Assembly: GCF_001425385.1 (NCBI RefSeq) | Contig: NZ_LMQO01000001.1 | Span: 682,001-746,000, forward strand | Source of the DNA: Sphingomonas sp. Leaf407 | GTDB taxonomy: Bacteria > Pseudomonadota > Alphaproteobacteria > Sphingomonadales > Sphingomonadaceae | DNA: 64,000 nucleotides | Direction of reading: 5' to 3' | Shown: piece by piece, positions 1-64,000 of the stretch | Numbering within the stretch: position 1 is the stretch's first letter | Layout of the letters: every line of letters starts with the position of its first letter | The notes under the pieces: model-generated | What the model was told of the DNA's origin: nothing | What the model saw: the letters and a program-made list of their open reading frames with translations, nothing else | Databases searched by the model: none | Position numbers and translations under genes: made by a program

Positions 1-1
1 G

Positions 2-2698
2 ACCGGAACACAGCCCGATCCGAACCAGCCGGGGTCCACGATCGACCCCGCGACCGGTGCCGAAACCGCAGTCGAGGTGTCCTCGCCCGGCTTCGATCAG
101 GGCACGGCCGAGGAAATTGTCGTCGTCGGCCGCAACATCCCCAACGTCGTGCGCGCCACGCCGCAGGTCGTCTCGGTCCTGTCCGAAGCCGACATTGCCC
201 GCACCGGCGACGGCGACATCGCCGGCGCGCTGACCCGCGTGACCGGCCTGTCGGTCGTCGGTGGCGGCTTCGTCTATGTTCGTGGTCTCGGCGATCGCTA
301 CTCGTCGTCGCTGCTCAACGGATCGCCGTTGCCCAGCCCCGAACCGCTGCGCCGCTCGGTCCCGCTCGACATCTTTCCGACCTCGATCGTCGGATCGGCG
401 ATGGTCCAGAAGACCTATTCGGTCAATTTCCCCGGCGAATTCGGCGGCGGCGTCATCAACCTGACGTCGAAGGCGATCCCGACCAAGAATTTCGTGTCGA
501 TCGGCGGATCGATCAGCGCCGACACGGTCACGACCAGCGAACTGGGCTATACCTATGCCGGCGGCAAGGCCGACTGGACCGGGTTCGACGACGGCACGCG
601 CGGCGTGCCGGACTTCATCCGGAACGCGGACAAGGGCACCGGCCTGATCCCGGTCGATCAGGTCGCCCGCCTGTCGAATGCCCGCACCACGTTGTTGCAA
701 CAGAACAACCAGTTGCCGGCCAACTTCTCGGGCGAAATCTCGGGCGGCTCGGTCTATGACATCGGCAGCGACCGCCTCGGCCTGATCGGGTCGGTTGGCC
801 TGTCGAACACGTTCCGCACCCGCGACGCGATCCAGCAGGACACCGTCAGCGAGAACGGCAACATCCGCAACGACTTCCGCACGGTGCTGACCGACAACCG
901 GGTCGTCGCCAACGCGCTGCTCGGCGTCGGCTATCAGTTCGCCGACAGCACGGTCCGCTGGACCAACGTCTACATTCACGACACGCTGAAGCAAGGCCGC
1001 CTGTCGGCCGCCGAACAATATAACAACCCGAGCGGGCTGCGCGTCCAGCAGAACACCAACTGGTTCGAACGCCAGCTCATCGAAACCCAGTTGGTCGGCG
1101 AGTTCAAGCTGACCGACGCGCTGAAGTTCGACGCGCGGGGTGCCTTCGCCAATTCGAAGCGCAATGCGCCGTACGAGCGCCAGTTCGACTATCTGTGTTC
1201 GAACCGCACGACCAACGGCCTGTCGATCACCACGCAGGGCGCCCCGGTATCGTCGCGGTTCAACTGCAACGGCGCGTATCAGGTGACGCAGCGCTTCTCG
1301 CCGTTCGCCAGCGTCGTGTTCAGCGAGCTGAACGAAGACCTGTACACCGGCCAGGCCGACCTGTCGTACAAGCTGCCGACCGACCGGCCGATCACGCTGT
1401 CGACCGGCTATTTCTACTCGGACACCAGCCGTAACTCGCGCCGTCTCCAGTTCAATTACCAGACGAGCCAGGGAGCGGGCACCGCGCCGGGCTTCCCCAA
1501 CAACCTGCTGCGGCCCGATTATCTGCTGGGTCCCGACTCGCTCTACAATGCGTGTCCGTTGCAGGGGGCGGGGCGCTGCACGATCGAATTGCAGTTCAAC
1601 ACGCCGCTGGGTGCCTATGCCTATGACGCGGGGCTGCTGATCCACGCCGGCTATGTGCAGGGCGAGGCCGAACTGGCCGACGGCCTGCGCGGCGTCGTCG
1701 GCGTGCGGTACGAAACGGCGAAGGAAACGGTGACGCCGGTCGATGTCGCGCCGACCGTGCTCGACAATGATTACTGGCTGCCGGCGCTCACGCTGACCTA
1801 CAACTTCACCAACAACATGCAGCTTCGCCTGAGCGGTTCCAAGACGATTTCCCGTCCCCAGTTCCGCGAACTCGCCGCGCAGCAGTTCCGCGATCCCGAT
1901 TCGGATCGCCTGTTCTTCGGCAACCCGTTCCTGACCGACACCCAGCTCTATAACGGCGAAGCGCGGTACGAATGGTTCTTCGGTCGCGATCAGCGGCTAA
2001 CGCTGGCCGGCTTCTACAAGCGGATCGACAATCCGATCGAGCAGGTCGGCTTCTACACCGGGTCGGACGACCGGTTGCAGACCGGCTTCACCAATCTGCC
2101 CAAGGCGACGCTGTATGGCGGTGAGTTCGAGGTGCAGAAATACTTCCCGCTCGATTTCATCGACGGGGGCTTCTTCGCCACGCGCCGCGCGCTCGTGCTG
2201 GTGAACTATACCTACACCAAGTCTTCGATCACCGCCGATGCCACCTGTGTGCCGAACGTGCTGGGCCAGCGTCTCGCCCCCTGCACCGCGGCGGGCTTCG
2301 GTCCCGCCGAGTTGCAGTTCCGCGACGGCGCACCGCTGACCGGCCAGTCGGACCATCTGGTCAACGTCCAGTTGGGCCTTGAGGACACGGCGACGCTTTC
2401 GCAGCTCACCCTGCTGTTCAACTATGCCAGCGACCGCGTGACCAACCGTGGCCCGGCCAACCTGTCGGGCGTCGGCTTCCAGCCCGACATCATCGAGCGT
2501 CCGGGCATCCGCCTCGACATCGTCGGGCGGCAAGGTTTCGAGATCGCCGGCGCCAAGCTGGAGGTGAAGGCCGAAGCGCGCAACCTGACGGGAACGCGCT
2601 TCAACGAAGGGCAGACGTTCGACGGCGGGAACATGGTGTATATCAACCGCTACGATCAGGGGCGGATTTTCTCGCTGGGCGTCACGGCGGCGTTCTGA
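2..2698 (+). CDS. TonB-dependent outer-membrane receptor, 5' end outside window
   Basis: This is a TonB-gated outer-membrane receptor that imports a ligand I cannot identify. The frame is open to the left edge of the window, so the signal peptide and true start are missing; the GTG at 77 is only an internal codon. About 898 codons are visible. An EEIVVVG stretch resembling a TonB box lies just after it, followed by a plug domain with VRGLGDRYSSSLLNG and FGGGVINLTSK. The rest is a long beta-barrel ending in Phe (SLGVTAAF), the usual outer-membrane C-terminal signature. The next gene converges on it after 5 bp. No sigma/anti-sigma pair adjoins it. The family assignment is secure; the substrate is unknown. 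Confidence 0.93.
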   Translation, partial: TGTQPDPNQPGSTIDPATGAETAVEVSSPGFDQGTAEEIVVVGRNIPNVVRATPQVVSVLSEADIARTGDGDIAGALTRVTGLSVVGGGFVYVRGLGDRYSSSLLNGSPLPSPEPLRRSVPLDIFPTSIVGSAMVQKTYSVNFPGEFGGGVINLTSKAIPTKNFVSIGGSISADTVTTSELGYTYAGGKADWTGFDDGTRGVPDFIRNADKGTGLIPVDQVARLSNARTTLLQQNNQLPANFSGEISGGSVYDIGSDRLGLIGSVGLSNTFRTRDAIQQDTVSENGNIRNDFRTVLTDNRVVANALLGVGYQFADSTVRWTNVYIHDTLKQGRLSAAEQYNNPSGLRVQQNTNWFERQLIETQLVGEFKLTDALKFDARGAFANSKRNAPYERQFDYLCSNRTTNGLSITTQGAPVSSRFNCNGAYQVTQRFSPFASVVFSELNEDLYTGQADLSYKLPTDRPITLSTGYFYSDTSRNSRRLQFNYQTSQGAGTAPGFPNNLLRPDYLLGPDSLYNACPLQGAGRCTIELQFNTPLGAYAYDAGLLIHAGYVQGEAELADGLRGVVGVRYETAKETVTPVDVAPTVLDNDYWLPALTLTYNFTNNMQLRLSGSKTISRPQFRELAAQQFRDPDSDRLFFGNPFLTDTQLYNGEARYEWFFGRDQRLTLAGFYKRIDNPIEQVGFYTGSDDRLQTGFTNLPKATLYGGEFEVQKYFPLDFIDGGFFATRRALVLVNYTYTKSSITADATCVPNVLGQRLAPCTAAGFGPAELQFRDGAPLTGQSDHLVNVQLGLEDTATLSQLTLLFNYASDRVTNRGPANLSGVGFQPDIIERPGIRLDIVGRQGFEIAGAKLEVKAEARNLTGTRFNEGQTFDGGNMVYINRYDQGRIFSLGVTAAF

Positions 2699-2703
2699 AT
2701 GAT

Positions 2704-4113
2704 CTACAGGCCGGGAGTCTGATCGCTCCCGGCCTGACGCAGAATGTCCGACAGACGATCGTCGTCGCTGCGCGCCACGTTGAACCGCATATGATCGCGC
2801 CATCCGCCGCTGGTGCTGAACACCGGCCCCGGAGCCAGCACGATCCCGTGCGCCACCGCACGCCGCGCGAGATCGACGGCGTCGACCCCGTCGGGCAACC
2901 GTGCCCACAGGAAGATGCCGGCGGCCGGTTCGATCCACGGTTCGACGCCGACCGCGCGCAACCGCGTGACCACCCGCGCGGTCGCCCGGGCGAGGCGGGT
3001 ACGAACCGCCTCGACATGGCGGCGATAGCTGCCATCGGTCAGCACCGCATGCAGCAGGTCGGCGGTGAGCGGGCTGCCGGCCACCGAGGTGGCGATGCGC
3101 AGATCGGCCAGCCCCTCGATCCAGTCGGGTCGCGCCGCGATATGGCCGCAGCGCACCGCCGCCGACAGCGATTTTGAAAAACTGCCGATACGGATCGTCC
3201 GGTCGAGCCCATCGAACGCCGCGAGGCGCGGTGCCGGGGCATGTTCGAAATCGGCGAAGATGTCGTCCTCGACGATGACCATGTCGTGCGTCTCGGCGAT
3301 CCTGAGCAGCCGGTGCGCGCTCGGCGCGCCGAGCGTCGCCCCGGTCGGGTTATGTACGCCCGAGTTAGTCAGGTAGAAGCGCGGCCGGTGCGTCGCGACG
3401 GCGGCGGCGAAAGCGGTGACGTCCGGCCCGGTCGGGGTCATCGGCACGCCGATCACCGTGGCGCGGTGCGCGCGCAGCAGCGCGAGGAAGTTGAAATAGC
3501 ACGGATCGTCGACGATCACCGTATCGCCGGGCTGGAGCAGGAAGCGGCAGACGAGATCGAGCGCGTGGGTGCCGCTGTCGGTCAGCAGTATCCGGTCGGG
3601 TCCGGCCTCGATCCCCTGATCGGCCATGCGCCGGGCCAGCAGTGCGCGCAGCGGGAGCGAGCCGAGCGGCGAGGCATAGCCCGACAGCGCGCCGTCGCCA
3701 CCACCACGGGCGGCACCGCGCATCGCCTTGCGCAGCGCGTCGCCCGCCAGCCAGTCGTCGGGCAGCCAGCCACAGCCGGGCATCGGGCCGTGCCGCTGCT
3801 CGCCCAGCGACTGGCGCAGCATCCACAGCGGATCGACCTCGCGTTCCGACACGGGGGCGATCCGGCCGAGCGCGAGCGGGGCCAGTGGTGCTGCGACATA
3901 GAAGCCCGATCCCGGCCGCGACCGGATCGTGCCCTCGGCCGCCAGCCGGTCATAGGCGTCGACCACCGTCGATCGCGCGACGCCGCTCGCCTCCGCCATC
4001 GCCCGGATCGACGGGAGCCGTGCGCCCGGCGTCAGCGTGCGCGCTTCGATCCGGTTGCGGATCATGCGGACCACTCGTCCGGTGCGGGTTTCGTCGGGGG
4101 AAATAGTCGCCAT
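2704..4113 (-). CDS. MocR-type GntR/aminotransferase transcriptional regulator
   Basis: 469-residue regulator of the MocR/PdxR group. A GntR winged helix-turn-helix occupies about residues 8-75 (LPSIRAMAEASGVARSTVVD) and a fold-type I aminotransferase-like domain fills the rest. The PLP-binding lysine is visible as Lys314 in IGSFSKSLSAA, and VVDDPCY and NSGVHNPTG are typical cofactor and substrate motifs. Such proteins usually use PLP as an effector rather than act as enzymes. The gene is divergent from phzF across 110 bp, so it probably controls the phzF/pfpI pair. Its 3' end contains the hairpin at 2708-2735. Family certain; effector and targets inferred. Confidence 0.9.
   Translation of the reverse strand: MATISPDETRTGRVVRMIRNRIEARTLTPGARLPSIRAMAEASGVARSTVVDAYDRLAAEGTIRSRPGSGFYVAAPLAPLALGRIAPVSEREVDPLWMLRQSLGEQRHGPMPGCGWLPDDWLAGDALRKAMRGAARGGGDGALSGYASPLGSLPLRALLARRMADQGIEAGPDRILLTDSGTHALDLVCRFLLQPGDTVIVDDPCYFNFLALLRAHRATVIGVPMTPTGPDVTAFAAAVATHRPRFYLTNSGVHNPTGATLGAPSAHRLLRIAETHDMVIVEDDIFADFEHAPAPRLAAFDGLDRTIRIGSFSKSLSAAVRCGHIAARPDWIEGLADLRIATSVAGSPLTADLLHAVLTDGSYRRHVEAVRTRLARATARVVTRLRAVGVEPWIEPAAGIFLWARLPDGVDAVDLARRAVAHGIVLAPGPVFSTSGGWRDHMRFNVARSDDDRLSDILRQAGSDQTPGL
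2708..2735. terminator. Perfect 10-bp G+C hairpin between convergent genes
   Basis: AGGCCGGGAG pairs with CTCCCGGCCT across an 8-base loop. The hairpin lies 10 bp after the stop of the left-hand TonB receptor and inside the last codons of the convergent MocR-type gene. Its position suggests a bidirectional terminator, although no T-tract follows, so the role is inferred. Confidence 0.5.
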
Positions 4114-4223
4114 TGTGCTGCCGGTGTCGCCAATACAGTTCGACGCGATTGTACCGATGCGTGTCTGTCGACGCCAGTCGGCGCGCGATAGGAAGAGCCC
4201 GCATCCGCAGGAGATCCACGACC

Positions 4224-5066
4224 ATGACCCGCCCGTTCCACCTCGTCGACGTGTTCGGCACCGATCCGCTGACCGGCAACCCGCTGGCGGTCATCGCCGA
4301 TGCCGAGGGGCTGTCGGGCGAAGAGATGCAGGCGATTGCCGGCTGGCTGAACTTTTCGGAGACGACCTTCCTGTTGCCGCCGACCGACCCGGCGGCGGAC
4401 TATCGCGTCCGCATTTTCACCATGGCGCACGAACTGCCCTTCGCGGGGCATCCCACACTTGGCAGCGCGCATGCGTGGCTGGCGACGGGCGGGCAGCCGA
4501 AGCAGGACGGGATGATCGTGCAGGAATGTGGCGTCGGGCTGGTAACGATCCGGCAGGGGGGCGATAGCCTCGCCTTCGCCGCCCCGCCGCTGTTGCGCGG
4601 CGGCACCCCGACCGAAGCGGAGATTGCCGAGGTGGTGACGCTGCTGCGGATCGACCGCGCGGCGATCGTCGATGCGGCATGGGCGGACAATGGTCCGGGC
4701 TGGATCGCCGTCCTGCTCGAATCGGCCGACGCGGTGCTGGCGATCGAACCGGTACGCCACCATCCCGAGCATATCGACATCGGTATCGTCGGTCCGCATG
4801 CGTCCGGCGCGGAAAGCGCGTTCGAGCTGCGCGCCTTCTTCACCGACGCGCATGGCGGGCTGATCGAGGACCCCGTGACCGGCAGCCTCAACGCCTCGGT
4901 CGGCCAGTGGCTGTTCGCCAGCGGCCGGGCGAGCGGCAGCTATGTCGCCGCGCAGGGCACGCGGCTGGGGCGGACCGGACGCATCCATGTATCGCAGGAC
5001 GCCAGCGGACAGGTGTGGGTCGCGGGTGCCACGCGGACGCTGTTCACCGGGCGGATGCAGCGCTGA
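4224..5066 (+). CDS. PhzF-family isomerase/epimerase
   Basis: 280-residue protein of the PhzF/diaminopimelate-epimerase-like fold, most probably an isomerase of a small metabolite. It has the N-terminal FHLVDVFGTDPLTGNPLAV motif, the conserved glutamate in NFSETTFL (Glu46, equivalent to the catalytic Glu of PhzF) and the paired ELPFAGHPTLG and DPVTGSLNAS motifs of the two half-domains. The ATG at 4224 is chosen over the upstream in-frame ATG because an AGGAG lies about 12 bp before it and homologous PhzF proteins begin at this motif. It overlaps the next gene through ATGA. No phenazine genes are nearby, so phenazine synthesis is unlikely. Confidence 0.9.
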   Translation: MTRPFHLVDVFGTDPLTGNPLAVIADAEGLSGEEMQAIAGWLNFSETTFLLPPTDPAADYRVRIFTMAHELPFAGHPTLGSAHAWLATGGQPKQDGMIVQECGVGLVTIRQGGDSLAFAAPPLLRGGTPTEAEIAEVVTLLRIDRAAIVDAAWADNGPGWIAVLLESADAVLAIEPVRHHPEHIDIGIVGPHASGAESAFELRAFFTDAHGGLIEDPVTGSLNASVGQWLFASGRASGSYVAAQGTRLGRTGRIHVSQDASGQVWVAGATRTLFTGRMQR

Positions 5067-5665
5067 TGCAGGTCGCGATCCTCACCTTCGACGGCTTCAA
5101 CGAACTGGATTCGTTCGTGGCCGCCGCGATCCTCAACCGGCTTCGCCTACATGGCTGGGCGGCGCACATCACGTCGCCGGACGAAAGCGTGACGTCGATG
5201 AACGGCGTCACCGTTCACCGCCAGCGCCCGATCGCATTCGTGGAGGAAGCCGATGCGGTGCTGATCGGCAGCGGTATCCGCACCCGTGAGATCGCCGCCG
5301 ATGCGGGCCTGCTTGCGCGGCTCAGGCTAGATCCGACGCGGCAGTTGATCGCGGCGCAATGTTCGGGGACGCTGCTGCTCGCGAAGCTCGGCCTGCTCGG
5401 CACCTTGCCGGCCTGCACCGACCTCACCACCAGGCCATGGGTGGTGGAGGCAGGCGTCACCGTGCTCGACGCGCCGTTCGCCGCACATGGCAACGTCGCG
5501 ACCGCGGGCGGCTGCCTTGCCGCGCCCTATCTCGCCGCATGGATGATTGCGCGCGGCGGATCGACCGCCATGGCCCGCGAGGCACTGCACTATGTCGCGC
5601 CGGTCGGGGAGAAGGCGCGGTTCGTGGATCACGCCATGGCGGTCGTCGGTGCGGGCGGGCGATGA
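5066..5665 (+). CDS. DJ-1/PfpI-family protein
   Basis: 199-residue cytoplasmic protein of the DJ-1/PfpI (class I glutamine-amidotransferase-like) superfamily. The nucleophile elbow is AAQCSGTLLL with Cys99. VAILTFDGFNELDSF at the N-terminus and GGCLAAPYLAAW in the C-terminal half match members annotated as ThiJ/PfpI or AraC-type N-terminal domains. It starts within the stop codon of phzF (ATGA), so the two are translationally coupled and probably work on the same compound or stress. The activity (hydratase, isonitrile hydratase-like, deglycase) cannot be told from sequence. Confidence 0.85.
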   Translation: MQVAILTFDGFNELDSFVAAAILNRLRLHGWAAHITSPDESVTSMNGVTVHRQRPIAFVEEADAVLIGSGIRTREIAADAGLLARLRLDPTRQLIAAQCSGTLLLAKLGLLGTLPACTDLTTRPWVVEAGVTVLDAPFAAHGNVATAGGCLAAPYLAAWMIARGGSTAMAREALHYVAPVGEKARFVDHAMAVVGAGGR

Positions 5666-5671
5666 CCTCGC

Positions 5672-6661
5672 CTATCGTACATCGCACCGTGGGTAGCGGG
5701 CGGACGTCAGGCACAGCCCTCCGCTTCGCCGGTCGATCGACAGATCGAACAGCGACGCGATCAGCGCGATCGAGCGGTCGGGCGTATCGAGCGGGAAGCG
5801 GCCGCTGACGCTGAGCCGTCCGAGCATCGGGTCGGCGAGCCGTATCGGCGTGGCGCTATAGCGTTGCAGCCGCGCGACGGCGGTGGCGAGCGGGATGGCG
5901 TCGCCATCGATCCATGCGCCGCGCCAGCTCATCCGGTCGGCATCGCCCAACCGATGGAGCAGGATGCCGCCGTCGCGAACGCTGGCATAGCGTCCCGCCT
6001 CGACCACCACCGGTTCGCTGCCGGGCACGTCGAGCCGGACGCGGCCGCGAAAGACCCGCAGCTCGCTGCCCCCCGGCAGTCGTTCGGCGCTGAAATTGGT
6101 GCCGAGCGCGGTCATCGTCGCATCGCCGGTGTTCACGCGAAACGGTCGCGTGCCGTCGTGGCGGACGTCGAAGCGCGCCGCCCCCGTGGCGAGCGACAGG
6201 TCGCGCCCGCCGCTGCCGAAGGCGATGGTGATGCGGGATGCGGCATCGAGCGTCATCGCCGATCCATCGGGGAGCATCACCGCGCGCCGCTGAGCGATGG
6301 CGCTGGCATAGTCCCGCCGGTCAACGAAGCCGGGGGCGACCGCCCGCCAGCCGAGTGGTACCGCGACGATCACCAGCGCCGCCGCCGCGGCGATGGCGAG
6401 CCTCCGCCGCAACCGGGTGCCGACCGCACGTCCCCGCCAGCGCGCCCGGCGGGGTGCCGCTGTCGGCGGCAGGGCGGGTTCGCTCGCCACCGCATCGAAC
6501 AGGGCCGGATCGCCCAGCAGGCGACGGAACCGGTCGAACGCGACGGCATGATCGAGCGACTCCGCCAGCCACGCGCGCAGTTCGGCACGGCCGGGGGCGT
6601 CCAGCGTTTCACCGCGATCGGCCCAGTCGGCGGCGATCGCCAGCACCCCGTCAGCGATCAT
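5672..6661 (-). CDS. FecR-family anti-sigma factor
   Basis: 329-residue inner-membrane sigma regulator. The N-terminal DUF4880-like segment (about residues 5-50, AADWADRG and AVAFDRFRRLL) would bind the sigma factor, a transmembrane helix is seen at about 85-105 (LAIAAAAALVIVAVPLGW), and the periplasmic FecR domain follows with ALGTNFSAERL and EAGRYASV. The ATG at 6661 overlaps the stop of the sigma gene by 4 bp, so the pair is coupled. In the known Fec mechanism a loaded receptor signals through FecR to free the sigma factor. The receptor encoded just upstream is the natural partner. Confidence 0.9.
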   Translation of the reverse strand: MIADGVLAIAADWADRGETLDAPGRAELRAWLAESLDHAVAFDRFRRLLGDPALFDAVASEPALPPTAAPRRARWRGRAVGTRLRRRLAIAAAAALVIVAVPLGWRAVAPGFVDRRDYASAIAQRRAVMLPDGSAMTLDAASRITIAFGSGGRDLSLATGAARFDVRHDGTRPFRVNTGDATMTALGTNFSAERLPGGSELRVFRGRVRLDVPGSEPVVVEAGRYASVRDGGILLHRLGDADRMSWRGAWIDGDAIPLATAVARLQRYSATPIRLADPMLGRLSVSGRFPLDTPDRSIALIASLFDLSIDRRSGGLCLTSARYPRCDVR

Positions 6662-7260
6662 TGCCCGAGGTCCAGTGCGTCGGCGACAGCGGCAAGATCG
6701 ATCATCGCGCGGACGAGGTGCTTCTTCACCGCTTCGATTCCTATGCCCAGCTCCTCGGCGATCTCGCCGCGCGACTTGCCCTCGATATGGCGTTTGACGA
6801 ACACCGTGCGGCGCTGCGCGGGCAGGGTGGCGAGGACGGTTTCGAACCGGGCCAGCCGTTGCCGGTAATCCAGCGTGGCATCGGGCAGCGGCGCGGCGCA
6901 GACCAGGTCGGGATCGACGGGCTCGCCCGCCCGCCCGTCGCGCCGGGCACCGGCATAGACGACCGAATCCGCCACGCGGAACGCATAGGCGAGCGGTTGC
7001 TCGATCGTCTGTCGCCGGTCCTGTTCGATGACGCGCAGCATCGTTTCCTGCACTACCTCCTCCGCCTGATCGGGATCGCGCAGCCGTTTGCGGGCATAGG
7101 CGAGCAGCCGGGCATAGCCCGCCGTCAGCGCCGCCGCCGTGCCGCTCACGCGCGCGTCCCCTGCCCGTAGAGCGGGCGGCACCGGGATCGGGGACATCGT
7201 GGGGGCACAGGTGGCGGCACGCCGGTCCTTTATCGCGTGGCGGCACGCGGGCAACGACAA
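6658..7260 (-). CDS. ECF RNA polymerase sigma factor, FecI-like
   Basis: Sigma-70 family protein of 200 residues with only regions 2 and 4. Region 2 carries DQAEEVVQETMLRV and AYAFRVADSVV; region 4 carries LPAQRRTVFVKRHIEGKSRGEIAEELGIGIEAVKKHL, given here as family evidence in the form ending in EAVKKHL. An in-frame ATG at 7197 would give a more typical 179-residue protein and may be the real start. It is translated immediately before its FecR anti-sigma factor and lies 36 bp after the TonB receptor gene, forming a receptor/sigma/anti-sigma unit. Confidence 0.9.
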   Translation of the reverse strand: MSLPACRHAIKDRRAATCAPTMSPIPVPPALRAGDARVSGTAAALTAGYARLLAYARKRLRDPDQAEEVVQETMLRVIEQDRRQTIEQPLAYAFRVADSVVYAGARRDGRAGEPVDPDLVCAAPLPDATLDYRQRLARFETVLATLPAQRRTVFVKRHIEGKSRGEIAEELGIGIEAVKKHLVRAMIDLAAVADALDLGQ

Positions 7261-7261
7261 T

Positions 7262-7291
7262 CGGGCGGGACCGCCGCAGCGGCCCCGCCCG
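7262..7291. terminator. G+C hairpin between TonB receptor and sigma gene
   Basis: GGGCGGG pairs with CCCGCCC and an inner CCGC pairs with GCGG around a 4-base loop. It lies 6 bp after the receptor stop and just before the sigma start. It may end or attenuate the receptor transcript so that less sigma/FecR message is made, or protect the receptor mRNA 3' end. No T-tract is present. Confidence 0.45.
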
Positions 7292-7296
7292 GGTAT

Positions 7297-10014
7297 TCAG
7301 AAGGTGACGCGCACCCCGCCGAGGACGGTCGCCCCGGAATGGGTCGACACGTACAGACGCTTCGTCGAGTCCGAATATTGCCGTTCGCGCTGATCGGTCA
7401 GGTTGATGCCGTCGAGCGTCAACTGCATTCCCGGCACGATGGTATAGCGCGCCGAGAAATCGACATAGAAGGTGCTCTCATAGCCGGTGATGTCCTGATC
7501 CTTGCCCAACGTGCTGAACACCGGCGACGCGCTGAAGACATAGGGGCTGCGATAATTGCCCGAGACGCGCGCGTTGAAGCGATCGTCCTGATAATAGAGC
7601 GTCGCATTGGCGTTGACCCGGCTCAATCCCTCCAGCGTCGTCCGCGTGCTGCCGGGGATGATCGTCGCATAGTCGAACTTGGAATCGATCAGCGTCAGGT
7701 TCAGCACCGTGCCCAGATGATCGAACGGCGCGGGCAGGAACGTGAAGTCGCTCTGCCCCGACAGCTCCAGACCGGTGATGTCGGTCTTGCCGATGTTCAC
7801 CGGCCGGCTGAACGAGGCGACGTTGGTCGTGTCGGTCAATCCGGGCAGCAGGCTGGTCGGCAGGCCGGTGGTGGCAAAGGCGACGTTGTTGATCGTCCGG
7901 TTGGTGATGAAGCCGTCGAGCTTCTTGTGGAACAGCGCGGCGGCGACATAGCCGACCTTACCGAAATAGCGTTCGATCGACAGGTCGAGGTCGGTCGAGC
8001 GATAGGGCCGCAGGTTCGGATTGCCGATCGATACCGTCACTTCGCCATTGTCGCGCGCCACGCTGCCGTTCACCGCCAGCGATCCGAGGCCCGGCCGGTT
8101 GATGTTGCGTGCGGCGGCGGCCCGGACGATCAGCCCGCGTGCCGGTTCAACGACGAGGTTCATCGCCGGCAACACGCCGTCATAGTCGCCGCGCACCGTC
8201 ACTTGTCCGACATTGGCGACACCCGACGAGATCACGTCGGTACGGTAATAGCGGAACCCAGCATTGCCGCGGAACGGCAGCGCGCCGAGCATCTGGTCCC
8301 AGTCATATTGCACGAAGCCCGCGCCGGTGCGTTCCTCGACAGTGAAGACGTTCTGGCGCGTGCCGAGATAATCGGCGCGGTTGACGCCCAGCGTCTGCAA
8401 TGCCTTGGCATAATCGACGACGGTCCAGTCCTGTCCGGGATAGTCGCGATAGGTGCGGGCATAGGCGGCGATGTTCGAACTGACCGCGCCCGACCGGAAT
8501 TGCGGCAGCAGCACGTTGTCGACGCCCTGACCATAGCCGCTGTTGCCGAACCGGCGCCATTCGCCGCCGACGCTGATCGTGCCGCCGGGCATCACGTCCC
8601 AGCCAAGCGAACCCTTGGCATTGTCGAACGCCGAATCCTGATAGCTGGCGCCGATGTTGATGTTGCGCGCGTGCCAGCGCGTGGCATCGGCGGTGTCGTA
8701 CTTATAGGTGTTGACCAGCGAATAGGTGCCGCCGCGATAGTCGGACACCACGTCGCCATAGGTTTCGAGGTAGAATTTGTCGCTGAGGGGGATCGAGAAG
8801 CGCGACCGCTCGACACCGCCCAGCGCGGTCAGCCGGACGCCCGGTGCCACTTCGGCGTCGCCGCTCAGCACCAGTTGCCTGAACACGTTCTTCGTGTCCT
8901 GCCGCCGCGTCTCGGTCGCGGTGTTCGCGCCGCTGACGTCGAGGTACACGACCTCGCGCTGGTCGTTATACTGGAGCGCGTTGATGGTGGCGTTGGGATA
9001 GGTGACGCCGGCAAAGGTGCCGCCGCCGCCCAGCCACGTCGAACCGCCACCACCGCGCGAGGCCAGATGGGTTTCGAACCGGTCGCCGCTGAACCGGCCG
9101 TACAGACCGTCGAGCGTCACCGTAGCGTTCGGCATCGGCTTCCACTGGATCGATCCGGTCAGGCCGATCCGCTCCTGCGTGCTGTCCCATACCGACAGGC
9201 GATTGCCCCGCGCGAACCGCAGCGTGCCCGATCGCACCGCCGCCTGATCCTCGGCCGACAATTTGGCGATGTTGCTGCCGGCGGCATTGTTCAGCCGCCA
9301 GCGATAGGTGTCGAACCCTTCCTCGCGCGTCTGGCGGCGGCTGTACGCCCCCGACAGCAGGATGCCGACATCGCCCCAGTTCTGCGACACCAGCGCGGTG
9401 AAGCGGGGCTGCACGTCGCGGGTCAGGCTGTTGGTGCCGATCTGTCCGCCGACGGCCGCTCGAAAGCCCTTGTTGTCGAACGGTCGCGCGCTGAACAGCC
9501 CGACGGTTCCGGCGAGCCCGCCCTCGGTCTGGTCGGCGGCATAGGATTTGCGGACGTCGACCCGGCTGAACAGTTCGGCGGCGAACAGGTTGAAATCGAA
9601 CGCGCGGTCGCGGGTCGTCTGTCCCCGGCTGTCCTGCGGCGAATCGACGTTGCCCAGCACTTCCATGCCGTTCAGTTGCACCCGCGCGAAATCGGGGCCG
9701 AGGCCGCGCAGGCTGATCCGGCGTCCTTCGCCCGCCTCGCGGTTGATCGCGACGCCGGGCAGGCGTTGCAGCGCTTCGGCGAGGTTCAGATCGGGGAAGG
9801 CGGCGATGTCGGTCGCGGCGATCGAATCCTGAATGCCGGTCGCGCGACGCTTCATATCGCGCGCCTGCGCCAGCCCGGTGCGATAGCCGCTGACGACGAT
9901 CTCGTCGGCGGCACCCATGTCGGTCGTATCGCCCGGCGCGACCTGCGCCAGCGCCGGTTGCGCGCACAGGATCAGCGCGGTGGATGCCATCCACCGCCAG
10001 CTATTGTTCTGCAT
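7297..10014 (-). CDS. TonB-dependent receptor of the sigma/FecR cassette
   Basis: 905-residue outer-membrane receptor. A Sec signal peptide ends at ALAQ (about residue 24), followed by a TonB-box-like DEIVVSGYR, a plug domain with LAEALQRLPGVAI and ISLRGLGPDFARVQLNGM, and a beta-barrel ending RVTF. The plug motifs resemble the large TonB receptors common in Caulobacter and Sphingomonas that import sugars or organic compounds. There is no STN signalling domain, although the gene precedes an ECF sigma/FecR pair, so signalling would need another route. Two Pho-box-like elements lie in the divergent region upstream. Confidence 0.93.
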   Translation of the reverse strand: MQNNSWRWMASTALILCAQPALAQVAPGDTTDMGAADEIVVSGYRTGLAQARDMKRRATGIQDSIAATDIAAFPDLNLAEALQRLPGVAINREAGEGRRISLRGLGPDFARVQLNGMEVLGNVDSPQDSRGQTTRDRAFDFNLFAAELFSRVDVRKSYAADQTEGGLAGTVGLFSARPFDNKGFRAAVGGQIGTNSLTRDVQPRFTALVSQNWGDVGILLSGAYSRRQTREEGFDTYRWRLNNAAGSNIAKLSAEDQAAVRSGTLRFARGNRLSVWDSTQERIGLTGSIQWKPMPNATVTLDGLYGRFSGDRFETHLASRGGGGSTWLGGGGTFAGVTYPNATINALQYNDQREVVYLDVSGANTATETRRQDTKNVFRQLVLSGDAEVAPGVRLTALGGVERSRFSIPLSDKFYLETYGDVVSDYRGGTYSLVNTYKYDTADATRWHARNINIGASYQDSAFDNAKGSLGWDVMPGGTISVGGEWRRFGNSGYGQGVDNVLLPQFRSGAVSSNIAAYARTYRDYPGQDWTVVDYAKALQTLGVNRADYLGTRQNVFTVEERTGAGFVQYDWDQMLGALPFRGNAGFRYYRTDVISSGVANVGQVTVRGDYDGVLPAMNLVVEPARGLIVRAAAARNINRPGLGSLAVNGSVARDNGEVTVSIGNPNLRPYRSTDLDLSIERYFGKVGYVAAALFHKKLDGFITNRTINNVAFATTGLPTSLLPGLTDTTNVASFSRPVNIGKTDITGLELSGQSDFTFLPAPFDHLGTVLNLTLIDSKFDYATIIPGSTRTTLEGLSRVNANATLYYQDDRFNARVSGNYRSPYVFSASPVFSTLGKDQDITGYESTFYVDFSARYTIVPGMQLTLDGINLTDQRERQYSDSTKRLYVSTHSGATVLGGVRVTF

Positions 10015-10105
10015 GAAAATCCCCCAATCAAACCCCGGTATCGTCCGGCATCGAACGATTGACTGGGAAGAACATCGACTGGTTCGGGTGGGGACAAAGA
10101 AATTT

Positions 10106-10123
10106 GTAAAATTTTTGTGACAG
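10106..10123 (-). promoter_or_regulatory. Candidate Pho box facing the TonB receptor
   Basis: On the minus strand the site reads CTGTCAC, 4 A-rich bases, then ATTTTAC. The half-sites have an 11-bp period, as in PhoB-binding Pho boxes (consensus half-site CTGTCAT). The first half is a good match and the second weak. It sits about 90 bp upstream of the receptor start. Confidence 0.3.
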
Positions 10124-10171
10124 TTATTGCAGTTTTGTTACCGGATATAAGTCATCGATACGAAGCCCGTA

Positions 10172-10189
10172 ATGTAACAGGACTGTCCC
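10172..10189 (+). promoter_or_regulatory. Candidate Pho box facing the acid phosphatase
   Basis: The site reads ATGTAAC, 4 bases, CTGTCCC, again with an 11-bp half-site period. It lies 55 bp upstream of the class A phosphatase start. A phosphatase under PhoB control is biologically sensible, but each half-site deviates from consensus. Confidence 0.3.
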
Positions 10190-10243
10190 CGACTGATAGG
10201 AACGATACTCTACCGTTCATACAGACAGCAGCAGGTTGGATCG

Positions 10244-10930
10244 ATGTTCGTTTATCTACTCGCCATCGCGGCGGTTCAGCCCGGCTATCTCACGCCGGCG
10301 CAACGCTTGGACCTGACCGCGATCCTGCCCGGGCCGCCCCTGGCCGGCAGCGCGCGGGCCGATGCCGATGCGCGGATCTTCGCGACCGAACGCGGCGCGC
10401 CCGACGATGCGCGCTGGCGGCTGGCGGCGGTCGACGTGTCGTCGGACCTGCCCGAGCGTTTCGCCGACGCGATCGGCTTTCGGCTCGATCTGGCGCGACT
10501 GCCCGCGACGCGGCGGCTGCTCGACCGGTTCGGCAGCGACCGGTCGGCGGCGATCGGCCAGGCCAAGGCACATTGGCAGTCGCGTCGGCCGTTCGTGGCA
10601 AGCGCCGCGCCGATCTGCGAACCACGGACGGCGGCGCTGGCGGCGAACGGCGACTATCCGTCCGGCCATACCGCGCACGGCTGGGCCTTCGCGCTGGTAA
10701 TGGCGGAGCTGTTGCCCGACCGCGCGCAGCCGATCCTCGCCCGCGGGCGCAGCTATGGCGCGAGCCGCTGGATCTGCGGATCGCATTCGTGGAGCGCGGT
10801 CGAAGGCGGATACCTCGCCGCCGCCGCGATCGTCGCCCGCGACCATGGCGAGGCGGCATTTCGCGCCGACCTGCGCCGCGCCGCGCGCGAACTCGCCCGC
10901 TATCGCCGGCGGCTCAGAACCGCCAGTTGA
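10244..10930 (+). CDS. Class A (PAP2/PhoN-like) acid phosphatase with altered motif
   Basis: 228-residue secreted or periplasmic phosphatase of the PAP2 superfamily. The three active-site blocks are visible: KAHWQSRRPF, PSGHTAHGW and SRWICGSHSWSA. In class A acid phosphatases the last block is SR-x5-H-x3-D; here the His is kept but Ala replaces the Asp that normally supports it. A short hydrophobic N-terminus (MFVYLLAIAAVQP) may act as a signal. The gene is divergent from a TonB receptor and its 3' end overlaps the convergent receptor by 17 bp. Family secure; full activity uncertain because of the substitution. Confidence 0.85.
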   Translation: MFVYLLAIAAVQPGYLTPAQRLDLTAILPGPPLAGSARADADARIFATERGAPDDARWRLAAVDVSSDLPERFADAIGFRLDLARLPATRRLLDRFGSDRSAAIGQAKAHWQSRRPFVASAAPICEPRTAALAANGDYPSGHTAHGWAFALVMAELLPDRAQPILARGRSYGASRWICGSHSWSAVEGGYLAAAAIVARDHGEAAFRADLRRAARELARYRRRLRTAS

Positions 10931-13601
10931 TCGCCGCCTCAACGATGCGGCCCTGCTGGGCACGGCCGACGAAAATTTCACCGGCGGGGGCGCGGACCTC
11001 ACCGCCGATCGCATCGCCTTGCATCACCGCGATCGCATCGAACAAGTTGGTCGCGCGCAGTCGCAGCGTCAGTTCGTCCCGCAACCGCCAGCGCGCGCCG
11101 ATGTCGATCAGTGCGAACGGCGGCAGCGGCAAGGTGTTGGCATCGTCGGCATAGCGCCGCCCCATCGCCGTCGCATCGAGGTCGAGGGTGATCGGCAGGC
11201 CCGGCACGTCGCCGACCAGTCCGATGCGGGCCATCGCATAGGGCACCCGACGCGGGGTCCGCCCGCTCAGATCGGTACGGACGACCGTGCCGTCGATCTG
11301 TTCGTCGACGCGATAGTCGATCAGTCGCGGGTCCTGCAGCGTCGCGGCCAGGTCTATCCCGATCGACGGTGCCACCCGCCAGTGCGCATCAATCTCCACG
11401 CCGATCGTCCGCGCCCGTGCCCCGGTCCGGTCGGGGACGATCGCACCGCTGTGCGGATGGACGACCAGCGTGTCGATCGCGATCCGGGCGAAGCGGCTGG
11501 CGAACAGCGTCGCATCCACCGACACCCCCGCGGTCCGCCACAACAGGCCCAGTTCCTGCTGGTCGACCTGCGTCGTGCGGCGGGGGTCGGCATCGGCGCT
11601 GCGGAACAGGCCGGGGTCGGGCATCCGTGTCGCCCGCGTCGCCCGCGCGAACAGGCCGATCGTAGGGGTCGCGCGCCAGTGCAGCGCCGCCGTCGCGCTC
11701 CCCCCGGCGACCCGCGCACGGGCCGGCCGGGTCTGCCCAGATGGTACGACCAGCGCATCGTCGGCGATCGTCGCGGGATCGCCCCCATCGATCCGGACGG
11801 GCTGCGCGATCGTGGCGTTCATCGTCAGCCATTCGTGACGCAGCCCGGTGTCGAGGCGCAGGTGCGGCGTCAGGTTCCATTCGTCGGCGGCGAACAGCGC
11901 GGCCGTCCGCTGCCACGCGTCGATCGCCTCATAGGTGCTGCCGCGGCTGAGCAGGCCATGGTCGGTCAGACTGCCGATCGTCCGCCCGTCGCCGTCGATC
12001 GCCACCAGATCGAGCAGCCGCCCCTGGCCCCGCGCCTCGACCAATGCCCGCGCCACCGCCCGCGCAAACCGCCAGCGATAGGCGACGCCGTAGCCGCCGA
12101 ACGTCAGGTCATGCCGCCCGGCGAGATCGACGGTGCGGGTGGCGGTCATCTCGCCGATCGTTTCGCGCAGGCGAACATCGGCGGCGACGGGGTTGATCGT
12201 CTCCACCAGATCATTGCCGGGCAGCGCCGCGAACGGACTGCCGTCGACCGTCCGGCGCAGCGCGACGCCAGCCAGCGCCGGAAAGGTGGCCGCAAGCCGT
12301 GGCACGGCGGCATCGAGCACGGCCCGCGCGCTTTGCGGCACGCCCGAGGTCGACAGCGCATAGCGGTTGGTCCGCGACATTCGCTGTCGCCCGCGCCACG
12401 TGACGCGCCAGTCGCCGACCGGCAGCACCATCGTCGCCGTCGCCGCGACCAGCCGATTGCGATTGTTGCGCGCAACCGGACGCACCCCCAGCGCCGCGAA
12501 ATCGACCCGCGCCAGGTCGGGGCCGAACCACGAATCCTGCCGTGGATCGAACCCCGGCAACGGCGTCACCTTCGTCCCGATGCGGCGCAGCGGGAGCGAG
12601 GAGACGTTCAGCGTGTCGTCGTCGAGCAGCCGTACCGCCAGCGTCAGCCGGCCGTCGCTGCCGATCGGGCGGTCGGCGCGAAGCCGCGCCTGCCATCCGC
12701 CCAGCGTCGTCGCGATCCGCCGGACCCCCGGATCGCGCGACACGCCGCCGCCCGCGATCACCGACCAACGGCCGATCCCGGCGTTGCGATAGCCCTCCAG
12801 CCGCAGCAGCCCGCGATCATTGGCCGTCACCCGCGCCGCGCCGCCGCCACCGGCCGTTGGCGCACGGGTACGAAGGTTCAGGATGCCCCCCGGCGCGTTG
12901 CTCGCGAAGATGGCCGACGGCCCCCCGCGCACATAATCGGCGCTGTCGATCATCAGGTCGGGGCGGACGAACTGGTCGATGTCGCTCCACGGCAGCGTGT
13001 CGTGCTGCACCGGCAATCCATCCTCCTGCACCGCCAGCGCCTGATACCCGTCGAGTGGCAGGCCACGCACCCGGACGGTATTGGCGGCGGTGCCGGCCGA
13101 TGGATCGACCCACAGCCCGGGCACCGTCGCCAGCACCTCGGCCAGACTGTCGGGTTGCCGCCGGGCAAACGAGTCGGCATCGATATGCGTCGCGGAATAG
13201 CTGCGATCCTGTGCCGGCCGTGCGGTGACGCCCCGCCGCCCGGTGACGACGATGTCGGCCACGACCGGAACATCGCCGGGACCGGATGGAGCTGCCGCCA
13301 ATCGCAACCGCTGTGGCGGTGGCACGGCGGCGGCGCGGACGACGATACCATGCGCCTCGCGCCGGCAATCGAGCCGCGCCGCGCCGCACCACCGCGCCAG
13401 CGCCCGCGACAACGCCATCCGCCCTTTCAACGGCGGGCCGGTGCGCCCCGCCAGATCCTGCGGCCGCGCGACCAGCGGCTGGTCGGCGCTGCGCGCGATC
13501 GCCCGTAACCCCGGTCCCGCCGGCCCGCGCGGCAGGTCGACGACGATGACCGGATCGTCGGGCGCGGCGATCCCCACCAGCAGCGCGATCAGCGGCACCA
13601 T
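10914..13601 (-). CDS. TonB-dependent receptor with N-terminal STN-like domain
   Basis: About 895-residue receptor when started at the ATG at 13601, which opens directly on a hydrophobic signal (MVPLIALLVGIAAP). An in-frame ATG at 13670 is an alternative, and neither has a clear ribosome-binding site. Residues about 20-95 look like a secretin/TonB short N-terminal (STN) signalling domain (VVDLPRGPAGPGLRAIARSA). A TonB-box-like DIVVTGRR and a plug with VRVRGLPLDGYQALAV and AIFASNAPGGILNLRTR follow; the barrel ends AINWRF. The organisation matches FecA-type transducing receptors, but no sigma or FecR gene adjoins it. Confidence 0.9.
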   Translation of the reverse strand: MVPLIALLVGIAAPDDPVIVVDLPRGPAGPGLRAIARSADQPLVARPQDLAGRTGPPLKGRMALSRALARWCGAARLDCRREAHGIVVRAAAVPPPQRLRLAAAPSGPGDVPVVADIVVTGRRGVTARPAQDRSYSATHIDADSFARRQPDSLAEVLATVPGLWVDPSAGTAANTVRVRGLPLDGYQALAVQEDGLPVQHDTLPWSDIDQFVRPDLMIDSADYVRGGPSAIFASNAPGGILNLRTRAPTAGGGGAARVTANDRGLLRLEGYRNAGIGRWSVIAGGGVSRDPGVRRIATTLGGWQARLRADRPIGSDGRLTLAVRLLDDDTLNVSSLPLRRIGTKVTPLPGFDPRQDSWFGPDLARVDFAALGVRPVARNNRNRLVAATATMVLPVGDWRVTWRGRQRMSRTNRYALSTSGVPQSARAVLDAAVPRLAATFPALAGVALRRTVDGSPFAALPGNDLVETINPVAADVRLRETIGEMTATRTVDLAGRHDLTFGGYGVAYRWRFARAVARALVEARGQGRLLDLVAIDGDGRTIGSLTDHGLLSRGSTYEAIDAWQRTAALFAADEWNLTPHLRLDTGLRHEWLTMNATIAQPVRIDGGDPATIADDALVVPSGQTRPARARVAGGSATAALHWRATPTIGLFARATRATRMPDPGLFRSADADPRRTTQVDQQELGLLWRTAGVSVDATLFASRFARIAIDTLVVHPHSGAIVPDRTGARARTIGVEIDAHWRVAPSIGIDLAATLQDPRLIDYRVDEQIDGTVVRTDLSGRTPRRVPYAMARIGLVGDVPGLPITLDLDATAMGRRYADDANTLPLPPFALIDIGARWRLRDELTLRLRATNLFDAIAVMQGDAIGGEVRAPAGEIFVGRAQQGRIVEAAINWRF

Positions 13602-13755
13602 CGTCCCCGCCCGTCCATTCCCGATCGTCCGTCGCCCTGCATCGCGCGGCGGCGCATAGCGCCGGATCATTACGCCGGTATGGCGTCGGGCCAGATTTCG
13701 ATCGAGGCCGAACCGGGCGGCCGGACCATCCCGGAGCGCCGATCGTTCACCGTCG

Positions 13756-14847
13756 ATGCCCATCGTCCCCGAACCCGCAAGTGATTCGCGCACCGGATGG
13801 CGGCCACGCCGCCTCCTCCTCACCCGCGCGGCACGGGCGTTCGCCCATGGTCGCGCCATTGCCGAACGGGCGGCGGCGATCGGCGGGATCGAGATTGTCG
13901 AATTGCCGGGCGACCGCCTCTCGCTCGACCTGCCCGACGATCCCCGCCGCGCCTATGCCGCCGCCAAGTCGACGCTCGCGGTTGTCGTCGCGCCGCCGTC
14001 GAAACGCCGGCTGCAACCGATCGCGCCGAGCGCCGACTGGAGGGTCGACCTTGCCGAAGGATGCCCGGCACATTGCGGCTATTGCTATCTTGCCGGATCG
14101 TTGAAGGGGCCGCCGATCACCCGCGTCTATGCCAATCTCGACGAGATACTGGCCGTCCTGCCGGACCATATGGGGCAGGGGACGATCACCTCGCGCGACC
14201 GGCACCGCGCGCACGAAGGCACCACGTTCGAGGCATCCTGCTATACCGATCCGCTGGCGCTGGAGCCGATCACCGGTTCGCTGTCGGCGACGATCGCGTG
14301 GTTCGGCCGGTGGCAGGCGCCGGTGCAACTGCGCTTCACCACCAAGTTCGCCGACGTCGCGCCGCTGCTGGCCATCGACCACGGCGGCCGTACCCGGATG
14401 CGGGCGTCGATCAACCCGCGCGCCTTCGCCCGGTTCGAGGGCGGCACGTCGCCGGTCGCGGCGCGGCTTGCCGGGCTGCGGCGGATGGCGCTGGCGGGAT
14501 ACCCGGTCGGGCTCACGATCGCGCCGATCCTCGCCATGCCGGGCTGGCGCGAGGCCTATGGCGCGCTGATCGACGATGCCGCCGCCGCGCTTGGCGGAAT
14601 CGCCGATCTCGACCTGACCATCGAACTCATCACCCATCGCTTCAACGCCGGATCGAAGGCGGTGCTGGAGCGCTGGTATCCCGGCTCGGCGCTCGACATG
14701 ACGATGATCGGTCGCACCACCAAAACCACGAAGTTCGGCACCGAGAAACAGGTGTATGATCCGGCGACGATGCGGTCGCTGCGCGGCTTCTTCGAGGAAC
14801 GGATCGCGGCCGCGCTGCCGGCGGCGCGCGTCCTCTACTGGACATGA
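13756..14847 (+). CDS. Spore-photoproduct-lyase-family radical SAM protein
   Basis: 363-residue protein related to SplB, the radical SAM DNA repair enzyme that reverses spore photoproduct. The iron-sulfur motif is CPAHCGYC with Cys103, Cys107 and Cys110, i.e. the C-x3-C-x2-C spacing, followed by YLAGS. Conserved stretches include ITSRDRHRAHEGTTFEAS, YTDPLALEPITGSL and TTKFADVAPLL. The host shows no sign of sporulating, so the substrate is probably another lesion or a different nucleic-acid modification. The gene overlaps the next phosphoesterase by 4 bp (ATGA), implying joint function. Family assignment firm, substrate unknown. Confidence 0.88.
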   Translation: MPIVPEPASDSRTGWRPRRLLLTRAARAFAHGRAIAERAAAIGGIEIVELPGDRLSLDLPDDPRRAYAAAKSTLAVVVAPPSKRRLQPIAPSADWRVDLAEGCPAHCGYCYLAGSLKGPPITRVYANLDEILAVLPDHMGQGTITSRDRHRAHEGTTFEASCYTDPLALEPITGSLSATIAWFGRWQAPVQLRFTTKFADVAPLLAIDHGGRTRMRASINPRAFARFEGGTSPVAARLAGLRRMALAGYPVGLTIAPILAMPGWREAYGALIDDAAAALGGIADLDLTIELITHRFNAGSKAVLERWYPGSALDMTMIGRTTKTTKFGTEKQVYDPATMRSLRGFFEERIAAALPAARVLYWT

Positions 14848-15341
14848 CGGTCTTCTTCACCGCCGACACCCATTTCGGCGATCACCGGACGATCAATATC
14901 CAGCGCCGCCCGTTCGACAGCGTCGCCGCGATGGATGCGTGCCTCATCGAACGGTGGAACGCCGTCGTCGCGCCCGACGATAGCGTGTGGCATCTGGGCG
15001 ACGTCGCCCGCCGTCCGGCCGACGTCCCCGGACTGCTCGCCCGGCTGCACGGCACCAAACACCTGCTGCGCGGCAACAACGATCCCGACGCGACCACCGC
15101 CGCTACCGGCTGGGCCAGCGTCGGCGACTATGCCGAGATCGCGGTCGACGGCCACGCGCTGGTCCTGTGCCATTATCCGTTCCGAAGCTGGCATGGGCAG
15201 CACAAGCGCGCGATCAATCTTCACGGGCACAGCCATGGCCGGCTGAAGCCGTTGCTGCGCCAGTTCGACGTCGGTGTCGATGTCCATGGTTTTGCCCCGG
15301 TCACGCTGGCGACGTTGCTCGCGACCCGCCCGGCGCTATGA
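14844..15341 (+). CDS. Small calcineurin-like metallophosphoesterase
   Basis: 165-residue single-domain phosphoesterase. All metal-binding blocks are visible: DTHFGDHR, GDVAR, GNND, a lone HYP and HGHSHGRLK. Members of this short family act on phosphoesters in the cytoplasm; no signal peptide is present. It is translationally coupled to the spore-photoproduct-lyase-like gene, so a role in nucleotide or DNA-end processing after repair is possible but inferred. The gene converges on apbE, 12 bp apart. Confidence 0.88.
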   Translation: MTVFFTADTHFGDHRTINIQRRPFDSVAAMDACLIERWNAVVAPDDSVWHLGDVARRPADVPGLLARLHGTKHLLRGNNDPDATTAATGWASVGDYAEIAVDGHALVLCHYPFRSWHGQHKRAINLHGHSHGRLKPLLRQFDVGVDVHGFAPVTLATLLATRPAL

Positions 15342-15353
15342 CGCGACGATCCG

Positions 15354-16298
15354 CTACGCCAGCATCGCCGCGAATGCGGGGGTAAGGGTTTCGCGCAGAT
15401 CGTCCCCGTCGCGCACCACGATCCGGGCGGCGATGCGCATCGCCGCGATCAGCCGGTCGTCGGGCCATGCGATGGTGATCGCGGTCGCCAGCGCATCGGC
15501 AAGCGCGGCGGTGGCGGCGATGACGCTCACCGCCGCCACGCCATTGGTGGCAGGATGACCGCTGCGCGGATCGATCGAGTGCCGTCCGCGCCGATAGTCG
15601 CCCGAGGTCGCCACCGCGTACTGATGCAGCGCGACGCGGATCGGGGGCAGGGCGATGCCGGGCGGGTCTTCAAGGTCGACCCACCACGGATCGCCATCGG
15701 GGCGCAGGCCACGCCCGACCAGTTCGCCGCCGATCTCGACGAGGCAATGGCGGATGCCATGGCCGGCGAGACAATCGGCGACGGCATCGACTGCATGCCC
15801 CTTGGCGACACCCGACAGGTCGAGCGCCAGTCCGCCGGGTTGGCGCAGGCGCCGCCCGGCGGCGTCCCATCGCAACCGCCGCCATCCCGAACCGGCGCGC
15901 GCTGCCGCGATGGCCGCTCCGCCGGGCGAGGGTTGCGGCCCCGGCGGGCCGAACCCCCACAGGTCGACGAGATGCCCGATCGCCGGATCGAACGCGCCGC
16001 CGCTCGCATGGGCGATCCGCAGCGACAGGTCGATCACCGCCGCGAAATCGTTCGGTAGTTCGACGATCGCGCCAGCAGGCGACGCATTGAAGCGACACAG
16101 CGTCGACGTGCCGTCCCAATGGCTCATCTGTCCAACGAGGTCATCGAGACGGGTGTCGATCGCGCGCCGTATCGCTGCCGGATCGGCTTCCTCGGGCAGC
16201 GCGCAGCGCACGCTCCAGCCGGTGCCCATCGTCCGTCCGGTCAGCGTCACCACCGACGCGCACGGATTATGCGTTACCAGCATCGCCGCGTCGGGCAT
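15354..16298 (-). CDS. apbE: FAD:protein FMN transferase ApbE
   Basis: 314-residue ApbE-family enzyme that moves FMN from FAD onto a Thr or Ser of a target protein. Visible family motifs are GRTMGTGWSV, the FAD-binding DLSGVAKGHAVDAV, VEIGGELVGRG, the metal-site region ATSGDYRRGRHSIDPRSGHP and ADALATAITI. It has no lipobox or obvious signal peptide, although ApbE often works in the periplasm, so localisation is unclear. It is the last gene of a four-gene operon after PepSY, DUF2271 and DUF4198 genes; the DUF2271 protein contains a fitting FMN-attachment motif. Confidence 0.92.
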   Translation of the reverse strand: MPDAAMLVTHNPCASVVTLTGRTMGTGWSVRCALPEEADPAAIRRAIDTRLDDLVGQMSHWDGTSTLCRFNASPAGAIVELPNDFAAVIDLSLRIAHASGGAFDPAIGHLVDLWGFGPPGPQPSPGGAAIAAARAGSGWRRLRWDAAGRRLRQPGGLALDLSGVAKGHAVDAVADCLAGHGIRHCLVEIGGELVGRGLRPDGDPWWVDLEDPPGIALPPIRVALHQYAVATSGDYRRGRHSIDPRSGHPATNGVAAVSVIAATAALADALATAITIAWPDDRLIAAMRIAARIVVRDGDDLRETLTPAFAAMLA

Positions 16299-16327
16299 GA
16301 CCGGCAGCGCGATGCGCGGGAGCGGGG

Positions 16328-17173
16328 TCAGGGCGTCATCACCTCCAGCGTGGTGACATAGCCCATCCGCCGTGCCGTAGCGCGCGGCACGGTGGGCTTC
16401 GCATCGTCATGGGTGGCGTTCAGCCAGTACATGCCCGCCTGCGGCCAATCGAGAGCCAGCACCCCGTCCGCGCCGGTGGTGAGTTCGCGCGCACCCTCGG
16501 CATTGCGATAGCGTTTGCCGCCGGGCACCACCGTGACCTTCAGCCCCGGCGCGGGCCTGCCGTCGATCAGGAAGCGGAACCGCGCGGTTTCGCCCGCGAC
16601 CAGTTCGTCGGGATGGGTGAGGTAATCGATCTCCAGCCCCTTGCCCACGGGCTTCAGCACGGCACGGGTCGGCTCGCCCGCCGTCACGAAAATCTCGTTG
16701 CGGTTGCTCGTTTCGGTCAGCGTCACGTCGGTTGCATTGGCGGGAATGTCGGCGACGGTCAGCGGCGGGCGGCGCACGCCGTCCGGCCCCGGCGGGCCAC
16801 CGCGTCCACCGACGCGCTTCTCCTCGCCGTTCACCTTGAAGCTGCCCATCAGCCCCGACATCTCGGTCCCGATCTTCCACGTACCCGGCTTGTCGAGCTT
16901 CACGTCGAACACCGAGCGATAGCGGCCGGTCGCGCCGTTCTGCACCTGTCCGGCGGTGCCGTCGGGTTGCCAGACCTTGACCCCGTCGAGGCGGCCGGGC
17001 TGGTGATCGGCGTAGAACAGGTCGTTCGACGCGGCGAAATCGACTGTGACCCAGCTATCGGTGCCCGAAAACACCGTGCCCGACGGCAGCAGCCACAGGC
17101 GGTGCGCGGACACGCCGGCGGGGATCAACAGGAGAACGGCGGCGGCGAGCAGGCGCCGGGCGAAACGGGGCAT
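16328..17173 (-). CDS. DUF4198-domain periplasmic protein
   Basis: 281-residue exported protein. A Sec signal peptide (RRLLAAAVLLLIPAGVSAHR) cleaves after AHA-like VSA, and the mature part starts HRLWLLPSGTVFSG, characteristic of DUF4198 (NikM-like/CbiK-associated) proteins. A C-terminal segment, GETARFRFLIDGRPAPGLKV, resembles an Ig-like carrier domain. The start at 17173 places the signal peptide at the N-terminus; the longer open frame adds unlikely residues. DUF4198 proteins are linked to metal uptake and here lie between DUF2271 and ApbE genes, supporting a role in a flavin-based metal reduction or uptake system. Confidence 0.82.
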   Translation of the reverse strand: MPRFARRLLAAAVLLLIPAGVSAHRLWLLPSGTVFSGTDSWVTVDFAASNDLFYADHQPGRLDGVKVWQPDGTAGQVQNGATGRYRSVFDVKLDKPGTWKIGTEMSGLMGSFKVNGEEKRVGGRGGPPGPDGVRRPPLTVADIPANATDVTLTETSNRNEIFVTAGEPTRAVLKPVGKGLEIDYLTHPDELVAGETARFRFLIDGRPAPGLKVTVVPGGKRYRNAEGARELTTGADGVLALDWPQAGMYWLNATHDDAKPTVPRATARRMGYVTTLEVMTP

Positions 17174-17195
17174 CAGCGGTTCCTTGGTCAAGAGG

Positions 17196-17684
17196 TCAGC
17201 GGGCGGCGATGGTGACGGCACCCAGTTCGTGCGATCCGCTGGCGCGGGCCGCCTTGGCGGGTATGGTCAGCGGCACCTGCACCAGTTCGCGGCCGCCGGT
17301 TTCGCGCGCCGCCTCGACGTTCAGCACATAGGGGCCGGGGCGAAGGTCGGCCGGCAGCGGGATGCTGTGGGTGCCCGGTGCGCGGGTCGCGCCGCTGATC
17401 CCGTCGGCGGGCAGGCGCAGGCTGCGTCCGCCCTTGCGCCACCACGCCCGCAGATCGGCCAGCCATTTGGTCCCCGGTTCCGCCCCGGTCTTGCGGACAT
17501 CATACCACAGCGCCAGCGTGCGCGGCGCGCCGCCACCGGCGGGTTCGATCCAGATCGCGACATAGGGGCGGTGATATTCGGCGACCGACAGGCGCGGGAT
17601 GGTGACGCTGACCGTTCCGGTCGGCGGCGCGGGCGCGGCGGCGACGGTGGCACTGCCCAGCACCGCGAGGGAAAGGATACGCAT
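17196..17684 (-). CDS. DUF2271 protein with flavinylation motif
   Basis: 162-residue exported protein. The N-terminus is a short signal peptide (MRILSLAVLGSATVAAAP). The body is DUF2271-like (HRPYVAIWIEPAGGG, LALWYDVRKTGAEPG). Residues 94-100 read DGISGAT, matching the ApbE target motif Dxx(S/T)GA(T/S), so Thr100 is the expected FMN attachment site. ApbE is encoded two genes downstream in the same operon and a PepSY membrane protein upstream. The likely role is an extracytoplasmic flavoprotein passing electrons, perhaps to ferric iron; motif seen, function inferred. Confidence 0.82.
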   Translation of the reverse strand: MRILSLAVLGSATVAAAPAPPTGTVSVTIPRLSVAEYHRPYVAIWIEPAGGGAPRTLALWYDVRKTGAEPGTKWLADLRAWWRKGGRSLRLPADGISGATRAPGTHSIPLPADLRPGPYVLNVEAARETGGRELVQVPLTIPAKAARASGSHELGAVTIAAR

Positions 17685-17701
17685 CGGGCAAGCCCCCTTC
17701 G

Positions 17702-18373
17702 TCAATGAATCAGGAATAACGCGAGCACGACCGGCAGGACGATGCCGGTCGCGACCAGTGGCCAAGTGGTCGGGCGCCGCTTCGCATGGAGTTGCAGCAG
17801 CAGCAGCCCGGTGATCGAGAACAACACGCACGCGATGGCGACGACGTCGATGAACCAGAACCATGCCGTCCCGGCGTTGCGGCCCTTGTGCAGATCGTTG
17901 AGGTAGCTGATCCAGCCGCGATCGGTCGTCTCGGCACGGATCGCGCCGCTGGCCCGGTCGATGCTGACCCATGCGTCGCCGCCGGGCCGGGGCAGCGCGA
18001 CATAGGCTTCGCCATCGGACCATTCGACCGGGCGGTCGGCGACGTTCAGGCCCACCGCCTGCTCGACTGCGGTGGCCACGGCGGATGGCAGCACCGCTTT
18101 CGCGCGCGCCGCGGGTTCGAGCGACGCCGTCAGCCCGGCGGGCAGGGTCGCGCTACGTTCGGCGACGACCGGTTCGGCGGAGATCGACCCCGCGTGGTTC
18201 AGCGTGATGCCGGTGACGGCGAACAACAGCATCGCCGCCAGCGCGACGCCGGCGCTGATCCAGTGCCATGCGATGATCTGCTTCGCCCACCACGCCCGCC
18301 AGTTGCGCGGCCGCCTGCGCGGACCGGCCGATGTCCGTACCCCTCGTTCGGCGTGAAGATTGCTGTTGGTCAT
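17702..18373 (-). CDS. PepSY-associated transmembrane protein
   Basis: 223-residue inner-membrane protein and first gene of the PepSY/DUF2271/DUF4198/ApbE operon. A transmembrane helix lies at about residues 38-58 (AGVALAAMLLFAVTGITLNH), a periplasmic PepSY-like domain follows (about 70-160, ending WISYLNDLHKGRNAG), then two more helices (WFWFIDVVAIACVLFSITGLLLL and WPLVATGIVLPVVLALFL, shown as landmarks). HWISAG, LNHAG and NDLHKGR histidines are the kind used for haem or redox work in PepSY-TM proteins. It probably carries electrons across the inner membrane to the flavinylated DUF2271 protein. Confidence 0.83.
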   Translation of the reverse strand: MTNSNLHAERGVRTSAGPRRRPRNWRAWWAKQIIAWHWISAGVALAAMLLFAVTGITLNHAGSISAEPVVAERSATLPAGLTASLEPAARAKAVLPSAVATAVEQAVGLNVADRPVEWSDGEAYVALPRPGGDAWVSIDRASGAIRAETTDRGWISYLNDLHKGRNAGTAWFWFIDVVAIACVLFSITGLLLLQLHAKRRPTTWPLVATGIVLPVVLALFLIH

Positions 18374-18477
18374 CTACCCCTCTGCACCGCAATTACTGCG
18401 ACCTATTATCATTAGCAAGCGGTGATACAGGGTTGTTTGGCGGCTACAGCCGACCGGATGGCGTCGGTCGTCGCTCG

Positions 18478-19155
18478 TCACGCATCGGGGCGAAGCCGAT
18501 AGCCGACGCCCAGTTCGTTGGCGATCAGGCTACCCATCGGCCCCGGAGTTTCGAGCTTTTGGCGCAGGTTGCGGATGACGATGCGCAGATATTCAACCCG
18601 TGGGTCTTCGTCGCCGCCCCATGCGGCGGTAAGGAGGCGGTCGTGCGTCACGACGCGGCCGAGATGTCGCGCGAGGACGGCGAGGACGTCGAATTCCTTG
18701 CGCGTCAGATGCAGTTCGCCGCCACCGCGCGATACGATTCGCCGGTCGAGATCGATGCCCACATCGCCGCAGCGGACGACCTTCGGCGTCGTTTCCGGCG
18801 ATTGGCGATGGCGCAGCGCCACGCGCAGCCGGGCGAGGAGTTCCTGCGTATCGAACGGCTTGGTCACGAAATCATCGGCGCCAAGGTCGAGCGCGGTCAC
18901 TTTTTCGTCCACGGCGTCGCGCGCGGAGACGACGAGGACCACGGCCGGCCGCAACAGCGGGATCAGGCTCAGCCCGTCGCGGTCGGGCAGCCCCAGGTCG
19001 AGCAGGATCGCGTCGGGATGTTCCGCCGCCGCCTGCTGCAACGCCGCCCGGCCGTCCCCCGCCTCGATCACCAGATAGCCGGCGTGGAGGAGGGTGTTGC
19101 GCAACAGGCGGCGGATCGCGGTTTCGTCATCCACCACGAGGATTTTGGCAGGCAT
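18478..19155 (-). CDS. kdpE: KdpE response regulator
   Basis: 225-residue OmpR-type response regulator. The receiver domain has the acidic pair Asp9-Asp10, phospho-acceptor Asp53 in ILLDLGLPD and Lys in FVTKPFD. The C-terminal winged helix contains HLTRKEFDVLAVLARHLGRV and ends with a KdpE-like IANELGVGYRL. Its start codon overlaps the kdpD stop (TGATG), and it is the last gene of the kdp operon. It activates kdp transcription when KdpD senses low potassium or osmotic stress. Confidence 0.95.
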   Translation of the reverse strand: MPAKILVVDDETAIRRLLRNTLLHAGYLVIEAGDGRAALQQAAAEHPDAILLDLGLPDRDGLSLIPLLRPAVVLVVSARDAVDEKVTALDLGADDFVTKPFDTQELLARLRVALRHRQSPETTPKVVRCGDVGIDLDRRIVSRGGGELHLTRKEFDVLAVLARHLGRVVTHDRLLTAAWGGDEDPRVEYLRIVIRNLRQKLETPGPMGSLIANELGVGYRLRPDA

Positions 19156-21824
19156 CAGACAAGCCCTTCGGGTGCGGCATCGCGGACGATCAGCGCGGCG
19201 GGGAACATCAGCGCGAAGACGGCACCGGTCCCGTCGTCGCGATTGGCGGCTTCGACGGTCATGCCCATCGCCTCGGCGAACGCCTTCACGATGGCGAGGC
19301 CAAGGCCGGTCCCGCCGACGGCGCGGTCCGACCCTTCGAGGCGGCGGAACGTCTCGAATACCTCCGCCTCGCGGCCGGGCGGCAGTCCGGGGCCACGATC
19401 GGACACCAGCAGGCGCAACTCGCCGAAGCGGTGCCGCCCCTCGATGACGATCTCGGTCCCGCTGTCGCCATAGCGGCCGGCATTGTCGAGCAGGTTGAGC
19501 AGGCAATGGTGCAGAAGCTGCGGATCGGCGCGGACCAGCGGCAGGTCGGGCGGCACGTCGAACCGGACCGGATGGCCGGCCAGCGCGCGCCGCGCGTCAT
19601 GCGCGGCACCGCTGACGGCTTCCTCAAGGTCGACCGGCTGGATGTTGAGCCTCAGCGCGCCGGCCTCGACCCGCGCCATGTCGAGCAGGTTGGCGACGAA
19701 ACGGTTGAGCCGCGCGGCCTCGGCCTTGATCGTGCCGATCAGTTCGGGAGTCGCGCCATGATCGAGCTGGTCGGCGGCGGCGATCACCGCCGTCAACGGC
19801 GTGCGCAGGTCGTGGCTGACCGACGACAGCAGCGCCGCGCGCAGCCGGTCGCGAGTCCGCACCGTCTCGACATCGCGCATCTCGACCTCCAGCCGCAGGC
19901 GTTCGAGGACGAGCGCCGACTGGTCGAGCAGGCTGCCGAGCAACGGCAACTGATCGGGCCGGACCGGATCGGCGGCCGAATCCTTGGCGATGCCGAGGAC
20001 GCCCAGCACCCGCCCGCCGGCCTTCAGCGGGCGGAACAGCCATTCCGACGCCGCCAGCGTCCCCGATCCCTTGCCCGCCGCCGTGCCGGTGTCGAGCGAC
20101 CATGCGGCGGCGGCGGTGTCCATGGTGCCAAGGCGATAGCCGGGGTCGCTCGCACCAAGGATTTCGAGCGTCCGGTCGGCCCCCGGCACCATCAGGATCG
20201 CCTGCACGTCGAGCAGCCCGCGAACATCGTCGCAGATCCTCTGCGCGGCAACGCCGATGTCGTTGACGCTGGTGATCTGGCGCAGGAAACCGGCCAGCGT
20301 CGCGTTGGTGCGGGCGCTGGCGGCGGCGAGATCGGCCTGCGCCCGGACGCGCGACGTCAACTGGCTGGTCGCGACCGCGATGCCGAGCAGGACGACGACC
20401 GACACCAGATTTTCGGGGTTGCTGATGCTCAGCGTGCCGACCGGCGGCAGGAAGAAGAAATTATAGGCGAGGCTGGAGGCGATGCCGGCATAGACGCCGG
20501 TGCGCAGGCCATAAAGGCTGGCCGCCGCCATGACCGGCAGGAGATAGAGCAGCGCGACGTTGCCGAGGTCGAGGATGCGGAACAGCGCGCTGGCCACCGC
20601 GGTGATCGCCGCGACCATCACGGTCGTAAAGGCATAGCCGGCGGGCGTCCCCCATGGTGCCGGCCGCCGCCGGCCGCGCGCCGCCGGATCGGCGACCACC
20701 GGCAGGACGTGGACGGCGACGCCGGGCGTGTCGCGGATCACGCGATCGACGACCGATCCGTGCAGCAGTTCGAACCAGCGCGACCGCCGCGATTTGCCCA
20801 TCACCAGTTGCGTCGCACGCGCATCGGCAAGGAAGCTCTGGATACCGGTCACGACATCGGTCGCCGGCACGGTCGCCACCGCCCCGCCGAGCTGGGTGGC
20901 GAGGGTCATCGCCGCCGCGATCCGCCGATGTTCGACGTCGGAAAAATGCGCGGTGCGCGGGGTTTCGATGAACAGCGCGGTCCATGGTCCGCGCAGGCCA
21001 TCGGCGACCCGTTTGGCGGCACGCACCAGTGTGTTCGAACCGGGCAGTTCGTTGATCGCGACGACGATCCGGTCGCCGCCCGCCCATGTCCCGCCCAGCC
21101 CCAGCGCGCGGACGTCGTCGAGCATCCGCGCGTCGACCGCCTGCGCCGCGCGGCGCAGCGCCAGTTCGCGCAGCGCCGACAGGTTCGATTTCGAGAAGAA
21201 GTGCGACAAGGCCCGTGTCGCTTCGTGCGGCAGATAGACCTTGCCCGCGCGCAGCCGATCGATCAGTTCGTCGGGGGGAATGTCGACGACCTCGATCTCG
21301 GCCATTTCCAGCACGAAATCGGGCACGGTTTCGCGGACGCGGACCCGGGTGAAGCTGGCGACGACGTCGTTCAGGCTCTCGACGTGCTGGATGTTGACCG
21401 TGGAATAGACGTCGATCCCGGCGGCCAGCAGTTCCTCGACATCCTGATGCCGCTTGGCATGGCGGCTGCCCGGCGCGTTGCTGTGCGCCAGTTCATCGAC
21501 GAGGACGAGACGCGGCGCACGGGCGAGGATCGCGTCAAGATCCATCTCGTCGAGGCTGCGCCCTTCATGGGCGACCGGGCGACGCGGCACGATCTCGTGG
21601 CCACGGGTCAGCGCCTCGGTTTCGATCCGGCCGTGCGTCTCGACGATGCCGACGACCACGTCGGTGCCGTCGCGCCGGCGTGCCGCCCCTTCCGACAGCA
21701 TCTCGAAGGTCTTGCCGACGCCGGGGGCGGCGCCCAGAAAGATCTTCAGCCGGCCGCGACCCTCCTGCGCGGCGGCGCGCAGGAGGGCGTCGGGATCGGG
21801 GCGGCCGTCACCCGGACCCGCCAT
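19155..21824 (-). CDS. kdpD: KdpD sensor histidine kinase
   Basis: 889-residue membrane sensor kinase. The N-terminal KdpD domain carries a Walker-type GAAPGVGKT (about residues 31-39), GRSLDEMDLD and VDELAHSNAPGSRH, followed by a universal-stress-protein-like region. Four closely spaced membrane helices lie near residues 400-500, then a GAF-like domain, then the kinase core with His671 in SSVSHDLRTPLTAV and an ATP-binding domain (DNAGRYG, RGPGLPPG, GGTGLGLAI). Length matches E. coli KdpD. It is coupled by a 1-base overlap to both kdpC and kdpE. Confidence 0.96.
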   Translation of the reverse strand: MAGPGDGRPDPDALLRAAAQEGRGRLKIFLGAAPGVGKTFEMLSEGAARRRDGTDVVVGIVETHGRIETEALTRGHEIVPRRPVAHEGRSLDEMDLDAILARAPRLVLVDELAHSNAPGSRHAKRHQDVEELLAAGIDVYSTVNIQHVESLNDVVASFTRVRVRETVPDFVLEMAEIEVVDIPPDELIDRLRAGKVYLPHEATRALSHFFSKSNLSALRELALRRAAQAVDARMLDDVRALGLGGTWAGGDRIVVAINELPGSNTLVRAAKRVADGLRGPWTALFIETPRTAHFSDVEHRRIAAAMTLATQLGGAVATVPATDVVTGIQSFLADARATQLVMGKSRRSRWFELLHGSVVDRVIRDTPGVAVHVLPVVADPAARGRRRPAPWGTPAGYAFTTVMVAAITAVASALFRILDLGNVALLYLLPVMAAASLYGLRTGVYAGIASSLAYNFFFLPPVGTLSISNPENLVSVVVLLGIAVATSQLTSRVRAQADLAAASARTNATLAGFLRQITSVNDIGVAAQRICDDVRGLLDVQAILMVPGADRTLEILGASDPGYRLGTMDTAAAAWSLDTGTAAGKGSGTLAASEWLFRPLKAGGRVLGVLGIAKDSAADPVRPDQLPLLGSLLDQSALVLERLRLEVEMRDVETVRTRDRLRAALLSSVSHDLRTPLTAVIAAADQLDHGATPELIGTIKAEAARLNRFVANLLDMARVEAGALRLNIQPVDLEEAVSGAAHDARRALAGHPVRFDVPPDLPLVRADPQLLHHCLLNLLDNAGRYGDSGTEIVIEGRHRFGELRLLVSDRGPGLPPGREAEVFETFRRLEGSDRAVGGTGLGLAIVKAFAEAMGMTVEAANRDDGTGAVFALMFPAALIVRDAAPEGLV

Positions 21825-22408
21825 CAGCGTGGGCGCGCGCCGGGCAGGGCGTCGAGCGCGCGATTGAGCGCCAGCACGTTGACATGGGCGTCGCCGAGCA
21901 CCGGCGTCCCGGTCGTCGCCGCCACCAGCGCGCGGACCCGATCGACCGGCAGGCCCCGGACGCGGGCGATGCGCGGCACCTGCGCCAGCGCGGCGGCAGG
22001 GGACAGGTCGGGGTCGAGCCCCGACCCGCTGGCGGTGACGAGATCGGCGGGGAGGGGACCTGCCACGCCCTCGGCGCGCCGCGTCGCGACATCGGCCTTC
22101 ACCCGGTCGGCCAGCGCCTGCGAAGCTGGGCCGAGGTTCGATCCCGACGAGGCGAGCGCGTCATAGCCCTTGCCCGCCGCCGATGGCCGTGTCTGGAAAT
22201 AGCGGTCCGACGTGAATGCCTGTCCGACGACGGTCGATCCGATCACCGTGCCGCGTGCGTCGCGGACGAGGCTGCCGCCGGCCTGTGCCGGGAACAGCAT
22301 CTGGCCGATGCCGGTCATCGCCAGCGGATAGGCGATCCCGAGAAGCAGCGCGAACAGGATCGTCATCACGATCGCGGGTCGCAGCGCGGAAGAGAAATCC
22401 TTGCCCAT
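21824..22408 (-). CDS. kdpC: KdpC, potassium-transporting ATPase subunit C
   Basis: 194-residue subunit C of the Kdp P-type potassium pump. A single N-terminal transmembrane helix (MTILFALLLGIAYPLAMTGI) anchors a periplasmic domain with the diagnostic GSLV, GSTVVGQAFTSDRYFQTRPS and SGSGLDPDLSPAAA motifs. KdpC stabilises the KdpA/KdpB complex and assists ion entry. It starts 12 bp after the kdpB stop and its own stop overlaps kdpD. Confidence 0.95.
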   Translation of the reverse strand: MGKDFSSALRPAIVMTILFALLLGIAYPLAMTGIGQMLFPAQAGGSLVRDARGTVIGSTVVGQAFTSDRYFQTRPSAAGKGYDALASSGSNLGPASQALADRVKADVATRRAEGVAGPLPADLVTASGSGLDPDLSPAAALAQVPRIARVRGLPVDRVRALVAATTGTPVLGDAHVNVLALNRALDALPGARPR

Positions 22409-22420
22409 GTCGATATTCCT

Positions 22421-24460
<2,040 letters not shown>

Positions 24461-24470
24461 GGCCCCCGTG

Positions 24471-26174
24471 TCAGGACAACTGGCCGCGGATCATCGCTAG
24501 ATGATCGGCGATGGGACCGAGCGCGAGGCCCGGCAGGAAGGTGAGGCCGCCGAGGATCAGGATGATGCCGACCAGCAGCCCCACCCACAGTCCGCCCGTC
24601 GTCGGGAACGACCCCGCGCTTTCGGGCGTGTATTTCTTGGCGGCGAGGCTGCCGGCGATGGCCAGCATCGGCACGATGATGAAGAACCGGCCGACCCATA
24701 TCGCCACCCCCAGCAGCCCGTTGTAATAGGGGGTGTTGGCGGTGAGGCCGGCGAAGGCCGACCCGTTGTTGGCGACCGCGCTGGTGAAGGCGTAGAGGAT
24801 CTCGCTGAACCCGTGCGGCCCCTTGTTGAGCGGCCCGGCCAGCCCCTGTTCCAGCACCGACGACAGTGCGGTGAGGCCGAGGATCATGAGCGGCAGCACC
24901 GCGATGGCGAGGACGGCCAGCTTCACCTCGCGCGCCTCGATCTTCTTGCCGACATATTCGGGGGTGCGGCCGACCATCAGCCCGGCGACGAACACCGCGA
25001 GAATGGCGAAGAGCAGGAAGCCATAGATGCCGGCACCAACGCCGCCGATCACGACCTCGCCCAACTGCATGTTGAACAGCGGGACCAGCCCGCCCAGCGC
25101 GGTGAAGCTGTCGTGCATCGCATTGACCGCGCCGCACGACGCGGCGGTGGTGACGACCGAGAACAGCGCGGAGGCGGCGATGCCAAAGCGGACCTCCTTG
25201 CCCTCCATGTTGCCGCCCGCCACACCGATGCCGTGCAGCACCGGATTGCCCGCCGCCTCCGCCCAGTAGGTGACGGTGGTGCCCGCGAGGAACAGGATCA
25301 TCATCGCCGACAGGATCGCCCAGCCCTGGCGCGTGTTGCCGACCGCCTTGCCGAACGTCCAGGTCAGCCCCGCGCCCAGCACGAAGATCGACAGCATCTG
25401 CACGAAATTGGTCAGCGCGGTCGGATTTTCGAACGGATGCGCGCTGTTGGCGTTGAAGAAGCCGCCACCGTTGGTGCCGAGCATCTTGATCGCTTCCTGG
25501 CTGGCGACCGGTCCCAGCAGGATCGACTGGCGAGCGCCTTCCAGCGTCTGCAGGTCGACGACGCCGGCCAGCGTCTGCGGCACGCCGCCGCCAATGTAGA
25601 CGAGCGTCAGCACGACACAGGCCGGCAGCAGCAGGTAGAGCGTGATCCGCGTCATGTCGGCCCAGAAATTGCCGATCGCCTTCGCCTGCGCGCGGGCGAA
25701 GCCGCGGAACAGCGCGAAGGCGAGGGCGATGCCGGTCGCCGACGACAGGAAATTGAGGACGGTCAGCCCCAGCATCTGGGACAGGTTCGACATGGTGCCC
25801 TCACCGGCATAGCTCTGCCAGTTGGTATTGGCGACGAAGCTGATCGCGGTGTTGAACGACAGATGCTCGCCGACCCCGGCCAGCCGCTGCGGATTGCCCG
25901 GCAGCACGCCCTGCAACCGCAATACGCCATAGGTGAAGAACGTCAGCAGCGCGTTGAACGCCAGCATGTGCACGGCATAGCGCCGCCAGCCCTGTTCCTC
26001 GGCCGGGTCGATGCCCGACAGCCGGTAGAAGGCACGCTCGACCGGTCCGAGCAGGCGGTGGAGCGGCGTGCGGCGGCCTTCGTACAGCGCGAAGAGCCAC
26101 AGGCCGGCCGGTTTCGTCAACGCCAGCAGGACGCCGGCGAAGGCGAGGATCAGGAGCCATCCCTGAATGGTCAC
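24471..26174 (-). CDS. kdpA: KdpA, potassium-transporting ATPase potassium-binding subunit
   Basis: 567-residue polytopic subunit that forms the selective potassium entry site and is related to KtrB/TrkH channels. Filter-loop motifs are visible, including [32 protein letters not shown] and [10 protein letters not shown]. The start is GTG at 26174: a strong GGAGG lies 7 bases before it and the protein then begins [13 protein letters not shown], aligned with other KdpA proteins. An ATG 66 bp further upstream in the same frame would run through kdpF. Slightly longer than the 557-residue E. coli protein. Confidence 0.96.
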
Positions 26175-26187
26175 GGGTTCGCCTCCT

Positions 26188-26277
26188 TCAGAAACGTTCG
26201 GGGCGGAGGAGAACCGCCACCAGATAGACGAGAAGGCCAAGCGCGGTTATCGCCGCCAGCCACAGGTCGGGAGTCAT
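26188..26277 (-). CDS. kdpF: KdpF, 29-residue Kdp subunit
   Basis: A 29-codon ORF starting [16 protein letters not shown] and ending LLRPERF, one hydrophobic helix with the LLRPE(R/K)F tail typical of KdpF. KdpF stabilises the Kdp complex in the membrane. It lies 13 bp before kdpA and 11 bp after another small ORF, in the standard F-A-B-C order. Confidence 0.93.
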
Positions 26278-26288
26278 CGCGGTCTCCC

Positions 26289-26372
26289 TCAGGCGTTGTC
26301 GCACAGGCGAACATAGGCGAGCGTCAGCGCCACCAGTCCGGCCATGATCGCGATCCAGAGCAGATCCTGCAT
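26289..26372 (-). CDS. 27-residue membrane peptide upstream of kdpF
   Basis: A 27-codon ORF starting MQDLLWIAIMAGLVALTLAY and ending VRLCDNA. An AAAGGA lies about 8 bp before the ATG. It is one hydrophobic helix with a polar Arg/Cys/Asp tail. From memory, a similar small ORF ending in YVRxCD precedes kdpF in other Alphaproteobacteria, but I could not check this. It lies 11 bp before kdpF and 18 bp after the porin stop, so it is cotranscribed. It may be an extra Kdp accessory subunit; the function is unknown. Confidence 0.7.
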   Translation of the reverse strand: MQDLLWIAIMAGLVALTLAYVRLCDNA

Positions 26373-26390
26373 ATACGGTCCTTTCGGGGT

Positions 26391-27251
26391 TCAGAAGGCA
26401 GCGGTCAGCGCGACCAGCAGCGTGTCGCCGGCGATGGTGCCGGTGCCGTCCTGGCCCCGGCTGAAGCCGGGGCGGAGGTAGCGGGCGTCGCGGGACGAAA
26501 TGTCGGTGCCGACATAGCCGACGCCCAGCGTCAGGTTGCGCCATGTCGCATCGACACCCAGCGACCAGTCCCAATAGGCGCCGGTCGGGGCGACGGCGGT
26601 GGCGTTCGGACCCAGGCCGTCCTGTCCCCGGCTATGCCCGAGATGCGCCTTGGCCATGATCGGCGTACCCGCCACCGCCACCGCCAGCGCGCCGTCGCCC
26701 CACAGGTACAGATTGTCGTGCTTGGCGCCGGGGTTCGTATAGATACCGGCGGCGGCATCGGCGCCGGTGGCGTACCATTTGCCGATCGCCTGCTGGGGCG
26801 GCGCATAGGCGGCACCGGCGGTGAGCGTCGCCGGGCCGGCGGTGCCGGTCAGCTTGACATAGGGTTCGGCGAAATCGGTCTTGTCCGCGCCGCCGGGATA
26901 CAGATACCAGGTGAGGCCGACGTCGAGCACGGCATCGTCGGCAAGCCTGGCCTTGTAGCCGCCGATCAGGTCCAGTTCCATGTTCGCGCCGCCGAACGTC
27001 CCCCATCCGGCAAGGTTCGAGGCCCATAGGCCGATATATGCCCCGCTCTCATGCGCGACGGTCATCCCGCCCTGCACCGCCATGCCTCCGTCCGACTGCG
27101 ACACGCCGCGAAACCGGTAATCGGAAGCGATGGTCGCCGATCCGCTGACGGTGATCGCAGGCGGCGGTGCGGCCGGCAGCGACTGCGCATGCGCGGCGAT
27201 CGGCAACGTCGCGCATGCGACGGCCATGGCCGCAGGACGGAAGTTCATCAT
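26391..27251 (-). CDS. TorF-family putative porin
   Basis: 286-residue outer-membrane protein of the TorF/Gcw_chp family. A Sec signal peptide ends at AAHAQ (about residue 23). The mature protein starts SLPAAPPPAITVSGSATIAS, with the family hallmark SDYRFRGVSQSDGG, and ends LLVALTAAF with terminal Phe. An AAGGGG precedes the first of two consecutive ATG codons, so 27251 is chosen. It is first in line with the kdp genes, only 18 bp before the small ORF, so it may be a low-potassium-induced porin that feeds Kdp; that link is inferred from position. Confidence 0.85.
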   Translation of the reverse strand: MMNFRPAAMAVACATLPIAAHAQSLPAAPPPAITVSGSATIASDYRFRGVSQSDGGMAVQGGMTVAHESGAYIGLWASNLAGWGTFGGANMELDLIGGYKARLADDAVLDVGLTWYLYPGGADKTDFAEPYVKLTGTAGPATLTAGAAYAPPQQAIGKWYATGADAAAGIYTNPGAKHDNLYLWGDGALAVAVAGTPIMAKAHLGHSRGQDGLGPNATAVAPTGAYWDWSLGVDATWRNLTLGVGYVGTDISSRDARYLRPGFSRGQDGTGTIAGDTLLVALTAAF

Positions 27252-27474
27252 GACACCCCTTGCAGACGGCACCGTCCCGTGACGGGCACCTTCAGGGCGT
27301 TGCGATTAGGCGCATGCCGCGTAGCAATTCGAGATCGATTCCGGCAAAAGCCGTATAGCGCGCATATAGGCGACGCATTTTATCCGTCCGTACCGGTTCT
27401 CCCAAGCGACGCTCGATCACCCTGCGTCGGCGAGGGACCATGGCGGCGGGAGACTTTCTCAACGGGAGAAGCCG

Positions 27475-27825
27475 ATGTTCATCATCTGGAGTGGCTGGGG
27501 CGCGCTGACGATTGTCATCGTGGTGGCGGTAACGATCGTGGTGGGTGCGATCGGACAGTTGCTGCTCACGGCCATCGGCTATCCCGGCTGGGCGTTCGTC
27601 GCGGTGAGTATCGGCCTGTTCTCGGCGGCGGCGGTCAACTGGATCGTCGGCAGGCGAATGAACGCGACACCGCCGCGCGAACTGGTCGACCCCGCGACCG
27701 GGGAGCGCGTCGTGCTGACCCGGACGCACCGGCTGTTCTGGATCAGGATGGAATATTGGTCGTTTCTCGTGGCGCTGCTGGGCTTCGTCCCGTTGCTGGC
27801 GCTGCCGGGAGCGCTTCATGGCTGA
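27475..27825 (+). CDS. Small membrane protein with three helices
   Basis: 116-residue integral membrane protein of unknown function. Hydrophobic stretches appear at about residues 9-33, 39-60 and 92-113, with a polar loop containing NATPPRELVDPATGERVVLTRTHR between helix 2 and helix 3, here shortened to its landmark RELVDPATGE. The layout recalls short proteins with a zinc-ribbon-free membrane/loop/membrane pattern found in many proteobacteria. It overlaps the DUF1176 gene by 8 bp and is probably expressed with it. Confidence 0.7.
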   Translation: MFIIWSGWGALTIVIVVAVTIVVGAIGQLLLTAIGYPGWAFVAVSIGLFSAAAVNWIVGRRMNATPPRELVDPATGERVVLTRTHRLFWIRMEYWSFLVALLGFVPLLALPGALHG

Positions 27826-28894
27826 CCGGCTCGCGCGATCGATCCTGCTGCTGCCGCTCGCGTTGTGCATACAGGGACCGGCGGCGATGGCGGCCACCGA
27901 CGCACGGCCGGTCTATCGTGAGATCGGCGACTGGCTGCTCGCCTGCGACAATCTGCGCAACTGCGTGGCCCGGGCGGCGCGGGACCCGGCGGCCGCGCCG
28001 GTGGCGGGCGACGACGCGGAGGTCCGCATGGACATCGCTCGCGATTCAGGACCGAACGGCGCCGTCGCGGTCCGGTTGCAGGCGGAGCATCGGATCGATC
28101 CGACAAGCATCCATATCGGCACACGGCCGCCGCCACGGGACCTGCCGTGGCGGACCGGCGGCGATGGGCAGGACGCCTCGCTGACCGGGGAGCCGGCCCG
28201 GCGGTTCGTCCGCGCGATCGTCGATGCGCCCGCACTGATGCTGGCCCGCGCCGGACCGGCGCAGATCAGCCTGCGCGGGCTGGCCGCCGTTCTGCTGGCG
28301 ATGGACGAGGCGCAGGGGCGGGTGGGCAACGCCAGCGCGCTGGTCCGCCCCGGTCCCGGCCCGGCCGGCCTGACACCGCCGCCGATGCTGCCGCCGCGTA
28401 TCCGGGTCGGTCCACCCGCGCCGGCACTGGCCGATGCGCGGCGTCTGGCGCGGGCTGTCCGGCGCGGACAGGCCACCATCATCGCCGCGCATGAATGCGA
28501 TCGGTTGCCGGACGACGATGCGGCCTATCCGCTCACGCGGACGGAGGCGATCGTCGTCCTCGGCTGTGGCCGGTTCGCCTATCAGGCGTCGGTACTGCTG
28601 TTCCGTACCCCGCGCGACCGGCCGGCGGCGGCGACGCTGCTGACGCTGCCCGACCCGCCCGCCGCGCGTCCGACCGACCCGGCCAGCGCCGGGGAATATG
28701 TCGAGGGCGATTATGATCCGGCGACCCGGACCTTCGTTGAGGTTTCGAAAGGCCGGGGCATGGCCGATTGCGGCAGCGCGACCGAATGGACCTTCGACGG
28801 CACGGCCTTCCGCGTATCCGCCTTTCGCTGGCAGGATCGTTGCGCCGGGACGACACCCGGCGAATGGCCGGTACTCTATCAGACGAGGCGGTAG
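27818..28894 (+). CDS. DUF1176-domain exported protein
   Basis: 358-residue protein with a Sec signal peptide (ARSILLLPLALCIQGPAAMA, cleaved near residue 26). The mature N-terminus REIGDWLLACDNLRNCVARAA and the paired cysteines further on (AAHECDRL, LGCGRF, ADCGSATEW, QDRCAG) match the DUF1176 family, periplasmic proteins of unknown function in Gammaproteobacteria and Alphaproteobacteria. Six cysteines outside the signal suggest disulfides. A Pro-rich linker (PPPMLPPRIRVGPPAPA) separates two halves. The start overlaps the upstream small membrane gene. Function unknown. Confidence 0.78.
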   Translation: MADRLARSILLLPLALCIQGPAAMAATDARPVYREIGDWLLACDNLRNCVARAARDPAAAPVAGDDAEVRMDIARDSGPNGAVAVRLQAEHRIDPTSIHIGTRPPPRDLPWRTGGDGQDASLTGEPARRFVRAIVDAPALMLARAGPAQISLRGLAAVLLAMDEAQGRVGNASALVRPGPGPAGLTPPPMLPPRIRVGPPAPALADARRLARAVRRGQATIIAAHECDRLPDDDAAYPLTRTEAIVVLGCGRFAYQASVLLFRTPRDRPAAATLLTLPDPPAARPTDPASAGEYVEGDYDPATRTFVEVSKGRGMADCGSATEWTFDGTAFRVSAFRWQDRCAGTTPGEWPVLYQTRR

Positions 28895-28925
28895 GCCTAG
28901 GCGGACGGAGAAGACGAAACCAGTA

Positions 28926-29180
28926 TCAGCTACCGCACATCGGGCGACCATCGGCCTTCAACCTCGGGGTCAGGCTGCCGGTTCGCCGCCGGCCCAATGC
29001 CAGATACTGGCAGCCGGTTTCGGGGTCGCGCCAGACCCGCACCCGTTCGTTCCCCGTGCTACGGCGAAGCACCTCGGCTTCGGTCGTCGCAGTGTTGTCC
29101 GGCACAGACCGGGACGAATCGAACTTGTCACAGCCGGCAAGCAGCGACGTCAACAGACAAAGGGCCAAAGCCGCGCGCAT
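28926..29180 (-). CDS. Small lipoprotein
   Basis: 84-residue predicted lipoprotein. The N-terminus MRAALALCLLTSLLAGCDKF has a clear lipobox (LLAG before Cys), so the mature protein is lipid-anchored. The rest contains VRVWRDPETGCQYLALG, a short motif seen in other small secreted proteins of unknown function. The ATG at 29180 is used because it starts the signal sequence; longer frames add unrelated residues. It converges on the DUF1176 gene. Confidence 0.72.
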   Translation of the reverse strand: MRAALALCLLTSLLAGCDKFDSSRSVPDNTATTEAEVLRRSTGNERVRVWRDPETGCQYLALGRRRTGSLTPRLKADGRPMCGS

Positions 29181-29338
29181 CAATTCCCCCCGCCATCGGC
29201 ACATCCGATGATGCCAGCCTATGGCCTGGGCCGTTCCGGCGCAAGATCGGGCCATGCCCATGATTCTGCCGCCAGCGGCACAAAGAACGAACGGTGTCTT
29301 GCCATCCGACTCCGCCCTGCCGCATAGTGCGGCCAGCG

Positions 29339-29836
29339 ATGCCGATCCGTCCCGAGCACACCTATCTCTATCCGATCGATTGGCGACATATCTCGCATTT
29401 CGTGAGGTTCGTGCGCGCGAAGGGTTGCTGCGAACATTGCGGCCGGCGGCACCTGCAACGGGTGTTTCACATGGGCGACGGCCGATGGTGGGATGCCGAC
29501 CGGCGCTACTGGCGCAACGGGGAGGGGCGGCGGGTGCGCCGTCCGACCGAGGACATCCTCCACGCCGGGCGATGGACGTCGGTGGTACTGGCCTGCGCCC
29601 ACCTGACCCATGATCCCAGCGACAGCCGGTTCGAGAAGCTCGCCGCGCTGTGCCAACGCTGCCACATGATCCACGACGCGCCCGAGCATCGCCGCCGCCG
29701 CTGGATGAACGCGCACTATCGCCGGGCGCTGGGCGATCTGTTCTACGGGCCTTATCCCGAACGCGGCGCCGACTGGATCATGCCGACGCCCGCAAGCATG
29801 CTCGACGATCCCCGGTTGCTCTACCTGCGAGTGTAG
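29339..29836 (+). CDS. HNH-like zinc-binding protein
   Basis: 165-residue basic cytoplasmic protein. Two cysteine pairs frame a His-rich centre: CEHCGRRH near residue 30 and LCQRCHMIHD near residue 105, with ACAHLTHDPSD between them. This is the Cys-x2-Cys ... His ... Cys-x2-Cys-His layout of HNH/McrA-like nucleases and DNA-binding proteins. The asparagine of a classic HNH is not obvious, so nuclease activity is uncertain. The ATG at 29339 is preferred because the upstream region to 29294 is not conserved-looking. No partner genes adjoin it. Confidence 0.6.
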   Translation: MPIRPEHTYLYPIDWRHISHFVRFVRAKGCCEHCGRRHLQRVFHMGDGRWWDADRRYWRNGEGRRVRRPTEDILHAGRWTSVVLACAHLTHDPSDSRFEKLAALCQRCHMIHDAPEHRRRRWMNAHYRRALGDLFYGPYPERGADWIMPTPASMLDDPRLLYLRV

Positions 29837-29866
29837 GCTGCCCCGGAAGCATCGGGAGTAAGGTGC

Positions 29867-29895
29867 GTGGCGAGCCGGCACGACCGGCTCGCCAC
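29867..29895. terminator. 12-bp hairpin between convergent genes
   Basis: GTGGCGAGCCGG pairs perfectly with CCGGCTCGCCAC around a 5-base loop. It lies between the stop of the HNH-like gene on the plus strand and the stop of the catalase gene on the minus strand, and fits a bidirectional terminator. Confidence 0.6.
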
Positions 29896-29900
29896 CCGGA

Positions 29901-31973
29901 TCACGCCAGCGTACGCACGCCGGGTTCGCGGGCATAGAAGCGCCGCGCCGCCGCAGCGACGAAATCGTCCTCCACCCCGACGATCCCGTCGTCGGGTTCG
30001 ACGCCGGCCTTGTCCAGCAACGGTTTCGCGCCCGCACTCGCGCCGATCGCCTTGAGGTGGCCGAAGGCGTCCATGACGAACTGCACCGCCGCCGCTTCCT
30101 TCAACAGCGTGCGACAGCCTTCATCGGACACGATCACCGCGACCGCGTCGAAGATTTGGCTCGGAGTGCCGGCGAGTTGGCCGTCGGCCTTGCGCTTCGA
30201 TCCGTCGGCCAGCGTCGCGCCGCCGACCTTGGGCGCGACCAGAACCGGCTTGCCCTTCGCCGCCTTGACCGCCGCGACCAGCGTGTCGATCGCCGCGCCG
30301 TCGCTGCCGTCGGTGAACAGGATGCCGACGCTGCGTCCTTCCAGCGTCGTCTTCATGTTCTTGTGGATCGACAGCGCGTCGGACGGCGCCATGTCCACCG
30401 GCTCGCGCGCCGCTGCCGCCTTGTCCGGCAGGTCGATACCGAGGCCGTCGGCGACGCGCTTCGCCAGATCCTCGTCGACGTTGCGCAGGTTCGCGACCAT
30501 CCGCGGCGGCACCTGATCGAGCACACCGACCTTCGACAGTTCGAACACGAACGACGATGCGATATGCGCCTGCTCGCTCTCCGTCTGCGAACGATAGAAC
30601 AGCCGCGCCTGGCTGTAGTGATCGGCGAACAGCTCGGCCCGGACGCGCAGCTTGTCGCCCTGTTCGTCGGGACCGGTCGCCGCGTTCACCGTGGCGAAAC
30701 CGCGCTCGATGCTCTCACGGGGGCCGCCGTCCTCGCCATGCGCGGCAAGGCTGTTGGGTTCGTAATTGGCCCGGCCCTTGGGCACCTGCGTCTGCATCTT
30801 GCCGTCGCGCTGGAAATTGCCGAACGGGCAACGCGGCGCGTTGATCGGGATCTGGTGGAAGTTGGTCGTGCCCAGTCGCGAATTCTGCGTGTCGAGATAG
30901 CTGAACAGCCGACCCTGCAACAACGGATCGTTCGAAAAGTCGATGCCCGGCACGATGTTGGTCGGCAGGAACGCGACCTGTTCGGTTTCCGCGAAGAAAT
31001 TGTCGGGATTGCGGTTCAGCGTCAGCGTGCCGATGATGCGCACCGGCACATCGTCCTCGGGGATCAGCTTGGTCGCGTCGAGCACGTCATAGGGTTGCGC
31101 CTGGGCAAACGCTTCGTCGAACACCTGAACGCCGAGGTCCCATTGCGGAAACGCGCCGGTATCGATCGCTTCCCACAGGTCGCGACGCTGATAGTCGCTG
31201 TCGGCGGCCTGAAGCTTCAGCGCCTCGTCCCAGATCGTCGATTGCAGGCCGAGTTTCGGCTTCCAGTGGAATTTGACGAAGCTGGCCTTGCCCTCGGCGT
31301 TGACCAGTTTGAAGGTATGGACGCCGAACCCCTCCATCGTGCGGAATGAGCGGGGCAGGGTACGGTCCGACATCGCCCACATCAGCATGTGCGTCGTCTC
31401 GGGCATCAGGCTGGCCCAGTCCCAGAAGGTGTCGTGAGCGCTGCCCGCTTGCGGATAGGCGCGGTCCGCCTCCATCTTCACCGAATGGACGAGGTCGGGA
31501 AACTTGATCGCATCCTGGATGAAGAACACGGGAATGTTGTTGCCGACGAGGTCCCAGTTGCCTTCGCGCGTGTAGAATTTCACCGCGAAACCGCGCACGT
31601 CGCGCGGCGTGTCGACCGATCCCGCGCCGCCCGCGACCGTCGAGAAGCGCACGAAGACCTCGGTCTGCTCGCCCTTGGTGAATACCGCCGCCCGGCTCAG
31701 GTCCGATAGGTCGTCGGTCGCCTCGAACACGCCATGTGCGCCCGAACCGCGCGCGTGGACGATCCGCTCGGGGATGCGTTCGTGATCGAAGTGGAAGATC
31801 TTCTCGCGGAGAACGAAATCCTCCAGCAGCGTCGGTCCCCGCGCACCGGACTTCAGGCTGTTCTGGTTGTCGCTGATCGGTACGCCGTGGTTGGTGGTCA
31901 GGACGGCGTCGTCACCGGTTGCGCGCTGGTGCGTCTCGCCGCCCTTGCCGATCGCTGTGTTCGTGTCGCTCAT
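29901..31973 (-). CDS. katE: Large-subunit catalase, HPII/KatE type
   Basis: 690-residue monofunctional haem catalase that splits hydrogen peroxide. The distal histidine is in [12 protein letters not shown], the distal asparagine in [13 protein letters not shown], and the proximal haem tyrosine in [12 protein letters not shown]. After the catalase core (to about residue 500) a flavodoxin-like C-terminal domain follows ([18 protein letters not shown]), typical of the large clade-2 enzymes. The ATG at 31973 is preferred to an upstream in-frame start because homologues begin near MSDTNT. Transcribed alone, ending at a hairpin shared with the convergent gene. Confidence 0.95.
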
Positions 31974-32119
31974 GTCGATCCTTCGTTCCCCGGATGGGCT
32001 CCCCCGTCCTAACGAAGCAGCGCCGCGAAGGACCCATTCGCGAACGCTTATCAACAGCTTGCCGGCAACGGAGCGCGACACGACCCCGACGCCGGGTCTG
32101 GCGTCGGCTCACGCTTCCG

Positions 32120-33748
32120 TCACCCCCGATACCGGGCCTCGGCAAGATCGAGTTCGCGTACCAGTTTCCGTGCGGTTTCGCTGCCGATGGTGCGGCCACG
32201 GATCAGTTCGGTCAGTTGCTCGCGCTCTGCCTTCACCCCGATCAGCCCCAGTTCGGCCGACAGCCGTTCCTGCGTCCGCATCGCATCGGCGGTGCCGCCG
32301 GTCAGCCCGTCGATCCGCTCGCGATAGAAGTCCATCACCCGCGCGCCGGCGGCGGCATACAGGTCGGGATCGTCATGTGCTTCGGCCAGCGCGTGCTGCT
32401 GCCGCTCGATCGCGCGCACCGCCGCCTTGGCGGTCGCGATGCGGGCGCCGTCCTCCTCGGCCTGACGCGACGGTTCGGCGGGAAGCGTCAGGCCGTTCAG
32501 CAGCACTGGCAGCGCGACGGTCGCCAGCAGCAGCGAGACGATGATGACCCCGGCGGCGAGGAAGATCGCCAGGTCGCGCGCGGGAAAGGCGGTGCCGTCG
32601 TTCAGCGTGAGCGGCAGGGTCAGCACGCCGGCCAGCGTGATCGCGCCGCGCACCCCGGCGAACGAGGTCGTCGCGACCAGCCGCCAGTCGGGGCTGCGCA
32701 TCGCTCCCGGCGGTGCTTTGCGCAGGATGGTGAGGCGCAGCGACACCCATACCCAGCAGAACCGCAGCAGCGCGAGGCCGCCGACGATCGCGAGGACATA
32801 GACCGCCAGCCACCATGGCGAGGCATGGCCGGTCAGCGCCACCGTTTCGCGCGCGCCGTCGAGGATGGCGGGCAATTGTTCGCCGAGCAGGACGAAGATG
32901 ATGCCGTTCAGCGCGAACTGGACCATGTCCCACACCGAATTGCGTCGCATCCGCGTGACCGCCATCGCCTGCCGCGAGATTTCGGCATAGGTCATCGTCA
33001 CGCCCGCCCCGACCGCGGCGAGGATGCCCGAGGCATGAACATGCTCGGCGAGCAGATAGGACCCGAACGGGATCAGCAGGCTGACGAGGATCTGCGACCC
33101 GGTATCCTCGCCGTAGCGGCGCGTCACCCACGCCTTGGCGCGCGAAACGGTGAGGGTGAGCGCGACGCCGATCGCAAGGCCCGCGCCCGCGACCCACAGG
33201 AAGTTGAACGCGGCCTGCGTCGCCGAAAAACTGCCCGTCAGCGCGGCGGCGATGGCGAAACGCAGGCAGACGAGGCCCGAGGCGTCGTTGAGCAGCGACT
33301 CCCCTTCGAGGATGTGCATCATCCGCTTGGGGATCGGCACCCGCGCGGCGATGGCCGATACCGCGATCGGATCGGTCGGCGAAACGACGGCGGCCAGCGC
33401 GATCGCGACCGCCAGCGGCATTGCCGGGATCATCCAGTGGATGAAGAACCCCATGCCCACCACGGTCAGCAACACCAGCCCCAGCGCCAGTTCGACGACG
33501 GTCGACAGATCCTTGAACAACTCGTCCTTGGGGATGCGCCAGCCGTCGAGGAACAGCAGCGGCGGCAGGAAAAGGAACAGGAACAGTTCGGGGTCGAGCG
33601 TCACGCGATGCGCGGTCGACAGCCCGATCACTCCGCCCAGCGCGATCTGCACCAGCGGCGTCGGCATCGACCACGGCAGCATCCGCGCGATCGCGCCGCT
33701 GACGACCACCGCCAGCAACAGGAACAGACTGATCGACACGACTTCCAA
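32120..33748 (-). CDS. CPA1-family Na+/H+ antiporter
   Basis: 542-residue inner-membrane antiporter of the CPA1 (NhaP/SLC9-like) family. About 12 helices occupy residues 5-410, with the ion-site motifs VSPTDPIAV and LEGESLLNDASGL and a conserved FAGVRGAITLAG. A hydrophilic C-terminal tail of about 110 residues (from EPSRQAEEDGAR on) is predicted to be helical and may regulate activity. Exchanges Na+ or K+ for protons; the exact ion is not predictable. Transcribed alone. Confidence 0.9.
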   Translation of the reverse strand: MEVVSISLFLLLAVVVSGAIARMLPWSMPTPLVQIALGGVIGLSTAHRVTLDPELFLFLFLPPLLFLDGWRIPKDELFKDLSTVVELALGLVLLTVVGMGFFIHWMIPAMPLAVAIALAAVVSPTDPIAVSAIAARVPIPKRMMHILEGESLLNDASGLVCLRFAIAAALTGSFSATQAAFNFLWVAGAGLAIGVALTLTVSRAKAWVTRRYGEDTGSQILVSLLIPFGSYLLAEHVHASGILAAVGAGVTMTYAEISRQAMAVTRMRRNSVWDMVQFALNGIIFVLLGEQLPAILDGARETVALTGHASPWWLAVYVLAIVGGLALLRFCWVWVSLRLTILRKAPPGAMRSPDWRLVATTSFAGVRGAITLAGVLTLPLTLNDGTAFPARDLAIFLAAGVIIVSLLLATVALPVLLNGLTLPAEPSRQAEEDGARIATAKAAVRAIERQQHALAEAHDDPDLYAAAGARVMDFYRERIDGLTGGTADAMRTQERLSAELGLIGVKAEREQLTELIRGRTIGSETARKLVRELDLAEARYRG

Positions 33749-34013
33749 ATAGCTTCTCCCCAGACGTCAGCGGGTTGGTAGAGAAGTGTCGCGGTGTAGG
33801 GCAACCCGCAACTGGCCGACGGCACGCTGGTCGAGGTGCTTGCCGGCCGGGCGCCGACCCACCTTTACGATCCAGGCCGGCGTCGGGCAGGGCGATCATG
33901 CGTGGCCGATCGCGTACCCGTTCCGCCGGGGCGCCACCCAGTATCCGCATCGACCCGGGAGGAACGTCTGGCGTTCGGACGCCAGAAGACGGGCTCGAAT
34001 GTTGGCGTCTCGT

Positions 34014-34937
34014 TCAGATGATCACATCGTGTCGGTCGATCGAACGAAAACCAAAGCCGCGATAGCGCGGGATGACCTGATCGCCATCGACCGCGATGTC
34101 CGTGTACCCCTCGTCCGTGCCCAGAAAACTGCCCTGCCACCAGTTGCCGCTGACCGCTCCGCCGGTAATGAACGGGATACCGTTCAGCGTCACCGTCTCG
34201 GCGACATGGCTATGCCCCTGGAGCACCGCGATCACATGATAGGGGCGCAGGACGCGCAACACCTCGCGGGCGTTCACCACGTTGGTCCAGTTGTGCGGCG
34301 TCCTCGTCCATTCCTCCGGCTCGTAGATCGACAGCGCGGTGACGATCGGGATATGGGTCGCGACGATGATCCGCGTGCCCTTGGGCTGCGCGGCCAGATC
34401 CCGCGCCAGCCAGGCGAGCTGTGCCGGATCGATCCGCCCTTCATAGCTGCGATCCGGGGTCAGCCCGATCGAATCGAGCACGACGAAATGCACGCCCTTG
34501 TGATCGAAGGCGTAATAGGTCGGGCCGAAGCGTTCGATATAATATTGCTTGCCATAATCGGGCGCGGACGGTGCGATGCCGCTGGTCGGGAACACGCCGA
34601 AACAGTCGTGATTGCCCAGCACGTGATGCACCTTCGATCCGATCGCCTGTTCGGTTTCGACATACAGGTCCATCAGCCGGTTCGCCCGCGCGCGATCGAC
34701 TTCCAGCGCGTCATAGACATGGTCGCCGCCCTGGATGACGAAGTCGTAACGCCCGCGCGCGACCGCACGGAAACATTGGCGGCATCCGTCCGCCGCCTGC
34801 AGTTCGGGCTGGATATGGCAATCGGTGACGAAGGCGAAACGGAAGGACGGTTCCGCCCGGCCGCGATCAGCGGCACGCGCGGCGGGCAGCAGGAGCGGCG
34901 CGGCGAGCGCCCCGGACAGCAGATGGCGACGGTTCAT
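34014..34937 (-). CDS. Exported calcineurin-like phosphoesterase
   Basis: 307-residue metallophosphoesterase. The N-terminus MNRRHLLSGALAAPLLLPAA looks like a Tat signal peptide (RR plus hydrophobic core). Metal ligands are visible in FVTDCHIQPE, GGDHVYD, LGNHDCFG, ATHIPIV and LQGHSHVAE. It is the last gene of a sigma/FecR/TonB-receptor operon, separated from the receptor by a hairpin. It probably removes phosphate from a compound that the receptor imports, or releases the compound in the periplasm. Confidence 0.87.
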   Translation of the reverse strand: MNRRHLLSGALAAPLLLPAARAADRGRAEPSFRFAFVTDCHIQPELQAADGCRQCFRAVARGRYDFVIQGGDHVYDALEVDRARANRLMDLYVETEQAIGSKVHHVLGNHDCFGVFPTSGIAPSAPDYGKQYYIERFGPTYYAFDHKGVHFVVLDSIGLTPDRSYEGRIDPAQLAWLARDLAAQPKGTRIIVATHIPIVTALSIYEPEEWTRTPHNWTNVVNAREVLRVLRPYHVIAVLQGHSHVAETVTLNGIPFITGGAVSGNWWQGSFLGTDEGYTDIAVDGDQVIPRYRGFGFRSIDRHDVII

Positions 34938-34957
34938 GGCAAATCCTTCGCAACGAC

Positions 34958-34988
34958 GGGCGGCGCGATCCCGATGATCGCGCCGCCC
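34958..34988. terminator. 13-bp G+C hairpin between receptor and phosphoesterase
   Basis: GGGCGGCGCGATC pairs perfectly with GATCGCGCCGCCC around a 5-base loop. It lies between the TonB receptor stop at 35003 and the phosphoesterase start at 34937. It could reduce read-through into the phosphoesterase or stabilise the receptor mRNA 3' end. No T-tract was seen. Confidence 0.5.
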
Positions 34989-35002
34989 GCCCCCGCCTTG
35001 TT

Positions 35003-37516
35003 TCAGAAATGGGCGCGGAGGGTGGCGTAGAGCTGACGCGGTGCGGCGACCTGCAACGTCGTATAGGTGCCGCCGGGGTCGCTGTTGCGAAAACCGCTGG
35101 TGCCGAGCGAGGCATAATAGCGGCGATCGAACAGGTTCACGACATTGACGAGCAGCTCGGCACCGGGCCGGGCCTTCGTGCCGGTCAGGCGATAGCCTGC
35201 CGAAAGGTCGACCGTCGCTGCGCCGGGCACCGGGCGGTCGTTGGTGAAGGTATAATAGCGGCTGCTGCGATAATGGCCGCTTACCTGTCCCCACAACCGG
35301 TCGTCGTCATACGCCAGTTCGAGGTTGCCGGTGTTGCGCGGCGAGGCGACGACCTGATTGCCCGCGATCGCCACCGGCGCACGGCCGGGCACCGCGACAT
35401 CGTCGTCATAGGTCGCGACGTTATAGCCCCAGCTTCCGTACAACGACCAGTCGGGGGCGAACCGCCAGTTGGCGGCGCCCTCTACGCCGCGCGACGTCAC
35501 GCTGCCGACGTTCTGGAGCACATTCTGGTTGCCGACGATCGTCGCGCTGATCGACGATGCGAGCAGCCGGTTGGCGAAGCGGACATGATAGCCGGTGAGC
35601 GACAATTGCAGCGCGGCATCGTGATAGCGATAGCCGCCCTCGATCGTGCTGGTCGTCTCGGGCTTCAGATCGTCGCGGATGAAGTTGAACCCGGCCTGCG
35701 TGGTCGAGAACGGGCCGCTCGCGGCGGAGGCGACGAAGCCCGCCATGTTGCGCGTATAGTCGGCGAAGACTTCGTTGTGCGCATCGAGCCGGTAGAGCGC
35801 ACCGACGGTCGGCAGGAACCAGTTGGTCGCGCGGATCGTGCCGTCGATCGGCTGGCGGCTCGTGATCGTCTCCGCCGTGTTGCTGGTGACGAGCGCCTTC
35901 ACGCCGGCGTTCAGTTTCAGCGCCTCGCTCGCCTGCCACGTATCGCCCAGATGCACCTGCGTGATCTTCGTCGTGAAGCGATAGTTCCAGCGGGTGAAGA
36001 ACGGATTTTCGTAGAATTTCTGGAACCGGCGCGGTGCGACGCCCGCCTGCAACCCGTAATAATACGCCTGCTGATGGAAACGGTTGTCCTCGATCCAGAT
36101 CCCGCCCTCGACATGATGATCGCCAAGGTCGGCGGCAAGGCGGGAGATCAACCCCTTGCGGTTGATGTCGTATTTGACCGCCGATACCGAAACCGGCGAC
36201 CCGCCGAATGCCGCGGGCGAGGGGTCATAGGGGCTGGCGAAGGTGCCGATACCCTTGTCGAGATGCCAATAGACGGTCGTGCTGCCGCTGATCGCGTCCG
36301 ACAGGCGATAGGCGAGCTTTTCATACGCCAGCATGTCGCGCCGTACGCCGCCGCCGTTGTAATAGACGTCGTCGGCATTCTTATAGGGTGCGGGTACGGC
36401 GGTTCCGTTCTGGAGTGCGCGCGCCAGCGCCTCGGCCAGCGCGAAATTGTCGGTCACGTTGTCGACGTCCCAGCCCAGCCGGTTGACCAGATCGAACGAC
36501 ACGTCCGCATAATCGTCCTCGCGACGATCCTGCAGGTTGAGATAGGTGGTCGAGGTGATCGCGTCGCCGATCGGCTGCACGAACTGGACGTTCAACTGGT
36601 CCTGTTTCTGCTTGCCGGACCCCTTCCATTTGCCGGTATTCTGATGCGCAAAGGACAGCGCCACGCGCCCGCCGCCGGGCAGGATGCCGCTGTTCGCCCG
36701 GGCGAAGGTGCGCCACGTATCCGCGCTGCCATAGGTCTGGGCGAGGTCGATGCCGAAGCTGTCGGCCGGCGGCAACGACGTGAAATCGATCGTGCCGCCG
36801 ATGTTGCTGGTGGAGGCGGTGCCCAGCGCGCCGCTGCCCTGCGACAACGTCACCGCACCGTTGTTCTCGGTAATGAGGGCGCGGCCGATCGCCAGGCCGT
36901 TGTTGTTGCGATACTGCATGTTGCCCAGCGGGACGCCGTCGAGCGTATAGCCCATCTGGTCGGTGGTGAAGCCGCGGATAGTGATCTGTTGCGCCCATTC
37001 ATACGCACCCAGCGGGTCGGACGACACGAAATCGACGCCGGGCAGCTTGGCGAGCGTCTGCAACGGCGAGGTGCCGGGCGCTTCCTTGGCGAGTTCGCGC
37101 GGCGACAGCGTCTGGCTCTGGCGCGACTGGCCGCGACCAAGCACGATGATCTCCTGCGGTTCCGGCTCGGGCGCGGTCGCTGCACCGATGGTCGTCGGGC
37201 GCGGTGCGGCGGCAGGCGCGACCGCGCGGAGCGCGATCATCGTCGCGCTCCGCGTGCGGATTTCAAGCGGCTGCCCGGCCATCAGGTGGCGGAGCGCGGC
37301 GTCGCGGGTATAGGAACCGCGCAATGCCTTCACCCTGCGTCCGGCCAGCGCATCATAGGGGAACAGGATCTGCACCCCCGCCTGTTGTGAAAAGCGGTTG
37401 AAGGCGACGGTGGCGTCACCTGCCGCGATGTCGAAATGATAGGTCCGCTCCGCAACCTGCGCAGCAGCGGGCACCGCCGCGCACAGCAGCGCGACGCCGT
37501 TCAGATACCGAAACAT
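35003..37516 (-). CDS. Transducing TonB-dependent receptor (STN type)
   Basis: 837-residue receptor with a Sec signal peptide (ALLCAAVPAAAQ). Residues about 25-100 form an STN domain (YHFDIAAGDATVAFNRFSQQ, ILFPYDAL, LRHLMAGQPLEI) of the FecA type that contacts FecR. A TonB-box-like EIIVLGRGQ and a plug with ITIRGFTTDQMGYTLDGVP follow; the barrel ends TLRAHF. It is third in the operon sigma/FecR/receptor/phosphoesterase, so ligand binding likely triggers its own synthesis through the sigma factor. Ligand unknown, possibly a phosphate ester. Confidence 0.93.
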   Translation of the reverse strand: MFRYLNGVALLCAAVPAAAQVAERTYHFDIAAGDATVAFNRFSQQAGVQILFPYDALAGRRVKALRGSYTRDAALRHLMAGQPLEIRTRSATMIALRAVAPAAAPRPTTIGAATAPEPEPQEIIVLGRGQSRQSQTLSPRELAKEAPGTSPLQTLAKLPGVDFVSSDPLGAYEWAQQITIRGFTTDQMGYTLDGVPLGNMQYRNNNGLAIGRALITENNGAVTLSQGSGALGTASTSNIGGTIDFTSLPPADSFGIDLAQTYGSADTWRTFARANSGILPGGGRVALSFAHQNTGKWKGSGKQKQDQLNVQFVQPIGDAITSTTYLNLQDRREDDYADVSFDLVNRLGWDVDNVTDNFALAEALARALQNGTAVPAPYKNADDVYYNGGGVRRDMLAYEKLAYRLSDAISGSTTVYWHLDKGIGTFASPYDPSPAAFGGSPVSVSAVKYDINRKGLISRLAADLGDHHVEGGIWIEDNRFHQQAYYYGLQAGVAPRRFQKFYENPFFTRWNYRFTTKITQVHLGDTWQASEALKLNAGVKALVTSNTAETITSRQPIDGTIRATNWFLPTVGALYRLDAHNEVFADYTRNMAGFVASAASGPFSTTQAGFNFIRDDLKPETTSTIEGGYRYHDAALQLSLTGYHVRFANRLLASSISATIVGNQNVLQNVGSVTSRGVEGAANWRFAPDWSLYGSWGYNVATYDDDVAVPGRAPVAIAGNQVVASPRNTGNLELAYDDDRLWGQVSGHYRSSRYYTFTNDRPVPGAATVDLSAGYRLTGTKARPGAELLVNVVNLFDRRYYASLGTSGFRNSDPGGTYTTLQVAAPRQLYATLRAHF

Positions 37517-37595
37517 GCAATCCCCCGAACAATGTGTCGTTCGGAATGCAGGACGGGTGGTCGGGGACGAACCGCTATCGCTTCGGCAAATTTAT

Positions 37596-38528
37596 TTACG
37601 CAGTGACCAGAATGATCGTGCCGTTGGCGTCGCGACGCGCGGCGATGCCGAAGCTGGCCCGCATCGCTGCCAGGAATTCGCGAACGTCGCCGTTCGAGAA
37701 CCGTCCGCCAATGCGCAGACCGGCCAGCCCCGGTTCGCCGATCCTGATCTTGTCGCGCAGATAGCGGTTATATTCGGCGAGCGCGGCATCGAGCCGGTCG
37801 CCCTCGAGCACGAGTACCCCCTGTCGCCATCCACGCAGCCGATCGATGGCCGCATCATCGCCCGGTTCGATGCGTGCCGTCCCGCCCGCCAGCAACAGCC
37901 GTTGGCCGGTACGCGCGGTCCGGCCGTTGCCGGTCCCGCTGCCTTCGAGCACGGTCAGCGTACATGCCGCACCGCCAAGCCGGGCGTTGAACGACCCGCT
38001 ACCAAGCACGAACCGCCCGGCGGACGTCCGCAATTCGACCGGCGTCGCATCGCTGCGGCAGTCGATCGCCGCCTCGCCCCGGTCGAGCCACAGCATCGGT
38101 CGGTCGCCACCGATTCGCCAATACAGGATGCTGTCGGTGTTGAGATCGACCGTCAACTGGTCGTCGATGCGGATCGTCCGGCGTTCGCCGACATCGGTGA
38201 CGGCACGTTCGCGAGCATAGGCGCTATAGGCGAAGCCGCCGCCCATCGCCGCCACGACGCCGGTGCCGATCGCACCGCGCAGGATGGCGCGCCGCGGATG
38301 ACGCCGGGGTGGGGGCGGCGGCGGTGCCTGCTGCTGCAACGGTCGCAGCGCGCGCACGCCATCCAGCGCCCGCCAGGTCGCGGCGACCTCGGCAAAGGCG
38401 ATTGCGTGCCGGACATCGGCATCGCGCCACCCCTCGAACGCCGCACGGTCCGCCGTACCCGCGTCGAGCGCCACCAGCCATGCCGCCGCCGTGTCGGTCA
38501 GTTCCGTGCCTTGTGCGTGCTGGTCCAT
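37596..38528 (-). CDS. FecR-family anti-sigma factor
   Basis: 310-residue inner-membrane protein of the FecR family. The N-terminal sigma-binding segment carries TAAAWLVALDAG and AFEGWRDADVRHAIAF. One transmembrane helix lies at about 80-100 (ILRGAIGTGVVAAMGGGFAY) after a run of prolines and basic residues, and the periplasmic FecR domain follows with VGERRTIRIDDQLTVDLNTDS and a C-terminal DUF4974-like part. Its start overlaps the sigma gene by 31 bp, giving tight coupling. It would relay the signal from the STN receptor downstream. Confidence 0.92.
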   Translation of the reverse strand: MDQHAQGTELTDTAAAWLVALDAGTADRAAFEGWRDADVRHAIAFAEVAATWRALDGVRALRPLQQQAPPPPPPRRHPRRAILRGAIGTGVVAAMGGGFAYSAYARERAVTDVGERRTIRIDDQLTVDLNTDSILYWRIGGDRPMLWLDRGEAAIDCRSDATPVELRTSAGRFVLGSGSFNARLGGAACTLTVLEGSGTGNGRTARTGQRLLLAGGTARIEPGDDAAIDRLRGWRQGVLVLEGDRLDAALAEYNRYLRDKIRIGEPGLAGLRIGGRFSNGDVREFLAAMRASFGIAARRDANGTIILVTA

Positions 38529-39070
38529 TCCGTCCGGCTATTCTCTTGCGCGCCCGATTCCGTCGAACGCATCGCCGTGGTGAGCAGCGACAATCCCTTG
38601 GCGAGATGCTTTTCCACGGTAGAGACGGAGATGGAAAGCCTTTCCGCTATCGTGCCCGGCGAGAGGCCGTCGATTTTGCGCAGCCGGACGACGCGCGCGC
38701 ATTGCGGCGGCAACGCATCGATCAATTGCAGCAGATGATCGAGATCGGACTTCGCCGATGCGACCGAGAAGGCATCGGGCGCCGGATCGGCCAGCACCAG
38801 CGTGTCGATCGACGCCAGGTGATCGATCGACACCACCTGCGCCCGGCGCAGCCGCTCGATTGCGAGGTTCTGGACGATGGTCAGGACGAAGGCGCGGGGA
38901 TGCTGGATTGCGCGATAATCGGCGACGGCCAGCACGCGGGCATAGGCCTCCTGCACCAGATCGTCCGCCTCGCCCGCACCACAGAACAGCGCGGCCTTGC
39001 GAACATAGGCCGGCCCGAACGGCAGCACCTCGGCCATGAACCATCGGTCAATGTCGCGGAGCCAGCTCAC
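38498..39070 (-). CDS. ECF RNA polymerase sigma factor, FecI-like
   Basis: 190-residue ECF sigma factor with a GTG start. Region 2 shows EADDLVQEAYARVLAV and PRAFVLTIVQNLAIERLRR; region 4 shows LPPQCARVVRLRKIDGLSPG followed by TIAERLSISVSTVEKHLAKG. The C-terminal tail overlaps the FecR gene by 31 bp. It heads the sigma/FecR/receptor/phosphoesterase operon. The 186-bp gap upstream carries its promoter but I could not identify a convincing box. Confidence 0.93.
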   Translation of the reverse strand: MSWLRDIDRWFMAEVLPFGPAYVRKAALFCGAGEADDLVQEAYARVLAVADYRAIQHPRAFVLTIVQNLAIERLRRAQVVSIDHLASIDTLVLADPAPDAFSVASAKSDLDHLLQLIDALPPQCARVVRLRKIDGLSPGTIAERLSISVSTVEKHLAKGLSLLTTAMRSTESGAQENSRTEWTSTHKARN

Positions 39071-39256
39071 ACCCGTTACCCTCGAACGTCACGGCCGCTC
39101 CTAGTCGACCGATATGACGCGACAGCGACAGCCCGAATCGGTGCTCCCTCACCCCGGCGAACATGGCGTTGTCGAAAGCATGAACCCGGCGACGCCGATC
39201 AGGCCGACGCAGGCGGCGCGGCTGTCGGACAGGCTCGACCTACCGCTTGCAGCCTT

Positions 39257-42200
39257 TCACCTGCTTCCCCTCGCGATCGGCGGCATGGGCTGCCCCGACC
39301 CCAGCACTTCGATACCTTTCATCAACTGCGCATCGCCGCTCTCGCCAAGCGGGCGGGTGACGTCGACATCGACCGGACGTGGGTGCATTTCGAGGTCGCG
39401 GCCGGCGGTATCGCGGATGCGGGTGTGCGGCACGCGCATGATCGATCCGTCGATGAGCGCCGTCGGGCTGGTATAGATGATCCAGCCCGCCGTGGGCTGG
39501 CCGACGACCTTGCCCAGCCCCAGCGTGCGATAGCCCTCGGTGAAATCCTCCGCGTCGGAGAGCGACGATTCGTCGGTCAGCAGCACCGTCGGCAGCCCCA
39601 GCGCGCGCTGGCCCAGCGCCTGGCGGCTGGGCACCGGTGGCTGGCCGCGGGTCTGCATGGTCAGGAAGTTGCGCCGCGCGAACACGTCGAGCGCATAGCC
39701 GTTGACGAACCCGCCGTCGTTGTGGCGCAGGTCGATCACCACCCCTTGTCGCGCCTGATTGGTGGCGTCGAGGTCGAGATAGAGCTGGGTCAGCGATTCC
39801 GCCGACATGTCGGGGATATGGACATAGCCAAATCGCCCGGCCGACAGCCGTTCGGTCATCGCCCGCCGCTCCGCCACCCATGCCCGGTAGCGCAGCCCGG
39901 CGGCGACGCTGGCCGAAACCGGGCGGACCACCGTCTGGCGGCGCGTGCCGCCGCGATCGATCGTCACGCTCACCCGGTCGCCGACCCGGTGGTCGAGCAG
40001 CGCGTCGAGATTGTCGTGCGGGCCGATCGCCACCCCGTCGATCGCGACGATCCGGTCGCCCGGCGCGATCGCCGCGCTGACCGCCGCCGGGCCGTTGGGC
40101 ACCAGCGTGGCGACGACCAGCCCGCGTCCCGCCTCGGCAGCGGCGGGATCGAAGGTGACGCCGAGATTGCCGACCCGGTCGACCGGCAGCGCGCCGTCGC
40201 CGCGCATCGGGCGGTTGATCCCCATATGCGACGCATTCAGTTCGCCGAACATCAGGTTGATGACCCGGCGCAGTTCGTCGGGCGTCGCCGCCGCCAGCGC
40301 ATAGGGGCGGAAGCGCGCCCCGATCGCGCGCCAGTCGTGCCCGGTGAAGCCGGGATCGAAGAAGCCGCGATCAAGCGTGCCCCATGCCTGATCGAACACG
40401 ATGCCACGTTCGGCGGCGAAATCGACGTCCATCTCCGCGCCGATGTCGACCATCTGCGGTTTCGGTTCGGCGAGCGGCGTGGTCATCACCCGCCCGTCCT
40501 CCAGCCACGCCAGCAGCTTGCCGTCGCCCGACAGGTCGAAATCGCCCTTGGGCCGGTCGTTGGCGGTGATCTGTTGCGCCGACGGCGGCGTGGCGGCCTG
40601 TTCGTCGAGGCTGTAGCGATAGAGATTGTCGCGTTCGCGTTCCTGCGCGCGGAACACCAGCGTCTTGCCGTCGGCGGCGATCACCGGCGCCTCGGCGCTC
40701 ATCCCCAGCGGCAGCACGCTGGCGCGATCGCGCAGGCCGTCCCACTCGATCCGCACCATCGGGCGGACCGGGGCGGCATCGGCGACGGGTTTCGGCGCGG
40801 CGGCCTTGGCGGCATCGGGCGTCGCGTCGGGCGTGTCGTCGAACAGCCCGCGAAACAGATCCTCGCGATAACGCGGCACGCGGGGGATCAGGTCGATGCG
40901 GACGATGCGCGACGGTTCGGTCCGCTGCGCGGTGTCGAACAGGATGTAGCGGCCATCGGGCGACCATGCGATCTGCCCCAGCCAGCCATTGGCGAGGAAC
41001 CCGACCTGTCGCGCCGCGCCACCCGCCGCCGGCACGACATGGACATTCACGAACGACCGCGCGTCACGCACCGGGAAGGCGATCCACGCGCCATCGGGCG
41101 ACCACACCGGACGCGGCCCGTCCTCGTCCACCGCCAGCGCGCCGGTGAACAGCAGCGTGTCGCTGGCCGCGACCTTGCCCTGCGCCGGGCGATAGACGCG
41201 CAATTCGCGGCGGTTGCGGACATAGGCGATGGCACGGCCGTCACCCGACCATGACGGCGCGACGGCGACGCCGGCCCTGGTCAACATGGTTTCGCGCCCG
41301 CCGGCGATGTCGCTGAGCGCAAGGCGGCGATCCTGCCCCGCTTCGGTGACGTAGAGCAGACGGCGCGAATCGGGCGACCACGCGACCTCGCGCTCGGCGG
41401 CGAGGCTGGTGGTGATGCGCTGCGCCGGGCCGCCGTCCTTCGCCGCGGCGGCGAACACCTCGCCATGCGCGATCAGCGCGACCTTGCGCCCGTCGGGCGA
41501 CAGCGCCATGCGATCGAAGCGGGCGAAGCGTTGATGGCGGCGCGGTTCGGCGGCGGGGGCACCGCGCAGGCGGATCGGCACCGGAGCCGCAGCGCCGGTC
41601 GCGGCATCGAACCGCCATACGCCCATGTCGCGTTCGAACACGATGTCACCGCCTGCTTGCGCACCCGAGGGGAACAGCAGCCGGCCATCGGTGAAGCGGG
41701 TCAGTTGCTGCGGCACCGCGCCGGGCGTCAACGCGACCCGCCACAGATTCTCGGTGCCGTCGCGGTCGCTCATATAGGTGATCGCCCCGCCATCGGCCGA
41801 CCAGATCGGCCATGCGTGCTTGGCCCCGTCGCCCAGCAGCAGGCGATAGGCTCCGGTGCCGTCCGCCTGTTTCAGCCAGATTTCGTTCTCGTCGATATGG
41901 CTGTGGCCGTTGCGCCACCATTGCGCATTGGCGATGCCGCGCGCGACCAGCGCGATCCGGCCGCCATCGGGCGCGGGCGCCGCCTGAAACTCGGACAGAT
42001 AGCGTTCGCCGCTGACCTGCTGCGGCGTGCCGCCCGTGACCGGCACGCGGAAAATATCGCTCTGGCGCGCGACGTCGCCCGCGCTCGATGCGAAATAGAG
42101 CCACCGGCCGTCGCCCGACCAGCCGTCCAGCTCCTCGTTCGCCTCGGCATAGGTCAGCCGGGTGATCGCGCCGCTGTCGAGGTTCAGGACATGAATGTTG

Positions 42201-42493
42201 GTGCTGCCACCCCGGTTGGAGGTGAAGGCGAGGCGGCGGCCATCGGGCGAATAGCGTGGCCGCCCCTCGGTCGCCGGATCGGTCACGAGCAGGCGGGCGA
42301 TCCCGCCGGCGGCAGGCACTTCCCAGATGTCACCGCCCGATACGAACGCGATCGTCGTGCCGTCGGGCGACAGCGCCGGTTCGGACAGCATCGGTCGCGG
42401 TACGGGGGCGGCGGAATCCTGTGCGGCGAGCGGCACGGCGGCGGTGGCCAGCAACAAGGCGGCGAGGCGGGCGATCATGCGGGCAACATCCAT
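39257..42493 (-). CDS. Tricorn-like S41 peptidase with N-terminal beta-propeller
   Basis: 1078-residue exported peptidase. A Sec signal peptide (LAALLLATAAVPLAAQ) is followed by WD40/PD40-like blades rich in SPDG motifs (about residues 35-560), then a core with a PDZ domain (about 770-860, GLVVATLVPNGPAA and GDRIVAIDGVAI) and an S41 peptidase domain with VIDLRHNDGG and the catalytic Ser979 in DESSLSDAED. Such proteins degrade peptides, often in the periplasm or outside. The ATG at 42478 is an alternative start. It follows a TonB receptor, separated by a strong hairpin. Confidence 0.92.
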   Translation of the reverse strand: MDVARMIARLAALLLATAAVPLAAQDSAAPVPRPMLSEPALSPDGTTIAFVSGGDIWEVPAAGGIARLLVTDPATEGRPRYSPDGRRLAFTSNRGGSTNIHVLNLDSGAITRLTYAEANEELDGWSGDGRWLYFASSAGDVARQSDIFRVPVTGGTPQQVSGERYLSEFQAAPAPDGGRIALVARGIANAQWWRNGHSHIDENEIWLKQADGTGAYRLLLGDGAKHAWPIWSADGGAITYMSDRDGTENLWRVALTPGAVPQQLTRFTDGRLLFPSGAQAGGDIVFERDMGVWRFDAATGAAAPVPIRLRGAPAAEPRRHQRFARFDRMALSPDGRKVALIAHGEVFAAAAKDGGPAQRITTSLAAEREVAWSPDSRRLLYVTEAGQDRRLALSDIAGGRETMLTRAGVAVAPSWSGDGRAIAYVRNRRELRVYRPAQGKVAASDTLLFTGALAVDEDGPRPVWSPDGAWIAFPVRDARSFVNVHVVPAAGGAARQVGFLANGWLGQIAWSPDGRYILFDTAQRTEPSRIVRIDLIPRVPRYREDLFRGLFDDTPDATPDAAKAAAPKPVADAAPVRPMVRIEWDGLRDRASVLPLGMSAEAPVIAADGKTLVFRAQERERDNLYRYSLDEQAATPPSAQQITANDRPKGDFDLSGDGKLLAWLEDGRVMTTPLAEPKPQMVDIGAEMDVDFAAERGIVFDQAWGTLDRGFFDPGFTGHDWRAIGARFRPYALAAATPDELRRVINLMFGELNASHMGINRPMRGDGALPVDRVGNLGVTFDPAAAEAGRGLVVATLVPNGPAAVSAAIAPGDRIVAIDGVAIGPHDNLDALLDHRVGDRVSVTIDRGGTRRQTVVRPVSASVAAGLRYRAWVAERRAMTERLSAGRFGYVHIPDMSAESLTQLYLDLDATNQARQGVVIDLRHNDGGFVNGYALDVFARRNFLTMQTRGQPPVPSRQALGQRALGLPTVLLTDESSLSDAEDFTEGYRTLGLGKVVGQPTAGWIIYTSPTALIDGSIMRVPHTRIRDTAGRDLEMHPRPVDVDVTRPLGESGDAQLMKGIEVLGSGQPMPPIARGSR

Positions 42494-42513
42494 GCGAAAC
42501 GCGAAACTGGCAA

Positions 42514-42543
42514 GGGGCCGGGCGTGTCGCCACGCCCGGCCCC
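42514..42543. terminator. 13-bp G+C hairpin between receptor and peptidase
   Basis: GGGGCCGGGCGTG pairs perfectly with CACGCCCGGCCCC around a 4-base TCGC loop. It lies between the TonB receptor stop at 42552 and the peptidase start at 42493, and resembles the hairpins after two other receptors in this window. Confidence 0.5.
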
Positions 42544-42551
42544 CTGGCGGA

Positions 42552-45500
42552 TCAGAAGCCCTGCTTCAACCGGACGAAGAACGACCGGCCGGTCAGGTTG
42601 TACTGGTTCCCCGCGACCGATCCGATGCGATAGGTGAAGGCATCGGGGCCGATCACCGCCGGTCGCCGGTCGAACAGGTTCGTCACGCCGACCTGAAGGT
42701 TGGTGCGTTCCAGCACCTGCGCGCGCAGCGAGGTGTAGGCGGTGACATAGGCCGGCACCGACAGCTTCTCGACCACTTCGGCGAAGTCGTTGGAATTGCC
42801 ATAGGTGTTGCGGCCCGCATAGCCGCCGTAGAAGCGGAAATGATCGGTGCCGGGAACGAACGCTTCCTCGTCCGTCCAGTAGCGCGTGTCGTCGACCTTC
42901 CCGATATAGTTCGCGCCGACGAACCAGCTCAGCTTGCGCCAGCTCAGGTTCGCCTCTGCATAGCCGCTGAGTTCGGGGAAGCCCGACAGGCCGTTGCGCT
43001 CCAGTTTCGCGCTCAGCGCGTCGCGCGTGACCGAGGTTTCGAGCGCACGGGTGCCGCGCAGTTCGAAGCCCAGCCGGACCTCGCCGGGCAGCGGCACCGC
43101 CAGTTGCAGCGCCACGTCGATGCCGCGTGCGCGCTGTTCGGACAGGTTCAGATAGCGGTTCGACACTTCGGTGATCGCCCGCGTCACCGGATCGCGGGTG
43201 ATCTGCGAACAGAAGCTTTGCCGCTCGGGGCCGCTCAGCCGGTAGCAACTGCCGATAATGTTCGACACGCCGAAGGTCGTCACTTGGTTGCGGACGCGGA
43301 TGTCGTAATAATCGACCGCGAGCTGCAAGCCGGCGAACCCGGGCCGCACCACCACGCCGAAGTTGAGGTTGGTCGACGTCTCCGCCTTCAGATTGCCCGC
43401 GCCGCCGCCGCTGATCCCGCGGATCGAGGTGATGTTGGCGGGGGTGAAGTCGGCGGCGAAGCCATCGGCGCGGCAATTGGCGGCGACGGTCGCGTTGGCC
43501 CCCTCGCCATAGCGCTGGCAGGGGTCGGTATAACCGAAAAACGATGTCTGGTCGGCGAGGTTGAGTTCGTAGATCGTCGGCGCGCGGAACGACGTGCCAT
43601 AGGAAGCGCGCAGCGCGATCGGCTTCACCACCTCCCACGCGCCCGCCACCCGGTAGGTGCCGTTCGATCCATAGGAGCTGTAATCGGTATAGCGCCCCGA
43701 TGCGGTCACTTGCAGGCTGCGGATCAGCGGCAGGCCGGCGAGCAGCGGGACGCCCAGTTCGCCGTACACCTCGCGCACCGTGTCCGACCCCGCCGTGCGT
43801 CCGGCGGTGGAGAAGGCGAAATAATTCTGGTTGCGGGCGTTGTAGCCCGGCGTGTCGTCGAGATCGTCGGTCCTGACCGTGCCGCCGACCGCGAGCGCCA
43901 CGTCGCCGGCGGGCAGCGTGAACAGCGTGCCCGACAGGCTCGCCTCCAGCGCGAACTGGTCGTAGCGGGTATGGCCTTCCTCATAGCCTTCGAGGAAACC
44001 GCGTTCGGCATCGCTCCAGTTCTGGTCGACGAGGAACCGCTTGGTCAGCCACGGGATCGATACGCACGGCGTTGGGCCGGAAATAGTGATCCGGCGCGCG
44101 TCGCAGGCGGTGCCCGGCGCGGTCGCCGCGTTCAGCCGGTCCTGATAATAGAAGGTCTGGCCATAGGTGCCGCGCGACAGGCCGACCCGGGCATTGGCGT
44201 CGTAGCGCCACCCCTTGAGCGCGCCGCCGGTGAAGGTGCCGCGCAAGCCGAAGCTGGCCTGGGCGAAATCGACGCTCTGTTCGGCGCGGAACGGGTGCAC
44301 GACCTGCGGCCCGACGACGCCGGGCGAATTGCCGCCGCTGGCGGCGATCAGCGCCGATCCGACGGTGTTGTTGGGATTGGTCGCCGCCAGCAGCGGATAG
44401 AGGAAATACCAGCTATTGGACGTCGATTCGCGATGCGAATACAGGCCGGTCAGATAGAATTCGCTGTGCCCCGCAACGTCGAACCCGGCCGAGAAGAACG
44501 CATTGAGCCGGCTGTACGGCGAGATCGAATCCGCTTCCTCGAACGCGCGGCTGGTATTGGGCGAATAGGCGAAGGTGTCGGGGAAGCCGGCGCGGTTGGT
44601 GCGTACCCAGTCGCGCAGCGGCGCGGTCGCGGGATTGGCGAGCGATTGCAGGTTCAGCGCGGCGGCGGGGTAGGGGCCGTTGGCCCGGCCCGGATCGAGC
44701 GTGAAGCTGCCGCCATACCAATAGGGATCGAAGAAGATGCCGGTCGGATTATGGTTGTAGCAGCGGAAGTTGCCCGACCGGTCGCGGGCATCGACCCGCT
44801 CGCCGCTGGTCGAGGAATAGACGAAGTCCTGCGCGCAGGCGGTTTCCGCCCGGTCCTTCAGGTTCAGTTCGTATTGCCGGTCATATTCGACCGCCAGCGA
44901 CGCATAGAAATTCTCGTAATTGCGGCCCCAATAGGCGTTGGCGTTCAGATACTCGCCGCCGCCCGCCTGCGACACGCGCCCGAAGCCGCCGATCTCCAGC
45001 CCGTTGCCGCCCTTGCGGGTGATCGCGTTGACGACGCCCGCGATCGCGTCCGATCCATAGACCGACGATGCGCCGGTGGTCAGCACCTCGACCCGGTCGA
45101 GCGCGATCGCCGGAATGACATTGTAATCGACCGGCGCGACCTGGCTGCCGGTGCCCGACGGCGCGATGCGCTGTCCGTTCAGCAGGGTCAGGGTGCGGAT
45201 TGCCGACAGGTTGCGCAGCGATATGGTGCTGACGTTCGCGCCGCCGCTGACGACCATGCCGCCCGCCCCGGTCGCCGCCATCTGGTTGTTGACCTGTTGC
45301 GTGCCCAGCGCCGCCGTCGATCGCGCGACCATTTCCGCGGCGGTGGCCAGGCCGGCATTGGCTGCCGTATCGGCCCGGATCACCTGCACCGGCGCGGTCA
45401 GCGAAAATTCGGAAGGCAGCCGCGAACCGGTGACGACGATGGCGTCGTCGTCGGCGTCCGGCACGACCGGATCGGTCGCGGGCAGCGGGGCCGCGTCGGG

Positions 45501-45629
45501 ATCGGTCGATACGGGATCGGGCGCGGCGCTTTGCGCGCCGCGCTTCGGCGTGGTCTGCGCGGATGCGGCGGTGCCGCAAATCAGCGCGATGGAAAGAACG
45601 AGCGACGATACTCCGGTATGATAGCGCAT
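42552..45629 (-). CDS. TonB-dependent receptor linked to peptidase
   Basis: 1025-residue outer-membrane receptor. A Sec signal peptide ends at ASAQ (about residue 25), an acidic linker and a TonB-box-like DAIVVTGSRL follow, then a plug with ISLRNLSAIRTLTLLNGQRI and GSDAIAGVVNAITRKGG, a pattern typical of the large receptors with the LLNGxR motif in Sphingomonas and Xanthomonas. The barrel ends VRLKQGF. It precedes a tricorn-like peptidase and is divergent from an Lrp-type regulator, so it may import peptides or amino-acid-derived compounds. Confidence 0.94.
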   Translation of the reverse strand: MRYHTGVSSLVLSIALICGTAASAQTTPKRGAQSAAPDPVSTDPDAAPLPATDPVVPDADDDAIVVTGSRLPSEFSLTAPVQVIRADTAANAGLATAAEMVARSTAALGTQQVNNQMAATGAGGMVVSGGANVSTISLRNLSAIRTLTLLNGQRIAPSGTGSQVAPVDYNVIPAIALDRVEVLTTGASSVYGSDAIAGVVNAITRKGGNGLEIGGFGRVSQAGGGEYLNANAYWGRNYENFYASLAVEYDRQYELNLKDRAETACAQDFVYSSTSGERVDARDRSGNFRCYNHNPTGIFFDPYWYGGSFTLDPGRANGPYPAAALNLQSLANPATAPLRDWVRTNRAGFPDTFAYSPNTSRAFEEADSISPYSRLNAFFSAGFDVAGHSEFYLTGLYSHRESTSNSWYFLYPLLAATNPNNTVGSALIAASGGNSPGVVGPQVVHPFRAEQSVDFAQASFGLRGTFTGGALKGWRYDANARVGLSRGTYGQTFYYQDRLNAATAPGTACDARRITISGPTPCVSIPWLTKRFLVDQNWSDAERGFLEGYEEGHTRYDQFALEASLSGTLFTLPAGDVALAVGGTVRTDDLDDTPGYNARNQNYFAFSTAGRTAGSDTVREVYGELGVPLLAGLPLIRSLQVTASGRYTDYSSYGSNGTYRVAGAWEVVKPIALRASYGTSFRAPTIYELNLADQTSFFGYTDPCQRYGEGANATVAANCRADGFAADFTPANITSIRGISGGGAGNLKAETSTNLNFGVVVRPGFAGLQLAVDYYDIRVRNQVTTFGVSNIIGSCYRLSGPERQSFCSQITRDPVTRAITEVSNRYLNLSEQRARGIDVALQLAVPLPGEVRLGFELRGTRALETSVTRDALSAKLERNGLSGFPELSGYAEANLSWRKLSWFVGANYIGKVDDTRYWTDEEAFVPGTDHFRFYGGYAGRNTYGNSNDFAEVVEKLSVPAYVTAYTSLRAQVLERTNLQVGVTNLFDRRPAVIGPDAFTYRIGSVAGNQYNLTGRSFFVRLKQGF

Positions 45630-45688
45630 GATGTAGCCCCCAGCTTCATGACTGCTTTCACCCCTGCGTGATGCCGTTGTGGCGGTGC

Positions 45689-45707
45689 GGAATCTCTTTC
45701 GGATTCC
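45689..45707. promoter_or_regulatory. Inverted repeat in receptor/Lrp divergent region
   Basis: GGAATC and GATTCC form a perfect inverted repeat around a 7-base centre. It lies 60 bp upstream of the TonB receptor start and 100 bp before the Lrp-type gene, so it is a candidate operator for that regulator. Lrp sites are poorly conserved, so this is only suggestive. Confidence 0.35.
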
Positions 45708-45806
45708 ATTGTGCGCTTGCTAACACCAAACCGGATGGGGGTTCTCACCAATCTTTCCCCGGAAATCATGTATCGATGCACGATATTGCAGCGAAAGGAT
45801 GATCGG

Positions 45807-46295
45807 ATGACGAAAACCGACGCGGTTGATCTCGATCGAATCGATTATCGCATCCTGCGCGTGCTTTCGTCGCAGGGGCGGTCGAGCGATGTCGCGATCG
45901 GCGAGGAAGCCGGGCTGTCGAGCAACGCCGTCGCGCGCCGCCGCCGGCAGATGGAGGAAAGCGGCGTGATCGCCGGCTATTCGGCCGACATCAATCTGCG
46001 ACGCATCGGGTATGGCCTGCTGATCCTCGTCCAGATCGAACTCGCCTCGCAATCCGACCGGGCGATCGGGGAGTTCGAGCAGGCGATCCAGCGCTGCACG
46101 GCGGTGTCGAAATGCTGGTTCGTTTCAGGCGACGTCGATTTTCTGGCGCTGGTGCATGTCACCTCGCTGGAGGACTATGACGAAACCTATCGTCAGGAAC
46201 TATCGATCCTGCCGAATGTCGCGAAGATCCGCAGCTCGTTCGTCCTGCGGCGGGTGCTGGACCGGGCCACGCCACCGTCCGCGATCAAATATTGA
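45807..46295 (+). CDS. Lrp/AsnC-family regulator
   Basis: 162-residue transcription factor. The N-terminal helix-turn-helix covers about residues 8-55 (DRIDYRILRVLSSQGR, then SSNAVARRRRQMEESGVI), and the C-terminal RAM ligand-binding domain follows (GLLILVQIELASQSDRAI, GDVDFLALVHVTSLEDYDE). The ATG at 45807 is chosen because AAAGGA lies 8 bp before it; longer frames add non-homologous residues. It is divergent from the TonB receptor/peptidase pair and probably controls it in response to an amino acid. Confidence 0.9.
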   Translation: MTKTDAVDLDRIDYRILRVLSSQGRSSDVAIGEEAGLSSNAVARRRRQMEESGVIAGYSADINLRRIGYGLLILVQIELASQSDRAIGEFEQAIQRCTAVSKCWFVSGDVDFLALVHVTSLEDYDETYRQELSILPNVAKIRSSFVLRRVLDRATPPSAIKY

Positions 46296-46584
46296 TCCGC
46301 CGTCGCGCAACGCGCGCATCGCGGGGACACGGGTTTCCGGCAGGCGTCGGCGCTCGGCTGGCGTAGATCCTCGACCGAGTTCCCGCCACATTCTCCAGAC
46401 CCGGTCCCGGCGGATCGTCGTTACGACGACCCGGCCGGACGTTGACGGCACCGCGCAGGTCGTTCCGGGACACCGCCTCACCCGGTGGTTTCCACCGATT
46501 ACCACTGTTTGCCACCCCTTGCCCGGTTCCTTGCCCTCCGCCTGATCCGCCATCCTTGCCGCACAGCAGACAGGGGGCAGGCGA

Positions 46585-48249
46585 ATGCGGGGCGACATCG
46601 GTGCGGCACGACGATCGGGGGCGGTGGCGGCGGGCATAACCCTGCTGGCGCTCGCCTCGCCACTGGCGGCGAAGCCCCGGATCGATCCGGCGGGCCTGAC
46701 CCCCGCCGTCCTGCGCGGCGACGGCGTGGCGGCGCTCCGGGCGGGCGATCCGGCGGGGGCGATCCCGATGCTGTCGGAACTCGCCTCGCGCCAGCCGCGC
46801 GACGCGACCGCGCAGACGCTGCTGGCGCTCGCCTATCACCAGTCGGCGCAGGTGCGCGGCGACACCCCTGATCTGGCGCTGGCCGGCTATGAGATCGCGG
46901 CCCGTGCCGATCCGGGGGAGATGTGGCCGGCCGCCCTCGCGGGCCGGGCGACGTTCGATCAGGGTCGCTATGGCGAGGCGAGCGAGCATTTCGCCCGCGC
47001 CGCCGCGCTCCGTCCGGGTGACGCGCGGCTGCTCGGCGCGCTGGCGGCATCGGCCTATATGGCGGGCGATCCGGCGCTGGCGATGCTGGCGGCGACCCGC
47101 GCGACGACGATCGACGGCGAACGCGATGCGGGGCTGCTGCGCCTCGCCGCGCTGGCAGCAGCAGCAGCGGGCGATCCCGCCGCCGCCCGCGCCCGCCTCG
47201 CCCGGCTACAGGTGGTCGCCCCCGATCTCGCCGCCCCCACCGGCGCGCGCGTGGCGCAGATCGAACGCACCGCCGCGCTCGACGCCGCGCCCGATCCGGC
47301 ACCGGTGGTCGAGGACGGCGTGCCCGGCCAGGTCTCGGTCGACGTCGCGATCATCCTGTCGCAGAACACCCGACGCGAGCGGACGGGGATGAACCTGCTC
47401 GACGGGCTGAGCCTGCAATATGGCCTGACCCGCACCGGCACCCGCACCACCCGCGACGACGGCGCGGGCGGCGGCACCAACGAATATCAGCGCGTGCTGA
47501 CCAGCGCGATCGGCGTGCCGCAGCTCAACTACAACCTCAACCTGTTCAGCCGGGGCGGGCAATTCTACTCGGTCGTCGCCCGCCCGCAACTGACCGCCTA
47601 TCGCGGCGAGGCCAGCGAGTTCTTCGTCGGCCGTACGATCAAGGTCGCGGTCAACGGCATCCAGTCGGGCTCGCTCGAACAGATCGACATCGGCGTCGCG
47701 CTGAAAGTCACCCCGGTCGAGATCACCGCCACCGGCACCCGCGTCAAGGTGGAGGCGGAGCGCAGCTTTGTCACCGCCGACCCGGCGGGCTCGTTCAGCG
47801 AGGCGCTGACCACCTTCCGGCAGAAAGTGCTGGCCACCGCCGAGATCCGCTTCGGCGAGACGCTGCTGCTCTCGGGCCTCAACGAAACCGTCGACGACGC
47901 GACCTTTTCCAAGACCCCGATCCTCGGCGACCTGCCGGTGGTCGGCAACCTGTTCCACGAGCGTGCCCGCACCCAGCGGCGCGACGCGGTGATCGTGCTC
48001 GTCACCCCCGCCCGTGCGACCGGCATCGCCGCGCGCCCGTTCGCGCGCGGCGACCATGCCGCGCGGCTGACCCGGCTGTGGACGCAGGTGGTCGACCCGG
48101 CGAGCAACGCCGCCGCCACCGCCGCCCGGCTGGAGCGCACACGCTTCTTTACCCGCATGACCCGCGGCGACGTGACCATGCCCTTTCCCGACGCGGTGCA
48201 GGCGGCGGGCGAGATGCTGTCCGACCTCCTGCTCCCCTCGCATCGCTGA
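46585..48249 (+). CDS. TPR/secretin-domain protein
   Basis: 554-residue exported protein. A signal peptide (AAGITLLALASPLAAK) is followed by TPR-like repeats at about residues 40-225, rich in Ala, then a secretin C-terminal domain at about 290-475 with LLLSGLNETVDD and the secretin signature TPILGDLPVVGNLFHE. Secretins form outer-membrane pores in type II and III secretion and type IV pili. This one is short, carries TPRs in place of N0/N1 domains and has no inner-membrane or ATPase partners nearby, so it may be part of an unusual export route. Confidence 0.8.
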   Translation: MRGDIGAARRSGAVAAGITLLALASPLAAKPRIDPAGLTPAVLRGDGVAALRAGDPAGAIPMLSELASRQPRDATAQTLLALAYHQSAQVRGDTPDLALAGYEIAARADPGEMWPAALAGRATFDQGRYGEASEHFARAAALRPGDARLLGALAASAYMAGDPALAMLAATRATTIDGERDAGLLRLAALAAAAAGDPAAARARLARLQVVAPDLAAPTGARVAQIERTAALDAAPDPAPVVEDGVPGQVSVDVAIILSQNTRRERTGMNLLDGLSLQYGLTRTGTRTTRDDGAGGGTNEYQRVLTSAIGVPQLNYNLNLFSRGGQFYSVVARPQLTAYRGEASEFFVGRTIKVAVNGIQSGSLEQIDIGVALKVTPVEITATGTRVKVEAERSFVTADPAGSFSEALTTFRQKVLATAEIRFGETLLLSGLNETVDDATFSKTPILGDLPVVGNLFHERARTQRRDAVIVLVTPARATGIAARPFARGDHAARLTRLWTQVVDPASNAAATAARLERTRFFTRMTRGDVTMPFPDAVQAAGEMLSDLLLPSHR

Positions 48250-48267
48250 CCCGAAAGGATTTCCGAC

Positions 48268-49899
48268 ATGTCCAGGACCCTGTCCCGCGCGCTCGCGCTG
48301 CTCCTCGCCGCCACCGCGCTGCCGGCACTGGCGCAGGACGCGCCGCCGCAGTTCGTCGCCTATGACGACGTGCCGTTCGGCCCCGGCGACCGCGCGCTGC
48401 CGCTGGCGGTGAAGCTCGATCCCGGCGACACCTCGGCCAATATCGCGATCTGGGTCGTCTATGGCGACGATGCGGCCGAGGTGCGGGCGGCGACGCTGAC
48501 CGGCCAGCAGCCGCGCGGCCGCGTCGCGATCACCGCGACCTCGGCCGAGGGGGTGGCGCGAGCGCGCTTCGTGTTTCCCCACTCCGACAACACGACGCCC
48601 AACGCGCAGGACGTCCGCGCGCGCAAGCTGTCGTCGGGCGACCGCGTCTTCTACAAGGTGGTGAAGGCGCGTGGGGCCGCCCTCGTCGAATCCCCGGTCG
48701 TCGCCTTCGTCATGCCCGACAAGCTGACCATCGCCAATCTGGGCGATTCCTATGCCAGCGGCGAGGGCGCGCCGTATCGCACCGGGGCGAAATGGGACAA
48801 TGAACTGTGCCATCGCAGCGGCAATTCGGGGCAGGCGCGCGCCGTCGCCACGATCATCGACGAAAATCCAGAAACGGCCATCGCGTTCAAGAACGTCGCC
48901 TGTTCGGGCGCGCAGATCACCGAGGGGCTGTTGCTGTCGCAACTCCGGCCGAGCTGGATCTGGGAAGAGGTCCAGACGAATCTGCAGACGCCGGTCCGGC
49001 CGCAATTGGCGGTGGTCCGCGACTGGCTGGCCGACAATGGCTATGCCGAACTGAACATCGCGATGGTGTCGGGCGGCGGCAACGACGTCGATTTCGGCGA
49101 TTTCGTCCGGGATTACCTCGTCCTGCCGGGCGTCATGGGGCCGGACGACGAAGCCGGCGCCAATTTGCGTCGCCGCATCGCGCAGGACGTGCCGCAGCTT
49201 TATGCCAGTCTGCGCCAGGCGTTCGACGCGAACTTCACCTACGACCGGGTGCTGGTGTCCGAATATGCCGATCCGATGCGCGGGGCGGACGGCACCTATT
49301 GCGATCTGCCGCCATTCAGCCCGCGATCGGAATTCGCGGCACTCGACGCGGCGTTCCTGCGCCCGCTCAACGCCGCGATCCGCGGCGCGGTCGGCGACGG
49401 GGCGAAATGGTCGGTGGTGGCGACGGCGGATCGCGCGCGCGGCCACGGGCTGTGCAACGATCGCGAACCCTATTTCAACAACCACCTGGTCGCGTCGTTC
49501 GCGATGCAGGGCGATGCCTATGGCATCGTCCATCCCACCCGCACCGGCCATGTCAGCACCTACCGGCCGGCCTATGAGATCGCGCTGCGCGACGCGGTGC
49601 GCGACATCCGCCGCAAATGGGCGATACTCGCCGCGAAGCGCAGCGCGAGGGAAAAGGCACAGGCCGCCGCCATGGCCCGCGCCATCGCCGCGCGCACCGC
49701 CATCCGTCCCGGTGCCGCCGGCGGCGTGCTGCGCGTCTCGGTGCCCGCCGGGCTGGTCAACCGTCCGCCGTTGACCGCGCCGGCCGGCGACCGCGCGGCG
49801 ATCACCGATCTGCTCGCCCGTGCCCGCGCCGAGGCGACGGGCAAGGCAGTCCCGGGCGATGCCATTCCCGACAACCGCATCGCGGACGGGCGCGAATGA
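48268..49899 (+). CDS. Exported SGNH-type hydrolase
   Basis: 543-residue protein with a Sec signal peptide (SRALALLLAATALPALAQ). An N-terminal beta-rich segment to about residue 150 is followed by an SGNH/GDSL hydrolase domain: block I NLGDSYASGEG with the nucleophile Ser, block III SGGGND, and block V YGIVHPTRTGH with the catalytic His. An Ala/Arg-rich C-terminal tail of about 90 residues follows. Likely an esterase or lipase acting outside the cytoplasm. It starts 18 bp after the secretin gene and 58 bp before a Tat-type gene, all on one strand. Confidence 0.82.
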   Translation: MSRTLSRALALLLAATALPALAQDAPPQFVAYDDVPFGPGDRALPLAVKLDPGDTSANIAIWVVYGDDAAEVRAATLTGQQPRGRVAITATSAEGVARARFVFPHSDNTTPNAQDVRARKLSSGDRVFYKVVKARGAALVESPVVAFVMPDKLTIANLGDSYASGEGAPYRTGAKWDNELCHRSGNSGQARAVATIIDENPETAIAFKNVACSGAQITEGLLLSQLRPSWIWEEVQTNLQTPVRPQLAVVRDWLADNGYAELNIAMVSGGGNDVDFGDFVRDYLVLPGVMGPDDEAGANLRRRIAQDVPQLYASLRQAFDANFTYDRVLVSEYADPMRGADGTYCDLPPFSPRSEFAALDAAFLRPLNAAIRGAVGDGAKWSVVATADRARGHGLCNDREPYFNNHLVASFAMQGDAYGIVHPTRTGHVSTYRPAYEIALRDAVRDIRRKWAILAAKRSAREKAQAAAMARAIAARTAIRPGAAGGVLRVSVPAGLVNRPPLTAPAGDRAAITDLLARARAEATGKAVPGDAIPDNRIADGRE

Positions 49900-49957
49900 T
49901 CCGTCGCGCGCGCCCCGTCCATCCCGTCCTTCCCGTTCGAACCCCGGAGTATCCGTC

Positions 49958-51457
49958 ATGACCACCCCTGCCTCGACGTCTGTCCTGTCCCGCCGCCACC
50001 TGCTGGCCGGCACCACCGCCGTTGGCGGGTTGTTCGGCATCGGCGCACCGATCGCCGCGCAGCCACGCTTCACCAAGGCACCGGTCAAGCTGCCCGCGCT
50101 GTTCACCGCCATCCCCGACGGGATCAAGGGACCATGGGGGCTGGTGCGCGCCACGGTGATCGACGGCGAACTCTGCCCGTTCCTGATCCGCTCGGCCGAT
50201 GGCAACGGCCTGTTCGATTTCGGTGGGCGGATGGCGACGATCCGCCTCGGCGACGAGGCCACCGGCCTGACGCTGACCGCTGAGGGGTTCGCGGTCGGCA
50301 AGGACAAGCCGCGCCCGCTGAAAGGCAATGTCGCCGCGCTGGTCAAGCTGATCCGCGGCAACAAGGGCTGGACGCGCAGCGCGATGCAGCTCCGCTCAGC
50401 CTATGCCACCGCCTTCCCGGTGCTGGCCGCGCAGAAGAAACAGCCGGTCGGCAAACGGCAGATGGCGACGATCGGGCAGGTCTGGGACGATCTGGGCAGC
50501 GCCGCCAACTGCACGACCACCACGATCACCGAATCGGTCGAACGCCGGGTGCGCGAAACGGTCGACGTCTGGATGTCGGCGCAGGAACGCTATGCGAAGT
50601 GTTTCGACGAGACGGTGCGCGACAGGGACGGGGCCTGCGGATGGTTCGGCGCCGGCGATCCCTCGTTCCAGCCCGCGCGGGTCTGTGCCGCGACCTATTG
50701 CGTGGGCAAGGGGTTCGTCGACATCGTGGTCGGCACGATCACCGTCTGGTCGACCATCGTCGATGAAGTCACGCGCGAAGTGACCGAATGCACCGCCCCG
50801 CTGCGCGGCTATCTGCCCGACCGGTTCGACCTGCCCACCCTGCCGATCCCGGAGCTGAAGGAACCCGATTTCATCCGCCAGATCCGCGAAGGCATCATGC
50901 AGTCGCAGGACGTGCTGCGCGCGGTACAGTTGCTGCGGCGGCACCTCGACGGCGTGCTGTCCGAACTGGGGCCGTTCCGCTGCTTCATCGAAGGCGAATG
51001 GAGCATCGCCGCGCTGCCATTGGTCGCGGGCTTCGGCATCCCCTTCGGCGTCAACATCTGCATCGATGCCGCCTGCGCCCGTTCGCTGACGCTCGACCGG
51101 GTCGGGGCGGACACCGCCGACGCGCTCGGCACCGCGCTGTCGCTGCTGGCGACGTTCCATTCGGGGGTCGCCACCGCGCTCAACATCGCGCCGATCGCCG
51201 AACTGGCGACGGCGGTGTCGGGCCTCGGGCCGATGGCGGTCGCGGCGGGGGCGGCGATCGCCTCGCTGCTGATCGCGGCCATCTATCATGCGGTGGTGAT
51301 CTCGGCGCAACTGACGCTCGCGCTGCGCTTCAGCGACGTCGCCGCCGATGGCAAGGTGTGCTTCCACCATCCGACGCTGGCCGCCGCGCTGCTGGCGGCA
51401 GTGACGGTCGGGTCCTTGTCGCCGGTGCTGCTCACCCCGCCGCTCCTCGTCGACTGA
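49958..51457 (+). CDS. Cys-rich exported protein of unknown function
   Basis: 499-residue protein I cannot assign to a family. The N-terminus LSRRHLLAGTTAVGGLFGIG looks like a Tat signal peptide. The mature protein contains about a dozen cysteines, including a CAATYC pair, and a hydrophobic C-terminal third with several possible membrane-spanning or amphipathic stretches (PLVAGFGIPFGV, AVAAGAAIASLLIAAIYHA). The ATG at 49958 is used because it starts the signal. It follows the SGNH hydrolase by 58 bp and may be its partner or substrate. It could be a novel secreted effector or a structural component. Confidence 0.65.
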   Translation: MTTPASTSVLSRRHLLAGTTAVGGLFGIGAPIAAQPRFTKAPVKLPALFTAIPDGIKGPWGLVRATVIDGELCPFLIRSADGNGLFDFGGRMATIRLGDEATGLTLTAEGFAVGKDKPRPLKGNVAALVKLIRGNKGWTRSAMQLRSAYATAFPVLAAQKKQPVGKRQMATIGQVWDDLGSAANCTTTTITESVERRVRETVDVWMSAQERYAKCFDETVRDRDGACGWFGAGDPSFQPARVCAATYCVGKGFVDIVVGTITVWSTIVDEVTREVTECTAPLRGYLPDRFDLPTLPIPELKEPDFIRQIREGIMQSQDVLRAVQLLRRHLDGVLSELGPFRCFIEGEWSIAALPLVAGFGIPFGVNICIDAACARSLTLDRVGADTADALGTALSLLATFHSGVATALNIAPIAELATAVSGLGPMAVAAGAAIASLLIAAIYHAVVISAQLTLALRFSDVAADGKVCFHHPTLAAALLAAVTVGSLSPVLLTPPLLVD

Positions 51458-51536
51458 CCGGCGCGGCCGGCCCGCCGCGCGACCCTCTGGGCGTGGCGGG
51501 CCGGCGCGGATAGGGTGGCGGGCAAAGGGAGCGCCG

Positions 51537-52613
51537 ATGCGGATCGAGGATATATATGCAGCGGCGTTCGGGCGCGAACATCTCGCCACCCTGCTCGAAC
51601 AACTGGTGCGGTCGTTCGATGCCCAGTCGGGGTTCCTCGCCTGTACCGTGCCCGACGGTGCGGCGTTCCAGGCGCAGTTCGGCAACGACCCCGCGTGGCT
51701 CGACCTGTATGCCACCCGCTATCACCAGCACGACATCCTGTTCCCCCGGTTGATGCAGGCGGCCGAGGGACAGTGCGTCACCGCGCACGCGATGCTGGCC
51801 GAACCGGCGGTGCGCGCCAGCGTCTTCTACCGCGACTATCTGGCGCCGATGGGCGTGGTCGACAATCTGGCGGTCAACCTGTTCAAACAGCCGGGGCTGA
51901 GCGCGCATCTGGCGCTCATCCGGCGCGGTGCCGTGGCACCCTTCGCCGATACCGATCGCGACCGGTTGCAGGCGCTGGTCCCGCATTTACGCCGCGCGGT
52001 CTATGTCGGGTCGCACCTGTCGCGCGCGATCGATCAGATGGCGGCGCTGCGCACGCTGGTCGCGGCACGCGGCGATGCGGTGCTGATGCTCGATGCCCAG
52101 CACCGCGTGATCGACCATGATCCCGCCGCCGCCGACCTGCTGGCGCTGCGCCACGGCGAACCGGTGCGCCTGCCCGCGCTGGCCCGCGCGATCGACCTCG
52201 CCCGGACCGTGGGACAGCCGGTCGCGGTCGAACTGGCGGACGGTGTCGCCACCCCGCTGCCCGTGCTGGTGCAGGTGCTGCCGGTCATCCGCGACCGGTT
52301 CGCCGATCTGGGCGACACCGGCGGCATCGCCTGTATCGTCCACCTTACCCGGCTCGACCGTCCCTCGACCATCGCGATCGGCGCGATCGCCGCCTTCTAC
52401 CGCCTGACCCCGACCGAGGCGCGCGTGCTGGACGATGTCGTCACCCATGCCGACCTGATCGGTATCGGGTCCCGGCTCGGCATGGCGCGGGCGACCGCGC
52501 GAACCCATCTCCACCGCATCTATGAAAAGACCGCGACCGGCGGACAGGCCGCGCTGATCGCACTGGCGCATCGCTTCGTCACCATTTCCGGCGGTGACGC
52601 CCTAAACAGATGA
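51537..52613 (+). CDS. LuxR-type regulator with sensory N-terminus
   Basis: 358-residue regulator. The C-terminal LuxR helix-turn-helix is at about residues 285-345 (FYRLTPTEARVLDDVVTH, then GMARATARTHLHRIYEKT). Before it, a PAS-like region at about 175-275 (VLMLDAQHRVIDHDPAAADL) and an N-terminal part of about 165 residues with no recognised motif. It lies 79 bp after the Cys-rich gene, same strand, so it may regulate this cluster. Ligand unknown. Confidence 0.82.
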   Translation: MRIEDIYAAAFGREHLATLLEQLVRSFDAQSGFLACTVPDGAAFQAQFGNDPAWLDLYATRYHQHDILFPRLMQAAEGQCVTAHAMLAEPAVRASVFYRDYLAPMGVVDNLAVNLFKQPGLSAHLALIRRGAVAPFADTDRDRLQALVPHLRRAVYVGSHLSRAIDQMAALRTLVAARGDAVLMLDAQHRVIDHDPAAADLLALRHGEPVRLPALARAIDLARTVGQPVAVELADGVATPLPVLVQVLPVIRDRFADLGDTGGIACIVHLTRLDRPSTIAIGAIAAFYRLTPTEARVLDDVVTHADLIGIGSRLGMARATARTHLHRIYEKTATGGQAALIALAHRFVTISGGDALNR

Positions 52614-52671
52614 TGGACGCACGCCGCCGCCCACCGGGGTAAACATCTGCGCAGACGGGCGGGGTGGGGCG

Positions 52672-54075
52672 ATGCAGACCACATTTGACATGGATCGCGC
52701 AACCGCATTGCCGGAGCGGGACGTCGCGTCGCGCTTCGCCGAGGACCGGATCGATGGCTGGAAATCGATCGCGGCCTATTTCGGGCGTGACCGGACCACC
52801 GTCATCCGCTGGGCGCGCGAACGGGCGTTGCCGGTCCATCGCCTGCCCGGCGGCCGGGTCGGCACCGTCTATGCCCTGCGCGGCGAACTGGATCGCTGGG
52901 CCAGCGTGCCCGTCAATGGCGCGGATGCGGGCGAGACCGTCGTGTCGGCACCGCCCGCGCTGTCGCCTGATCCTCCTGCCACGTCCGCGCCGGTCGCCCA
53001 GGGCCGTCCCCGTCCCCGCCTGCTGGCGATACTGGCGGCGCTGCTGGTGATCGCTATCGTCGCGCTGGTGACGGTGTGGCCCGCCGCACCGCGCGCCTCG
53101 GGCGTCGTGCTGCCGGCCGATCCGGCGGTGGCGTCGCGCTTCCTGATGGCGCGCGATCTGGTCGCCGCGCGCAGCCCTGCCACGCTTGCCCGTGGCGTCG
53201 CGCTGCTTCAGGCTGTGACGACCGCCGCGCCCGGCTTCGCGCCGGGCCATGCGGCACTTGCCGAGGCGCTGCTGCTGTCGCGCGAGTTCGCGCAGCAGGA
53301 CGATGCCGAGGCGTTCGACCGCGCCCGCGTGGCGGCGCGGCGCTCGCTGCGCCTTGCCCCCGACCTGCCGATGGCGCGCCGCGCGATGGGGTTCATCGCC
53401 TATTGGGCCGATCACGACCGGGCGGAGGCCGATCTGCAATTCGGCGCGGCGCTTGCCGCTGATCCCGACGATGCGCTGACGCGCTTCTGGTACGGCAACA
53501 TCCTGTCCGACCGTGGCGACCATGTCGCGGGCTTGCGCGAACTGGACCGCGCCCGCCTCGCGCTGCCCGGATCGATCGCGCTGATGACCGATTACGGCTG
53601 GGCGCTCTGGGCCGCCGGCCGCGATGCCGAAGGCCGCGCCATCCTAGACTGGGTCGAACGGGCGCACCCCGATTCCCCGGTAGCGCATGAATGTCTCTCG
53701 ATCATCGCGCTGGTCGAGGGTGATTTCACCGCCCATGCCCGCCACGTCGTCCGCGTGGCCCGGTTGCGACAGGGCCAGTCGCTGCAACGCGACGCCGCGG
53801 GACTGGACCGCGCGCTCGCTGCCGGTCCGGCGGAAGTCCGCCGTGTCGTCACCGACCGGGCAGTGCGGCAATTGCAAGCCGGCGCGGACCCGTTCCCCGC
53901 CGTCGCGATGCTGATCGCGGCACGGGCCGGGCGATGGGACGCGGTGGCGACCCGCCTGCGCATCGGCGAGGCTCGCCGCGAACGCTGGGGCGAGGCGGGG
54001 ATTCTCGATCGCGTGGTTCGCTTATCCCCCGATGCCAAGGTCTGGGACGCGCTCATCGCCCGCCGGAGAATCTAG
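52672..54075 (+). CDS. Membrane-bound HTH/TPR protein
   Basis: 467-residue protein with a cytoplasmic N-terminal helix-turn-helix at about residues 28-80 (DGWKSIAAYFGRDRTTVIRW, HRLPGGRVGTVYALRGELDRW), a Pro/Ala-rich linker, one transmembrane helix at about 115-135 ([20 protein letters not shown]) and TPR-like repeats in the extracytoplasmic part (AEALLLSREFAQ, FWYGNILSDRGDHVAGLREL). The layout resembles CadC-type membrane regulators. Its stop codon abuts an IS3 remnant, so the original C-terminus may have been altered. Confidence 0.78.
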   Translation: MQTTFDMDRATALPERDVASRFAEDRIDGWKSIAAYFGRDRTTVIRWARERALPVHRLPGGRVGTVYALRGELDRWASVPVNGADAGETVVSAPPALSPDPPATSAPVAQGRPRPRLLAILAALLVIAIVALVTVWPAAPRASGVVLPADPAVASRFLMARDLVAARSPATLARGVALLQAVTTAAPGFAPGHAALAEALLLSREFAQQDDAEAFDRARVAARRSLRLAPDLPMARRAMGFIAYWADHDRAEADLQFGAALAADPDDALTRFWYGNILSDRGDHVAGLRELDRARLALPGSIALMTDYGWALWAAGRDAEGRAILDWVERAHPDSPVAHECLSIIALVEGDFTAHARHVVRVARLRQGQSLQRDAAGLDRALAAGPAEVRRVVTDRAVRQLQAGADPFPAVAMLIAARAGRWDAVATRLRIGEARRERWGEAGILDRVVRLSPDAKVWDALIARRRI

Positions 54076-54323
54076 AGTCGAAATCGATTCAGTCGCGCGA
54101 TCTCCGACGCCTGGTCAGCCAGCGACGGCAGTGGTGATGCCACGGGCGTCGCTACCCTTGACTGTGCCGTGCCGCTACGGATCATTGCCCGCCAGTTCCG
54201 TAACATCGATGGCGAATTCCATACCTCGGTCGCCACCTGCATCAGCGGCCGCCCGCTGCTTTCCAGCAGGGCAACTGTCTCCCGCTTGAACTCGGGAGAA
54301 AACTCTCGCCTCGTCTTCGGCAT
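54072..54323 (-). mobile_element. Truncated IS3-family OrfA remnant
   Basis: 83-codon ORF starting MPKTRREFSPEFKRETVALL, a typical transposase OrfA of the IS3 family, with SPSMLRNWRAMI of its helix-turn-helix. It stops soon after SEIARL, where intact OrfA proteins continue with a leucine-rich segment, and no OrfB follows. A GGAGG precedes the start. The left end abuts the stop of the membrane HTH/TPR gene. The right end of the element probably lies near 54377, where TGATCCCCCGATTTAG begins on the minus strand, a plausible IS3 terminus. Confidence 0.75.
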
Positions 54324-54364
54324 TGTACACCTCCATGCCTTTATGGGCTTAGGAAAGGTGTACG

Positions 54365-54472
54365 CTAAATCGGGGGATCATCAGCGACGAAGCCGTCCGG
54401 GTTGTAGGGGAAGTCCCCGCCGCGACTGCCCGCACATCCGGTCAGCAGCGCGGCCGCCGTGCCTACTGCCAA
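54365..54472 (-). pseudogene. 5' fragment of polysaccharide-export lipoprotein gene, cut by IS
   Basis: The fragment reads LAVGTAAALLTGCAGSRGG and then DFPYNPDGFVADDPP before a stop. LLTGC is a lipobox and the following PYNPDGF resembles the start of Wza-type polysaccharide-export proteins. The start codon is unclear; a TTG at 54472 is one option, and the frame is open further upstream. The reading frame ends where the IS3 terminus starts, so the gene was truncated by the insertion and its 3' part is absent from this window. Confidence 0.5.
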
Positions 54473-54566
54473 CCATGTCCTGGCGACCGATATTCCCGGT
54501 CCTTCTCCGTTGGACCGTACGTTCTGCGATAGGCGCGCTCGACGCACTGCGCAAATGCTGTCGCGT

Positions 54567-55568
54567 TTAGCGTCCGGTATAGTCACGATACCAATCGACG
54601 AAGCGCGGCACGCCAACGGTGATCGGCGTCGTCGGGCTGAACCCCAGATCGCGGCTGATCGCGCTGATGTCGGCGCTGGTGCTGGGCACGTCGCCCGGCT
54701 GGATCGGCTGATAGTCGCGGATCGCCTTGCGGCCGAGCGCGTCCTCCAGCGTCGCGATCAGCGTCTCCAGCGCTTCGGGCCGGTTGTTGCCGATGTTGTA
54801 GAGCCGGTGCGGCGAACGGCTGCCCCCGGCTTTTTCCTCGCCATCGTCGAGCGGCGGCCGGTCGAGTGCCGCGACCACGCCGGAGACAATATCGTCGATA
54901 TAGGTAAAGTCGCGCACCATGCGTCCGCCGTTGAACACGGTGATCGGCCGGTCGGACAGGATGGCGTCGGTGAACAGCCACATCGCCATGTCGGGCCGAC
55001 CCCATGGGCCATAGACGGTAAAGAAGCGCAGCCCCGTCTGCGGAATGCGGTAGAGATGGGCATAAGTTTCGCTCATCAGCTCGTCGGCGCGCTTGGTTGC
55101 GGCATAGAGCGAGAGCGGGGAATCTACCCGGTCCTCCACCCGAAACGGCTGCGCCGTGTTGCCGCCATAGACCGAGGAGGACGACGCATAGACGAACGGC
55201 GCCCCCGGCCGCGCCCGCGCGACCTCGAGCATGTTGAGATGGCCGACCAGGTTCGCGCGGACATATTTGCGCGGTTCGAGGATCGAGTAGCGCACCCCGG
55301 CCTGCGCGGCGAGATGGACGATCCCGTCGATCGCATCGGTCTCCAGCGCGGCATCGAGCGCGACGTCGTCGGCAATATCCACGTCGCGCAGCGTGAAGCG
55401 GCCGCCGTGTTCCGACGCCTTGATCGATGCGATGCGGGCATGCTTCAGCGCGACGTCGTAATAAGGCTCGAAATTATCGATGCCGATCACGTTGCGCCCG
55501 CTGTCGATCAGCCGGCGCGCGACATGCGAACCGATGAACCCGGCAGCTCCGGTGACGACGATACTCAA
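54567..55568 (-). CDS. UDP-glucuronate 4-epimerase-like NAD-dependent epimerase
   Basis: 333-residue short-chain-dehydrogenase-like sugar epimerase of the extended SDR class. The NAD-binding GAAGFIGSH motif lies near the N-terminus, with IDNFEPYYDVALKHARI typical of UDP-glucuronate 4-epimerases (CapI/LpsL), then SSSSVYGG, the catalytic YAATK, and TVYGPWGRPDMAMW. TTG at 55568 is taken as the start because GGAGA lies about 8 bp upstream and the motif follows at once. It supplies UDP-galacturonate for surface polysaccharide, consistent with the neighbouring broken export gene. Confidence 0.88.
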   Translation of the reverse strand: MSIVVTGAAGFIGSHVARRLIDSGRNVIGIDNFEPYYDVALKHARIASIKASEHGGRFTLRDVDIADDVALDAALETDAIDGIVHLAAQAGVRYSILEPRKYVRANLVGHLNMLEVARARPGAPFVYASSSSVYGGNTAQPFRVEDRVDSPLSLYAATKRADELMSETYAHLYRIPQTGLRFFTVYGPWGRPDMAMWLFTDAILSDRPITVFNGGRMVRDFTYIDDIVSGVVAALDRPPLDDGEEKAGGSRSPHRLYNIGNNRPEALETLIATLEDALGRKAIRDYQPIQPGDVPSTSADISAISRDLGFSPTTPITVGVPRFVDWYRDYTGR

Positions 55569-55736
55569 TGCCTGTCTCCGTCTGCTGGTAACGCAAGGAA
55601 GCGTCCGGGCTTTGCCGTTGCCATAGATTTGCCGTTCGGGCAGCATCAAAACGCGAGCAAATCCGACGGAACAATGCGCTGCCGCCTTCCCGCCGTTTCA
55701 TTTCCGTACGGCAACCAGAACGAGGGGGAGGACAGG

Positions 55737-56973
55737 TTGGCGCAGGAACCGACGAGCAGGGAGAATCCTGACAAGGCTCCACGATCCACACAGGACGACG
55801 TGCCTCACAAGCGCTCGCCGGTCCCGGCAGCGAGTGAAACCGATGAGTCTACGAAGACGCTACGGGCCCTTCGCGATACGATCCAGAGCGACATCGAAAC
55901 GGAAACGGCCATCCAGCTTCGGTTCGATGGCGATCGGGTCGAGATCTGGCGCGTGATTTATTCGATGGTCACGAAGCTCGCGACGCTGCGCAGCAGACTG
56001 GAAACCGTCAGGGCGATCAAGAAGACCGACAGCTTTCTGGTGGATAAGGCCATCGTACAGTCGAACGCCGAATCCAGACCGGCCGTCGCCGACGTCTTGC
56101 AACCCGGCGGTATCGTATCGATCCAGCGGCTCAAAAGGTGCCTGCTTCGGTTTCACCTGCGGTTACGCTTCCGGCCGATCGCAAGACGGTGGAGATCGGC
56201 GCCTTCTTATCGTAGCGGAGCGCGGAGGCTATCTCGTGCTGAAGCCGTCCCGCCCATGGAACCATCCGCTTTGTACCCAGCGGCCGATCAAGCTTCGCTG
56301 CAGCCCGCTGGTCGTGTCGACGGTGGACGGCATGCGGGCGACGATTATCATGGTCCATGGCGACGAGCGTACGACGGCATCGCCATCTATGGCGTGAAAG
56401 CCGATGGCATGTTCAAGGACTTGTTCGACGGACACCGCTACGACCCGGGATGCACCTATTCGGGCAGTTTCTCCGGCTTCTTCGATCGTATCGGCACCGT
56501 AAATCTTCTGCTCCCGACCAGTCCGATCACCAACGCCTTCCACACCCCTGGCCAGCAATGGGGTAGCCGCAAGCTCGATGTTGGTCGTCCGACGGGTACG
56601 CTGGCCGCCTTGGAAACCTGACACCAGCACGACGACAAGCCCAAGCAGACCTTCCACGTCCTCAGCCCGTCGGGCGGTTCGCAGTTGCGCTTTCCAGATG
56701 ATGGTCGATGGCGACCGCGTGATCCTGCTCGGGCGGGTAGGGCAGGAGCTCCAGGGCTTTTCGATCGACATGGAAAAGGGCGTGGGCAGGGTGCGCTCGC
56801 CAAAGCAACCGTTTGCCAGCGGCATCACCGGCAACCCGTATCTTTTCCTCGACGCCCGTGCCGACGGAACGCAACAGGTCGCCGCCGCCGTCGCCGTCTA
56901 CGCCGAAAGTAACAAGGTGCTGATGCTGTGGTACGATCATGGAACGGATGACTGGTCGATCTTGCCGTCCTGA
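55737..56973 (+). pseudogene. Multiply frameshifted gene of unknown function
   Basis: Protein-like sequence continues across this span but only by switching frames. A TTG at 55737 with a GGGGGAGG 5 bp before it opens LAQEPTSRENPDKAPRSTQ and runs to VLQPGGIVS near 56115. It continues in a second frame (KVPASVSPAVTLPADRKT) to about 56205, a third (AERGGYLVLKPSRPWNHPL) to about 56360, then back to the first (YDGIAIYGVKADGMFKDLF) to a TGA at 56619, past that stop (KPKQTFHVLSPSGG), and finally ends in another frame with WYDHGTDDWSILPS at 56973. I recognise no family. Gene decay is more likely than sequencing error, given the two IS remnants nearby. Confidence 0.6.
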
Positions 56974-57054
56974 TGGCGTTCTTGCCGTTGCACGCAACGG
57001 AACGAACGTGCCCCCGGAAAATGGAGAGTTACCTTGAAGCAAAAGGCGAACTCG

Positions 57055-57265
57055 ATGACGAAGCAGCGACGGTTCATGAAGGAATAAGCACGAAGCGGCA
57101 CGGCTGGTGGCAACCAGCAGACGGACGCAGCAGGAGCTAGCGGAGAATCTGGGTATCGAGCTATCGACGATGATGCGCTGGATCGACCACAGCCAGGAGC
57201 GTCTGGTAGAGATGTCTGATAATGCGTTGCAGGCCGATATAATCGCCGAGTTAAAGCTGACGTAA
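57055..57265 (+). mobile_element. Frameshifted IS3-family OrfA remnant
   Basis: The ATG at 57055 opens MTKQRRFMKE, then the frame stops; the next frame continues KHEAARLVATSRRTQQELAE and LGIELSTMMRWIDHSQERL. Together these match the N-terminal half of IS3-type OrfA transposases. The frame ends at a TAA at 57265 without a leucine zipper or OrfB. It is therefore a dead fragment, lying 130 bp left of the CRISPR array. Confidence 0.65.
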
Positions 57266-57396
57266 CCCCTTTCTTTCATTCAGTGGCAACCAGAGGCCGA
57301 CCGATGTTGTCGCCCAGGAGTGCAGGTGAAGCAACGGGTGAGATTAACCCCGCCAGTTGCTGCTAGAGCTCGGCAGCGAATACGGCCGGAGTGGTG
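57266..57396. other. Trailer region left of CRISPR array
   Basis: About 130 bp between the IS remnant and the first repeat. I see no gene, no degenerate repeat copy and no convincing hairpin. Because the array is read leftwards, this is its leader-distal end, where transcription should stop. Confidence 0.4.
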
Positions 57397-60300
57397 GGTC
57401 TATCCCCGCGCATGCGGGGGAGCCGCGCCGATCGCGCGGCCGAGCGGTTCGAGCGGGGGTCTATCCCCGCGCATGCGGGGGAGCCTCCGACGTCGACAAG
57501 ATGCTCGGGCGGATGACGGGTCTATCCCCGCGCATGCGGGGGAGCCGCCGCCTGCGCATTGACGAGCGACGCGTTGAGGGGTCTATCCCCGCGCATGCGG
57601 GGGAGCCCCGTTACGACCTGTTCCGAAGCACCCGACATAGGGTCTATCCCCGCGCATGCGGGGGAGCCGGTGATGGCCGACTGAAGGGCGAAGGATGCAA
57701 GGGTCTATTCCCGCGCATGCGGGGGAGCCGTCAGAACGGATAGAACGGCAGGAAACGGCGAGGGTCTATCCCCGCGCATGCGGGGGAGCCGGTGCTGGAT
57801 TCCGCCCCGGCCTGCCCGGTGCGGGTCTATCCCCGCGCATGCGGGGGAGCCCCATGGATAATCGTCACGTGCTTCGGAAGCGAGGGTCTATCCCCGCGCA
57901 TGCGGGGGAGCCCAGTCGCGCGAGCGCGCTTTCGGCTTCGTCGATGGTCTATCCCCGCGCATGCGGGGGAGCCTGCGTCTCCTGCATATAGCGAGCGAGG
58001 GGCGTGGGTCTATCCCCGCGCATGCGGGGGAGCCACGTGGGAGTATATTCGCCGCTGTCCTGGCCCGGGTCTATCCCCGCGCATGCGGGGGAGCCAACCG
58101 GGTAGCCATTGGCGGCGGTGCGTCGCAGGGTCTATCCCCGCGCATGCGGGGGAGCCATCGGGAACATCCTGCGGGGCTTGGCGCTGCTGGGTCTATCCCC
58201 GCGCATGCGGGGGAGCCCGCTGCATCCCTATCGAGGGGGAACCCGGCATGGGTCTATCCCCGCGCATGCGGGGGAGCCTGCGTGAGCCGACCGCGCCATG
58301 GTGCGCCGTGGGGTCTATCCCCGCGCATGCGGGGGAGCCGCCGTCGACGAAGGTGCCGGCCGCATCCGCCGGGGTCTATCCCCGCGCATGCGGGGGAGCC
58401 GGCCACCGCGACGGCCGCCGACGCTGCGGCGAAGGTCTATCCCCGCGCATGCGGGGGAGCCGCAAGGTTACGCTGGTGGCCGGCGTGCTGTACGGGTCTA
58501 TCCCCGCGCATGCGGGGGAGCCGAAACCTTCGATTTCGCAATGATCGCCGAGCGGGGTCTATCCCCGCGCATGCGGGGGAGCCAACTCGACGATCGCGGC
58601 ACGGACGTCGCCGTCGGGTCTATCCCCGCGCATGCGGGGGAGCCAAATCGGGAAAGCGCGACCAGACGTCGAGCTGGGGTCTATCCCCGCGCATGCGGGG
58701 GAGCCAACCTCGTGGCCCACACCAAACGCCCCGTCCCGGGTCTATCCCCGCGCATGCGGGGGAGCCCTGGTGTCGAAGCGCACGACCGCACCGAGCGGGG
58801 GTCTATCCCCGCGCATGCGGGGGAGCCTCGTGGCGACGTTCGTGGATCCCGACGGCGAACGGTCTATCCCCGCGCATGCGGGGGAGCCGACCTGAGGCGC
58901 TTCATGACCGCCGCCCGTGAGGGTCTATCCCCGCGCATGCGGGGGAGCCTGCCCATCTGCTTCGGCAGGGTCTTTGTCCTTGGGTCTATCCCCGCGCATG
59001 CGGGGGAGCCGGAAGGCGGTCGCATCGCCTTCCCACAAGTCGAGGTCTATCCCCGCGCATGCGGGGGAGCCTCGCTCAGCGAGAGGTCGCGCTCCCATAG
59101 CAGAGGTCTATCCCCGCGCATGCGGGGGAGCCGCGCGGGTGGCCGGCGGCGACGCGAAGGCCCGGGGTCTATCCCCGCGCATGCGGGGGAGCCGACGAAA
59201 CCGCCGACGACGTCGAGCGCACCCACGGTCTATCCCCGCGCATGCGGGGGAGCCGAAGGCCGCCGCCTGATGCGCGGCGTGGTGGTGGGTCTATCCCCGC
59301 GCATGCGGGGGAGCCGGCAGTCTTGACCTCCAAGATGCCGATGCCGCGGGTCTATCCCCGCGCATGCGGGGGAGCCTACCCGAAGCACGGGTAGGTGATG
59401 ACTGCGCCGGGTCTATCCCCGCGCATGCGGGGGAGCCCTCGCCGGGGTGGCGAAAGGCGACACCCTGCTGGGTCTATCCCCGCGCATGCGGGGGAGCCGA
59501 TCTCAATGCGCTCTGACAAGGTCGTGCTACCGGTCTATCCCCGCGCATGCGGGGGAGCCGGATGGGTGGGATAAAAGTCGTCGCGCTCGCGGGGTCTATC
59601 CCCGCGCATGCGGGGGAGCCTGCCGGCAGATCGCCTGAAAGAAGGGATCGAAAGGTCTATCCCCGCGCATGCGGGGGAGCCTGCCGACCGCCCATTTGCC
59701 GATGCCGTCCGCCGGGTCTATCCCCGCGCATGCGGGGGAGCCTTGCCATCGACCGGCCCTGTGACGCCCACCGACGGTCTATCCCCGCGCATGCGGGGGA
59801 GCCTGGTCAGCCCGCGCACGCGCGGAGATCCCCGGGGGTCTATCCCCGCGCATGCGGGGGAGCCTGCCCCAGCACCTCGACGATCGCATAGTCGCCGGGT
59901 CTATCCCCGCGCATGCGGGGGAGCCTGGTGCGTTGCGGCCACCGGACGCGCCGTGACGGGTCTATCCCCGCGCATGCGGGGGAGCCTTGGAACGAGCCAG
60001 TTTCACCAGTTCAGCAAAGGGTCTATCCCCGCGCATGCGGGGGAGCCCGAGGAAGATGGCCGCAGCCAAGCCGTGACGCGGGTCTATCCCCGCGCATGCG
60101 GGGGAGCCCAACAGGTCAGTGGCGCGATCTTGCCGACCCTGGGTCTATCCCCGCGCATGCGGGGGAGCCTGGCTGCTGTTGGCCACGCCACCTACATCGC
60201 GGGGTCTATCCCCGCGCATGCGGGGGAGCCCGCTACGGGCTTGGCCTGATCGCCGGTGCTGCGGGTCTATCCCCGCGCATGCGGGGGAGCCTCTTCCTGA

Positions 60301-62182
60301 ATTTGTTTGACCATCTGGTCGAGCGGTCTATCCCCGCGCATGCGGGGGAGCCACCTGTGTCGGCGGCGGGGCGGTGCTGGTCGCGGGTCTATCCCCGCGC
60401 ATGCGGGGGAGCCGGCCAAGCTGGGATGGAACCCCGCTCGACTCCGGGTCTATCCCCGCGCATGCGGGGGAGCCACGCCAGCCATAAGCCCGCGTTGCGC
60501 AAAGACGGGTCTATCCCCGCGCATGCGGGGGAGCCTCCTCGAAAGCACCGGCGGCTTCCACGATTGCGGGTCTATCCCCGCGCATGCGGGGGAGCCGTGC
60601 AATTGAACGCGGCCTGCACGCGGCCGACGGGTCTATCCCCGCGCATGCGGGGGAGCCTCATCGCGCTGCCTCCGGGGCGGGAGGGAGGGGGGTCTATCCC
60701 CGCGCATGCGGGGGAGCCGTGCAGCTTGCAGCCATTACCGGCCCTGAAAAGGGTCTATCCCCGCGCATGCGGGGGAGCCCAACTGCGCCGTGGTCGCGCT
60801 CGGAATTACGAGGGTCTATCCCCGCGCATGCGGGGGAGCCGTCAACGCCGCCGGCGACAAAGCGACCGAACAGGGTCTATCCCCGCGCATGCGGGGGAGC
60901 CGCCTTCGCCTGGGGCGCGCACGACTGCTGCACGGGTCTATCCCCGCGCATGCGGGGGAGCCATCGCGAGCCAGTCGAATCCGTCGAGGCCGCCGGGTCT
61001 ATCCCCGCGCATGCGGGGGAGCCGCCTCGATCAGCTTGGTCAGCCGCGACGCAAGGGGTCTATCCCCGCGCATGCGGGGGAGCCGGCACGTCGGCCGCCA
61101 TGCTGGCGACACCCACGGGTCTATCCCCGCGCATGCGGGGGAGCCAGGTCGCCGAAGCTGGCGGGGGTCAGCGCGACGGGTCTATCCCCGCGCATGCGGG
61201 GGAGCCCCGAAGTCCGGCACTCGGCCGCCGACCTTGATGGGTCTATCCCCGCGCATGCGGGGGAGCCACGGACGCCGAATCGCCGGGCAGCAACAACCCG
61301 GGTCTATCCCCGCGCATGCGGGGGAGCCACATAGTGAATCGGATCGTGTCATTAGAGGACGGGTCTATCCCCGCGCATGCGGGGGAGCCGACGCGATGCG
61401 CCGAAAATTGCTGGTGTCAGTGGGTCTATCCCCGCGCATGCGGGGGAGCCAAGCGTTTTTGCGACGAAAAATGCGGCGACCGGGGTCTATCCCCGCGCAT
61501 GCGGGGGAGCCGAGGGAGATGCCACGGAAGTCGTCGCGCTCGGGGGTCTATCCCCGCGCATGCGGGGGAGCCGATCCTTCGACGGCCGACCATGGCGCGG
61601 CCGCGGGTCTATCCCCGCGCATGCGGGGGAGCCGCCGGTGAACCGCTGCGCGGCCACGAGCAGGCGGGTCTATCCCCGCGCATGCGGGGGAGCCATCCTC
61701 GACGGCTTCCCACGGCTTGCCGATCATGGTCTATCCCCGCGCATGCGGGGGAGCCCCGGCGACGTCGATCTCGCGGCCGAACTGACGGGGTCTATCCCCG
61801 CGCATGCGGGGGAGCCCTGCACGCGCGCAAAGCCGGTGATGCAACAGGGGGTCTATCCCCGCGCATGCGGGGGAGCCATCATCACCGACGTGCCGAACGG
61901 GCTGATCTCGGGTCTATCCCCGCGCATGCGGGGGAGCCTTGCAAGGAATCCCGCCATTCATGCCAACCCAGGGTCTATCCCCGCGCATGCGGGGGAGCCG
62001 CCGGCGACGAAGTCTCCGACGAAAATTGCGCGGGTCTATCCCCGCGCATGCGGGGGAGCCATCTGGATGACCTTCGCTTTCTTTGGAGTAGGGGGTCTAT
62101 CCCCGCGCATGCGGGGGAGCCGTTCTCTGTGTGGCGGCTCCTGCCTCCGCACAGGGTCTATCCCCGCGCATGCGGGGGAGCC
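57397..62182 (-). CRISPR. Type I-E CRISPR array, 79 repeats and 78 spacers
   Basis: A 28-bp repeat (plus strand starting GGTCTATCCCC and ending GCGGGGGAGCC) recurs exactly every 61 bp, giving 79 repeats and 78 spacers of 33 bp. The stem is CCCCGC/GCGGGG with a 4-base loop. On the minus strand the repeat ends GCGGGGATAGACC, matching the GCGGGGATAAACC end of type I-E repeats of E. coli, so the crRNA 5' handle is about ATAGACC plus one base and transcription runs leftwards. cas1 and cas2 lie immediately to the right on the same strand. One repeat, at 57702, differs by a single T. No spacers appear duplicated. Confidence 0.97.
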
Positions 62183-62228
62183 TCTGCCACCCAACTGGCT
62201 GTTCTCTCTAACAATGTCAAAGATCCAT
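62183..62228 (-). promoter_or_regulatory. CRISPR leader
   Basis: The 46 bp between the cas2 stop and the first repeat on the minus strand should include the leader that directs array transcription and spacer insertion. Read on that strand it contains TTGACATTG, a possible -35 element, but no clear -10 box. The leader may extend into the 3' end of cas2. The newest spacers are expected next to it at the right end of the array. Confidence 0.6.
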
Positions 62229-62543
62229 TCAATCCTCCGTTCGGGCGGGGAGCGCGCGGCGGACCAGGAGGATGCCGTCGTGCGCCGTCACATCCTTGGG
62301 CGGTTCGCCCAGCGTTGCAAGCCCCAGACCGCCGGCGGCGGCGGATTCGGCCCAGCACATCACGATGCTGCCGCGGCGCAGGCGGCCATGCCATTCCTCG
62401 ACCACGGCCCAGATCCGGCCGCGCACGCCAGCACTCATCCGGGGCTGGGCATAGACGCCGGGGGCCAGTTCGAGCATCGCCGAGCCGAGAAACCCGCGGT
62501 AGCGATCCTCGACGTCGCGGGTGATGACGACGGTAAGCGGCAT
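62229..62543 (-). CDS. cas2: Cas2, type I-E
   Basis: 104-residue Cas2e protein, the structural partner of Cas1 in the spacer-integration complex. It starts MPLTVVITRDVEDRYRGFLG with the ferredoxin-like fold hallmarks, then LELAPGVYAQPRMSAGVR, IWAVVEEWHG and IVMCWAE, as in the E. coli-type Cas2e. It is encoded 5 bp after cas1 and immediately before the leader. All expected blocks are present, so the integrase complex should be complete. Confidence 0.94.
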   Translation of the reverse strand: MPLTVVITRDVEDRYRGFLGSAMLELAPGVYAQPRMSAGVRGRIWAVVEEWHGRLRRGSIVMCWAESAAAGGLGLATLGEPPKDVTAHDGILLVRRALPARTED

Positions 62544-62548
62544 CGACG

Positions 62549-63448
62549 TCAGGCCATGCCCGCCGGGGGCGCCGGCGGCGGCGTTTCGCCCGGGAGCAGC
62601 AGCGTCTTGATCCGGTCGATCATGCCGGGGATGACGGCACGCTGACGGAACAGCAATGCCGAGCGTTTGCGCACCAGACGTTCAATCGGGGCGGCACCCC
62701 GGGCGCGCGCCTCGCGGACGGCGCCGAAGGCGATGTCGAGCAGCACGTCGTGACGATAGAGATCGGCGATGTCGAGGACGAAGCTCTGGCCCGAATCCTC
62801 GTGGACGAAGCCCAGTTGCGGGATCGCACCGGTCGCCGCTACCGCGACGCAGGCGGCGGCGGTCATCGCCGATCCGGCATGGTTGATCGCCTGATTGGCA
62901 AGATCGCTGGCTTCGGGGTTCTCACGGTCGTAGCGTCGCCCGTTCCACACGATGCCGTGTCGTTCGGCCGCGAGCGCATAGGCCCGCTTGATCCGCGCGC
63001 CCTCCTGTCCGCGCAGTACGGCGATCTCGCGCGTCCGCACGATCTCGCCGAAGCGCATCGCGTACATCGCGCGTGCGGTTTCCATACGCAACTTGGGGTC
63101 GGCCCAGCGCGTCACCTGCGCCCGCGCCAGCGCCGAACTGTCGGGCATCAGCGGCGGTGCGGTATAGAAGCGGACCGCGCCGTCGCCGATCGCCGCCAGC
63201 GCGCATCCGTGGCGGGCGAGCAGGCGCAGCGCATCATGGGTGACGCTCGATCCGGGGCCGAGCAGCACGATCGAGATGGCGTGATAGGGGATCTGATAGT
63301 CCCCGGCCGCCATCTGCCCGCCGCCCGCGGTCACGAACCGCAGGCAGCCGTTCTCAACTTCCAGCCGCCCGCGATCGAGCCAGACCAGCCCCTGACGGTC
63401 GGCATGCGGGATGCGGGCTTTCTCGAGGCCCAGCCGACCGGAGAGCAT
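62549..63448 (-). CDS. cas1: Cas1, type I-E integrase
   Basis: 299-residue Cas1e, the integrase that inserts new spacers. The N-terminal beta-domain contains GLVWLDRGRLEVENGCL and ISIVLLGPGSSVTHDALRLL; the catalytic helical domain contains ENPEASDLANQAINHAGSA, and the metal-binding His and Asp are in LGFVHEDSGQ and FVLDIADLYR. The ATG at 63448 directly follows the cas6e stop codon (TAGATG). With cas2 it forms the adaptation module of this type I-E locus. Confidence 0.95.
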   Translation of the reverse strand: MLSGRLGLEKARIPHADRQGLVWLDRGRLEVENGCLRFVTAGGGQMAAGDYQIPYHAISIVLLGPGSSVTHDALRLLARHGCALAAIGDGAVRFYTAPPLMPDSSALARAQVTRWADPKLRMETARAMYAMRFGEIVRTREIAVLRGQEGARIKRAYALAAERHGIVWNGRRYDRENPEASDLANQAINHAGSAMTAAACVAVAATGAIPQLGFVHEDSGQSFVLDIADLYRHDVLLDIAFGAVREARARGAAPIERLVRKRSALLFRQRAVIPGMIDRIKTLLLPGETPPPAPPAGMA

Positions 63449-64000
63449 CTACCCGTTCCGCCCCGGCGGCCGGAGCAGCAGCATGCCGAAGCCGAACGCG
63501 GCATGCCGGCCGACGCCGCGCGCCAGCAGCGCGGCGAACCGGTCGGGGTCGGTCACGCGCAACGTACCCGCGAGGAGGGCATCCGGTCCTTCCACCGGGC
63601 AGGTACGCGCCGGCTTGTCGGGCGTGGCATGCCGGCTGCGCCGGGTGCGCTGGCGCAGCGCCATGCGCAGATCGACCGCCTCGATTTCGGCGATCCCGTC
63701 GAGCCGGGCGAGCAGCCAGTCGCGATAGACGTGTTCGCGATGGACGGTCTTGCTGTCGCCACCTGCCGCGACCACCCGTTCGCAGGCCGCGACATAGGCG
63801 TCGATCTCGCTCGCGCTACGTTGCCACGCGTCCTGCCGCCCGGCCCGTTCGGCGCGCTTCTTCTTGCCGAAACGGACGACCGGGCGGGCGCGAACCTCGA
63901 AATCATAGCGGCTGCCGGCGCGCCACGTCGCCGGCATTTCCTGAACATCGGGCGGTGTGGGAAAGACCGAGCGCAGCAGATCGTCGGCGGAGGGAAGGGC
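63449..64000 (-). CDS. cas6e: Cas6e (CasE) crRNA endoribonuclease, 5' end outside window
   Basis: 184 codons of a type I-E Cas6e are visible, with the frame open to the right edge of the window. Cas6e cuts the pre-crRNA in the repeat hairpin. Evidence is the basic segment RPVVRFGKKKRAERAGRQDA, the HREHVYRDWLLARLDG stretch and the C-terminal Gly-rich loop GVGRHAAFGFGMLLL typical of Cas6 enzymes. About 35-40 N-terminal residues are missing because of the edge. The other Cascade genes and cas3 are expected to the right, upstream on this strand. Confidence 0.87.
   Translation of the reverse strand, partial: ALPSADDLLRSVFPTPPDVQEMPATWRAGSRYDFEVRARPVVRFGKKKRAERAGRQDAWQRSASEIDAYVAACERVVAAGGDSKTVHREHVYRDWLLARLDGIAEIEAVDLRMALRQRTRRSRHATPDKPARTCPVEGPDALLAGTLRVTDPDRFAALLARGVGRHAAFGFGMLLLRPPGRNG

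Follow-up and report, generated by a model that had tools for sequence, protein, structure and literature searches.

The window, by which we mean the whole 64 kb stretch of DNA analyzed here, carries a minus-strand operon of four genes, transcribed in the order PepSY_TM_like_2-DUF2271-DUF4198-ApbE. Its features are:

18396..18418 (-), Fur-like box TTGCTAATGATAATAGGTCGCAG of the operon promoter, matrix score 25.8 bits
17702..18373 (-), PepSY_TM_like_2 membrane protein (PF16357, Pfam 5.9e-76)
17196..17684 (-), DUF2271 protein (PF10029, 1.3e-39), predicted to carry covalent FMN; its N-terminus resembles a signal peptide
17385..17405 (-), DGISGAT motif, residues 94-100 of the DUF2271 protein, with Thr100 as the predicted FMN site
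16328..17173 (-), DUF4198 protein with an N-terminus of exported look (PF10670, Pfam 6e-53)
15354..16298 (-), ApbE, FAD:protein FMN transferase (PF02424, Pfam 6.5e-67)

All four genes score well over the Pfam cut-offs; the 162-aa DUF2271 ORF, for instance, reaches 135.5 bits for PF10029, where the cut-off is 27.3, and ApbE has 226.3 bits for PF02424. The nearest solved structure to ApbE is 5mgy (E 1.1e-44, spanning residues 16-311). The first-pass annotation of this DNA had placed an ApbE and a PepSY membrane protein in the operon of the DUF2271 gene, which the Pfam matches to PF02424 and PF16357 confirm; the DUF4198 gene is a member that it had not mentioned. The PF16357 protein sits inside a flavinylation gene cluster, and this assigns the locus to the PepSY-like flavinylation systems, which are defined by a PF16357 or PF03929 protein in such a cluster. 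In the genome (nine contigs, completeness given as 100), ApbE, DUF2271 and PF16357 are each matched once. Of the possible ApbE targets, which also include NqrB/RnfD, DUF3570 and others, the profile search covered DUF2271 and FMN_bind and returned no match for FMN_bind. Phage homologs were searched for and none were found. Among named relatives, those nearest to the DUF2271 protein come from Sphingomonas, with identity of up to 91%. One record, "Bacillus sp. 2B10," encodes a DUF2271 protein that is 88% identical, within a Sphingomonas-like operon; this assembly is probably mislabeled or contaminated. Between the operon and a TonB receptor gene stands a plus-strand pair, a spore-photoproduct-lyase-like gene (13756-14847) overlapping a metallophosphatase gene (14844-15341).

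The D-x-x-[ST]-G-A-[ST] motif occurs in a single copy in the DUF2271 protein, as DGISGAT, with the Thr100 codon (ACC) at 17387-17385. By chance, D..[ST]GA[ST] arose in 122 of 100,000 shuffles of this protein, and a scan of every stop-to-stop frame of the 64 kb window with a length of 100 aa or more found it once, a count that applies to the window. The initial annotation had read DGISGAT at residues 94-100 as a fit to the ApbE target motif, which proved correct, and had raised the question of whether the motif is conserved in close homologs. Among 80 named relatives, [ST]GA[ST] is kept in 79 and the motif-final Thr in all 80, while 78 possess an ApbE match in the same locus (here and below, any ApbE match within the fetched locus, about 6 kb on each side). 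Since the named relatives were retrieved with six seed peptides, and PADGISGA, one of the six, biases them, an HMM-drawn sample provides the fairer test of conservation. The domain was located with a window-seeded profile built on trimmed domains; 16 of the 89 HMM-drawn regions, nine above the Pfam cut-off and seven below, were dropped as this profile missed the domain, and 73 were kept, four of them below the cut-off. T or S ends the motif in 70 of these 73 loci, and strict [ST]GA[ST] is present in 34. The other 39 carry variants such as SGPT, SSAT, SRPT or TQPT, and 25 of them keep ApbE, either elsewhere in the locus or fused to DUF2271. As Thr is retained and GA drifts with ApbE still present, the target of ApbE in DUF2271 seems, from these alignments, wider than [ST]GA[ST]. 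In a DUF2271 group further removed, from which five loci were scored and similar ones dropped, the motif reads [DN]G[IL][ST]GAS, with ApbE about 2.3 kb off and no PepSY match of the PF16357 kind.

The structure of the DUF2271 protein was also considered as a source of functional clues and set aside. Its model is a beta-sandwich (pLDDT 71.3), and the matches to it (best Z 6.2, rmsd 4.0, 105 aligned) are generic folds of this type that say nothing about function; the best Foldseek E-value was 0.011, and the sequence gave two chance-level matches to PDB chains (E 0.36 and 0.66).

ApbE and DUF2271 co-occur across genomes. ApbE is present in 65/65 DUF2271-containing genomes versus 226/333 others among 398 genomes of the phylum (Fisher 1.6e-10), and within the same order in 9/9 versus 1/13, figures that come from lists compared by eye, with DUF2271 counted over the cut-off and ancestry and completeness ignored. 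Natural fusions of DUF2271 with ApbE, which we take to be the family designated COG1477, were seen in seven loci. In Pseudoalteromonas, the PepSY protein runs directly on into a DUF2271 domain with DGVTGAT, thus placing the flavin domain beside the end of the last helix. The partnership with PepSY is looser in the HMM-drawn sample, where 20 of the 73 DUF2271 genes are not preceded by a PepSY gene of this kind. DUF2271 fusions with PF16357 and with COG1477 have likewise been described in Alteromonas, where those of A. macleodii (MASE_17435 and MASE_18630) are induced by iron limitation; there the domains are fused in one protein, whereas the sphingomonad operon encodes them as separate genes (PMC7190382).

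These data bear on whether DUF2271 is modified at all. The retention of Thr where GA is replaced would also fit a structural role for this residue; DUF2271 could then be unflavinylated and ApbE, which seemingly lacks a signal peptide (see below), could serve another, cytosolic target. We regard this as very unlikely. The motif occurs only once in the window, the genome contains no FMN_bind protein (with other target types lying outside that search), and ApbE-DUF2271 fusions exist. Furthermore, flavinylation of DUF2271 by ApbE has been demonstrated with a Thr-to-Ala control, and covalent FMN is in print for the DUF2271 protein of Amantichitinum ursilacus (Meheust et al., 2021; PMC8238504). The proposal made from the sequence at first reading, that Thr100 is a likely covalent FMN site, is supported and agrees with these published data on the same domain.

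The AlphaFold2 model of the PepSY protein (pLDDT 83.6) contains three helices (residues 25-61, 169-197 and 201-222), with the PepSY domain placed between the first and the second. Among the 135 PF16357 proteins compared, the window's included, His37 and His162 are invariant, while His60 is kept in 130 and His196 in 115; the C-terminal His223 is found in all 124 proteins, again counting that of the window, which extend that far. Judging from the helix ends and the charged loops, His37 and His196 would lie near the cytosolic face and His60 and His162 near the periplasmic face. A PepSY-like protein of Pseudomonas has two haem sites with two histidines each (PMC11334425), and the histidine pairs fit this layout, with haem predicted. 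The PepSY protein therefore probably carries electrons as a b-type protein with two haems. Comparison of structures was less informative: FoxB was absent among the matches listed in the fold searches with this model, the best of which reached Z 5.5 (rmsd 4.2, 74 aligned), Foldseek returned no match at E <0.1, and a sequence search of the PDB, taken to E 1, gave none either. The PepSY domain and paired histidines are common to the operon's protein and the FoxB and HiuB reductases, yet unlike these, the PF16357 protein is a three-helix protein paired with a flavoprotein. For Alteromonas, it was proposed that the PepSY protein acts as a siderophore permease (PMC7190382), to which the flavoprotein would be an accessory. 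We consider such a role extremely unlikely here, as the model has only three helices, the histidines are positioned as in a cytochrome, and the related PepSY protein HiuB is described as a FoxB-like reductase (PMC13001220).

As for the source of electrons to the predicted PepSY carrier, the operon contains no NAD(P)H reductase gene. In many relatives, a fifth gene encodes a flavodoxin/NAD-binding reductase (PF00258, PF00175), and a homolog of it lies in the locus in 28/80 named and 44/89 HMM-drawn cases. None was found in the 42 loci of the closest relatives (L004-L045), two of which, L023 and L026, break off too shortly past ApbE to be informative. The two matches to this reductase in the genome fall in one 864-aa frame (C1:1358151-1359530; L242), which, with domains assigned by eye, appears to fuse PepSY-type helices with a reductase; it may be a second ferric reductase or an electron donor. 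Candidate donors for the chain are quinol, the 864-aa PepSY-reductase protein or another reductase.

The link to iron starts at the promoter. The Fur-like box at 18396-18418 (-) lies directly upstream of the PepSY gene and is the best site of the window. The matrix was derived from promoters of sphingomonad orthologs (33 loci used, 28 sites of at least 9 bits kept, window excluded); with it, the next-best site of the window scores 18.8 bits, and the maxima of ten shuffled windows, which preserve base content only and not dinucleotides, range from 8.3 to 18.3. The Fur-like box of the operon promoter, a candidate Fur site, is common to the orthologs. The second-best site, at 32038-32060 (-), coincides with the beginning of a frame (29901-32081) that, by eye, resembles a catalase.

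Genes upstream of the operon in relatives point in the same direction. A TonB receptor gene and a gene for a PiuC-like 2OG-Fe(II) dioxygenase (PF13640) are positioned upstream on the same strand in 15/80 named loci, in 14 of them directly before the PepSY gene and in L070 with a gap, and in 6/73 HMM-drawn loci, 4 to 6 kb upstream. On two plasmids, the annotation gives receptor and PiuC-like dioxygenase ahead of the operon in that order. In the genome studied here, the pair is separate from the operon (C2:584825-587976) and is preceded by two Fur-like sites, which score 23.5 and 18.5 bits. The Fur-like box and the receptor/PiuC-like dioxygenase linkage are new support for a role in iron metabolism, drawn from genomic sequence. 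A FeoB_N match was also found, in a 641-aa frame at C5:219356. The TonB receptor of the window itself (10914-13859, -) was examined as a partner and is not counted as such, because it is unlike the operon-linked receptor of locus L004 (BLASTP E 7e-4, 23% over 157 residues) and no Fur-like site above 6 bits precedes it at 13701-14100. By eye, it has an N-terminal extension resembling a signaling (STN) domain.

A close known counterpart is the Caulobacter crescentus operon CC3059-3063 (CCNA_03155-03159), which has the identical order of transporter (PepSY), DUF2271, DUF4198 and ApbE genes; its fifth gene, encoding a sulfite-reductase-like flavoprotein, is missing from the sphingomonad operon (PMC3751524; PMC11870441). 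The Caulobacter operon is Fur-repressed and its promoter binds Fur in gel shift (PMC3751524), and insertions in it lower fitness in EDTA (PMC11870441). Flavinylated DUF2271 could nevertheless pass electrons to something other than iron, e.g., a different metal, an oxidoreductase of the periplasm or a sink for oxidative stress. The operon encodes no acceptor, 65/80 named loci do not show the upstream TonB receptor-PiuC pair, and a 2026 paper describes a PepSY_TM protein supporting heme-copper oxidoreductase function (PMC13038864). Against this stand the Fur-like box at the operon promoter, the receptor-dioxygenase linkage in relatives and the published Caulobacter data, and we find a non-iron acceptor unlikely. 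Iron as the acceptor agrees with the first-pass suggestion of an extracytoplasmic electron-transfer chain, perhaps for iron reduction, which is supported here and agrees with the published systems (PMC8238504; PMC3751524).

One feature fits less easily with this picture, namely the compartment of ApbE. The DUF2271 protein has a signal-peptide-like N-terminus (MRILSLAVLGSATVAAA; hydrophobicity 2.10 over 12 residues). For ApbE, two starts were considered. The ATG at 16298 drops LTPLPRIALPV, which matches the conserved start of ApbE proteins, while the CTG at 16331, which overlaps the DUF4198 stop codon as CTGA, restores the RIALP N-terminus; judged from sequence, it may be the true start, giving a gene at 15354-16331 (-). 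Under either start, inspection by eye and hydrophobicity reveal no signal-like or lipobox N-terminus. A motif of the form [RHN][VILM][LAV][VIL]P precedes the domain in 92 of the 127 stand-alone ApbE proteins of DUF2271 loci, among which only that of locus L152 has, by eye, a clear lipoprotein-type signal. Two annotated plasmid ApbE genes begin exactly at the motif (VRIVLPP and VRRVLIPP); the annotated ApbE of Acidovorax has a longer start, without the conserved motif and without a clear signal. In the ApbE-DUF2271 fusions, the start is hydrophobic in 7/7 cases. Hydrophobicity of at least 1.8 is reached by 10/127 stand-alone ApbE versus 88/137 DUF2271 N-termini; at a threshold of at least 1.3, 133/137 DUF2271 N-termini pass, and the ApbE of the window scores 1.57. 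Because hydrophobicity separates the two groups poorly, the case for a missing signal leans on the conserved start and the two annotated starts. On these grounds, a signal peptide seems to be missing from the ApbE of the operon, as it does from most of the corresponding enzymes in related loci. With ApbE seemingly signal-less and its target signal-bearing, enzyme and target may fail to come together in the periplasm.

ApbE is typically periplasmic and membrane-anchored, as stated in a review (PMC12052999), which also describes a cytoplasmic ApbE of Klebsiella that serves a soluble fumarate reductase. The Klebsiella enzyme has no signal peptide, as seems to be the case for the ApbE of the operon; its target is soluble, whereas DUF2271 has a signal-peptide-like N-terminus. 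Genes without a predicted signal were excluded from the first survey of Meheust et al. (2021; PMC8238504), whose passages on signal peptides do not mention signal-less ApbE in such clusters. The ApbE tested there is called signal-peptide-truncated, so that ApbE/DUF2271 pair may differ from the one encoded here. In the parts of the literature consulted (PMC8238504; PMC12052999; PMC11334425), we found no account plainly dealing with a signal-less ApbE and an exported target. Flavinylation before export would explain this combination. We tentatively suggest, as a possibility that we do not favor strongly, that in alpha- and betaproteobacterial PepSY/DUF2271/DUF4198 operons the DUF2271 precursor receives its FMN in the cytosol, from an ApbE that has no signal peptide but a conserved N-terminus of its own (about R-[VI]-[LA]-[VIL]-P), and is then exported by Sec with the flavin in place. 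The apparent compartment mismatch is the one unusual feature of the system and the one lead worth following.

Taken as a whole, the locus is, in our judgment, likely to be a sphingomonad member of the PepSY-like flavinylation systems, in which FMN on Thr100 of DUF2271 and a PepSY electron relay serve periplasmic iron reduction under Fur control. Using FAD, ApbE would load Thr100 of DUF2271, an exported protein, with FMN. The two histidine pairs of the PepSY protein would hold one haem near each membrane face, and electrons drawn either from the quinone pool or from a reductase in the cytosol would pass through this protein outwards to the FMN. The FMN-bearing DUF2271 protein would in turn reduce ferric iron or ferri-siderophores in the periplasm, the resulting Fe(II) would be taken over by FeoB, and Fur would repress the operon when iron is plentiful. 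Gene content, the motif and its conservation, co-occurrence, the conserved histidines and the Fur-like box are established by this analysis; flavinylation of DUF2271 at the motif, as well as Fur binding and the iron response of the Caulobacter operon, are in print for relatives. The first-pass annotation was right in what it observed, and the mechanism that it proposed is very probably right as well.

By 2021, systems of this kind had already been published, as had the modification of DUF2271 and the suggested role in iron: PepSY/DUF2271/DUF4198/ApbE clusters were put forward for iron reduction, and the sphingomonad operon shares with them PF16357, DUF2271, DUF4198 and ApbE as well as the [ST]GA[ST] motif (Meheust et al., 2021; PMC8238504). 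The present locus adds a sphingomonad example, and its promoter box and the receptor linkage strengthen the role in iron. If flavinylation before export proves true, these bacteria would not have to supply their periplasm with FAD.
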